From Thermoplasmatota archaeon (GTDB lineage: Archaea; Thermoplasmatota; E2; DHVEG-1), in the NCBI GenBank assembly GCA_016927555.1, contig JAFGML010000017.1:1-39577 (forward strand): DNA of 39,577 nucleotides, in the 5' to 3' direction. Shown one piece after another: positions 1 through 39,577 of the stretch. The translations under genes and the position numbers were made by a program. Below the pieces are notes generated by a model. The model was not told where the DNA came from and made no database searches. It worked only from the letters and a program-made list of their open reading frames with translations. Positions within the stretch are counted from its first letter, which is position 1; every line of letters begins with the position of its first letter.

Positions 1-2
1 AT

Positions 3-749
3 GCGGTGGCGTACATCACGTTGAATCGACCGGATCGTCTCAACTCGTTTGACATGCAGCTTGGCCGTGAGTTGCATGTGGTCCTGCAGGATGTCGCACA
101 ACACCTGGAGGTCCGTGCGGTGGTCATCAGAGGAACCGGGAAAGGGTTCTGTGGTGGCGGTGATGTCAAAGAGATGCATGCTGCGCAGGATAAATCACGG
201 TTCCTCCGTGAGTTGACACAATCGATCCATCGGTGTGTGATTGCGTTGCGCACCATGGACAAACCCGTGATTGCTGCGGTGAACGGCGCTGCGTTTGGTG
301 CGGGTCTCTCCCTCGCGCTTGCCTGCGACATCATCATCGCTGTGAGAGACGCAAAATTGTGTTCCGCGTTCATCGGGATTGGGTTGGCACCAGGGTGTGG
401 AACCCAGTTTTTTACTCGTGTCGTCGGGTATCAGCGTGCATGTGAGTACATCCTTTCGTCAAAGACGTTTTCAGCCCAAGAGGCCTATAGTCTTGGTTTG
501 GTGAACCAGGTTGTTGAGCCAGATGCATTAGAAGCAGCGGTTGAAGAAACGGTCCGTCCGTTTCGCACCTTAGCACCCATCGCAGTGGGCAAGGCAAAGA
601 TGCTGATTAATAGAAGCTTGGAGAATGATATGGTGAAGCATCTGGAGCTGGAGAGTACGACAGCTGCGTGGTCAGCAGGAACAGAGGATTTCAAGGAAGG
701 TGTGGCTGCGTTTGTGGAGAAGAGAAAACCTGTGTTTCAAGGGAAGTAA
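3..749 (+). CDS. Enoyl-CoA hydratase/isomerase family protein, 5' end cut by window
   Basis: This is a crotonase-fold enzyme acting on acyl-CoA thioesters. The reading frame is open to the window edge, and the family's N-terminal strand (VAYITLNRPDRLNSF) already begins at the first codons. The true start therefore lies upstream, and the GTG at 6 is probably internal. The first oxyanion-hole motif is GKGFCGGGDVKEM and the second is AAFGAGLSLALACD. The two catalytic glutamates of classical enoyl-CoA hydratase are not at their usual places: Ser stands in SLALACD, and the AFIGIGLAPGCG segment has no Glu. That pattern resembles isomerase-type members such as PaaG rather than a true hydratase, so I do not assign a substrate. 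It precedes liuC by 92 bases on the same strand, which suggests a role in acyl-CoA or amino-acid breakdown. The family is certain and the reaction is not. Confidence 0.85.
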   Translation, partial: AVAYITLNRPDRLNSFDMQLGRELHVVLQDVAQHLEVRAVVIRGTGKGFCGGGDVKEMHAAQDKSRFLRELTQSIHRCVIALRTMDKPVIAAVNGAAFGAGLSLALACDIIIAVRDAKLCSAFIGIGLAPGCGTQFFTRVVGYQRACEYILSSKTFSAQEAYSLGLVNQVVEPDALEAAVEETVRPFRTLAPIAVGKAKMLINRSLENDMVKHLELESTTAAWSAGTEDFKEGVAAFVEKRKPVFQGK

Positions 750-841
750 CCAGGGGGTTCGACAATCGTCGATACTGTTAGGGAAACCTTTATGTATCAC
801 GGTTCTATGAATGCGATACAAAATCCAGGAGAGGCACCAGG

Positions 842-1627
842 ATGAACTATCAGACGCTTACCTGTGAAATCCATCAGGATGTTGCGACGGTGACGTTGAA
901 TCGACCTGAGGTACACAATGCGTTCAATGAGGTATTGATTCAGGAGCTCACCTCGTGTTTCACCACACTTGGAGCTGACCCCGCCGTAGCAGTGATTGTC
1001 CTCACCGGGCAGGGTGCGTCGTTTTGTGCTGGTGCAGATTTGACGTGGATGAAACGCATGGTCCACTACTCAAAGAAGGAGAACAGAGACGACAGTAAGT
1101 TGCTTCTCCAGATGTATGAGACGATTGCGTCCTGTCCAAAACCAGTGATTGGACGCATCCATGGTCATGCGTTTGGTGGTGGGATCGGGTTGCTAGCCGT
1201 CTGTGATATCACCGTAGGGGTTCCTGAGATGAAGTGTGCATTTAGTGAAATTAAACTCGGCATCATTCCTGCGGTGATCTCGACGTTTGTGGCGCCACGC
1301 CTACGCCCAGCAGATATGCGCCGCTTGTTTATCACTGGTGAGCGGTTCGATGCAGCCATGGCACAAAAGCTTGGGTTACTTGATCTTGTTGTTCCTGCAG
1401 AGTCGCTTGATGCGACAGTGCAGGCGTGTGTCGACCAGGTGCGCTCCTCGGGGCCTACGGCGATAAAAGAAGTCAAACAGCTGATAAAAAAATATTTTGA
1501 GTTAGACCGGAGACACTATCAGGAGTTCACGGTTGAGAAAATCGCTGAGCTGCGGGTGTCACCTGAAGGCCAGGAAGGCATCACCGCCTTCTTGGAGAAA
1601 CGAAAGCCAAACTGGAAGAGGTCCTAG
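842..1627 (+). CDS. liuC: Methylglutaconyl-CoA hydratase (LiuC-like enoyl-CoA hydratase)
   Basis: This 261-residue crotonase would hydrate 3-methylglutaconyl-CoA to HMG-CoA in leucine breakdown. The family signatures FCAGADLTWMKRM and FSEIKLGIIPAVIS match the LiuC/AUH subgroup, in which IPAVIS replaces the usual IPGAGGT. E136, in FSEIKLG, sits at one classical catalytic Glu position. The other position, in FGGGIGLLAVCD, is Gly. Length is normal for the family. The start is supported by AGGAGAGG at about 828-835. A TATA-like stretch (CCTTTATGTAT, about 786-796) may give it its own promoter. Its assignment is strengthened by the biotin-dependent carboxylase genes immediately downstream, whose carboxyltransferase is of the methylcrotonyl-CoA type and would make its substrate. 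A generic short-chain enoyl-CoA hydratase is the alternative. Confidence 0.8.
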   Translation: MNYQTLTCEIHQDVATVTLNRPEVHNAFNEVLIQELTSCFTTLGADPAVAVIVLTGQGASFCAGADLTWMKRMVHYSKKENRDDSKLLLQMYETIASCPKPVIGRIHGHAFGGGIGLLAVCDITVGVPEMKCAFSEIKLGIIPAVISTFVAPRLRPADMRRLFITGERFDAAMAQKLGLLDLVVPAESLDATVQACVDQVRSSGPTAIKEVKQLIKKYFELDRRHYQEFTVEKIAELRVSPEGQEGITAFLEKRKPNWKRS

Positions 1628-1631
1628 TAAT

Positions 1632-3128
1632 ATGTTTAAAAAAGTTCTTGTTGCGAATCGCGGTGAGATCGCGGTGCGGATCATCAAGGCATGTCAGGAG
1701 ATGGAGATTCGAACCGTCGCCGTGTATTCAGAGGTGGACCGGGATTCTCCTCATGTGCAGCTGGCTGATGAGTCCGTCAATCTCGGTGATCCCACTCCTT
1801 CAGAGAGCTACTTGAACATCGCAAAGATCATTGAGCATGCCAAGACCGTGGGTGCTGAGGCGATCCACCCGGGGTATGGGTTTCTTGCGGAGAACCCGGA
1901 TTTTGCGAAAGCATGCGCTGACTCTGGTATCGTGTTCATTGGGCCGACACCGCAGGTGATCCGTCTGATGGGTGATAAAATCGAGGCCAAGAAGACCATC
2001 GCTGGTGCTTCTGTTCCTGTGATTCCTGGGTACCATGGGGTGAAACAAGACCTTGACACTCTCACCAGAGAGGGGAAGAAGATAGGATTCCCCCTGCTGG
2101 TGAAGGCGACCGCTGGTGGCGGTGGCAAGGGCATGCGGGTGGTACACAAGGAAGAGGAGCTTGCGCAGTCCATTGAGAGTGCGAAGCGAGAGGCGAAATC
2201 CGCGTTTGGCAACGACTCTGTGTTCCTTGAGCAGTACATCGACAAACCCCGTCACATCGAGTTCCAGGTGCTCGCTGACCAGCAGGGTCAGGTGATTCAT
2301 CTCTTTGAGCGGGAGTGCTCGATTCAACGACGTCACCAGAAGATTATCGAGGAGACGCCCTCCCCGGTGATGACCAAGAAGCTCCGGGAGACCATGGGGT
2401 CTGCTGCGGTGGCCGCTGCCCAAGCAGTCGGGTACACCAATGCAGGGACTATTGAGTTCATGGTGGATGGCAAGCAGAATTTCTACTTCATGGAGATGAA
2501 CACACGTCTGCAGGTGGAGCACTCGATCACTGAGGCTACTACGGGGGTTGATCTGGTGAAATGGCAGCTGCGCATCGCAAGCGGTGAACCACTCACCTTG
2601 AAGCAGAAGCAGCTGCTGCAGCGTGGTCATGCCCTGGAGTGTCGAATCTACGCTGAGGATCCCTCGAACGGGTTCTTACCAAGCGTAGGGACCTTAGAGA
2701 AAGTTGACCTCCCCAGTGGTCCGAACATTCGGAATGACACAGGGGTCGAGACGAATTTTCAGGTCAGCCCATACTATGATCCGATGCTGGCGAAGCTCAC
2801 GGTGAGCAGTGAGACGCGAGCGGAGAGTATTCAGAAGATGCTCTGGGCGCTGTCTCACTACGTGATCTTAGGGGTCACGACCAATATTTCGTTTCTCAAG
2901 AAGGTGCTGGCTCACCCAGAGTTTCTGAAGGGAAACATCACGACCCATTTCATTGATGACTACTTCAAAGACTGGATGGTGCGCAAACAAGGACTCCCCC
3001 TGGACGCTCTGCTCGCACTGGCGGTGTATGATTCACTGCATACGAAGCGACAGCAGATCGTGCGGTACAAAGAGGCGGATCCGCACTCTCCCTGGCAGCA
3101 TGTGGGCCGCTGGCGGATGGGGGTGTGA
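1632..3128 (+). CDS. Biotin carboxylase subunit of acyl-CoA (probably methylcrotonyl-CoA) carboxylase
   Basis: This 498-residue ATP-grasp enzyme carboxylates protein-bound biotin using ATP and bicarbonate. It opens with the family N-terminus FKKVLVANRGEIAVRI, has the glycine-rich loop KATAGGGGKGMRVV, the MEMNTRLQVEH metal and catalytic segment, and a C-terminal biotin carboxylase domain ending near FLKGNITTHFIDDYF. I chose the ATG at 1632, just after the liuC stop, because the conserved N-terminus starts there. An open frame upstream only reads through liuC. Bacterial LiuD/MCC-alpha normally carries the biotin domain in the same chain; here the chain stops after the carboxylase part and the biotin carrier is the next gene. 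Its stop codon overlaps the possible GTG start of that gene, so the two are surely co-translated. Substrate choice is set by the carboxyltransferase downstream. Confidence 0.93.
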   Translation: MFKKVLVANRGEIAVRIIKACQEMEIRTVAVYSEVDRDSPHVQLADESVNLGDPTPSESYLNIAKIIEHAKTVGAEAIHPGYGFLAENPDFAKACADSGIVFIGPTPQVIRLMGDKIEAKKTIAGASVPVIPGYHGVKQDLDTLTREGKKIGFPLLVKATAGGGGKGMRVVHKEEELAQSIESAKREAKSAFGNDSVFLEQYIDKPRHIEFQVLADQQGQVIHLFERECSIQRRHQKIIEETPSPVMTKKLRETMGSAAVAAAQAVGYTNAGTIEFMVDGKQNFYFMEMNTRLQVEHSITEATTGVDLVKWQLRIASGEPLTLKQKQLLQRGHALECRIYAEDPSNGFLPSVGTLEKVDLPSGPNIRNDTGVETNFQVSPYYDPMLAKLTVSSETRAESIQKMLWALSHYVILGVTTNISFLKKVLAHPEFLKGNITTHFIDDYFKDWMVRKQGLPLDALLALAVYDSLHTKRQQIVRYKEADPHSPWQHVGRWRMGV

Positions 3129-3130
3129 CC

Positions 3131-3628
3131 ATGACCATGTTCATCAACTACGAGCACAATAATCATGTGTACGGGGTGACCGCAGAGCGTCGGGACAACC
3201 GGTTTTTCATCACCTATGACAACAATGAGTACACCGTGACTGCGACAGAGACCAAACCTGGGCAGCTTGCCATGCAGGTGGGCGACCGGACGATTAAGTG
3301 CGTGATCTCTGAGGGTGAAGACAGCAAGTTTGTGTTCATCGACGGTGATATTTTCCAGGTGAAGCGCATTGAGCTGACTGGTAGGAAGAAATCAGAGGTA
3401 AAATCAGGGACGCTGAACTCTCCGATCTCAGGGACGGTGGTGTCCGTGAAGGTGAAAGAGGGCGTTGCCGTGAAGAAAGATGAGGTGATCATGGTGATTG
3501 AGGCGATGAAGATGGAGTACCTGATCCGTGCGCCGTTCGATGGTGTCATCAAAAAGATTTACTTTACAGAGAAAGATCAAATTGAGATTGGGAAGCTGAC
3601 CGCGGAGATGGACGCAAGAGAGGGATAG
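3131..3628 (+). CDS. Biotin carrier subunit with BT-like linker domain
   Basis: This small subunit of about 165 residues carries the biotin that shuttles CO2 between the two catalytic subunits. The first 80 or so residues are beta-rich and look like the BT domain that docks the carrier in fused propionyl- and methylcrotonyl-CoA carboxylase alpha chains. A short linker follows, then a biotinyl domain with the motif [10 protein letters not shown]. The biotinylated lysine is K127, counted from the ATG at 3131. Three starts are possible (GTG 3125, ATG 3131, ATG 3137). The GTG overlaps the upstream stop, and a G-rich stretch at 3113-3124 is a plausible ribosome binding site, so I take 3131. The next gene starts one base after its stop. 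In effect this is the C-terminal part of an MCC/PCC alpha chain encoded separately. Confidence 0.9.
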
Positions 3629-3629
3629 C

Positions 3630-5237
3630 ATGGAAGCACTAGAGAGTAATGTGGATACCAAGAGTAAGGAGTACAAAGAGAATTACACGTACTATGAACG
3701 GCTGGTCACTGATTTGAAAGAGAAGATCTCAGTCACGTCGAAGGGTGGTGGTGCTGAGGCTGTCAAGCTGCATAAATCCCGTAACAAGATGCTTGCTCGT
3801 GAGCGCATTGATGCGCTGCTGGATCCAGACACCCCGTTCATGGAGTTCAACACCCTGGCTGCCTATGGGTTGTACGACAACAAGGCGCCGGCTGCTGGGA
3901 TCATCACCGGCATTGGGATTATCCATGGCCGGGAGGTCGTCCTTGTCGCTAATGATGCGACTGTCACGGGTGGGACGTACTATCCAATCACTGTGAAGAA
4001 GCATTTGCGTGCCCAGGAGATCGCCATGGAGAACAACCTCCCTTGCATCTACCTGGTGGACTCTGGTGGTGCGTTTCTCCCCATGCAGGATGAGGTGTTC
4101 CCGGACCGGGAGCACTTCGGACGTATCTTCTACAACCAGGCGAAGATGTCGTCGCTGAAGATTCCTCAGATCGCAGTCGTCATGGGATCCTGCACTGCGG
4201 GTGGTGCGTATGTGCCTGCGATGTCTGATGAAACCGTGATTGTGAAAGGCACCGGTACGATTTTTCTGGGTGGCCCACCATTGGTGAAGGCCGCGACTGG
4301 TGAGGAGGTCACCGCAGAGGAGCTGGGTGGTGCGGATGTGCACTGCCGGGAGAGCGGTGTCTCTGATCACTATGCCCTGGATGATCATGATGCGATTCGT
4401 ATCACGCAGAACATCGTGGAGAACTTGAATCGGCCAGAGAAAACACACCTTGATATCAAGGCTCCTGAGGAGCCAGCCTATGACATGAAAGAGATTTATG
4501 GGATTCTGCAGAAGGACCCCCGCAAACCCTTTGAGGTCCGGGAGATCATCGCCCGTGTGGTGGATGGCAGCCGGTTCCATGAGTTCAAAGCGTTGTATGG
4601 GACGACACTGGTGACGGGGTTTGCCCGCATCATGGGGTACCCTGTTGGTATTTTAGCGAACAACGGGGTGTTGTTCTCTGAGTCGGCGTTGAAAGGCACC
4701 CATTTCATAGAGCTGTGCTGTCAACGGAAAATCCCTCTGGTGTTTCTGCAGAACATCACTGGGTTCATGGTCGGTCGGAAGTACGAGTCAGGGGGCATAG
4801 CGAAGGATGGCGCAAAGATGGTCACTGCGGTCACCTGTGCGCAGGTGCCGAAGTTCACCGTCATCATCGGCGGGTCGTTTGGCGCGGGCAACTACGGGAT
4901 GTGTGGTCGCGCGTACGGTCCTCGTCAGCTGTGGATGTGGCCGAATGCCCGTATCTCTGTGATGGGTGGGCAGCAGGCAGCTACTGTGCTGCTGACAGTG
5001 AAGCGAGATCAGCTCTGGCGCAAAGGCATCGAGATGAGTAAGAAAGATGAACAACAACTCACCGACCCGATTTTAAAGAAGTATGAGATGGAAGGCAACC
5101 CGTACTACAGCACGGCCCGTATCTGGGATGATGGCATCATCGACCCGGTGGATACCCGCGTGGTGCTGGGGCTGGGCATCTCTGCGTCGTTGAATGCACC
5201 GATCCCCGACTGGAGTCCTGGTGTCTTCCGGATGTAG
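3630..5237 (+). CDS. liuB: Methylcrotonyl-CoA carboxylase carboxyltransferase (beta) subunit
   Basis: This 535-residue carboxyltransferase moves CO2 from biotin to the acyl-CoA. Length and sequence match the MCC-beta subgroup: [19 protein letters not shown], the [16 protein letters not shown] segment, [16 protein letters not shown] and [15 protein letters not shown]. The FLP-x-Q-x-EVFPD stretch is characteristic of methylcrotonyl-CoA rather than propionyl- or acetyl-CoA carboxylases. The C-terminal crotonase-like half has [20 protein letters not shown] and [15 protein letters not shown]. The gene follows the biotin carrier by one base. With LiuC upstream it converts 3-methylcrotonyl-CoA to HMG-CoA. 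Geranyl-CoA carboxylase (AtuC) is a close relative and cannot be excluded from sequence alone, but the neighbouring LiuC favours leucine. Confidence 0.9.
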
Positions 5238-5258
5238 AGAAAGGACGTTGATTTTGCT

Positions 5259-6464
5259 ATGATGTATGATGTCGTGGTTGTCGGCGCTGGGCCAGCTGGC
5301 TCCACAGCAGCCAAATGCCTTGCGGAAAAAAAGGTCAAGGTGCTGCTGTTGGACAAGGCAGCGTTCCCTCGTGAGAAACTCTGTGGTGGTGGGCTGCCGA
5401 CACGGGTGGTCAAGCGGTTTCCGTACATCAAACCGTTCGTTGATTCAGTGTCCTATGGCAGCGTCATGTACTCTTCGTCTCAGCGGTATCGATTTGAAAT
5501 CATTAGAGACAAGCCGTTCTTGTTTAATGTGCGTCGCAGAGACTTTGACCATGAGCTGCTGAAGCTTGCCTTGCAGGCAGGGGCAGAAGTGCGAGAAGGA
5601 ACAACAGTGACTGATATCTCCCTGCGTCCCGATGACGCCCTGTTGACGCTGGAGACCGGGGAGACCATTGAGACCAAGATGGTGATTGGCTGTGACGGTG
5701 CACGCAGCCTTGTTGCGGAGAAAGCTGGGCTGAACACCACGCAGCAGCCGGTCTGTGTCACCCTGGTGCAAGAGCAGGTGATGACTGAACAGGTTATTGA
5801 GCAGTACTTCACCAAGAAGCGACTGGTGCACTTGTACATCAAGGCACAGGGGATAGCGGGGTACGGCTGGGTGTTCCCCAAGAGAGACTCTGTGAACATT
5901 GGCATCGGTGAGTTCCAATCAGCTGTGGAAGCATCCCGCCCACGACCCTCGTTGAAGGAAGCCTTCGAGTTGTTCGTAGAGCAGATGAAGAAGCAGGGGA
6001 TGCTGCCGAAGGATTTTGTGGTGGAGAACCTGAAAGGTGCGACCCTTCCGATTTTCCCGTTAGACCAGACGTATAGTGATCGTGTGGTGCTCTGTGGGGA
6101 TGCTGCCGGGTTCATCAACTCGATTACTGGTGAAGGGATTTACTATGCGATGACCTCAGGAAAGCTTGCTGCACACCTTGTCGCAGAGGGGTTGAAGAAA
6201 CAGGACCTCAGCAAGGAGTTCTTAGCCCAGTACCAGCACCGGTGGTATGATGAGTTCGGCAAGGACCTGCGGCTGCTAGGCCGGTTCAACAACCAGTGGG
6301 GGAAGAACTCAGAGAAGATCATTCGGTTGATGTCACGGGATAAGAAATTCGCGTACTTGATCGTCGGCATCACCGGTGGGCAGATTAGTTTTACGAAGTA
6401 CAAACTGCCGTTGATTCTGCGGTACCTCTACGTCTCCCTGCGAGACGTGTTTCGGAAGAGATAA
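5259..6464 (+). CDS. Geranylgeranyl reductase family FAD-dependent oxidoreductase
   Basis: This 401-residue flavoprotein belongs to the family that saturates isoprenoid chains of archaeal membrane lipids. An N-terminal Rossmann motif VVVGAGPAGSTAA (residues 6-18) binds FAD. The conserved cysteine motif LCGGGLP (41-47) and the second FAD motif VVLCGDAAGFINSITGEG are both present and typical of the family. There is no signal peptide. The ATG at 5259 is followed directly by ATG at 5262 and either could be used. It starts 21 bases after liuB on the same strand, so it is probably co-transcribed with the HMG-CoA-producing enzymes. The family also includes halogenases and other monooxygenase-like enzymes, so lipid saturation is likely but not proven. 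Confidence 0.85.
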   Translation: MMYDVVVVGAGPAGSTAAKCLAEKKVKVLLLDKAAFPREKLCGGGLPTRVVKRFPYIKPFVDSVSYGSVMYSSSQRYRFEIIRDKPFLFNVRRRDFDHELLKLALQAGAEVREGTTVTDISLRPDDALLTLETGETIETKMVIGCDGARSLVAEKAGLNTTQQPVCVTLVQEQVMTEQVIEQYFTKKRLVHLYIKAQGIAGYGWVFPKRDSVNIGIGEFQSAVEASRPRPSLKEAFELFVEQMKKQGMLPKDFVVENLKGATLPIFPLDQTYSDRVVLCGDAAGFINSITGEGIYYAMTSGKLAAHLVAEGLKKQDLSKEFLAQYQHRWYDEFGKDLRLLGRFNNQWGKNSEKIIRLMSRDKKFAYLIVGITGGQISFTKYKLPLILRYLYVSLRDVFRKR

Positions 6465-6476
6465 ACAAAAGGTGTG

Positions 6477-8132
6477 TTACTGTTTTCCGCGGAGCTGTCG
6501 TCTGAGGATCTTCCCTGAGATCGTCTTGGGCAGCTCATCCATGTACTCGATGATCCGTGGGTACTTGTACGGCGCGGTGACTCTCTTGACGTGCTCCTGC
6601 AGCTCCTTGGTGAGTGTCTCTGAAGGTTTGTATCCTTTTACGAGGACGACGTAGGCTTTGACGACGATCCCACGGACTCCTTCTGGGTCTGGTGCACCGA
6701 CCACGGCGCACTCAGCCACGGCGTCATGCTCGATGAGTGCGGATTCCACCTCAAAGGGACCGATGCGGTACCCTGAGGATTTAATGATGTCGTCATCCCG
6801 GCCGACGAACCAGAAGTACCCGTCTTCATCCTTGTACCCCTGATCGCCGGTAAAGTAATAACTGCCTTTGAAGGATTTCTTCATGATCTCAGGGTCTTTC
6901 CAGTACTCTTTGAACAACCCTGGTGGGCGGACGTCCCCGACGTACAAGGCGATGTTGCCGACCTCGTTTGCCTTCACCTCGGTTCCGTTGTCATCGACGA
7001 TGCGGACATCATGACCTGGTGTTGGTTTACCCACAGAGCCGTACTTAATCGGCATAAAGGGGTAGTTGGACAGCACGCAGACGGTCTCGGTCTGCCCGAA
7101 GAAATCATAGATCTCCAGGTGATACGCGTCTTTCCATACTCTGATGACCTCTGGGTTGAGTGGTTCTCCAGCGCTCATGCAATGCCGTAATTTCAGGTTG
7201 TACTTGGAGAGATCCATCTGAATGAGCAGCCGGTACACCGTGGGTGGTGCACAGAACGTCGTCACCCCGTACTTCTCCATAGCTCTGAGCAGGCCGTCAG
7301 CATCAAAGCGCTCTGGGGTCTCCCATTGGATAACCGCTGCACCCACGATCATCTGACCAAAGAGCTTTCCCCATGCTGCCTTTGCCCAGCCGGTCTCTGA
7401 GACCGTCCAGTGCAGGTCACATTTCGTGAGTGCCTGGGCGAATCGTGCGGTCACCTCATGACCAAGAGGGTAACTGTGGGTGTGCAGCACCATTTTTGGA
7501 TGACCCGTGGTCCCTGAGGTAAAGTAGATGAGCAATGGCTCATCTGCGCGTGTTTTTCCTATTTCTTTTTGTGTGAGTTCCCGTGATGCTGTGTTCATCT
7601 CCTCAGTGAAGTTGAGCCAGCCGTCTCGTGTGCCATCAACCAGCATGGCATGTTTAAGGGTCTTGCAGTTCGTTTTCACTGCTTCGACGCGTTCTGCATG
7701 GTCCACATCCGTCAGAATCATGGTTGCCTCAGCGCGGTTGACGCGGTACTCAATGTCTTTTTCGGTGAGCAGCACTGTGCCTGGCATGGCGACGACACCG
7801 AGTTTGAACATCCCGATGAGGGCGATGTACCACTCAGGGATGCTTTGTAAAATAACTAAGACGCGGTCGCCTTTCTGTACCCCAAGGTTCCGCAGCACAT
7901 TCGCGAATTGGTTGGATTGTACTTTCAAATCGTAGAAGGTGTGGTACCGTGCTTTCTCCCCGGTTTTCTCTATGGAGATGAGCGCAAGTTTAGTGCGGTC
8001 CTCAGCCCATTGGTCCACGACGTCAAAGCCGAAGTTGTAGTAGGTGGGTACTTTCCAGGTGAAGCTCTTGTAGAGTTCTTCGTACCTGTCTTTCTTAAAC
8101 ACAGTGTCACACGCTGGTTGTTTCTCTTTCAT
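6477..8132 (-). CDS. AMP-forming acyl-CoA synthetase (medium-chain / ACSM-like)
   Basis: This 551-residue adenylate-forming enzyme activates a carboxylic acid to its CoA thioester. Core motifs are all present: the P-loop YFTSGTTGHPKMVLHTH, the YDFFGQTET adenine-binding segment, YFTGDQGYKDEDGYFWFVGR with the hinge Asp, and the C-terminal catalytic lysine in PKTISGKILRR. The overall pattern is of the medium-chain ACSM subgroup rather than acetyl-CoA synthetase. A longer reading frame begins at 8168 inside the dehydrogenase gene, but the ATG at 8132 has a strong GGGGGTGACC ribosome binding site just before it. It lies 25 bases downstream of the acyl-CoA dehydrogenase, so the two form an operon: activation followed by dehydrogenation of a fatty or branched acid. 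Confidence 0.9.
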   Translation of the reverse strand: MKEKQPACDTVFKKDRYEELYKSFTWKVPTYYNFGFDVVDQWAEDRTKLALISIEKTGEKARYHTFYDLKVQSNQFANVLRNLGVQKGDRVLVILQSIPEWYIALIGMFKLGVVAMPGTVLLTEKDIEYRVNRAEATMILTDVDHAERVEAVKTNCKTLKHAMLVDGTRDGWLNFTEEMNTASRELTQKEIGKTRADEPLLIYFTSGTTGHPKMVLHTHSYPLGHEVTARFAQALTKCDLHWTVSETGWAKAAWGKLFGQMIVGAAVIQWETPERFDADGLLRAMEKYGVTTFCAPPTVYRLLIQMDLSKYNLKLRHCMSAGEPLNPEVIRVWKDAYHLEIYDFFGQTETVCVLSNYPFMPIKYGSVGKPTPGHDVRIVDDNGTEVKANEVGNIALYVGDVRPPGLFKEYWKDPEIMKKSFKGSYYFTGDQGYKDEDGYFWFVGRDDDIIKSSGYRIGPFEVESALIEHDAVAECAVVGAPDPEGVRGIVVKAYVVLVKGYKPSETLTKELQEHVKRVTAPYKYPRIIEYMDELPKTISGKILRRQLRGKQ

Positions 8133-8157
8133 GGTCACCCCCCGTTTTTGAGATTTT

Positions 8158-9297
8158 TTAGAGGCCAAGGCGTTTGGCGATCACCATGCGTTGCACCTCT
8201 GAGGTGCCTTCCCCGATTTGGGTGAGCTTCACATCCCTGTAGAAGCGCTCTACGGGGAAGTCACGCATGAAGCCGTAGCCACCATGGATTTGCATGGCAT
8301 CACGGGTTGCTTTCATCGCGATTTCTGAAGCAAAGAGCTTTGCCATGGACGCCTCGATGCTGAACGGCAGGCCCTTGTCTTCAAGGAACGCTGCACGCAT
8401 CACGAGGAGTCGTGCCGCATCAATTTGGGTGGCCATGTCTGCGATCATCCACTGGATTGCCTGGTTTTTCCCGATGGGTTTACCAAATTGCTGTCGTTGT
8501 TTCGCATACGTAAGGCTTTCATCCAGTGCGCCTTGTGCGATGCCGACAGCCATAGCTCCAATTGCGGTTCTGCCGCGGTCCAGGATGTTCATCGCTCCGA
8601 CGAAGCCAAGGTTTTTCTCCCCAAGCAGGTTTTCTTTAGGGACACGGCAGTTCTCAAAGATGAGCTCTGCGGTATGGCTGCCACGTAAACCGAGTTTGTC
8701 TTCCAGGACACCGACCGTAAACCCGGGTGTGTCTTTTTCAACGATGAACGCGCTGATTCCTTTTGCCCCCAGTGTCTTATCGGTTTTTGCCATGACGGTG
8801 ACAACCGCTGCGATGTCGCCGCTGGTGATGAACTGTTTTGTACCGTTGATGACCCATTCGTCTCCCTCGAGGACCGCGGTGGTCTGCAGGGAGGCTGCGT
8901 CTGAGCCTGCGTTTGGCTCGGTTAGTGCCCATGCTGCGAGATGGTCTCCATGCAGGATTTTGGGGAGGTACTTCTTGCGTTGCTCCTCGGTTCCTCTCTC
9001 GTAGATATGGCCAACGCCTAGTGAGTTATGTGCTTCAACAGTAAGGCCTGTGGACCCGCAGACCCTGGAGATTTCTTCCAGGGCGATCATGTAGCAGACC
9101 CGGTCGACGCCAGCCCCACCGTACTTCTTGGGAACCGTCATGCTCAGCAGCCCGAGTTTCCCCATTCTTTTGTACAACTCTGTGGGGAAGTACTCTTCTT
9201 TGTCGATTTTTGCTGCGAGTGGTTTGAGTTCTTTGTCGACGAAGTCTTTGACTGTTTTTTTGAACAGCTTCTGCGTCTCAGTGAGTTGGAAATCCAT
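8158..9297 (-). CDS. Acyl-CoA dehydrogenase
   Basis: This 379-residue FAD enzyme introduces an alpha-beta double bond into acyl-CoA and passes electrons to ETF. The family signatures are present: [17 protein letters not shown] with the flavin-binding segment [32 protein letters not shown], and the C-terminal [20 protein letters not shown]. The catalytic base is E363 in [11 protein letters not shown], the position used by short- and medium-chain enzymes. In isovaleryl-CoA dehydrogenase this position is Ala or Gly and the base lies elsewhere. So despite the neighbouring leucine genes this is better read as a general short- or branched-chain acyl-CoA dehydrogenase. Length is normal. It is first in a two-gene minus-strand operon and is divergent from the CoA-transferase. 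Confidence 0.93.
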
Positions 9298-9330
9298 AGG
9301 GAATCCTCATACTGTCATAGAAAACAGGTC

Positions 9331-9340
9331 TTTAAATTTA
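9331..9340 (-). promoter_or_regulatory. Probable TATA box for the acyl-CoA dehydrogenase operon
   Basis: TTTAAATTTA lies 34-43 bases upstream of the dehydrogenase ATG, in the 130-base divergent space shared with the CoA-transferase. Spacing fits an archaeal TATA element with a short leader. The element is nearly symmetrical, so it could also serve the plus strand. I saw no clear second TATA box for the transferase. Confidence 0.5.
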
Positions 9341-9435
9341 CGCCTTGGTGTATTTCGAAGATTTTTTGTACTCTCAGACGATATCCTGGAGGTGAGGGTT
9401 TTTCATTGAGGTCGCTCCGCTGAGGAAGGATGTCT

Positions 9436-11256
9436 ATGGGAGTCGTTCTAATGGCTAAAAAGAATCAGGTGCAGAAAGGGACAGGAACATTGCTGGGGTG
9501 GCATGATCCTGATGAGAATCGACAGTGGATTCTGAAGCATAAATCTCGTGGTTTGGTGGATAAGCGGATGTCTGCTGCTGAGGCAGTATCCCGGTGTGTG
9601 CATGATGGGTCGCTTGTTGCGATGGGCGGGTTTGGACATGTGCGGGTGTCCATGGCTGTGGTCTACGAGATGATTCGGCAGCAGAAGAAGAATCTGACAC
9701 TGGCAGGCAAGACCGGGGTGCATGATCTGGATGTCTTAGTGGGCTCGGGGTGTGTGAACCAGGTGGAAGTGGCCTATGCGTTTGGCCATGAGCTGCGCGG
9801 GTTGTCTCCTGCGTCGCGTCGGGCGGTGGAGACTGGTCGGTGTCGTGTGTCTGGTGAGATTAGCAACGCGGGGTACCAGTGGCGGTTTCTGGCCGCGATG
9901 ATGGGGCTGCCGTTTCTGCCCACGCGGGTGATGCTGGGGACTGGGACGTTTGAGAAGAGCTCAGCGCAGACCATGGTGGATCCTTTTAGCGGCAAGCTGG
10001 TGTGTCTGGTGCCTGCGTGTTACCCTGATGTCGCGGTGTTGCATGTGCCCCGGTGTGATCAGTACGGGAATGCGCAGATCGATGGCATCATGGTGGAGGA
10101 TTTTGAGTTGTCCCGGGCAGCACGTCACGTGATTGTCACGACAGAGAAAATTGTGGAGAATGCGGAGATACGCAGTGAGCCGTGGAAGACGGTGATTCCG
10201 TTTTATCTGGTGAGTGCGGTGGTGGAGGCTCCCTGTGGTGCGCATCCGTGTCAGATGCCGTACCAGTACTTCTTTGATGAGGAGCACATCGGTGAGTGGT
10301 TGTCTGCGTCTGCGACCGATGAGGGTGTCGCCGCGTACCTTGATAAGTACGTGTTTGGGGTGAATGATTTTTCTGAGTATTTAGAGGTTGTCGGTGGTAC
10401 GAAGAAGATGGGGCAGCTGGCGCGTATTGAGCGGTTTGAGGAGCCGATGGCTGCGCCGTGGCTGAAGCAGAAGAGCACTGCTCGGTCGTCGAAGGAGTCG
10501 TACTCATCCACAGAGTTGCTTGCGTGTGTCGCAGCACGGATGCTGCAGGATGGCAAATCCGTGTTTGTGGGCACTGGTCTGCCGATGATAGCAGCGATGC
10601 TGGCGCAGCGGACGACTGCGCCGAATCTGTTGTTGTTCTTTGAGGCTGGTGGGATTGGCCCGGAGATGCCGGTGCTGCCGATTAGCGTGGGTGATTCCCG
10701 GACGTTCTACCATGCGGTGGCTGCGTCCAGCATGCATGATTCCATGGCGATGGCCCAGGCAGGGTACATCGATTATGGGTTCTTGGGTGGTGCGCAGATT
10801 GATCGGTACGGGAATCTGAACACCACGGTTATTGGGTCGTATGAGCATCCGAAGGTCCGCCTGCCGGGGAGCGGTGGTGCCAATGATGTTGGGTCGTTGT
10901 GTCACCAGACGATCATCATCATGCGGCAGGATAAACAACGGTTCCTTGAGCGTCTTGATTTTCTGACGACCCCAGGGTATCTGTCTGGTGGTCATAGCCG
11001 GGAGGATGCAGGGTTGCCTGCTGGTGGTGGGCCGTACCGGGTGATTACTCAGTTGGGTGTGTATGGGTTTGAATCTGAGTCCAAGCAGATGATGCTGCTG
11101 TCGTTGCACCCGGGGGTGACTGTTGAGCAGGTTCGGGAGAACAGTGGGTTTGAGATTCTCATTCCCGAGACTGTTTCTGTGACGACGCCCCCATCTCACC
11201 AAGAGCTGGCTCTACTTAAGCAGATTGATCCTGCTGGGATGGTTATTGGGAAGTAA
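9436..11256 (+). CDS. Family I CoA-transferase, alpha and beta domains fused (GctA-GctB type)
   Basis: This protein of about 606 residues moves CoA between an acyl-CoA and a free acid. Residues up to about 340 match the glutaconate CoA-transferase alpha subunit (AMGGFGHVRVSMAVVYEM, the CDQYGNAQIDG segment). From about 360 onward it matches the beta subunit (FVGTGLPMIAAMLAQ, DYGFLGGAQIDRYGNLNTT). The two subunits are normally separate genes. The Glu in LLFFEAGGIGPEMP (encoded at 10642-10644) is in position to be the catalytic residue that carries the CoA thioester. Starts at 9430, 9436 and 9451 are possible; 9436 has GAGGAAGGA at proper spacing. It is divergent from the acyl-CoA dehydrogenase and ends at the edge of the exported-protein island. 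The substrate cannot be read from the sequence. Confidence 0.85.
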   Translation: MGVVLMAKKNQVQKGTGTLLGWHDPDENRQWILKHKSRGLVDKRMSAAEAVSRCVHDGSLVAMGGFGHVRVSMAVVYEMIRQQKKNLTLAGKTGVHDLDVLVGSGCVNQVEVAYAFGHELRGLSPASRRAVETGRCRVSGEISNAGYQWRFLAAMMGLPFLPTRVMLGTGTFEKSSAQTMVDPFSGKLVCLVPACYPDVAVLHVPRCDQYGNAQIDGIMVEDFELSRAARHVIVTTEKIVENAEIRSEPWKTVIPFYLVSAVVEAPCGAHPCQMPYQYFFDEEHIGEWLSASATDEGVAAYLDKYVFGVNDFSEYLEVVGGTKKMGQLARIERFEEPMAAPWLKQKSTARSSKESYSSTELLACVAARMLQDGKSVFVGTGLPMIAAMLAQRTTAPNLLLFFEAGGIGPEMPVLPISVGDSRTFYHAVAASSMHDSMAMAQAGYIDYGFLGGAQIDRYGNLNTTVIGSYEHPKVRLPGSGGANDVGSLCHQTIIIMRQDKQRFLERLDFLTTPGYLSGGHSREDAGLPAGGGPYRVITQLGVYGFESESKQMMLLSLHPGVTVEQVRENSGFEILIPETVSVTTPPSHQELALLKQIDPAGMVIGK

Positions 11257-11319
11257 TCTGGTGTTTCTCTCCCCTAGTATTTAAGGTGTGTGAACCTGTA
11301 ACATTATTATAGGAGACGG

Positions 11320-11346
11320 GTATTATATAATTGTACTTCAGTACAA
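11320..11346 (+). promoter_or_regulatory. Promoter with TATA box and adjoining 6-bp palindrome
   Basis: A TATA-like element (GTATTATATAA, about 11320-11330) is followed directly by TTGTAC-TTCA-GTACAA (11331-11346), a perfect six-base inverted repeat. The repeat falls between the TATA box and the expected transcript start near 11350, where a bound repressor would block transcription. The start region then reads AGGGGCGGAAACGT-ATG. Nearly the same short leader precedes the gene at 18044. Confidence 0.5.
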
Positions 11347-11359
11347 GGGGCGGAAACGT

Positions 11360-13135
11360 ATGAAGAGGTATCCTTTGGTTGGAGGAAGTATTGTTATCGT
11401 GCTTGTGCTAGTTCTAGGTTCATTGACGAATGTTGTTGGGTTTCACACGGTTCAATCATCACAGCAGCACACTAAAAAAGAAGCAATCAACCAGAGAGAG
11501 TTGTTATTCCAGACCCTCGTTGATTTTGCGAACAACAAGGAGATACAACAGATCCTTCTCAAATCCCAGATTAGCAGAGGCCTCGTCCTTCCCTCAGAGA
11601 TTCCTGTGTTCATAAAGACTCAACTCAAACGGATGTATCTCCTTGGGTTGATCCTCTCAAAGTTCATGAGTACATCTCGGGTACAATCAATGGTTCAGAC
11701 TGATCAGGTGATGACACCTGACCTACAACAAGTGATAAATGCTGTTATTGAAAAGGACTCTGTGGTACAAGAGGACATAACGCGATTGGTCGCCTCGGGG
11801 TGTGGTTGTGACAAATCTGAATGGGGTTTTCCAATAATTTGCACTACATTATTAGTTATGATGGGGTTAGTGTTTATTCCTTGGTTGCTGCTAATGATAA
11901 TTTTTATGATACCACCAGGTGCTTTAGACGAGATGTTAGAACTTCTCTTCCTTTTTTTAAGTCCTCTTCTCCTCCTGTACCAGCGTTTTAATTGCCCTGT
12001 ACCACAAGAGAACAAGGGCCCGTGGTACTCTGATATTTCCCCTGCAGACGGTGAACAGAACGTGTCTCTCTCCCTCTCCGAGATTCGTTTTCGGATCTAC
12101 GATCCTGAGGGGGATCTCATGAGTTACAAGGTCACAACAAGTCCTGATATTGGCTCAGGGAGTGCAACGTTGGTACCAAATGGGACGTACGCTGTCCCTG
12201 TCCATGGATTGGAGAACCACACCACGTATTCGTGGCACTTCCGTTTGTACGCAGGGGATGATAGTGGAACACCACTGGGGAAGACATTCACCTTTACCAC
12301 ATCAAAGTTAGCTCCCTTCATCTGGAATCCATCACCACGACACACCGCTGACTATGTACCCATCTTTACGCCCAATGTGAGTTTTAATCTCAAGGATTTT
12401 CAGGGTGATCTGATGAATTGGACGGTTGAGACACACCCAGACATCGGAGGGGGTAGTGGTACGAATGTCAGCGATGGGCATTACTCTGTTGGTATTCATG
12501 GGCTTGACTACAACACCACGTACACCTGGTTTGTCAACGCGACCGATGGACTCCATTGGACGAGAAGAACCTATGCGTTTACCACGTCCCCTGAAGGGAT
12601 GTTTGCCGTAGAACCGTCTGATGACACATTTGTTGACCATGGGAATCCTGATACACCGAGGGGTTCTGGAGGACGTATGAATGTCAGAAACGAGTACGGC
12701 GCAACCCCAGGGTTTGCCTATGACCCTTTGATCCGCTTTGATGTCTCATCCATACCGAAGAACATCACGCTTCAGGACGCTTATCTCCGACTGTATTACT
12801 GTGAGTGGGATGATAACAATCCCTCAGGGAGACCCTTGCGTCTCTATCGAGCCACCAGCCCCTGGGAGGAAGAAACCGTCACCTGGAACACCCAACCCTC
12901 CTATGAAGATGTATGGACATCGTTTGCACTTGTTCCCGGGTCTGCCGGAACCTGGATTGAGTGGAATGTGACCAAAGATGTTCGAGCGTTCGTCAACGAG
13001 TCTCTCCTCAACTATGGGTGGAAAATCACGGATGAGACTCCATGGAATAACTACAATATTCCCATTGTGAAGCTGTACGCCAATGAATTCGGTGCGTTCA
13101 TTCCCCACCTCAGTATTGCGTATGAGACGAAATAG
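11360..13135 (+). CDS. Exported multidomain protein: Cys-rich membrane module, two Fn3-like repeats, DNRLRE domain
   Basis: This 591-residue surface protein has no assigned function. Residues 9-30 form a signal peptide or anchor. Residues 40-145 are predicted helical. A GCGC motif (C148, C150) precedes SEWGFPIIC and a strongly hydrophobic stretch (about 157-205) ending at RFNCP. Two fibronectin-like repeats follow, each containing DL-x-x-(Y/N)-(K/W)-x-x-T-x-PDIG-G-SG and (H/N)TTY-(S/T)-W, about residues 218-318 and 320-415. From about 420 a DNRLRE-type domain (DDTFVDHGNPDTP, WEEETVTWNTQP) runs to the end; that domain is known from secreted carbohydrate-associated proteins. Many N-x-S/T sites would allow N-glycosylation. 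The Cys-rich membrane module recurs without the extracellular domains in the gene at 14355. Likely a membrane-anchored cell-surface binding protein. Confidence 0.8.
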   Translation: MKRYPLVGGSIVIVLVLVLGSLTNVVGFHTVQSSQQHTKKEAINQRELLFQTLVDFANNKEIQQILLKSQISRGLVLPSEIPVFIKTQLKRMYLLGLILSKFMSTSRVQSMVQTDQVMTPDLQQVINAVIEKDSVVQEDITRLVASGCGCDKSEWGFPIICTTLLVMMGLVFIPWLLLMIIFMIPPGALDEMLELLFLFLSPLLLLYQRFNCPVPQENKGPWYSDISPADGEQNVSLSLSEIRFRIYDPEGDLMSYKVTTSPDIGSGSATLVPNGTYAVPVHGLENHTTYSWHFRLYAGDDSGTPLGKTFTFTTSKLAPFIWNPSPRHTADYVPIFTPNVSFNLKDFQGDLMNWTVETHPDIGGGSGTNVSDGHYSVGIHGLDYNTTYTWFVNATDGLHWTRRTYAFTTSPEGMFAVEPSDDTFVDHGNPDTPRGSGGRMNVRNEYGATPGFAYDPLIRFDVSSIPKNITLQDAYLRLYYCEWDDNNPSGRPLRLYRATSPWEEETVTWNTQPSYEDVWTSFALVPGSAGTWIEWNVTKDVRAFVNESLLNYGWKITDETPWNNYNIPIVKLYANEFGAFIPHLSIAYETK

Positions 13136-13162
13136 ATGTCTGCGATGCGAGTAGTAGTTGAC

Positions 13163-13176
13163 AAATATATAATATA
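13163..13176 (+). promoter_or_regulatory. Probable TATA box upstream of the first beta-helix gene
   Basis: AAATATATAATATA ends 40 bases before the GTG start at 13216. It would begin a transcript covering the beta-helix gene and probably the same-strand genes behind it, which have short gaps. Confidence 0.5.
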
Positions 13177-13197
13177 GAGAGAGGGCCATTAGAAAAA

Positions 13198-13262
13198 AAT
13201 GGAGGAGGTTGAACTGTGCACAACCCAGGGAGTATGAGGAAAGCCGTTGTCATTGGAATCAT
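13198..13262 (+). repeat. Start-and-leader repeat, copy 1
   Basis: The segment holding the ribosome binding site, the GTG start and the first 15 or so codons of the beta-helix gene is closely similar to 16010-16074, in front of the PQQ-propeller gene. Both read TGGA-(G/A)-GAGG-(T/C)-TGAACT-GTG-CACAAC, then a GGAG-(T/C)-ATGAGG block and a conserved hydrophobic leader. The proteins behind the two copies are unrelated in fold, so the similarity is confined to the leader. Confidence 0.75.
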
Positions 13263-14349
13263 GCTCTTGTTCGTTGGAATTTACATTCTTCCAGCGACAG
13301 CACATTCAGTAGAGAGATCTCAGTTAACATCACGTGGGAAGTGGTTATATGTTGGTGGGAGTGGACCTGGGAATTATAGTACGATTCAGGATGCGATTGA
13401 TGATGCGAATGATGGAGAGGGCATCTTTGTGTATGATGACTCCTCCCCCTACCTGGAGAATGTCCATATAAATAAACAGCTCATGGTAATTGGTGAACAT
13501 CGCAATACAACTGTTCTTGTCAGTCAGAATACCAGTGATGCAGTGAATATCACGTGCTCAAGCGTTGTGTTTACAGGATTCACGCTTCAAGCCGAAGAAG
13601 GAAGTATCAATCACGTGACCTTAAATCAGGATAATATTGTCATTACTGATAATGTTTTGATTAATATTTCTATAGCCTCATCATCTTCTGAGGGTATCGT
13701 ACTATCAAGCAATACGTTCCTTCATAACAAATGGTTTCACGGAAGACTCATTCAGATTGGTGAAGGGAAGAATTGCATCATCCAAGGAAATTTCGTAGCA
13801 AGATGTAATTCTGCGATAAAACTCGTGAATTGCAAAAGTTGCATCGTACGCGGTAACACGATTCATAACTGTTTCTCAGGCATCGCAATATCGGATGGCC
13901 ATTCCAATGTCATCGTAAATAATCGTCTAGATACTTGTGGTGATGGGATATTTCTCATGGGCGGGAGAGCCCAGGTGGAGAATAACACTATCTTTGAGTC
14001 TAATAATGCGATTAGACTATACCATGTCCGCTTCGCCTATCTCTCTACAAATATTCTTACGAACTGTTTGTGTGGTATCCACATGGACCATGCTCTTTTT
14101 TGTCGTATTACATCAAATGATTTTGGACAGAATTCTATCAACACCTTTGTTATGAATTCCTTATTCAATACATGGAAACAGAATTTTTGGGGTCGGCCAC
14201 GGTTGCTGCCAAAACTTGTTATAACCTTCTTTTACAAAGAAGTCCCTGGATCCTGGTTTGGAGCTCTCATAGTGCCCTGGCTGAACGTTGATTTCAGGCC
14301 AGCAGTAAAACCAAATTGTGCGCCTATGTGCGACGGAGAGGACCGGTGA
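13216..14349 (+). CDS. Exported right-handed parallel beta-helix protein (NosD/PbH1-like)
   Basis: This 377-residue exported protein starts at GTG 13216 behind GGAGGAGG; the ATG at 13234 is a second option. A signal peptide ends near residue 30 (AHSVERS). The entry motif WLYVGGSGPGNYSTIQDA followed by IDDANDGEG is the classic cap of archaeal surface beta-helix proteins. Repeats then alternate short strands with Asn-rich turns (such as GNTIHNC, NNRLDTCGDGIF, ENNTIFESNNAIRL), the PbH1 pattern. The C-terminal end FWGRPRLLPKLV with later D-x-x-PA-x-x-P resembles the tail of the second beta-helix gene at 18044. Such folds bind or cleave polysaccharides or serve as surface adhesins; I see no catalytic motif that would choose. 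The usual GDTIFVY is GEGIFVYDDSSPY here, so the first turn is slightly modified. Confidence 0.8.
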   Translation: MHNPGSMRKAVVIGIMLLFVGIYILPATAHSVERSQLTSRGKWLYVGGSGPGNYSTIQDAIDDANDGEGIFVYDDSSPYLENVHINKQLMVIGEHRNTTVLVSQNTSDAVNITCSSVVFTGFTLQAEEGSINHVTLNQDNIVITDNVLINISIASSSSEGIVLSSNTFLHNKWFHGRLIQIGEGKNCIIQGNFVARCNSAIKLVNCKSCIVRGNTIHNCFSGIAISDGHSNVIVNNRLDTCGDGIFLMGGRAQVENNTIFESNNAIRLYHVRFAYLSTNILTNCLCGIHMDHALFCRITSNDFGQNSINTFVMNSLFNTWKQNFWGRPRLLPKLVITFFYKEVPGSWFGALIVPWLNVDFRPAVKPNCAPMCDGEDR

Positions 14350-14354
14350 GAAAT

Positions 14355-15044
14355 ATGAGTATGAAAAAAGTACATACAAGTCTTAGCATTGCTGTCATTT
14401 TCTTGTTTGTTGGTGTCGCCGTCGCACCATCTCTTCCTGCAACTGTGGACGAACCCTTGAGTGAGGCACCGGTTGACCCTACCTTGAAAGCATCCTTCGC
14501 TCGTTTGATCCAAGCAGTGCCGCCACGAGAAGAAGTGGAGACCTTCAAAGACAATCCTACCTATCTTCGAAATATCCAGAAGCGTCTGCTTTCTGTCTTT
14601 GAGAACGAGCCAACACTGCTAAGCTTTCTTATAACTCCACATCATGATGAGTGCGGATGCGATGGTGAGAGTGGAACGGTTGAATGGACGTTTCCCCTCA
14701 CGTGTCTGCTGTTACTCCCTGTCTTTCTCCCCATCTTATACATTTGGATCGGAACACACGGGTACTATGGGAGCCTCCTCATGCAGTGGATCAACATGGT
14801 GGGAAAACCACTGCACTGCTTCTGGTTTGTCGGCTTGCTGTACGATTATCCACCGATGGTCTGCCTGTCGTTAGATTACATCTTTCTTGGGGTGATGCTG
14901 CTCTGGGAGCTGACGATTGGTAACTTGAATCTTCTCGTGGATTTTCTCTTTCCTAATCTGAATATCAACATTTACCTTGGGTGGCATCTCATTGAGATGA
15001 TTCTGGCTCTTGGGCTGAAAATGAACTGTCCCATGTTCACCTGA
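14355..15044 (+). CDS. Exported membrane protein with Cys-rich module (uncharacterised)
   Basis: This is a 229-residue protein of unknown function. The start at 14355 is chosen because GGTGAG precedes it and because a longer frame from 14316 would overlap the beta-helix gene. ATG 14361 is also possible. It has a signal peptide (FLFVGVAVAPSLP), then a helical, charged segment. Next come the motif ECGCDGES and VEWTFPLTC, and several hydrophobic stretches to the end, finishing MNCPMFT. The order C-x-C, (S/V)-E-W-x-FP, hydrophobic run, NCP is the same as in residues 148-213 of the protein at 11360. Here the chain stops at NCP, whereas the other continues into extracellular domains. The leader VAVAPS is shared with the paralogues at 15093, 18910 and 19877. 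Confidence 0.75.
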   Translation: MSMKKVHTSLSIAVIFLFVGVAVAPSLPATVDEPLSEAPVDPTLKASFARLIQAVPPREEVETFKDNPTYLRNIQKRLLSVFENEPTLLSFLITPHHDECGCDGESGTVEWTFPLTCLLLLPVFLPILYIWIGTHGYYGSLLMQWINMVGKPLHCFWFVGLLYDYPPMVCLSLDYIFLGVMLLWELTIGNLNLLVDFLFPNLNINIYLGWHLIEMILALGLKMNCPMFT

Positions 15045-15092
15045 GCTACATCATGAAGTGAAGAGAACAGCAGATACAAAGAGGAAAGAAGA

Positions 15093-15812
15093 ATGAAACG
15101 AGCAGCGGTTGCGATCATCATCCTCTTCATAGGAGGCATGGTCGCACCAAGCATTACTCATAGTGGTGCCACGGCATCCGATGACCGGGGATCTGTTGAG
15201 ATTACGGTGACGGCGTATGGCATCAGAGGCATAGGCGATACCTCCGTGCACCTCTCGCATCAGCAGTACCAGGGCCTCCAGCAGTATCTTGGTCAGTTCA
15301 GAGAACGGTTGAATCAGACGACGACGAGGCAGGAAGCTGTTCCTGTCTTCAAGGAAGCGGTGGTTGAACTGAACGAGTATGGGTTGTTGCCAAAGGAAAT
15401 GAGTGTTGCACAGGCGCAACGTCTGGTCACGGGACAGACCCTTCCAACGGCACTTGCTACTCAGCTTCTTGAAAGAACACCAGTGGCCTTTGGTGAGAAT
15501 GAGAACGTAGTGTGTTTGCTTGCCGGGTCGTTGACTGGTACGATGCCACATAACCCGCTGGACATGATGATGAACCGGGTGTTCTGGGTGCTCGCATCCG
15601 TCTACCTGCATCATCCGAAGCCCCTGGTGGAGCATGTCCTGAACATCGCATTCCTTGGGTACATGGGCTCCTTTTTCCTGTCAGCGCTGTTGTTTTATGG
15701 GATACCCGTGCATCTGTTTCTCACCATCGGCGTGGGGTACACTGCGTTTGCCGCGTATATTCCATCGTATGGGCAATTGATCACTGTGGGTCTGAATGGT
15801 GTGAAACACTGA
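15093..15812 (+). CDS. Truncated member of a three-paralogue exported protein family (in-frame TGA)
   Basis: The open part encodes 239 residues. After a signal peptide (LFIGGMVAPS) comes a conserved helical domain. It contains VEITVTAYGIRGIGDTS, a QQYQGLQQYL stretch, RLNQTTTRQEAVPVFKEAVV, and EYGLLPKEMSVAQAQRLVT. A hydrophobic middle with NVVCLLAGSLTGT follows. The same domain opens the proteins at 18910 and 19877. Those are 302 and 307 residues long, while this frame meets TGA at codon 240 (15810-15812) and then continues open to 15999. Counting the TGA, codon number reaches 302, equal to the intact paralogue. GAGGAAAG before the ATG is a good ribosome binding site. A 239-residue product may still be made, but it would lack the conserved C-terminus. 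Function is unknown. Confidence 0.75.
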   Translation: MKRAAVAIIILFIGGMVAPSITHSGATASDDRGSVEITVTAYGIRGIGDTSVHLSHQQYQGLQQYLGQFRERLNQTTTRQEAVPVFKEAVVELNEYGLLPKEMSVAQAQRLVTGQTLPTALATQLLERTPVAFGENENVVCLLAGSLTGTMPHNPLDMMMNRVFWVLASVYLHHPKPLVEHVLNIAFLGYMGSFFLSALLFYGIPVHLFLTIGVGYTAFAAYIPSYGQLITVGLNGVKH

Positions 15813-16001
15813 TCTGGTAGCATGGGTGGGACACTGCCGTTCCTCCATCGGGTACCGTACCCTGCGGAGGACACCCCTGGTATCTTTGGGTTCACTGGCC
15901 TGGCGTGGTACAATGTGTTTCAGGATGATGAACTGTTCTACTTGGGGTCTGCACTCTGGGTGAGCATCACCCTAACACCTTATGTACTCCAGACAGAATA
16001 A
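15813..16001 (+). pseudogene. Detached C-terminal part of the 15093 gene, beyond an in-frame stop
   Basis: Read in the same frame as the gene before it, this stretch gives a clean 62-codon continuation ending in TAA at 15999-16001. It contains PGIFGFTGLAWYNVF and FYLGSALWVSI. These match PGVFGFSGVKI and FYLGSALWVKI at the end of the 18910 paralogue. No frameshift is needed, so one base change explains the interruption. It has no evident ribosome binding site of its own. Confidence 0.8.
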
Positions 16002-16009
16002 TGGAAAAG

Positions 16010-16074
16010 AATGGAAGAGGCTGAACTGTGCACAACGCATGGAGCATGAGGACTGTTGTCGTCGTTGGAATAAT
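16010..16074 (+). repeat. Start-and-leader repeat, copy 2
   Basis: Second copy of the segment at 13198-13262. It carries the ribosome binding site (GGAAGAGG), GTG start and signal-peptide codons of the PQQ-propeller gene. I see no TATA box between it and the preceding pseudogene, so the gene probably relies on upstream transcription. Confidence 0.75.
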
Positions 16075-17923
16075 GTTACTGTTCTTTGAGTCTTGTGTCA
16101 TGCCTCCGGGTGGTGGCAGCTGTCACCAGGAAGTTGAAGCTTCCTCCATCCAGATGGACTCATCATCTCCTCTGTTGCGTTCTGAGTGGTGGCCGATGTT
16201 CCACCATGATCTTGGTCACACTGGGTACTCGAGTTCTGTAGCACCAGCGACAAATACCACGCTGTGGACGTATGCAACCACGGGTCAAATAGGCTCATCG
16301 CCAGCGGTCAGTGACGGGTACGTGTTCGTCGGCTGCATGGACCAGAACGTGTACTGTGTGAACGGTGCTACAGGGGAACTACGCTGGCAGTACGACACGG
16401 GTCACTACGTGTCGTCCTCCCCCGCAATATATGAGAATATGGTGTACGTTGGTTCCAATGACCTCCCTGGGTCCAATGGCAGTAAACTGTACTGTCTGAA
16501 CGCCTCGTCTGGGGCGAAGCTCTGGGAGTACACGACTGGTGATGGGAGTATGTACGGGGTGTACTCCTCCCCTGCGGTGGCTGAGGGTCGGGTGTACGTC
16601 GGCTCCGGTGACCACAAGGTGTACTGCTGTGATGCGTACACCGGAGGAAAACTCTGGGAGTACTCCACGGGGTACGAGGTGGCCTCGTCTCCCGCGGTCG
16701 TCAACAACAGTGTGTACATTGGGTCTCTGAATGGCGTCGTGTACTGTCTCAATGCAACGACCGGTGCAGAGCGTTGGATCTACCCTACGCAGGGTCAGAT
16801 TCGATCGTCTCCTACTGTTGTGAACGGCAGGGTGTACATTGGGTCTAGCAGGATGTTCTGTTTGGATGCAGACACCGGGGTGGTTCTCTGGGATCGACTC
16901 CCTGAGTTTCTGTACTCCTCACCAGCGGTTGGGTACGACCGGGTGTTCTGCGGCTCCACCTCTCAGCTGTACTGTTTGAATGCGACGACTGGCTGGCTGC
17001 TGTGGCAGTCCAGTCTGGGTGCTGGTGACACCTGGGTCTGGTCGTCTCCTGCGGTTGCTGATGAGAAGGTGTACGTTGGTGGGCGCGATGGGTACATCTA
17101 CTGTTTTGATGTCTGGACTGGTGACACCCTGTGGACGTATCCGACTGGGGTGCTCTACTTCCCCGTGTTTTCGTCTCCAGCGGTGGCCAATGGCCGCATC
17201 TACGTTGGTGACAGTGCAGGAACCCTGATTTGTTTTGGTGAGCCGAACCACCAGCCGCTCACACCAGCTGTCATTGGCCCACAGCAGGGGCTCTCCACTG
17301 TAGAGTACACGTTTTCTACTGATGCCGTCATGGATCCTGACGGCGATGATGTCTACGGTCTGTGGGACTGGGGTGATGGTACGTGGAGTGGCTGGCTTGG
17401 TCCGTACTCCTCTGGTCAGGTGGTCAGTGCGTCTCACAGCTGGGCGTCAGCCGCAAGCTATGAGGTACGTGTGAAACTCAGAGACCCGTACGATGTGGAG
17501 AGCAACTGGTCTGCACCACACCTCATCACCATCGCTGAGAATACACCACCATGTACTCCAGATATTACGGGGCCAAAATATGGGAAACCTGGGGTTCTGT
17601 ACCTCTACACCGTTGTTGCTACCGATGCACAGCAGGATGATGTGTTCTACTACGTGGAGTGGGGGGATGGGGTGAATAGTAATTGGTTGGGGCCGTATGC
17701 CTCCGGTGTGCCAGTCTCTACATCCTATCGTTGGGGTCAGAAAGGAACGTATGTTATCCAGGTAAAAGCAAAGGATACCTGGGGGGCGGAGAGCGACTGG
17801 GGAACACTCAGAGTGATCATGCCAACATCAAGTCAGGTACCATTCCAGCACGTCTGGATGAGACTAGGGCAACGATTCCCTAACCTCTTTCCGTTACTTC
17901 GATTCTTCGTGGAGTCCACCTAA
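16028..17923 (+). CDS. Exported PQQ-type beta-propeller with two PKD-like domains
   Basis: This 631-residue exported protein starts at GTG 16028 in the duplicated leader. After the signal sequence, W-x-MFHHDLGHTGY opens a propeller of eight repeats (residues about 50-405). Each repeat has SSPAV, a (V/I)-(Y/F)-(V/I/C)-G strand, YC-(L/V/F)-(N/D) and TG-x-x-LW, the PQQ/BamB-like blade pattern. Two PKD-like domains follow (about 410-500 and 505-605), marked by WDWGDGTWSGWLGPY and VEWGDGVNSNWLGPY. The chain ends in a basic-hydrophobic tail, RLGQRFPNLFPLLRFF, which I have the impression recurs at the ends of exported proteins in related archaea. No residues for PQQ-dependent dehydrogenase chemistry are evident, so it is probably a surface binding or scaffold protein. 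Confidence 0.85.
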   Translation: MHNAWSMRTVVVVGIMLLFFESCVMPPGGGSCHQEVEASSIQMDSSSPLLRSEWWPMFHHDLGHTGYSSSVAPATNTTLWTYATTGQIGSSPAVSDGYVFVGCMDQNVYCVNGATGELRWQYDTGHYVSSSPAIYENMVYVGSNDLPGSNGSKLYCLNASSGAKLWEYTTGDGSMYGVYSSPAVAEGRVYVGSGDHKVYCCDAYTGGKLWEYSTGYEVASSPAVVNNSVYIGSLNGVVYCLNATTGAERWIYPTQGQIRSSPTVVNGRVYIGSSRMFCLDADTGVVLWDRLPEFLYSSPAVGYDRVFCGSTSQLYCLNATTGWLLWQSSLGAGDTWVWSSPAVADEKVYVGGRDGYIYCFDVWTGDTLWTYPTGVLYFPVFSSPAVANGRIYVGDSAGTLICFGEPNHQPLTPAVIGPQQGLSTVEYTFSTDAVMDPDGDDVYGLWDWGDGTWSGWLGPYSSGQVVSASHSWASAASYEVRVKLRDPYDVESNWSAPHLITIAENTPPCTPDITGPKYGKPGVLYLYTVVATDAQQDDVFYYVEWGDGVNSNWLGPYASGVPVSTSYRWGQKGTYVIQVKAKDTWGAESDWGTLRVIMPTSSQVPFQHVWMRLGQRFPNLFPLLRFFVEST

Positions 17924-17995
17924 GTGTTACTCAGTGGTGGTCCTCTTCCTCTGGATTCATCTCACTTCTCCAAGTACTACGTTCATCGTGACAAA

Positions 17996-18006
17996 GATTT
18001 AAATAG
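17996..18006 (+). promoter_or_regulatory. Probable TATA box for the AT-rich beta-helix gene
   Basis: GATTTAAATAG lies about 38 bases before the ATG at 18044. The expected transcript start then sits just before the leader AGGGGCGGAAAGGT. Almost the same leader precedes the ATG at 11360, which suggests shared regulation or common origin. Confidence 0.55.
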
Positions 18007-18043
18007 ACAAGAATCCTTTATTTTTGGTTAGGGGCGGAAAGGT

Positions 18044-18895
18044 ATGGATAAATATCCTCTATTGAGGAAAGGATTATCGATTTTCATTATTCTCTTGTTC
18101 TTTTCAACTTCGATTTTTCCATCTTGTGCACAAAAGATGGAGAAACAGTCGTCAGCACCAACAAGAGGGAATTGGTTGTATGTTGGTGGGAGTGGACCGG
18201 GGAATTATACGAAGATTCAGGATGCAATTGATAATGCAAATGATGGAGATATAATATTTGTATATCAAGGAATTTATAATGGCAGTATTACCATTAGTAA
18301 GTCAATTACTCTCTTAGGGGAAGCAAGAGATCAGACTATAATAAATGGAGTAGGCTCTTGGAAAATTTGTTCTATTTATGCAAATGATGTTACAATAAAA
18401 TATTTTACTATTAAAAATGGTTCTTATGGTATATGGTTGTTTAGAGTAGATGATACGAAGATTAGTAATAATCTAATTATTAAAACTGGATGTGGAATTT
18501 GGGTACAAGATTACTGCTTTAGAACAAAAATTTACTTTAATTCAATAGCTTATGCATCCATGGGCATAAAATCTGATCGTTCGAAACGCTCATACATATT
18601 TTATAATAATTTTTATAATAATACTTGTAATATTCAAATTAATTTTTTAACTTATTACTCTACAGAAAAACAATGTAGTGTGATACAGAATAATAATTTC
18701 TATTCCAGTATTACTCAAGCTACATTCGATACTTCAATTAATATTTGGATTAGGAACTACTGGGAAGACCATAGATTCGGTCCAAAAATAATTAAAGGAA
18801 ATTTCTTAACTCCTTTTCCATATCCTCGTGGTAGTAAACGAGTCGCTTATCAGATAGATTTGTTTCCTGCCAAAGAACCCTTCGTTATTCCCTGA
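18044..18895 (+). CDS. Exported right-handed parallel beta-helix protein, AT-rich
   Basis: This 283-residue exported protein has a signal peptide (FIILLFFSTSIFPSCA) and the beta-helix entry motif WLYVGGSGPGNYTKIQDA followed by IDNANDGDIIFVYQG, a complete version of the one at 13216. About eight short PbH1-like turns follow (KNGSYGIWLF, ISNNLIIKTGCGIWV, YNNFYNNTCNIQI). The tail is RNYWEDHRFGPKII with a later D-x-FPAKEPF, similar to the end of the other beta-helix protein. The gene is markedly richer in A and T than its neighbours, with many ATA and AAT codons, although the first 70 or so codons match the 13216 gene at DNA level. Different base composition after a conserved start suggests acquisition or exchange of the repeat region. 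Its target is unknown. Confidence 0.8.
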   Translation: MDKYPLLRKGLSIFIILLFFSTSIFPSCAQKMEKQSSAPTRGNWLYVGGSGPGNYTKIQDAIDNANDGDIIFVYQGIYNGSITISKSITLLGEARDQTIINGVGSWKICSIYANDVTIKYFTIKNGSYGIWLFRVDDTKISNNLIIKTGCGIWVQDYCFRTKIYFNSIAYASMGIKSDRSKRSYIFYNNFYNNTCNIQINFLTYYSTEKQCSVIQNNNFYSSITQATFDTSINIWIRNYWEDHRFGPKIIKGNFLTPFPYPRGSKRVAYQIDLFPAKEPFVIP

Positions 18896-18909
18896 GTGAG
18901 CTGTTGAAG

Positions 18910-19818
18910 ATGAAGCAAATACTCGTATTAAGTATTTTATTTCTTTTCATCGGTGTCGCAGTCGCACCAAGCATCAACGTCAGTGTTGTGAAGGCAATAG
19001 TTGAGAATGAGTTTATTGAGGTTACGTCTGAGGCCTGTGGCATCAAAGGATACGGGAACACGACTGTGAAATTAACCAGACAACAATACCATGATCTGGA
19101 GCAATATCTAGTTGATTTCAGAGCACGACTGAATACCACGACAACTAGAGAGGAAGCGGTTCCTCTCTTCAAAGAAGCAGTTGTGGAGTTGGACGAGTAT
19201 GGGTTGCTGCCGAAGGGGATAAGTGTGAAACAAGCACAAAAACTCGTAACTTGTTCTTCGCATGATTCTCATTTTCTAATACTGCTGAAAAGATTTTTTT
19301 CCTCCCATCAACCTCTTAACACCAAGATATCTAACATAGTCTGCTTGATTGCTGGACAGACAGATCGTACCTGCTTTCGAGGAATTCCATCAAATCTTTT
19401 ATATGAGCTTTCATGGAATGTCAAAGCCAGAACCCTATCAATACTACTGTTCTTAATTAGTATGTATTTAGATGTGTGGAGGTCCGTTACTCCATTCTGT
19501 TGTGGGAACAGAGTTTATCTTGGTTACTCTACTACAGATGAGATGTTGATGGCCTACGGATGGATGGCAACCATAGGTGCACAGGGATTCCAAAAAACAC
19601 AAGGAGGCATGACCGAGATGATAGGGGCTCTTCCGATAAAACCGTATTACTATTCATATGGCCCATTTCCATCGTGGGAATTCCAACCTGGAGTCTTCGG
19701 TTTTAGTGGGGTAAAAATAAGTATTATCACTACTCCTTTTTCTGTGTTAAACGATTGTTTTTACCTTGGCTCGGCGCTTTGGGTAAAAATAGATTCCGAG
19801 CCTCCCGAGTTATCATAA
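18910..19818 (+). CDS. Exported protein, intact member of the three-paralogue family
   Basis: This is a 302-residue protein of unknown function. TTG 18904 and ATG 18910 are both possible starts; the ATG gives the leader MKQILVLSILFLFIGVAVAPS that aligns with its paralogues. The N-terminal domain has EVTSEACGIKGYGNTTVKL, QQYHDLEQYLVDFRARLN, TTTTREEAVPLFKEAVV and EYGLLPKGISVKQAQKLV. The middle is variable and partly hydrophobic (NIVCLIAGQTDRT, SILLFLISMYLDVW). The C-terminal part is beta-like, with GVFGFSGVKI and FYLGSALWVKI. It starts 14 bases after the beta-helix gene and is followed by another paralogue, so these are tandem duplicates. The conserved ends and variable middle suggest a common export and assembly frame presenting a variable segment. 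Confidence 0.8.
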   Translation: MKQILVLSILFLFIGVAVAPSINVSVVKAIVENEFIEVTSEACGIKGYGNTTVKLTRQQYHDLEQYLVDFRARLNTTTTREEAVPLFKEAVVELDEYGLLPKGISVKQAQKLVTCSSHDSHFLILLKRFFSSHQPLNTKISNIVCLIAGQTDRTCFRGIPSNLLYELSWNVKARTLSILLFLISMYLDVWRSVTPFCCGNRVYLGYSTTDEMLMAYGWMATIGAQGFQKTQGGMTEMIGALPIKPYYYSYGPFPSWEFQPGVFGFSGVKISIITTPFSVLNDCFYLGSALWVKIDSEPPELS

Positions 19819-19876
19819 TTATAAAACAACAGAACCATTTGAAAAGAGAACGTATGAAATTACAGAGGGAAATACA

Positions 19877-20800
19877 ATGAGTATGATGAAGAAAAGTATG
19901 GCAGTTGCCGTCATTCTCTTATTCCTTGGTGTCACCGTCGCACCAAGTATTAACTTTAACGTCGTAAAAGCAGACAGTGACGATGATCTCATTGAGGTTA
20001 CGTCTGAGGCCTGTGGTATTCAAGGTTTACTACCAAAAACCGTAAAACTCACGCGGCAGGAATATCAGAACCTAGAGCAGTATCTTGTTGAGCTCAGGGC
20101 ACGACTGAATACTACGACAAGCAGGGAGGAAGCTGTATCAATCTTCAACGAAGCAGTGATGGAGTTGGAAACGTATGGGTTGTTACCACAAGGCTTGAGT
20201 GTTGAACAAGCACAGGCACTCGTAATAGCACGATATCACCCCACGTACACCAACGCTCGTACGACCATACGAAACAGTGCTCTCACCGTGTTCAACACTT
20301 CAAATTACTTCTGCTTAATCACTGCTGAGACGTCGAACACACGCATCATCAGCATCCCTGAGATGAGCTGCGCAACCCTCCTATATGGTCTCATCGGAGT
20401 CTACATCATCACGAATTTTTTAATAAAAGACCCACTCATCCTCAGCACACTCATCACCCATCTCCGTGCAACCTGTACAGGTTTTCAGAACAGAACCTCA
20501 AACCGTCTCATCAGAGCCGGAGGCGTGATCTTTGGAACGAGCCGTGATGCGTACCTCCCACCAGAATTCCGATACCACCCAGCAGGCGGCTGGGTAGAGA
20601 CACAAGGCTTAATTGGTAAAAAATCATGGAACGGCACCTTTTTCGGAGGCGTACGTCACCTCCCAAATTTTGAGCAGTCCTCCTCAACCTCCTACATCGG
20701 GGCATCAGGCTTCAGCGGACTTTCCTTGAAACAAAGCGGAGGAACACACTACCTGCTAGGATCCGCAGTACACGTCAGCCTAGACTATTTTGAATTCTAA
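19877..20800 (+). CDS. Exported protein, second intact member of the three-paralogue family
   Basis: This 307-residue protein has the same plan as the gene before it. The leader is VILLFLGVTVAPSINF, followed by EVTSEACGIQGLLPKTVKL, QEYQNLEQYLVELRARLN, TTTSREEAVSIFNEAVM and TYGLLPQGLSVEQAQALV. The middle keeps the NYFCLITAETSNT motif, where the others have NIVCLIAG or NVVCLLAG, and a hydrophobic segment. Its C-terminal part differs more (SYIGASGFSGLSL, YLLGSAVHVSL) but keeps the FSG and LGSA landmarks. GAGGGA precedes the ATG. The second half of the gene is richer in C and uses different codons from the AT-rich genes nearby, which suggests the segment has a separate history. Function is unknown. 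Confidence 0.8.
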   Translation: MSMMKKSMAVAVILLFLGVTVAPSINFNVVKADSDDDLIEVTSEACGIQGLLPKTVKLTRQEYQNLEQYLVELRARLNTTTSREEAVSIFNEAVMELETYGLLPQGLSVEQAQALVIARYHPTYTNARTTIRNSALTVFNTSNYFCLITAETSNTRIISIPEMSCATLLYGLIGVYIITNFLIKDPLILSTLITHLRATCTGFQNRTSNRLIRAGGVIFGTSRDAYLPPEFRYHPAGGWVETQGLIGKKSWNGTFFGGVRHLPNFEQSSSTSYIGASGFSGLSLKQSGGTHYLLGSAVHVSLDYFEF

Positions 20801-20848
20801 TGTTCTACAAAAAAAAGACTCTTCGACTCTCATCGTCTCAAATTATTT

Positions 20849-20861
20849 TTTTTATAAAAAT
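20849..20861 (+). promoter_or_regulatory. T-rich end of the exported-protein island and possible TATA box for the thiolase gene
   Basis: A run of T residues (20847-20853) leads into TTTATAAAAATA. The T run may end transcripts of the island, and the following element may serve the thiolase gene, although it lies about 90 bases before the ATG and would give a long leader. The 147-base gap holds no other recognisable element. Confidence 0.35.
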
Positions 20862-20947
20862 AACAACCTTTTTTAATTCTGTTTCGATTACCACACTGGG
20901 GGACTGGTGCCTCAGAGAGGTTTGTCGTCCAGAGGAGCATAGAAGGT

Positions 20948-22198
20948 ATGTCACGAAAAGTCTGTATCATTGGAGGAGCAACGACACCGTTTGACTACGG
21001 CCCAACCGGGTTTGAAAGCATCGAGGGGGGAGCAGCAGAATGCGTCAGAGAAACACAACAAGACGTCCCCGGGTTCTCACTACGGGACCTTGACTTAATG
21101 ATCTACTCCCATTTCTCTGTACACTTCGGCCACCAGCTCGCACCAGAGTGGATCATCCATGATCACCTCGGGCTCGTCGGCCTACCACACTACCGTGTGG
21201 AAAACGGAGGAAACACCGGCGGCTCTGCCTTGTACGCCGCTGCCCTTGCGGTCATGTCCGGTCACCACGACTGCGTCGGCGTCATCGGCTGGGAGACCAT
21301 GGATTCTGTCTCACAGTCACAGGGCAGCGAGTTCATCGCCATGGCCTCAGACATCCGCTACGAACTCATGGTCGGCGGCATCTACCCGATCTACTACGCA
21401 GCCATGGCAAACAAGTGGATGAAAGACAACCACGTCACTGAGGAAGACGTCGCCCGCATCGCTGTGAAAAACAAGAACAACGCCATGGACAACCCCAAGG
21501 CGCAGTGGTACCGCAACGACCACACCTACCTCACCGTTGATGACGTGATGAACTCACGGTTGATTTCCTATCCCATCAAGAAGTACGACTGCTGCCTGAT
21601 GAGCAGGGGTGTCGCATTTGTCGTCGTCTGCTCAGAGGAGTACGCCAAGAAAGTCAACCCAGACCACTATGTGACGATTGATGGCATGGGATTATCTAGT
21701 TGTACGATTCGTGCGGGAGACCGTCTCAACAACCCCACCTGGAAAGAACACTACGGGCCAGGCTACCCAGAGATGACCGAGTTTGGCGCCTGTCGGAACG
21801 CAGCTGAGCAAGCCTACACCATGGCAGGCATCAAGGACCCGCTCAAAGACATTGACTTCGGGGAGATCCACGATGCGTTCTCCACCTCAGAGGCACAGAT
21901 CTACAAAGCACTTGGATTAGCAGACACAGACACCATTGCGAAATTCATCCGTGATGAGCGCACCAGCATGCATGGTGACATCCCGATGAACCCTGGTGGT
22001 GGACTGCTGGGGTACGGCCACCCTGTAGGAGCCACCGGTATCATGAGCACCATTGAAGCCTATTACCAACTCGCGGGGTTGATCCCCAAGAAGCATCTCA
22101 GTACAACAACAGAGGTGCCGGATGCAGAGTGTGGTATTGTCAACAGCCACGCAGGCACCGGGACGAGTATCTCCAACTTTATTCTCAGGAGGCATTAA
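20948..22198 (+). CDS. Thiolase-fold protein lacking the nucleophilic Cys
   Basis: This 416-residue member of the thiolase superfamily (SCP2/archaeal type) starts with RKVCIIGGATTPF. The segment that normally reads VE-x-ACASG and holds the nucleophilic Cys is VENGGNTGG here, with G88 at the Cys place. Other active-site elements remain: EIHDAF with H308, and NPGGGLLGYGHPVGATG with H358. The C-terminal loop is NSHAGTG. Without the Cys, ordinary thiolysis or Claisen condensation through an acyl-enzyme is unlikely. Cys-less thiolase-fold enzymes that pair with DUF35 proteins, such as the Ltp2 aldolase of steroid breakdown, carry out retro-aldol cleavage of a CoA ester. The next gene is indeed a DUF35 protein, starting four bases after the stop. 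A C-C cleavage or condensation role on an acyl-CoA is my inference. Confidence 0.85.
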   Translation: MSRKVCIIGGATTPFDYGPTGFESIEGGAAECVRETQQDVPGFSLRDLDLMIYSHFSVHFGHQLAPEWIIHDHLGLVGLPHYRVENGGNTGGSALYAAALAVMSGHHDCVGVIGWETMDSVSQSQGSEFIAMASDIRYELMVGGIYPIYYAAMANKWMKDNHVTEEDVARIAVKNKNNAMDNPKAQWYRNDHTYLTVDDVMNSRLISYPIKKYDCCLMSRGVAFVVVCSEEYAKKVNPDHYVTIDGMGLSSCTIRAGDRLNNPTWKEHYGPGYPEMTEFGACRNAAEQAYTMAGIKDPLKDIDFGEIHDAFSTSEAQIYKALGLADTDTIAKFIRDERTSMHGDIPMNPGGGLLGYGHPVGATGIMSTIEAYYQLAGLIPKKHLSTTTEVPDAECGIVNSHAGTGTSISNFILRRH

Positions 22199-22202
22199 GA
22201 CC

Positions 22203-22871
22203 ATGACCGTAACACTCACCATGAATAAGAAGAATAAGAAATTCGCAGACGCACCTGTGTTCACTGACAAGAAAGACTACCGACCCACAGGGGTCACTGA
22301 AGTGGGGTTGACCTTTGTCGGTCATGAGATTTCAGAGGACCGCACTGCGATGAACCAGTTCCTGCATTATGATCAGCTGTACACCATCCGTCATGGGTGG
22401 AACAGCAAGTTCTTCATCGGCCTGCTTGAAGGCAAGATTATGGGGACACGCTGCCCGAAATGCGGTGACACCTGGGTGCCTGTGCGTACACACTGCTGGA
22501 ACCTCAACTGCAACCTTGAACATACGGACTGGGTGGAGATGCCACTGACCGCCACCGTGCACACCTGGACGGTCGCAGGCTGGAGCGGACGATCCAGCTT
22601 GAAACGACTCCCCATCATCCTCGTGTACGCCTTGGTTGGAGACAGTAAAGTTGCGATCGCCAATGAGCTGCACAACCTTGCTCCCTGGGATGTCGAGTTC
22701 GGCATGCCACTACAGATCGTCTTTAAACCCCAGGAGGAACGTGTCGGTGCGATCACTGATTTTCACTTCGAACCAGCAGACGGATGGACTCCCTCACCGA
22801 TGACTCCAGAAAAAGAACGGATCAAACAGCTCGTTGAGCCGGTGTACGACTGGGTCAAAACCCTCAAATAA
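22203..22871 (+). CDS. DUF35 zinc-ribbon/OB-fold acyl-CoA-associated protein
   Basis: This 222-residue partner protein has the DUF35 layout: an N-terminal helical part, a zinc ribbon, then an OB fold. The ribbon cysteines are C84, C87, C98 and C103 (CPKCG, then HCWNLNC). The OB part begins near TATVHTWTVAGW and includes LPIILVYALVG. DUF35 proteins form complexes with thiolase-fold enzymes and help bind or channel the acyl-CoA. The ATG at 22203 is preceded by AGGAGG in the end of the thiolase gene. A longer frame from 22122 would overlap the thiolase and is not needed. Tight coupling and conserved pairing make a stable complex with the upstream protein very likely. At 222 residues it is longer than minimal DUF35 proteins because of the N-terminal extension. 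Confidence 0.85.
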   Translation: MTVTLTMNKKNKKFADAPVFTDKKDYRPTGVTEVGLTFVGHEISEDRTAMNQFLHYDQLYTIRHGWNSKFFIGLLEGKIMGTRCPKCGDTWVPVRTHCWNLNCNLEHTDWVEMPLTATVHTWTVAGWSGRSSLKRLPIILVYALVGDSKVAIANELHNLAPWDVEFGMPLQIVFKPQEERVGAITDFHFEPADGWTPSPMTPEKERIKQLVEPVYDWVKTLK

Positions 22872-22886
22872 CACCCCAGCCTCTCT

Positions 22887-22898
22887 CTTTTTTTTTTT
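22887..22898 (+). terminator. T-run terminator between convergent genes
   Basis: A run of about 11 T residues begins 16 bases after the DUF35 stop and reaches the end of the convergent receiver gene. T-rich stretches are typical archaeal terminators. I see no strong hairpin before it. Confidence 0.5.
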
Positions 22899-23238
22899 AC
22901 TGTTCTATTTTCTTTTTCACAAACTCCAAGAGTTGCTCTCTCGTAAAGGGTTTTTGTAAAAAATCCTCTACACCAGCTGGTTGTTTCTTCACCGTTGGTT
23001 TCATGGAGAACAACGCTGTGGTTGTTTTACTCCCCGGCATCCGTGTGTTCACCAGGATTAAATCAAAGGTCTCCTCGTTGTCCTCTCTGAGTTGCGACAA
23101 GGCTTGGCGACTGTCGGTTGCGGTGATTACCTCAATGTCCTCAGAGGCAAGAGCTGCTTTAACTTGCTCTAAAATATTTTCTTCCTCATCAACTATCATC
23201 ACAGACCGCATACGATTACCAGCACAGACACAAACCAT
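22897..23238 (-). CDS. Degenerate, shortened response-regulator receiver domain
   Basis: This 113-residue stand-alone receiver-like domain keeps the acidic pocket start (SVMIVDEEENI, D17 and following acids) and the conserved lysine K96 in FLQKPFTREQL. The phosphorylated Asp is replaced: the usual LLD-x-x-MPG reads LVNTRMPG, with Asn64. Only about 24 residues separate MPG from FLQKPF, where a full receiver has nearer 45, so the beta4/alpha4 part seems missing. It probably cannot be phosphorylated in the normal way and may act as a fixed-state or binding module. AAGGAG just before the ATG at 23238 supports that start. No histidine kinase is nearby. It stands alone on the minus strand between the DUF35 and HD-domain genes. 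Confidence 0.7.
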   Translation of the reverse strand: MVCVCAGNRMRSVMIVDEEENILEQVKAALASEDIEVITATDSRQALSQLREDNEETFDLILVNTRMPGSKTTTALFSMKPTVKKQPAGVEDFLQKPFTREQLLEFVKKKIEQ

Positions 23239-23310
23239 GGTTCTCCTTAAAACCCTTTTGCCCCTTTGAAAGGAAGGTTTAAATCAACTCTCTAATTACT
23301 CATCTGTCAT

Positions 23311-23865
23311 ATGATAACCCGTCCTGATGCTCTTGTCCTGTTGAGAGAAAACCTGCGAACAACAAACCTTGTCAAACACTCCCTTGCTGTTGAAGCCATC
23401 CTCATCGCCATGGCAAAACGACTGCATGAGGACCCCGACGTCTGGGGACTCACCGGCCTGTTGCACGACTTAGATTACGATTTCACGAAAGACGAACCAG
23501 AAAAACATTCCCTTATGACCGTCCGGATGCTGGAAGGCCTGCTGCCTGAGGAAGCCATCAACGCGATTAAAGCACACAACTACCAGTTCACTGCCCAGAT
23601 TCCCATGACCTATCTTGATAAATCCTTGATCGCTGCTGATGCAGTCTCCGGGCTGATTATCGCAGCAGCACTCGTGATGCCGTCAAAGACACTGGCTGAG
23701 GTCACCCCGCACACCGTGATCGATAAGTTCAAGGATAAATCCTTTGCCGCAGGATGCAACCGAAAACGAATTGAACTATGTGCAGATATGGAATTTGAAC
23801 TCCCGGTGTTCCTTGAGCTGAGTTTAAACGCACTCAAGGGCATCGCATCAACCCTGGGGCTTTAG
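23311..23865 (+). CDS. HD-domain hydrolase
   Basis: This 184-residue HD-superfamily protein has the metal-binding pattern visible: H23 in VKHSLAVE, H52-D53 in GLLHDLDYD, and a later Asp in IAADAVSGLI. A second His (H66) follows the KDEPEKH segment. HD proteins are metal-dependent phosphohydrolases acting on nucleotides or related phosphate esters; the subgroup here is a single-domain HDIG-like protein whose substrate is not known to me. It is followed three bases later by aIF1A, so it heads the aIF1A-RIO1-KH operon. The position suggests a link to translation or nucleotide housekeeping, but that is context only. Confidence 0.8.
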   Translation: MITRPDALVLLRENLRTTNLVKHSLAVEAILIAMAKRLHEDPDVWGLTGLLHDLDYDFTKDEPEKHSLMTVRMLEGLLPEEAINAIKAHNYQFTAQIPMTYLDKSLIAADAVSGLIIAAALVMPSKTLAEVTPHTVIDKFKDKSFAAGCNRKRIELCADMEFELPVFLELSLNALKGIASTLGL

Positions 23866-23868
23866 ACA

Positions 23869-24219
23869 ATGACACCTCAAGACAATCCCTACAGAAAAAG
23901 AAATCATTCCCAAGATGGTGAGGAAGGGTACTATCGGTTACCCTTGCCGAACCGAAAGAACAACGAGCTCTTTGCCATTGCAGACCAACTGCTTGGCGGA
24001 TCACGTATCCATGTGATCTGTGAGGATAAAAAATCACGCATGGCACGCATCCCTGGGAAGATGAAACGGAGAGCACGGGTCCGTGCCGGTGATCTGCTCA
24101 TCATCAAACCATGGGACATCCAAAATGAGAAAGCAGATATTGTTTTTCGCTACAGCAGGACTCAGGCGAGCAGCCTGAGCAGACGAAAAATGCTCCCAGA
24201 GGAAATTAATGTCTTCTGA
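23869..24219 (+). CDS. Translation initiation factor aIF1A
   Basis: This 116-residue S1/OB-fold factor binds the ribosomal A site during initiation. The family core is clear: RLPLPNRKNNELFAIADQLLGG, then RIHVICEDKKSRMARIPGKM and the RRARVRAGDLLIIKPW strand. N- and C-terminal tails are short and basic or polar, as usual. Length is normal for archaea. The gene overlaps the RIO1 kinase gene by 11 bases and begins three bases after the HD-domain gene, so it sits inside an operon. Confidence 0.95.
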   Translation: MTPQDNPYRKRNHSQDGEEGYYRLPLPNRKNNELFAIADQLLGGSRIHVICEDKKSRMARIPGKMKRRARVRAGDLLIIKPWDIQNEKADIVFRYSRTQASSLSRRKMLPEEINVF

Positions 24220-24985
24220 TGAACTCCTGACGGACAAGTGGCTGAAAAAACTCGATCGACAATCCCAAGAGATACTTGACCGGGTCGTGTTTGACCGGGG
24301 GACGTTTGGGGAGGTCTTCGATAGACAGACGATTCTACGGCTCGGTAAACTGATTTCTGATAAAATCATTGATCAGATGGATTTCCCGCTCTCCACGGGA
24401 AAAGAAGCAAACCTCTTCCGCGCAACTACCCCGGAACACGAGTTTGTCGCCATGAAAATCTACCGTACCTCAACTATGACCTTCAAACATATCGCCACCT
24501 ACATCGACGGCGACCCACGGTTTAAATCCGGGATGAAAAACAGGCGGGATATCATCGAGGAGTGGGCGAAAAAAGAATTTAAAAACCTGGAGGTCTTACG
24601 TCGCAGTAAGGTGCGTGTCCCTGCTCCGATAAAACGACTTCATAACATCCTTATCATGGAGTACATTGGTGATGCCAACCAGGCAGCACCGTTGTTAAAA
24701 GACGTCCCGCTGAAACATCCACAGAAAATCTATGATGAACTCATGAGCTTCATTGCTCGGATGTACGCCGCACAGATTGTGCATGCAGACCTCAGTCCTT
24801 ACAACATCCTGATGTTTCAACACAAACCCTACATCATCGATGTCGGTCAGGCTGTCCACCTTGATCATCCTTCCTCTCAGGAGTTCCTCAAGCGAGATAT
24901 CCACAACATCGTTCAGTACTTCACACGATATGATATCAGAGGCGATGAGCAACACCTGTATGAGAAACTGACGACGAAGAAGTGA
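24209..24985 (+). CDS. rio1: RIO1 serine/threonine protein kinase
   Basis: This 258-residue atypical kinase acts in maturation of the small ribosomal subunit. An N-terminal region leads to the RIO nucleotide loop STGKEANLFRA, then the lysine strand VAMKIYRTSTMTFKHI, which is diagnostic of RIO1 rather than RIO2. The catalytic loop is IVHADLSPYNILMF and the metal-binding loop is YIIDVGQAVHLDHP. RIO1 lacks the winged-helix domain that RIO2 has, and none is seen here. GAGGA before the ATG supports the start. The gene overlaps aIF1A and precedes the KH protein by six bases. This aIF1A-RIO1-KH order groups ribosome initiation and assembly functions. Confidence 0.95.
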   Translation: MSSDELLTDKWLKKLDRQSQEILDRVVFDRGTFGEVFDRQTILRLGKLISDKIIDQMDFPLSTGKEANLFRATTPEHEFVAMKIYRTSTMTFKHIATYIDGDPRFKSGMKNRRDIIEEWAKKEFKNLEVLRRSKVRVPAPIKRLHNILIMEYIGDANQAAPLLKDVPLKHPQKIYDELMSFIARMYAAQIVHADLSPYNILMFQHKPYIIDVGQAVHLDHPSSQEFLKRDIHNIVQYFTRYDIRGDEQHLYEKLTTKK

Positions 24986-24991
24986 GACACC

Positions 24992-25537
24992 ATGAAATAC
25001 GTACGAATCCCAAAAGAACGCATTGGTGTCGTCATCGGCAAAGATGGAGAAACCAAGAAAGCAATTGAGAAGTTCTCTCGTATCCCTCTTGAGATTGATT
25101 CTGAGGAAGGCGAAGTGGTGTTCAATGAGCTTGAGGCACAAGATCCACTCATGCCGTTGAAACTAGAGGATATTATCCGTGCGATCGGCCGCGGGTTTTC
25201 ACCGGAGCACGCGTTTCGCTTGTTTGGAGAAGAAACAGAGCTCTTCATTTTTGATATCTATGACTATGTCTCGAAAAAAGAGTCTCATCTCACTCGGGTG
25301 AAAAGTCGTGTGATCGGCCGAGAGGGGAAAACAAAACGGGTCATTGAGAGTCTCACGGGGGGAACCATCGCGGTGTACGGTCATACCGTGGCTGTGATTG
25401 CGGATTTTGACTCTATGGACATCGCGAAGAAAGCCATTGATATGCTGCTGAGCGGTAGTGAGCATCCGACGGTGTACCGGTTTTTAGAACGTGAGATGAA
25501 GAAACTCCATCTCGGTAGACGACTCCACGACCTCTAA
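24992..25537 (+). CDS. KH-domain RNA-processing protein (archaeal Pno1/Dim2-like)
   Basis: This 181-residue protein has two KH domains. The first carries GVVIGKDGETKKAIE near residues 12-26 and the second carries SRVIGREGKTKRVIESLTG. Both contain the GxxG loop (GKDG, GREG). Eukaryotic Pno1/Dim2 acts with RIO kinases in late 40S maturation, and the archaeal protein binds 16S rRNA 3' end regions. Its position right after RIO1 agrees with that. The C-terminal tail EREMKKLHLGRRL is typical of this group. No feature is missing. Confidence 0.93.
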   Translation: MKYVRIPKERIGVVIGKDGETKKAIEKFSRIPLEIDSEEGEVVFNELEAQDPLMPLKLEDIIRAIGRGFSPEHAFRLFGEETELFIFDIYDYVSKKESHLTRVKSRVIGREGKTKRVIESLTGGTIAVYGHTVAVIADFDSMDIAKKAIDMLLSGSEHPTVYRFLEREMKKLHLGRRLHDL

Positions 25538-25570
25538 AAGAGTATCCTGAGGCCAGAACAAGAAAACAAA

Positions 25571-25581
25571 ACTTTTTAATG
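25571..25581 (+). promoter_or_regulatory. Possible TATA box for the MCM-like ATPase gene
   Basis: ACTTTTTAATG lies about 41 bases before the ATG at 25622, in an 84-base gap after the KH gene. It is a modest match to an archaeal TATA element. It would explain why the longer open frame from 25589 should not be used. Confidence 0.4.
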
Positions 25582-25621
25582 CTTCTACGTGGATATAACC
25601 TGCTCGCGCTGGAGTAGCCCT

Positions 25622-26953
25622 ATGGATGATGATCTAACATTACTGGGTGTTGTCCCCTCTGATCGGAAGAAATTGGAGAACATGGGGATTACCACTCTTG
25701 AGCAAATCGCACTCATGTCTGTGTCTTCGTTAGGCATGGGGGCGACGAAAGGCACCATGTTGATTCAACGGGCCAGGAATATTTTAGCGAATCAAAACAT
25801 ACGGGATATTGTCATTGTGAATGCGGACCTCATCGAAGTACGTGCGAAGAGGACAGATCGCGCAGTGGTGAAATCGATTTTAAACGCTTTAGATGTGTAT
25901 GCTGTTGGCTGGGGGAACGCTGCGTTGTCCATCGAGGGGAACCTCCTGAAACTCACGCGGAAATCAGAAGCGTTCTCAAAGGTGATAGCCAAAGCCGAGG
26001 GTCTCCGTGAGATCCTGGAAGCTAAAAGAAGAGAGGAGCAAGAGAAAAGCGGGATTTACCTCCCCGAGGATGACCTACGGGAATTTGCCAGGCAACGCGG
26101 TTTTTCAGGATTCTGGAAGAACGTCTTCCAGGAGATACATGGAAACGACATCATGAAGCAGGTGATTGCTGCCAGCATGTTTTCCACCTACCCGGAGCCA
26201 GTGCACTCGTTGATCATCGGTGAGCCAGGTAGCAGCAAGACCATGGCGAAAGAAATCATCACTGAGCAGTTCTCTGATATCACGACGATTGGTGCGAATA
26301 CCACGCGATCTGGGTTGGTCTGCCATCTCGGTACTGGGGATCTTGGCGCACTCCCCCATGCACACCGTCGGCTCGTCTTGGTCGATGAGTTTGATAAAAT
26401 CCCGGAAGATGACGTCGAATACTGCTACGAGCTGCTGTCCAATGGTAAGTGCAGTGTGCATTCCGCAAAACTGCATCAGAACATTGAAAGTGAGTTCATC
26501 ATGATTGCATTTGCCAATCCAAAAACAAAGGTGTTTGGGCAGGATGCGCTCAACGACATTGGCCTCTCTCCGCTGCTGATGAGCCGCTGTGCCTTGGTGG
26601 TTAAAGTACAGAACATAGGGAAAGAAGACCGGTTGAACTTGTTTAAAAAGAAGTTCTACGGCCACGGGGAGATGCAGGAGAAGCAAGCGTACTACGACCA
26701 GTGGGTGAAGCTTTCACGACGCTATGAACCTACGATAACAGCATCTGAGAACACCGTGCATCGGTACCTCAGTGCGATGAATGAAATAGTAGAAACCCAT
26801 TACACTACAACACTCCGACGGGATCTCCGTATGTCCGATTATCTCCGAAGGATCCCACTTGCGATTGCACGAGCGTCCTTTCAATCGGTGGATGATGCAA
26901 TCCTGCAGGAAGCGGAAACCTTAATACACGACTCTATTGCAACCTGGATGTGA
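25622..26953 (+). CDS. MCM-like AAA+ ATPase with N-terminal helix-hairpin-helix-like region
   Basis: This 443-residue ATPase is related to the MCM helicase core but short. Residues 1-60 resemble helix-hairpin-helix repeats (SDRKKLENMGITTLEQIA, like the start of RadA). No MCM zinc/OB domain is seen in residues 60-160. The ATPase core has Walker A GEPGSSKT (residues 200-207), Walker B LVLVDEFDKI (D255, E256), a sensor-1-like MIAFANPKT, and an arginine-finger-like LLMSRCALVV. GEPGSSKT and DEFDKI are the MCM/Mg-chelatase forms of these motifs. A C-terminal helical lid follows (about 350-443). The normal archaeal MCM is about 650-700 residues and must be encoded elsewhere. The gene follows the KH protein and precedes nadE closely. 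A DNA or RNA remodelling role is likely; partners are unknown. Confidence 0.8.
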   Translation: MDDDLTLLGVVPSDRKKLENMGITTLEQIALMSVSSLGMGATKGTMLIQRARNILANQNIRDIVIVNADLIEVRAKRTDRAVVKSILNALDVYAVGWGNAALSIEGNLLKLTRKSEAFSKVIAKAEGLREILEAKRREEQEKSGIYLPEDDLREFARQRGFSGFWKNVFQEIHGNDIMKQVIAASMFSTYPEPVHSLIIGEPGSSKTMAKEIITEQFSDITTIGANTTRSGLVCHLGTGDLGALPHAHRRLVLVDEFDKIPEDDVEYCYELLSNGKCSVHSAKLHQNIESEFIMIAFANPKTKVFGQDALNDIGLSPLLMSRCALVVKVQNIGKEDRLNLFKKKFYGHGEMQEKQAYYDQWVKLSRRYEPTITASENTVHRYLSAMNEIVETHYTTTLRRDLRMSDYLRRIPLAIARASFQSVDDAILQEAETLIHDSIATWM

Positions 26954-27027
26954 GGTGAACACCTATCAACCTAACCATCAACCCTCAAAACACGACAACC
27001 ATCATTACCCAGTTCATTCACACCTAT

Positions 27028-27780
27028 GTGCAGAGCGCAGGGTACAGGAAAGTGGTCCTTGGACTGTCTGGTGGTGTGGACTCAGCGGTTGTCGCCGTCC
27101 TCTGCCAACAGGCTCTCGGCTCACAGAACGTGCAGTGCGTGTTTCTCCCTGATACCACGACACCATCGCTTGATAGAAAACACGTTACTGTGTTGATAAA
27201 GAAGTTTCATCTCCGCTGCAGAGAAATCGAGATTACCCCGCTTGTCGAGACGTTTCAAACCTCTATGAATCATCTGAAGAAACTGACGCTTGCTAACATA
27301 AAACCCCGTGTCCGCATGATCTATCTCTACGAGTATGCCAATGAGACGAGAAGCCTGGTCTGTGGTACGTCGAATAAATCAGAAATCCTGGTTGGGTACT
27401 TCACGAAGTACGGGGATGGTGGGGTGGACTTCCAGCCGCTCGGTGATCTCTACAAAACGCAGGTGTACCAGCTCGCGACGTACCTCAAGGTTCCCCGCCC
27501 GCTCATTCGGAAACCACCAACGGCAGGACTGTGGCAAGGCCAAACCGATGAGAAAGAACTGCGCATGTCGTATGCGACCCTTGACAAAATTCTCTACGGT
27601 TTAGAGCTGAAACTGGAGACCAAGGAGATCCAACGACGGGCAGGTGTCACGAAGGCTCAGGTCGAACGTATCAGACTGATGCGGAAGACAAGTCAGCATA
27701 AACGACGCAGCCCGCTCATCCCTAAGATAGGGATTAGAACACCGGGTCTTGACTGGCGCTCTCCTGTGCAAGAAGGTTGA
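27028..27780 (+). CDS. nadE: NAD+ synthetase (ammonia-dependent NadE)
   Basis: This enzyme amidates deamido-NAD to NAD+. The ATP pyrophosphatase loop LGLSGGVDSAVVAVL, the GTSNKSEILVGYFTKYGDGG segment and the PLGDLYKTQVYQLA stretch are all present and diagnostic. From GTG 27028 the chain is 250 residues. Sequence resembling the NadE N-terminal helix (ITQFIHTYVQSAGY) is encoded upstream of that GTG in the same frame, back to a TGA at 26956-26958. No ATG, GTG or TTG lies between. The best ribosome binding site, GAGGTGA at 26952-26958, points to an ATC codon at 26965. Either ATC is used or a shortened protein is made. No glutaminase domain is attached. The gene follows the MCM-like gene directly and converges with purC. 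Confidence 0.92.
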   Translation: MQSAGYRKVVLGLSGGVDSAVVAVLCQQALGSQNVQCVFLPDTTTPSLDRKHVTVLIKKFHLRCREIEITPLVETFQTSMNHLKKLTLANIKPRVRMIYLYEYANETRSLVCGTSNKSEILVGYFTKYGDGGVDFQPLGDLYKTQVYQLATYLKVPRPLIRKPPTAGLWQGQTDEKELRMSYATLDKILYGLELKLETKEIQRRAGVTKAQVERIRLMRKTSQHKRRSPLIPKIGIRTPGLDWRSPVQEG

Positions 27781-27790
27781 AGCAGTCTGG

Positions 27791-28684
27791 TTAAAACCTG
27801 AATGGTTTCCCTGTAATTTTCTCGTACGCCTCTTGATATTTCCTGGTGGTCTCCGAAATCACCTTCTTGGGCAGCTGTGGTGGGGTGGACTGGTGATCCC
27901 AGCCAGTGGAGTTGAGGTAATCACGGACGTACTGTTTATCAAAACTCGGTTGTGATGCCCCGGGCGTGTAACCGTCTGCCGGCCAGAACCGGGAAGAATC
28001 TGGGGTTAGCGCCTCATCAATCCAGATGATCTCATCATTGAACATGCCGAATTCAAATTTCGTATCCGCTATGATGATGCCTCGTTTACGTGCGTACTCC
28101 GCCGCGGTCTGATAGATTCTCAACGAGTAGTCTTTGAGTTGCGTAGCAACATCGTGTCCAACCTGCTTCTTCATCTCTTCATAGGAGATGTTGATGTCAT
28201 GGCCGGAGGCTGCTTTCGTTGAGGGGGTGAACAACGGCTCATCAAAGGGATCGGACTCCCGCATGCCACGTGGGAGTGTGATGCCGCAGACCGTCTGGTC
28301 TTTTTTGTAGGAGCTCCACGCTGAGCCAGAGATGTACCCTCGGACGATGCACTCAATCGGAATCACCTTTGTTTTTTTCACCAGCATGCTGCGGTTCGCG
28401 AGTTGCTGCTTGTATTTTCGTAAGTCCGTGGGGAACTCGTTGACATCGGTGGAGATTACGTGGTTAGGTAGCAGGTTCTTCATGTACTCAAACCAGAATT
28501 TCGACAGCTGCGTCAGACACACGCCTTTTGAGGGAATGGGATTCGGGAGCACCACGTCAAAAGCCGAGATGCGATCTGTCGTCACAATCAACATCTTGTC
28601 GTCGTATTCGTACAAGTCACGGACTTTTCCTTTATGCAACGCCTTTATCGGAAGATCTGTCTGTTCGATCACCATCGTGTTCAT
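27791..28684 (-). CDS. purC: Phosphoribosylaminoimidazole-succinocarboxamide synthase (PurC)
   Basis: This 297-residue purine-biosynthesis enzyme joins aspartate to CAIR using ATP. Motifs include the N-terminal KGKVRDLYEYDDKMLIV strand, TDRISAFDVVLPN, the IECIVRGYISGSAW loop, FTPSTKAASGHD, and TKFEFGMFNDEIIWIDE with the catalytic acids, then LTPDSSRFWP. Length matches the single-domain long form found in bacteria such as Bacteroides and in many archaea and yeast, rather than the 235-residue short form. GAGG stands seven bases before the ATG at 28684; a second Met lies three codons later. It is 14 bases downstream of metG on the minus strand, so the two share an operon. Confidence 0.95.
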   Translation of the reverse strand: MNTMVIEQTDLPIKALHKGKVRDLYEYDDKMLIVTTDRISAFDVVLPNPIPSKGVCLTQLSKFWFEYMKNLLPNHVISTDVNEFPTDLRKYKQQLANRSMLVKKTKVIPIECIVRGYISGSAWSSYKKDQTVCGITLPRGMRESDPFDEPLFTPSTKAASGHDINISYEEMKKQVGHDVATQLKDYSLRIYQTAAEYARKRGIIIADTKFEFGMFNDEIIWIDEALTPDSSRFWPADGYTPGASQPSFDKQYVRDYLNSTGWDHQSTPPQLPKKVISETTRKYQEAYEKITGKPFRF

Positions 28685-28698
28685 AGTGGTTCCTCGTT

Positions 28699-30828
28699 TT
28701 AGGAGATTTTTGCTCCTTCCTTGACCTTCTGGTCAGTGCAGACGGTAGTTGTTTTTGTTTTAAGAGGTTTGTTGTGGTACACCGCGTGTCCTTGTGCATC
28801 AACCGTCATGGGTGCTGCTTGGAACGCCTCAAACTCAAGGACGGGTACGGGTTCACGGGCGATGCCGTCGACTCCTACCTCGGCGCCAGGGGAGCTGTCG
28901 TGTGGGTTCAGCAGGGTGACGATGCCAGTGTCGTCTGAGGCGGCAAGCAGCATCCCTTTGGATTCGACGCCACGGATCACCGCTGGTTTCAGGTTGACGA
29001 CCATGACAATGGATTTCCCAAGGATCTGTTGCTTTGGATAGTAGGGTTTCATGCCTGCGACAATCGTGCGTTTGCCGAGTGGTCCAAGGTCGACGGTTAA
29101 GAGGTAGAGTTTATCTGCCTTGGGATGGTCTTGGACGTCAAGGATTTTTGCGACTCGTAAGTCAAGTTTGGAGAACGGGTCTGCCTCTTGGACGATGTCC
29201 TGAAGCTCGAGTTTCTTGAACAGTGGTGTTGGTGTCTGCAGAGGTGTTCCCTCTTTGAGGTCTGTGAGGGCGTCATCCCAGGATGCTATCGTCTGGGTGT
29301 GGCCGAGCATCTTCCAGACCTGGTGCGAGGAGAACGGCAGGTATGGTGCCATGCACACTGCGAGGGTTTGAACGAGTCGTAGGCAGATGTGCAGGGTGGT
29401 CCCACAGCGTTCTCTGTCGTTTTTGATGGTCATCCACGGCTGGTTCTTATCGAAGTACTGATTCCCGTACTGTGCAAGGTTCATCGCTGCGCGTAAGCCT
29501 TTCTTAAACGAGCAGTGGTCCAATGCATCACCGACCTCGTGGTGTGTCTCTGTGATTTTCTGTACGGCTTCCTCATCCATCTCTGAAAGGGATCCTTGAG
29601 GAGGGATGCTGCCGAAGTTTTTACTGGTGAACGTGACGACCCGATGAATGAAATTCCCGTAGGTGCCCAGCAGCTCATCGTTGTTCTTTGCCACGAAATC
29701 ATTCCATGTCCAGTCACTATCCTTGTTCTCCGGCATGTTGATGGAGAGGTAGTAGCGCAGGACATCTGCATCAAAGCGCTTGAGAATCTCAGGAACCCAG
29801 ATGCCAACCCCCCTGCTCTTTGAGAACTGTTCTCCTTTCAGGGTGAGGTACTCATTCGCAGGTATCTCTGTCGGAAGATGGAGTGACTCGTCGTACCCCA
29901 TGAGGATGGACGGCCAGATGATCGAATGGAACGGGATGTTGTCTTTTGCCAGGAAGTAGTAGTGCAGGGCGTCTGGGTGCTTCCACCACTCCTCCCATTT
30001 TTTGTGGTCGTTCTGATGCTGTGCCCATTCCTTGCTTGCAGAGAGGTAGCCGATGACTGCATCAAACCAGACGTAGATGCGTTTCTGCTCAAACCCAGGC
30101 ACAGGGACCGTGATACCCCAGCTCATGTCCCGGGTAATCGCACGGTCATGCAGGCCGTTCTCCAGCCAATTGTTCGTGAATTTAAGGACATTAGCCTTCC
30201 ATTCTGTCTTTGTTGCTAACCAGTTTTTAAGTCTCTGCTCAAAGGTGCTTAACGAGAAGAAGTAGTGCTCCGTGGTTTGTTTCACAGGTGTCCCACCGCA
30301 GACCTTGCAGCGTACATCAATGAGCTCGAAGGAATCCAGCAGTTTCCCACAGTTGTCACACTGGTCACCACGTGCGCCTTCCTTTCGACAGTAGGGACAC
30401 ACCCCTTCGATGTACCGATCAGGGAGGAACCGAGCACACGTGCCACAGTACAATGCTTCAATACTCTTTTTGTATATGTGCTTCTTCTCCAAGAGATCAC
30501 GGAAAATGTCTTGGACGACTGCCTCATGATGTGCTGTTGTCGTCCTGGTGAAGAGATCAAAGGAAATACCGAGTTGTTTCATGTTGTGGACATGTTCGGT
30601 GTGATACCGGTCAACGATAGCCTGTGGCGTCGTCTTCTCCTTGTCAGCAGTGATTGTGATAGGCGTCCCATGCTCGTCGCTCCCTGACACCATCAGGACG
30701 TCGTTTCCCTTCAGGCGCTGGTACCGGGCGAAGATGTCTGCAGGGAGGTAGCATCCTGCGATATGACCGAGATGGAGGGATCCGTTGGCATACGGCCAGG
30801 CGACTCCAATAAAGACTTTCTGTGTCAT
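28699..30828 (-). CDS. metG: Methionyl-tRNA synthetase with fused C-terminal tRNA-binding domain
   Basis: This 709-residue class I synthetase charges tRNA-Met. The HIGH-type motif is HLGH (residues 19-22 in PYANGSLHLGH) and the KMSKS-type motif is QFSKSRG (F335-S338). The zinc knuckle region has four CxxC-like pairs (CGTC, CPYC, CDNC, CKVC). After the anticodon-binding helices, a C-terminal EMAP/Trbp111-like OB domain begins at FSKLDLRVAKILDV and includes VNLKPAVIRGVESKGMLL. An open frame extends to 30885, but a TATA box lies inside that extension, so I use the ATG at 30828, where the family N-terminus TQKVFIGVAWP begins. In some archaea the tRNA-binding domain is a separate protein; here it is fused. 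Confidence 0.95.
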   Translation of the reverse strand: MTQKVFIGVAWPYANGSLHLGHIAGCYLPADIFARYQRLKGNDVLMVSGSDEHGTPITITADKEKTTPQAIVDRYHTEHVHNMKQLGISFDLFTRTTTAHHEAVVQDIFRDLLEKKHIYKKSIEALYCGTCARFLPDRYIEGVCPYCRKEGARGDQCDNCGKLLDSFELIDVRCKVCGGTPVKQTTEHYFFSLSTFEQRLKNWLATKTEWKANVLKFTNNWLENGLHDRAITRDMSWGITVPVPGFEQKRIYVWFDAVIGYLSASKEWAQHQNDHKKWEEWWKHPDALHYYFLAKDNIPFHSIIWPSILMGYDESLHLPTEIPANEYLTLKGEQFSKSRGVGIWVPEILKRFDADVLRYYLSINMPENKDSDWTWNDFVAKNNDELLGTYGNFIHRVVTFTSKNFGSIPPQGSLSEMDEEAVQKITETHHEVGDALDHCSFKKGLRAAMNLAQYGNQYFDKNQPWMTIKNDRERCGTTLHICLRLVQTLAVCMAPYLPFSSHQVWKMLGHTQTIASWDDALTDLKEGTPLQTPTPLFKKLELQDIVQEADPFSKLDLRVAKILDVQDHPKADKLYLLTVDLGPLGKRTIVAGMKPYYPKQQILGKSIVMVVNLKPAVIRGVESKGMLLAASDDTGIVTLLNPHDSSPGAEVGVDGIAREPVPVLEFEAFQAAPMTVDAQGHAVYHNKPLKTKTTTVCTDQKVKEGAKIS

Positions 30829-30857
30829 GGAAATCCTGCCTGAATACGGAGCACAAC

Positions 30858-30867
30858 ATTTAAATAT
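30858..30867 (-). promoter_or_regulatory. TATA box for the metG-purC operon
   Basis: ATATTTAAAT on the minus strand ends 30 bases before the metG ATG at 30828. This gives a short leader and rules out the longer metG frame. Confidence 0.6.
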
Positions 30868-31067
30868 GACGCAAGTTCTATACACTGCTGTTAAGAATCA
30901 ACTTAATGAAAAATGGTACTTCCTTAACTTAAGATTACCATATTAACTCCTCTCAACACCTATGCAAAACGAATCGTAACTGTGGGAGAAAAGGGAAAGC
31001 AGTCTGCCCCTACGAGCAGAACCAGGTGCTATTTTTCAACGAGTTGATGAACCTAGAGGTGAAGATA

Positions 31068-32348
31068 ATGGTCATTGACCCATCAACTACCAAGTACTTA
31101 ATTAAGGCTAAAATCAAGGCAGATGGAATCATAGAAAAATCTGATGTCGTCGGAGCCATTTTCGGGCAAACCGAGGGGCTCCTTGGTGACGAACTCGACC
31201 TCCGTGAGCTGCAACGATCAGCTCGGGTCGGGCGCATCGAGGTTGAACTTGACTCAAAGAACGGGAAGAGCGATGGTGTGCTGACACTGCCAACGTCGTT
31301 AGACAAGGTCGAAACCGTGATTCTCGCGGCAGCATTCGAAAGCATCGACCGGGTCGGTCCGTGTAAAGCAACGATCCATGTCGATGAAGTTGAAGACGTC
31401 CGCGTCTCACGACGCAAGCAGGTCATTGAGCGAGCCAAGAAATTGCTCAACGATGTGATGGAGAAGAGCAAGACTGACAGTGAGAGCATCGCAGAGAACG
31501 TCCGTCAGGCTGTCCAAGTCGAGGAAATAACCAGCTACGGCCATGACCACTGCCCCGCAGGCCCCAACATCAATGATAGCGACGCGGTGATCATCGTGGA
31601 AGGCAGACGTGATGTGCTCAACTTACTTAAGTACGGCATTAAGAACGTCATCGCGGTGGGTGGTACGAATGTTCCTCGGACCGTCGTTGATCTCTCCAAA
31701 GAAAAAATCACGACCGTGTTCGTCGATGGTGATCGTGGTGGGGAACTCATCCTGCGGGAGCTGTTGCAGGTTGCTGATGTTGATTTCATCGCCCGTGCAC
31801 CGCAGACTCGGGAAGTCGAGGAAATCCCTCAGAAGCTCATCATGAAATCATTGAAGAATAAGATCCCGCGTGAGCAGTACATGGATATGTACAACATCAA
31901 GATAGAAGGGAGAAACGGGGATGAGAAGCGTCAGGATAACGGCGAACGGCAATCCCAGAGAGGCAGGAAAGAATTTTTCCAGAAGAAAAAAGAGCAGCCA
32001 CCTCGTAAGGAAGAAGAACAACCAGGGGAGACCGCAGAAGAACCAGTGATTACCACAGAGAAGCAGAAGCATTACGAAACAATCCTCACTGAGATCTCCG
32101 GGTCATTGAAAGCCGTGCTGTTAGACGAGAGCGGCAAAGAGATTCGCACCATCCCTGTGCGTGAGCTTACTGATGAAATCAAGAAAGGTGATAACGTCTC
32201 CGCTGTTGTCTTCGATGGCATCATCACGCAACGATTGTTAGACATAGCAAATAACAAGAACGTCAGAGAAATCGTTGGCATCAAACTCGGTAATGTCGTC
32301 AAAATGCCCAAATCGGTGAAAGTATTAACAAAAAATGATTTCCAATAA
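31068..32348 (+). CDS. dnaG: Archaeal DnaG primase-like Toprim protein
   Basis: This 426-residue archaeal DnaG has been tied to both the RNA exosome and primer synthesis. The N-terminal domain begins IDPSTTKYLIKAKIKADGI, diagnostic for the family. The central Toprim domain has VEGRRDVLNLLKYGI (E178) and VFVDGDRGGELIL (D220, D222), which bind Mg2+. A highly charged Gln/Glu/Arg/Lys-rich linker (about 280-330) joins a C-terminal domain. I chose ATG 31068 over the upstream 31026 because GAGGTGA precedes it and the conserved N-terminus follows directly. It is divergent from metG. The 180 bases between them hold the metG TATA box and an AT-rich stretch but nothing else I can name. Confidence 0.94.
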   Translation: MVIDPSTTKYLIKAKIKADGIIEKSDVVGAIFGQTEGLLGDELDLRELQRSARVGRIEVELDSKNGKSDGVLTLPTSLDKVETVILAAAFESIDRVGPCKATIHVDEVEDVRVSRRKQVIERAKKLLNDVMEKSKTDSESIAENVRQAVQVEEITSYGHDHCPAGPNINDSDAVIIVEGRRDVLNLLKYGIKNVIAVGGTNVPRTVVDLSKEKITTVFVDGDRGGELILRELLQVADVDFIARAPQTREVEEIPQKLIMKSLKNKIPREQYMDMYNIKIEGRNGDEKRQDNGERQSQRGRKEFFQKKKEQPPRKEEEQPGETAEEPVITTEKQKHYETILTEISGSLKAVLLDESGKEIRTIPVRELTDEIKKGDNVSAVVFDGIITQRLLDIANNKNVREIVGIKLGNVVKMPKSVKVLTKNDFQ

Positions 32349-32449
32349 ACACGTGTGTGTTCGTGTGAATGCTTTGCATGTGCAGACGAAACATTCAGGA
32401 AAAATATAAAAACACAAAATAGTATGCTAGGTTGGGTAGGGCAGTGACA

Positions 32450-32752
32450 ATGCAGAAAGACGAACTCATTCAGCTTCACACGTTTTTGTATCAGATCCGA
32501 AGTCAACTTGAACAGATCTGTGAGCACAATGGATGTGACCATAGCTCGTACGAGGAGTTAGCCATTACACCCTATCAAATTCATAAGTCGAAACGGGAGC
32601 ATAAGCTCGCGGTGTTTACGCTCAGCAAGGACATCGCTGTCATCCTGTCTGACAACAACAAGGACCCTGGGTTGGAGAAAATCGCAAATCGCCTTGATCA
32701 GATTGCCTCTCGTTTTTTAACAGAGAAAGAAAAATCGGACCATCCGTCATAG
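32450..32752 (+). CDS. UPF0058 family protein
   Basis: This 100-residue archaeal conserved protein has the family pattern MQKDELIQLHTFLYQIRSQL, an acidic-Cys segment (EHNGCDHSSYEEL) and the signature [20 protein letters not shown]. His and Cys residues suggest metal binding, but no function is established. The start is the ATG at 32450, matching the family N-terminus; an upstream frame from 32432 only adds a few residues. Its stop overlaps the stop of the convergent GNAT gene by six bases. Confidence 0.85.
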   Translation: MQKDELIQLHTFLYQIRSQLEQICEHNGCDHSSYEELAITPYQIHKSKREHKLAVFTLSKDIAVILSDNNKDPGLEKIANRLDQIASRFLTEKEKSDHPS

Positions 32753-33184
32753 CTGTGTGCTCATGCAGTAGGCGTCCTGTCCATTTTGGTAGAACTGCGG
32801 CAGTGTCTCTGTGATCACGAACCCATGCTTCAGGTAGAACTGTATGGCACCCTGGTTCGTTGTTCGCACTTCTAACTCCACTCGTACGACGTGCTGTGTG
32901 TGTACCGTGTGCAGGAATGCGCTGAGGAGCGCGGAGCCGATGCCCTGCTTGCGATGAGCCGGGTCGACCGCAAGCATAAGGATGCGTGCCGTCTGAGGCG
33001 TGGTTTTAACTCCTACTAAAAAACCTATGGTGGTGTGATTTTGGTGAGCAACAAGGAACCCTTCAGGGAAGGTTTCATAGAATTGATTGAAGATCGCTGG
33101 ATGGTAGCGCTCGGGTAGCAGCTGGTGTGCCAGTCTGGTCACGGGAAGGATATCGTGGTTCTGCACGCCTCTGATGGATACCAT
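32747..33184 (-). CDS. GNAT-family N-acetyltransferase (RimI-like)
   Basis: This 145-residue acetyl-CoA-dependent acetyltransferase has the acetyl-CoA-binding motif A visible as LMLAVDPAHRKQGIGSALL, with the Q/R-x-x-G-x-G/A loop KQGIGSA. It continues VRVELEVRTTNQGAIQFYLKHGF, the RimI-like motif B with N-x-x-A-x-x-F-Y. The substrate could be a protein N-terminus, as with archaeal RimI/Ard1, or a small molecule. Unlike the essential archaeal N-terminal acetyltransferase it carries a longer N-terminal segment. It is divergent from thi4 and convergent with the UPF0058 gene. Confidence 0.88.
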   Translation of the reverse strand: MVSIRGVQNHDILPVTRLAHQLLPERYHPAIFNQFYETFPEGFLVAHQNHTTIGFLVGVKTTPQTARILMLAVDPAHRKQGIGSALLSAFLHTVHTQHVVRVELEVRTTNQGAIQFYLKHGFVITETLPQFYQNGQDAYCMSTQL

Positions 33185-33204
33185 GCATCTGCATCGTCCC
33201 AGCT

Positions 33205-33213
33205 TGTATAAAG
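33205..33213 (+). promoter_or_regulatory. Probable TATA box for thi4
   Basis: TGTATAAAG lies about 33 bases before the thi4 ATG, giving a leader of roughly ten bases. The 61-base gap is shared with the divergent GNAT gene. I see no thiamine riboswitch in it; it is too short for one. Confidence 0.5.
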
Positions 33214-33245
33214 ATTAGCGTTATGTTTAATAACAACTGGGAAAT

Positions 33246-34043
33246 ATGGGTCGATGCGAGGTGTGTCCTATCAGTATTGATGATGTCGCGGTCACCAGGA
33301 TTATCTTTGATCGTTTTGCACAGGAATTCAGGAAACACATCGATGTTGATGTCGCTATCGCTGGTGCTGGTCCTGCTGGGTTGACTGCGGCGAGGTACTT
33401 AGCACACGCGGGCAAGACCGTCGTCGTCTTTGAGCGGAAGCTCTCTGTTGGTGGTGGCATGTGGGGTGGCGGGATGACGTTTCCTGTCATTGTCATTCAA
33501 GAAGGCTCAACCAAGATGCTGCATGACGTAGGTGTTCACCTGAAGAGTGAGGGAAAAGGGTACTACAGTGCAGATTCTATTGAGGCGACGACCAAGCTGT
33601 GCTCTGGTGCTATTGACGCAGGTGCCCGGGTGTTTACCGCGATGTCTGTCGAAGACGTGCTGCTTGAGAAACACAAGGTCCGTGGGTTTGTGATTAACTG
33701 GAGTGCTGTGGAAATCGCAGGGTTGCATGTGGACCCCTTGTCGATTCGTGCGAAGTACTGTATCGATGCCACAGGTCATGCGGCAGAGGTCTGTCATATT
33801 GTGCGACGCAAAGTCGGCCGGCTGAACACCCCGAGTGGGGACATTGAGAACGAACGGTCTATGTGTGCGGACATCGGGGAACGCACCGTGGTGCAGAACA
33901 CCAAAGAGGTGTACCCTGGTCTGATGGTCGCAGGCATGGGTGCAAACGCTGTGTTTGGTGCAGCGCGTATGGGGCCGATTTTCGGTGGCATGCTGCTGTC
34001 TGGGGAGAAAGCAGCTCGTTTCATCCTAAAAAAATTACTATAA
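33246..34043 (+). CDS. thi4: Thiamine thiazole synthase / ribulose-1,5-bisphosphate synthetase (Thi4)
   Basis: This 265-residue FAD/NAD-binding enzyme makes the thiazole half of thiamine from NAD and glycine. The dinucleotide loop is VAIAGAGPAGLTAARYL, followed by SVGGGMWGGGMTFP, and a C-terminal MVAGMGANAVFGAARMGPIFGGMLLSGEKAA. In yeast Thi4 a Cys (C205) donates its sulfur once; here the matching residue in AGLHVDP is H161. That His is the mark of archaeal Thi4 enzymes that use sulfide and iron catalytically, as in methanogens. So this should be the true multi-turnover enzyme, and it fits a sulfidic habitat. Ribulose-bisphosphate synthetase activity was reported for archaeal relatives and is the older annotation. 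Confidence 0.93.
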   Translation: MGRCEVCPISIDDVAVTRIIFDRFAQEFRKHIDVDVAIAGAGPAGLTAARYLAHAGKTVVVFERKLSVGGGMWGGGMTFPVIVIQEGSTKMLHDVGVHLKSEGKGYYSADSIEATTKLCSGAIDAGARVFTAMSVEDVLLEKHKVRGFVINWSAVEIAGLHVDPLSIRAKYCIDATGHAAEVCHIVRRKVGRLNTPSGDIENERSMCADIGERTVVQNTKEVYPGLMVAGMGANAVFGAARMGPIFGGMLLSGEKAARFILKKLL

Positions 34044-34066
34044 TATATATTAGAGAAGAATAATAG

Positions 34067-34099
34067 ACTCCTCCTCGAGAGGGAGTTAGATTTTTTTTT
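34067..34099 (+). terminator. Hairpin plus T-run terminator after thi4
   Basis: ACTCC pairs with GGAGT around an imperfect inner stem (34067-34086), and nine T residues follow at 34091-34099. This lies 24 bases after the thi4 stop. Confidence 0.6.
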
Positions 34100-34160
34100 C
34101 TCCTCGGTGTGTCATGGATGTATTATAAATATTTTATTACAAAAGAATTAAAATGGTAAA

Positions 34161-34170
34161 TGTATATAAT
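34161..34170 (+). promoter_or_regulatory. Probable TATA box for the pilin-like gene
   Basis: TGTATATAAT is 44 bases before the ATG at 34214 and follows the thi4 terminator in a very AT-rich stretch. TGGAGGT (34201-34207) before the ATG is a strong ribosome binding site. Confidence 0.5.
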
Positions 34171-34213
34171 GTCTCTTATCTAATTAGAAGAAAGACAAGT
34201 CTGGAGGTAGAAC

Positions 34214-34684
34214 ATGAACCATACATCGTTTAGAGGAAATGAGAATGGGGATGTGTTAGGCATCCCGATGTACTTGATCATCATCATGATTGTGGCGGTC
34301 ACTGTGATCGCCGCAACGGTCGTGATGATACCGAGAGGAACACAGGCTATGTATGCGCAGGTCACTGGTAACGCGCTGCTTGCCGAGAAACCAGAGAGCG
34401 CTGGTGCAGGGCAGTTCACCTTTTCGAAGACCTATACGATTTGGGTGAAGGTGATGACCGATGATGAGCGCGCAGACCCCATTGCTGATGCCACGGTGAC
34501 ACTGGTTGGCGCTGGGGACGCAAGCTCTGGGAAAACCCTGAAGAACGGCTCTGCGAAGATCACAGGGATTAAACCTATCTTGGATGCCAATGTCAACGAA
34601 GCGCACATGAAGCTGACTGTGAAAGCCGCAGGCTTTGAGGATTTCACTGATGCTAACGCAGTCACCGTCATCCGCCTCAGTTGA
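34214..34684 (+). CDS. Pilin-like or N-terminally anchored exported protein
   Basis: This 156-residue protein has a short polar N-terminus (MNHTSFRGNENGD) followed by a long hydrophobic helix VLGIPMYLIIIMIVAVTVIA. That arrangement resembles archaeal type IV pilin and archaellin precursors, which are cut just before the hydrophobic helix by a PibD/FlaK-type peptidase. The rest (about 50-156) is a small beta domain with an Ig-like or carboxypeptidase-regulatory-like look (ADATVTLVGAGDASSGKTL, KLTVKAAGFEDFTDA). It could be a minor pilin or simply a membrane-anchored protein. No pilus assembly ATPase is in the window. The downstream coiled-coil gene is on the same strand, about 90 bases away. Confidence 0.6.
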   Translation: MNHTSFRGNENGDVLGIPMYLIIIMIVAVTVIAATVVMIPRGTQAMYAQVTGNALLAEKPESAGAGQFTFSKTYTIWVKVMTDDERADPIADATVTLVGAGDASSGKTLKNGSAKITGIKPILDANVNEAHMKLTVKAAGFEDFTDANAVTVIRLS

Positions 34685-34775
34685 GGGTCGTACCAACGCT
34701 TCTGGACGCATCATTCAACAACTCGACACACGCACAACACTGCGTACATATCGGAGAGGGAAGAAGGTCATTCCT

Positions 34776-35522
34776 ATGTTCATGAGGAAAAAAAACCACG
34801 CTGGAAGGCAGTCCCTGCCTTCTGACACTGTTTCATCTGAGGAGAATCTGCAGTCTGTGCGTAACTGGATACGGAAAATCGAGCAGTCAACAGCCAGCGT
34901 GAGTTCACGTCTCTTAGCAGTGGAAAAGAGAATCTCCTGCGGCGTCCCAGGGCTCCAGGATGGCCTTTCTCCTGCACATCCTGCAGGCAATGAACGAGAA
35001 ATGTCAGTGGGTAAAAAGAGAGCAACACAGCAGCAGGTTCACCTCCTTGAACAAGAGCTAGCGCGTATCCATGGCGAGGTTACACAGCAGCAGCAGCACC
35101 TCCTCGCCGTGCAAGAGCAGTGCACCGTGATGCAGCAGCACCACGATGCGCTTGGGACGCAGGTGCAGGTGTTGCACCAGACCCTGGCTGCTCACCAGGC
35201 GCTTGCTGACGAACGTCTGCAGCACCTCAGCCGACTCGAGCCGTTTGTCATGCGCCTCGGCAGGCTTGAAATCCCGGTCGAATTCACTGGCGTCATCGGC
35301 GGACTGCTTGCCTTCTCCATCGCAATTCTCGTTGTGGGAAATCAACACGCCCTCCTGCTCTCCCCTGTGTTTCTCGTTCTCGTTGGACTCCTGTTGCTTG
35401 GCTCTGCGATGATTAAGACTGTACGATGCCGTAGTCACGGTACATTGCCCTCGCAGCCTACACCGTCCCCGTTGGTCTGTCCCACTGTGCTACCCGGACA
35501 GACGAGGGAAGAAAAACAGTAA
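34776..35522 (+). CDS. Coiled-coil protein with C-terminal membrane segments
   Basis: I do not recognise this 248-residue protein. The open frame reaches back to 34635 inside the pilin-like gene, but the first sensible start is ATG 34776 (or 34782) with a GAAGG stretch before it. Residues about 20-160 are helical, with heptad-like patterns rich in Gln, His and Leu (QQQVHLLEQELARIHGEV, then QQQHLLAVQEQ). Around residues 175-225 there are two hydrophobic helices (FTGVIGGLLAFSIAILVV and LLLSPVFLVLVGLLLLGSAM), followed by a short polar tail. A cytoplasmic coiled coil attached to a membrane hairpin is the likely layout. With the pilin-like gene before it, an envelope role is possible. Confidence 0.6.
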   Translation: MFMRKKNHAGRQSLPSDTVSSEENLQSVRNWIRKIEQSTASVSSRLLAVEKRISCGVPGLQDGLSPAHPAGNEREMSVGKKRATQQQVHLLEQELARIHGEVTQQQQHLLAVQEQCTVMQQHHDALGTQVQVLHQTLAAHQALADERLQHLSRLEPFVMRLGRLEIPVEFTGVIGGLLAFSIAILVVGNQHALLLSPVFLVLVGLLLLGSAMIKTVRCRSHGTLPSQPTPSPLVCPTVLPGQTREEKQ

Positions 35523-35549
35523 AAAAAAAAGAGACGTGTATTAGTCTCG
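35522..35549 (-). terminator. Intrinsic terminator of radA
   Basis: On the minus strand GAGAC (35545-35549) pairs with GTCTC (35532-35536) across an eight-base loop, and a run of about nine T residues follows (A residues at 35523-35531 on the plus strand). The hairpin includes the last codons of radA. The same tract falls at the stop of the convergent coiled-coil gene. Confidence 0.6.
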
Positions 35550-36500
35550 AATGCCTACTTCGCTAACGGAGAACACTGCTTCTCCCTCAGGCAGGTGCGG
35601 AGAGTCAATGAGCCGTGCGATCCGCTTCCCACCCTTGCTCTTCCGCAGGTAGATGCGGAACGTCGCCGTATGCCCGACGATGTGACCACCAATCGGCCGG
35701 GTGGGATCACCAAAAAACGCATCTGGTTTTGCCGCAACCTGATTGGTCACGACGACAACACCGTTGTTCAGATCACTCCAGCGAAGCAGGTCGTGCATAT
35801 GTTTGTTGAGCTTCTGCTGCCGGTCCGCTAGCGCGCCTCGGCCGACGTACTCCGCGCGGAACTGGCTGGTCAGAGAATCGACCACAAGCAAGCGTGGGGA
35901 GAACTCTTTGGACAGCTCCATGACTTTGTCAACGAGGAGCATCTGGTGACTGGAGTTGTAGGCACGTGCCACGTGGATTTTACTTAAGACGTCATCGGCG
36001 TCGAGGTCGTACGCCTCTGCCATCTGGATGATGCGGTCAGGGCGAAACGTGTTCTCTGTATCAATGTAGAACGCATGGCCGTCCAAGCCGCCTTTGTCTT
36101 TCGGCTGTTGCACGTTCACGCAGAGCTGATGTGCCAGCTGTGTCTTCCCTGAGCCAAATTCACCAAACAGCTCAGTGATCGCCTGGGAGTCAAACCCTTT
36201 CCCCCCCATGAGTTCATCGAAGGTCTTTGACCCTGTGGTGATTGCTCCGATTTTCATCCGACGCTCCAGCAGTGCAGTCCCTGTTTCAAAGTGACCGACA
36301 TCTGCTTGTTTCCGTGCTGCTTGGATGATCTTTGAAGCGGTGGACTCACCGATTTCTGCGACTTCTGATAGCTCCCGGGGTGATGAGACCGCGATGCTCA
36401 TCATGTCAGCGAACCCAGCCTCCATGAGTTTATCTGCGATGGCTGGTCCTACCCCTGGTAACTCACTGAGTGGTGAATCGTGTGTCTTCTCTTTACCCAT
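35541..36500 (-). CDS. radA: DNA repair and recombination protein RadA
   Basis: This archaeal RecA/Rad51 recombinase of 319 residues is counted from ATG 36500; a GTG two codons earlier overlaps the ribosome binding site GGGAG. The N-terminal helix-hairpin-helix domain has [18 protein letters not shown]. The ATPase core has Walker A GEFGSGKT (residues 113-120 from the ATG) and Walker [16 protein letters not shown]. The DNA-binding loop region includes [15 protein letters not shown] followed by PIGGHIVGH, typical of RadA rather than RadB. Length is normal, with no intein. A TATA box upstream gives it its own promoter, divergent from the propeller gene. Confidence 0.97.
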
Positions 36501-36545
36501 AAACACTCCCTTGTTGTCTTTTTTGTAAGGAGAAAAGCAACGATG

Positions 36546-36553
36546 TTTATAAA
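36546..36553 (-). promoter_or_regulatory. Probable TATA box for radA
   Basis: TTTATAAA is about 46 bases before the radA ATG at 36500. The remaining 200 or so bases of this divergent gap hold the TATA box of the next gene and no open frame I would call real. Confidence 0.5.
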
Positions 36554-36711
36554 GATGTGGTTGAGGAGACTGAAACTATCTGGTACAATGAAAAAAACAG
36601 AGAGAATCACCTGTAGAATAGAACGATGGTCACCTGAACGCAAGAGACCCGGTTTCCTGTTTCCAAGGCATAGAGATACAGAAGGGCGCTTCCATCTAGG
36701 AGACTACGAAA

Positions 36712-36722
36712 CATTTAAATAA
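36712..36722 (+). promoter_or_regulatory. Probable TATA box for the Asp-box propeller gene
   Basis: CATTTAAATAA lies about 42 bases before the ATG at 36764. The expected transcript start near 36745 makes the in-frame ATG at 36740 unlikely, and GGGGGA at 36753-36758 favours 36764. Confidence 0.6.
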
Positions 36723-36763
36723 ACTGAAATATATAGTACATGTCAGAAATTGGGGGAAACTCA

Positions 36764-38242
36764 ATGAAGAACCTATCTAACGTGAAACTGTTATTGAAAG
36801 CTGTTGTCGTACTTGCTGTTGCAGTGGCCTTTATCATGCCAGTTGCTGCAGTAGTTCCCGAATCAAATCCAGAGAAACTACCATCCACTGGACCAAATAC
36901 TGTCGGAATGAGCTCAGAGTGGATTGAGCAGGCGACTGGTTTTCCTGACCCCAGCCGTGGGATTAACTACATCCACTGTGTTGATGAGAATATTGTCTGG
37001 GCTGCGGCCTACGATGGAACAAACCCCTCTGCCGCCTGCCAAGAGTTCACAAAAACCATCAATGGGGGAACAACCTGGACGCCGGGCTTTATCGGCGGAG
37101 CAGATGGGTTGTCACTCTCAATGATTTTTGCCCTTGATGAGAACACCGCCTGGGCTCCTATGTATGCTGCTGCTGGTGGCACACAGGGGATTTACAAGAC
37201 GTTAAACGGTGGATCCTCATGGACGCGACAGGAATCCGCGAACTACAACCTCGTGGGATCGTTCCCGAACTGTGTCCACTTCTGGGATGAAAACATCGGC
37301 TGGTGCATGGGTGATCCAGTTGATGGTTACTATGAGATTTACACGACCACAGACGGTGGGGCCCTCTGGACACGTGTCCCCTCATCAGACATACCTGTTC
37401 CCTTGTCCGGGGAATTCGGGGTCGTCGGCTACTACGATGTCATCGGCGATAACATCTGGTTTGGGACCAACATGGGACGTGTCTACAAATCAGAAGACCG
37501 TGGTCTGCACTGGACCGTTGCACAGACCCCTCTCCCAGCGTACCTCCGACCGATGTTCAAAGATGAGGACAACGGGCTGGTCATTGATTTGAACGCCGCT
37601 GCAACCGCGATGCTCGCAGAGACAAGTGATGGCGGTGCCACCTGGCAACAAATCACGTTTTCAGGGACCTGTTATGACAGCGACATCTGCTACCTGCCTG
37701 GGACCGACAACATGTACATCAGCACGGGTGCCGCCTCTGGTGCGTCAGGCGCCTCCTACAGCCTGGATGGAGGACACACGTGGATTTTGTACGATGAGAT
37801 GTTCGACGTACAAATGATGGCCCTTGATTTCGTCGAAGGTAAGATCGGCTGGGCTGGCTCTTTCAATGACGATGAGTTCACTGGTGGTATCTTCAAGCAT
37901 GTCCCGTCTGGGAATCCGGAACCAGCGTTCACCATCGGCGTTGAGGGTGGTAAAGGCTTCACGGTCTCCGTGACCAACGTCGGGGAAGCAGAGGCAACCA
38001 ATGTCGACTGTGCGATCACCATTGAAGGCGGGTTAATGGTCAAACCCAGGGACTTCTCCGGGAATCAGGCGACGCTCGGCATCGGGGAGAATCTCACCGT
38101 GGTTGGTGCACCAAAAGGTATTGGTCTAGGATTCATCACACCAGTACCCAGCATCATCATCACCGTGACCTGTGCAGAGAACGTCACCGCCACCAGAACC
38201 GTGCCGGCGAAGATCTTCTTCTCCCGTGTGACACTCCAGTAA
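36764..38242 (+). CDS. Exported BNR/Asp-box beta-propeller protein with C-terminal beta domain
   Basis: This 492-residue exported protein has a signal peptide ending near VAFIMPVAAVVP. The body contains several Asp-box-like loops of the form S/T-x-D/N-G-G-x-x-W: INGGTTWTPG, LNGGSSWTRQ, TDGGALWTRV, SEDRGLHWTV, SDGGATWQQI and LDGGHTWILY. These define a propeller like those of sialidases and YCF48 or sortilin-type proteins. WAAAYDGT and WFGTNMGRVYKS are the matching blade strands. From about residue 400 a separate beta-rich domain starts (FTVSVTNVGEAEATNVDC, then ITIEGGLMV). The same domain appears in the protein at 38451. No sialidase catalytic residues are evident, so binding or structural function is likelier than hydrolysis. 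Confidence 0.85.
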   Translation: MKNLSNVKLLLKAVVVLAVAVAFIMPVAAVVPESNPEKLPSTGPNTVGMSSEWIEQATGFPDPSRGINYIHCVDENIVWAAAYDGTNPSAACQEFTKTINGGTTWTPGFIGGADGLSLSMIFALDENTAWAPMYAAAGGTQGIYKTLNGGSSWTRQESANYNLVGSFPNCVHFWDENIGWCMGDPVDGYYEIYTTTDGGALWTRVPSSDIPVPLSGEFGVVGYYDVIGDNIWFGTNMGRVYKSEDRGLHWTVAQTPLPAYLRPMFKDEDNGLVIDLNAAATAMLAETSDGGATWQQITFSGTCYDSDICYLPGTDNMYISTGAASGASGASYSLDGGHTWILYDEMFDVQMMALDFVEGKIGWAGSFNDDEFTGGIFKHVPSGNPEPAFTIGVEGGKGFTVSVTNVGEAEATNVDCAITIEGGLMVKPRDFSGNQATLGIGENLTVVGAPKGIGLGFITPVPSIIITVTCAENVTATRTVPAKIFFSRVTLQ

Positions 38243-38358
38243 ACGCTAGGGAACACCGTTTTTCCTCTTTTTTCTTTTTCTCTTTTTTATATTCAAGGGT
38301 AATTCTGCTCTGGTCTCCTGAGGGAGTATTTACCGTTGAATGGCACTCTTATAAAAAG

Positions 38359-38391
38359 ATTTAAATATAAAAGTAGCAAAACATTTAAATG
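38359..38391 (+). promoter_or_regulatory. Two candidate TATA boxes in a 208-base AT-rich gap
   Basis: The gap 38243-38450 begins with several T runs (about 38260-38290) that probably terminate the propeller transcript. Two TATA-like elements then follow, ATTTAAATATAA near 38359 and ACATTTAAATG near 38381. The start at 38451 has GGAGG at 38436-38440 (ACGGAGG). The second element gives the more usual distance. No open frame lies in the gap. Confidence 0.5.
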
Positions 38392-38450
38392 TAAGGAGTG
38401 TTATTTGGATTATTATAAAGTAAAAAAATCTTTACGGAGGCAAAAAAATA

Positions 38451-39577
38451 ATGAAGAAAATTTTAGTAAGTAAACTGTTGGTAATAGGATTAGCAGTCCT
38501 ATTCCTTGGGGCTAGTGCAACGATGGCTATCGCCAAAGACAGCCAAAAATTACACACTATGGAGCGAACCTGGTCTGATGACTTTGAAGCCTACACTGTT
38601 GGACAGATGTTAGATGGAACCCCTGATGATGGCGGCTGGAAAGGATGGGGTAATTTACCCTCAGCAGGCGCGCCTGTTGTCGACACCTACGCACACGGTG
38701 GAACAAAATCAGTTCAGATTGACTTAGGGGCAGACCTGGTGCATGAGTACACCGGGTACAGCTCTGGCGAGTGGGTCTACACTGCCTGGCAGTACATCCC
38801 TAATGACTTCGTCGGGATGTCCTACTTCATCATGCTGAGTGCCTATGATGACGCAGGTGCCACCAACGTCTGGACAGTACAAATCAGCTTTGACAGTGAG
38901 CTTGACTTAGTCACAACAGAGTTCAACGGATTCACCCTCCCGCTCACGTACGGACAGTGGGTGGAGATCCGCTGTGAAATCGATCTCACCACCGACTGGC
39001 TGAAGATGTACTACAACGGAATGCTTCTCGATGAGCACGCATGGACCGACACCGTCCAAGGCGGTGGTGGTGGTACACTGAACATCGCTGCTGTCGACCT
39101 CTTTGCGAACGGCGCATCACCAGTCTACTACGATGACATCTCCCTGCTTCCCGCAGGCGCAGGCCTTATCTGCAGTGCTGGTGGACCCTACTTCGGTGAA
39201 GTCGGCGACCTTATCCAGTTCACTGGGTTTGCCACTGGGGGCACAGAACCATACACCTATGCCTGGACGTTTGGCGATGGTGAAACCTCAGCAGAGCAGA
39301 ACCCAACCCATGCCTACGATACCGCTGGTGAGTACAACGTCTCCTTGACAGTCACCGATTCAGCCAAGGATACCGTCGTGGATTACACCACTGCAACCAT
39401 CACGGAACCTGCACCAGAAATCGTCATTGAATCCATCGCAGGCGGCCTTGGTGTCAGCGCTGTCTTAAAGAACACGGGCACCGTCGATGCCACTGCAGTC
39501 CCCTGGGAGATTGCCCTGGAAGGCGGTCTGATCATCATCGGGAAGAGCAAATCCGGCACCGTGGACATCCCCGCTGG
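38451..39577 (+). CDS. Exported LamG-like/PKD-domain protein, 3' end cut by window
   Basis: The frame runs open from ATG 38451 to the window end (375 complete codons). GGAGG precedes the start, and a signal peptide follows (VIGLAVLFLGASATMAIA). Residues about 40-235 resemble a concanavalin/LamG-like beta sandwich: DDFEAYTVGQML, then VEIRCEIDLTTDWLKMYYNG and YYDDISLLP at its end. A PKD domain follows (about 240-315) with YAWTFGDGETSAEQNPTHAY and VSLTVTDSAKD. The last part (IVIESIAGGLGVSAVLKNTG, then WEIALEGGLII) is the same domain that ends the 36764 protein. The layout points to a carbohydrate- or surface-binding exported protein. The end, and any anchor, lie outside the window. Confidence 0.8.
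   Translation, partial: MKKILVSKLLVIGLAVLFLGASATMAIAKDSQKLHTMERTWSDDFEAYTVGQMLDGTPDDGGWKGWGNLPSAGAPVVDTYAHGGTKSVQIDLGADLVHEYTGYSSGEWVYTAWQYIPNDFVGMSYFIMLSAYDDAGATNVWTVQISFDSELDLVTTEFNGFTLPLTYGQWVEIRCEIDLTTDWLKMYYNGMLLDEHAWTDTVQGGGGGTLNIAAVDLFANGASPVYYDDISLLPAGAGLICSAGGPYFGEVGDLIQFTGFATGGTEPYTYAWTFGDGETSAEQNPTHAYDTAGEYNVSLTVTDSAKDTVVDYTTATITEPAPEIVIESIAGGLGVSAVLKNTGTVDATAVPWEIALEGGLIIIGKSKSGTVDIPA

Follow-up and report, generated by a model that had tools for sequence, protein, structure and literature searches.

The window analysed here, a 39,577-nt stretch of DNA from a Thermoplasmatota archaeon, carries a gene for a short MCM-type ATPase with a helix-hairpin-helix (HhH) N-terminus, here called HhH-MCM. 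The gene follows an eIF1A-RIO1-KH run and precedes NadE; a first-pass annotation of this DNA had placed it after RIO1-KH, and the placement is borne out by Pfam and by related loci. The genes of this segment are as follows.

23869–24219, + strand: eIF1A (Pfam)
24209–24985, + strand: RIO1 kinase (Pfam)
24992–25537, + strand: KH protein, Pno1/Krr1-like (Pfam)
25622–26953, + strand: HhH-MCM ATPase gene, 443 aa plus stop (ORF, Pfam and family alignment)
27028–27780, + strand: NAD synthase NadE (Pfam)

The ATG start at 25622 and the stop codon ending at 26953 define a product of 443 aa. An alternative GTG start at 25589 gives a 454-aa reading; the ATG is preferred because the family alignment begins at M[ED]DDL, and a GGAG read directly from the sequence lies ∼10 nt upstream of it. 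A TTTTTAAT box, likewise read directly, is present upstream of the gene at 25573–25580 and suggests that HhH-MCM may have its own promoter. Thirty-five homologues align with the protein across its whole length, at identities of 47–84%. The domains and motifs of the product are listed below.

25631–25798, + strand: predicted RadA/Rad51-type five-helix HhH domain, aa 4–59 (AF2, Foldseek, shuffle test and alignment)
25799–26050, + strand: predicted bba-bba alpha/beta domain, aa 60–143 (AF2)
26084–26623, + strand: MCM-type AAA+ core, aa 155–334 (PF00493, E = 2.1e-13; profile-profile comparison)
26219–26242, + strand: Walker A, GEPGSSKT, aa 200–207 (sequence and alignment)
26312–26353, + strand: shortened helix-2 insert, GLVCHLGTGDLGAL, aa 231–244 (8 residues between anchors, no aromatic residue)
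26381–26398, + strand: Walker B, VDEFDK, aa 254–259 (sequence and alignment)
26447–26509, + strand: presensor-1 beta hairpin, aa 276–296 (MCM-like spacing; tip HSAK[LIV]H conserved)
26513–26521, + strand: sensor 1, ANP, aa 298–300 (alignment)
26582–26587, + strand: arginine finger, SR, aa 321–322 (alignment, invariant)
26813–26872, + strand: sensor-2/lid signature, LRRDLRMSDYLRRIPLAIAR, aa 398–417 (nearly invariant; aligns to the MCM lid)

The Pfam match of the protein to PF00493 scores 50.4 bits against a gathering score of 23.3, and a PDB search with the family profile returns MCM as the best match (E = 1.4e-15). Profile-profile comparison with canonical Thermoplasmatota MCMs (E = 4e-14) aligns aa 161–439 with MCM residues 285–613 of 706 and nothing else; the NCBIfam model minichrom_main_MCM scores 28 bits against a cut-off of 940, below equivalence. 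Walker A, Walker B, sensor-1, arginine finger and sensor-2 are intact, being invariant or nearly so in the alignment of 36 homologues, in agreement with the first-pass annotation, which had called the Walker motifs and the finger MCM-like. The Walker A variants (GEPGSSKT, and GDPASSKT in locus L058) and the Walker B variants (VDEFDK and VDELDK) fit the MCM-type patterns GDPxxxKS and [IV]DE[FLIM]DK. The same annotation had taken the short product to lack an MCM N-terminal domain, and this holds, as Pfam gives no N-terminal match and the profile-profile match to MCM is confined to the residues given above. The C-terminal winged helix is absent as well, the protein ending after the lid in both the alignment and the profile-profile comparison.

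A check for the two MCM insertions, proposed in the first-pass annotation, gave a divided answer: the presensor-1 hairpin is kept, whereas the helix-2 insert is cut to 8 residues, compared with 17–18 in MCM. The distance from Walker A to Walker B is accordingly 46 residues versus 56–57 in canonical MCMs, with the shortfall located in this insert, while the spacing from Walker B to sensor-1, which takes in the presensor-1 hairpin, is preserved at 38 residues versus 37 in MCM. The hairpin tip carries HSAK[LIV]H in place of the MCM KAG pattern, and its conserved basic residue is shifted by ∼2 positions relative to the MCM lysine. A full-length AF2 run, with an alignment made of the window sequence and the sequences of related loci only, yields a poor model of the AAA+ part (mean pLDDT 56), and for this reason the ring geometry considered below rests on homology.

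The AF2 model of aa 1–148 is confident (pLDDT 87.7, pTM 0.79) and consists of five helices up to residue 59, followed by a bba-bba arrangement up to residue 143. Foldseek matches the helical part to RadA/Rad51 N-terminal domains with a probability of about 0.99–1.0, at 1.4–1.8 Å over 51–55 residues and with 27–28% identity; the corresponding E-values are weak, about 0.02–0.3, because the domain is short. Compared with the RadA encoded in the same window, the HhH domain reaches a score of 46, whereas shuffled sequences average 22 and 0/2000 of them attain 46. The family alignment shows a conserved LGMGxSKG hairpin and a basic RxR, and Pfam gives a sub-threshold HhH match only (0.012) in this region. 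The model and its fold matches confirm the HhH-like start proposed in the first-pass annotation as a predicted HhH of the RadA/Rad51 N-terminal type. For the bba-bba domain there is no Pfam match, and the Foldseek matches are weak and none of them convincing; a faint fold likeness to TM1457 and to PTS IIB domains was seen.

A survey of 390 Thermoplasmatota genomes finds full-length orthologues in the family of the window, in a sister family of its order, and in three other families of its class, one of these by way of a single genus; named records include Thermoplasmatota MAGs such as SM1-50 and UBA33. One orthologue lies outside the class (G008, 49% identity), after which the next matches are ordinary MCMs at 1e-13 or weaker. 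A tree of the AAA+ region was built with MoxR and LonB from the same genome as outgroup, chosen because no Mg-chelatase was found in 20 relatives. In this tree the HhH-MCM family is monophyletic (100/100) and falls with MCM as opposed to MoxR/LonB (98/99), and the concern raised at the outset that the protein might fall outside the MCM clade is thereby answered; its exact place inside MCM is not fixed, because the stem of the clade is extremely long and reaches the limit of the tree program. Another divergent MCM group (L097, L098 and L099; ∼640 aa, Walker A GDPGTVKS), also on a long stem, occurs in several genomes of the same family.

MCM_OB detects a canonical MCM in 71/80 genomes of the class and in every near-complete one (25/25), indicating that HhH-MCM is an additional paralogue and that replication is otherwise covered; replacement of the canonical MCM is ruled out for the class on the same count. 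The 1.47-Mb, 85%-complete assembly to which the window belongs (G000) contains no canonical MCM by PF00493 or MCM_OB, probably owing to an assembly gap. Within the class HhH-MCM is patchy and is missing from some nearly complete genomes. Mapped on the canonical-MCM tree, which here stands in for the species tree, its presence calls for ∼12 changes versus 20 for shuffled labels. The pattern reads as that of an old gene lost several times, with some of the absences being gaps in incomplete assemblies. Pairwise omega is 0.02–0.06, and identities between genomes run parallel to those of MCM in the same genome pairs: HhH-MCM is under strong purifying selection and evolves about as slowly as MCM.

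The first-pass annotation had set the gene in a translation/ribosome cluster and had proposed that conservation of the Pno1 and NadE neighbours be examined. The arrangement with eIF1A-RIO1-KH upstream and NadE downstream is kept across the genus and in several further genera of its family, and NadE is again found downstream in a distant family (L062), but the neighbours change elsewhere. HflX lies beside the gene in L049, L050 and L064 and close by in L065 and L066; RNase P Pop5 is beside or near it in L068, a PrmA/METTL5-like methyltransferase in L063 and L069–L071, and ArgS in L057, with TBP in another context (ArgS and TBP were read from the sequences) and unknown proteins among the neighbours in others. 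Over nine independent contexts, translation genes make up ∼4/18 of the immediate neighbours, which by estimate is not clearly above the background for such genomes. Because the neighbours vary by lineage and the share of translation genes is near background, the location is weak evidence for function, and the functional weight first placed on it is not sustained. A role within a ribosome operon was rejected as the main reading, the context not being conserved across the class. That the protein is a ribosome- or RNA-linked remodelling ATPase, an MCM-type motor recruited to small-subunit assembly or rRNA processing, is unlikely: such a role is favored by the RIO1-KH pair that immediately precedes the gene in its own genus and in some others, and by the RNA-related genes beside or near it elsewhere, but no RNA gene accompanies it throughout, its N-terminal domain belongs to the DNA-binding RadA/Rad51 type, and the TTTTTAAT box just upstream suggests a separate promoter.

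Several other features of these neighbourhoods were recorded. In one family (L063:7181–8994, L069 and L071) genes for an archaemetzincin and the PrmA/METTL5-like methyltransferase overlap end-to-end directly behind the HhH-MCM gene in an apparent operon, with a radical SAM protein next in line in L063. A compact reverse gyrase of 1043 aa lies two genes from HhH-MCM in one genus of the class (L057:363–3491 and L060). Within the window itself, positions 11360–20800 hold a run of apparently secreted or membrane-anchored, repeat-rich proteins with similar signal peptides, several of which share an EVTSEACGI/VKLTRQ segment, and the run looks like a paralogous array. No recombination gene adjoins HhH-MCM in any lineage seen, the RadA of the window being 9 kb away. 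A link to Topo VI was considered and rejected, as Top6B is present in 76/80 genomes regardless of HhH-MCM and does not lie beside KH/RIO1 in the ten loci read. Co-occurrence with RadB or RuvB gave no signal either, RadB being near-universal and RuvB_N having no match in the 80 genomes of the class, and no other co-occurrence partner was found.

A role at the replication fork, as an accessory helicase or as a motor-only paralogue that regulates the canonical MCM by co-assembling with it or loading it, also appears improbable. The AAA+ module is closest to MCM, and the protein coexists with canonical MCM and evolves at a similar rate, as such a role would predict; however, it is without the N-terminal domain that organises MCM rings, most of its helix-2 insert is gone, no adjoining GINS, PCNA or primase genes were seen, and many genomes replicate without it.

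A protein or metallocluster remodelling ATPase in the style of MoxR or Mg-chelatase, as opposed to a nucleic-acid motor, would accommodate a weak Mg_chelatase match in Pfam (2.4e-4) and three invariant presensor-1 tip residues (H280, S281 and H285) that are unusual for a DNA pore loop. This is nonetheless a decidedly poor prospect, since MCM fits far better (2e-13 versus 2e-4), MoxR does not appear in the Pfam scan, the tree groups the family with MCM against MoxR/LonB, a RadA-type HhH domain is present, and no VWA partner gene was recognised adjoining HhH-MCM.

It is highly improbable that HhH-MCM is a decayed MCM, or one belonging to a mobile element, with no function in the cell. Archaeal mobile elements often carry MCM genes and its presence is patchy, but no full-length relative was found in plasmid or phage records and none is encoded by viral contigs, the PADLOC match is weak and that in PHROGs is to the generic viral DNA helicase and spans the AAA+ part, the omega values are low and the catalytic motifs conserved, the gene tree follows the families, and the chromosomal context is stable in close relatives.

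The reading preferred here, to which we assign a probability of about 0.5 by analogy with ComM, is that HhH-MCM is a DNA-translocating ring of recombination or repair. The hexamer, DNA binding, translocation and cellular role that we infer would fit together as follows. MCM-type AAA+ subunits would form a ring, probably hexameric; the RadA-type HhH domain would grip DNA, probably duplex or branched; the presensor-1 hairpins would drive the DNA through the pore with ATP; and the trimmed helix-2 insert would favor translocation on duplex or branched DNA rather than fork unwinding, with branch migration or the clearing of recombination intermediates as the possible outcome, as in ComM. MCM cannot unwind DNA without its presensor-1 lysine, and its helicase activity requires the helix-2 insert, for which clamping of one strand has been proposed (PMC4359371); because this insert is trimmed, HhH-MCM most likely translocates along DNA and does not unwind a fork. 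Counting against a DNA translocase are the displaced basic residue at the presensor-1 tip, the lack of recombination neighbours and of a co-occurrence partner, the patchy presence and the poor AF2 model of the AAA+ part. HhH domains, moreover, are able to bind RNA or protein too. A more specific version, in which the MCM core and the RadA DNA-binding tip make up a dedicated archaeal branch-migration motor doing a RuvB- or ComM-like job in a lineage without detectable RuvB, is tentative and itself rather doubtful. The broader proposal of the first-pass annotation, a new nucleic-acid remodelling ATPase, is plausible for this putative enzyme.

There is as yet no agreement on the motor that moves Holliday junctions in archaea. 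Outside replication, MCM-type motors are represented mainly by the eukaryotic MCM8/9 and the bacterial ComM, and an archaeal MCM paralogue that evolves slowly and bears a recombinase-type DNA-binding tip would, if the proposal is true, link these cases and represent a replicative motor re-purposed by a swap of its N-terminal tier. Even under a different role, HhH-MCM represents a family of conserved, uncharacterised ATPases to which automatic annotation would simply give the label "MCM". In the titles, abstracts and passages of the open-licence literature, no description was found of an MCM-type protein with an HhH N-terminus, nor of this protein as a truncated MCM paralogue, which the first-pass annotation had allowed that it might be; arCOG tables or genome annotations may already list the family under an MCM label. 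Multiple archaeal MCM homologues are already known, and judged against that portion of the literature the new part is the short MCM motor with a RadA-type HhH N-terminus.

Compared with the MCM helicase (PF00493; Sulfolobus MCM, 3f9v/6mii), the protein has in common the AAA+ core and lid (aa 161–439), an IDEFDKM-type Walker B, the presensor-1 hairpin and the SR finger. It differs in having neither the A/Zn/OB N-terminal domain nor the C-terminal winged helix, in a helix-2 insert ∼10 residues shorter, in forming its own long-stemmed clade, and in carrying the predicted RadA-type HhH and bba-bba domains at its N-terminus. The extra archaeal MCM homologues described in the available text of earlier reports are either complete MCMs or MCMs truncated at the C-terminus (PMC3984812, PMC3972481). 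RadA/Rad51 corresponds in the five-helix HhH fold of the first ∼60 residues only, its core being of the RecA type, whereas that of HhH-MCM is AAA+/MCM by Pfam. MCM8/9, as presented in the available text on them, are likewise MCM-type helicases that act in recombination and exist in addition to the replicative one (PMC10400076), but they are several hundred residues longer and match HhH-MCM over the AAA+ part only. ComM is a bacterial MCM-type branch-migration motor that encircles duplex DNA; its presensor-1 loop is very similar to that of MCM, its helix-2 insert is "much shorter" and without an aromatic residue, and its accessory domain makes extra DNA contacts (PMC11612176). ComM further carries a Lon-like domain at its N-terminus, a zinc finger, and an Mg-chelatase domain at its C-terminus. 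No counterpart of these was detected in HhH-MCM, where the Pfam scan gives no Lon-like match and the N-terminus is HhH instead. As judged from its published description (PMC11612176) and not from aligned sequences, ComM resembles HhH-MCM in its MCM-type AAA+ module, its presensor-1 loop, its short helix-2 insert without an aromatic residue and its accessory N-terminal domain. This ComM-like combination, with a RadA-type HhH in the accessory position and no RuvB_N match in the class, points to a recombination or repair translocase as the most likely identity of HhH-MCM.
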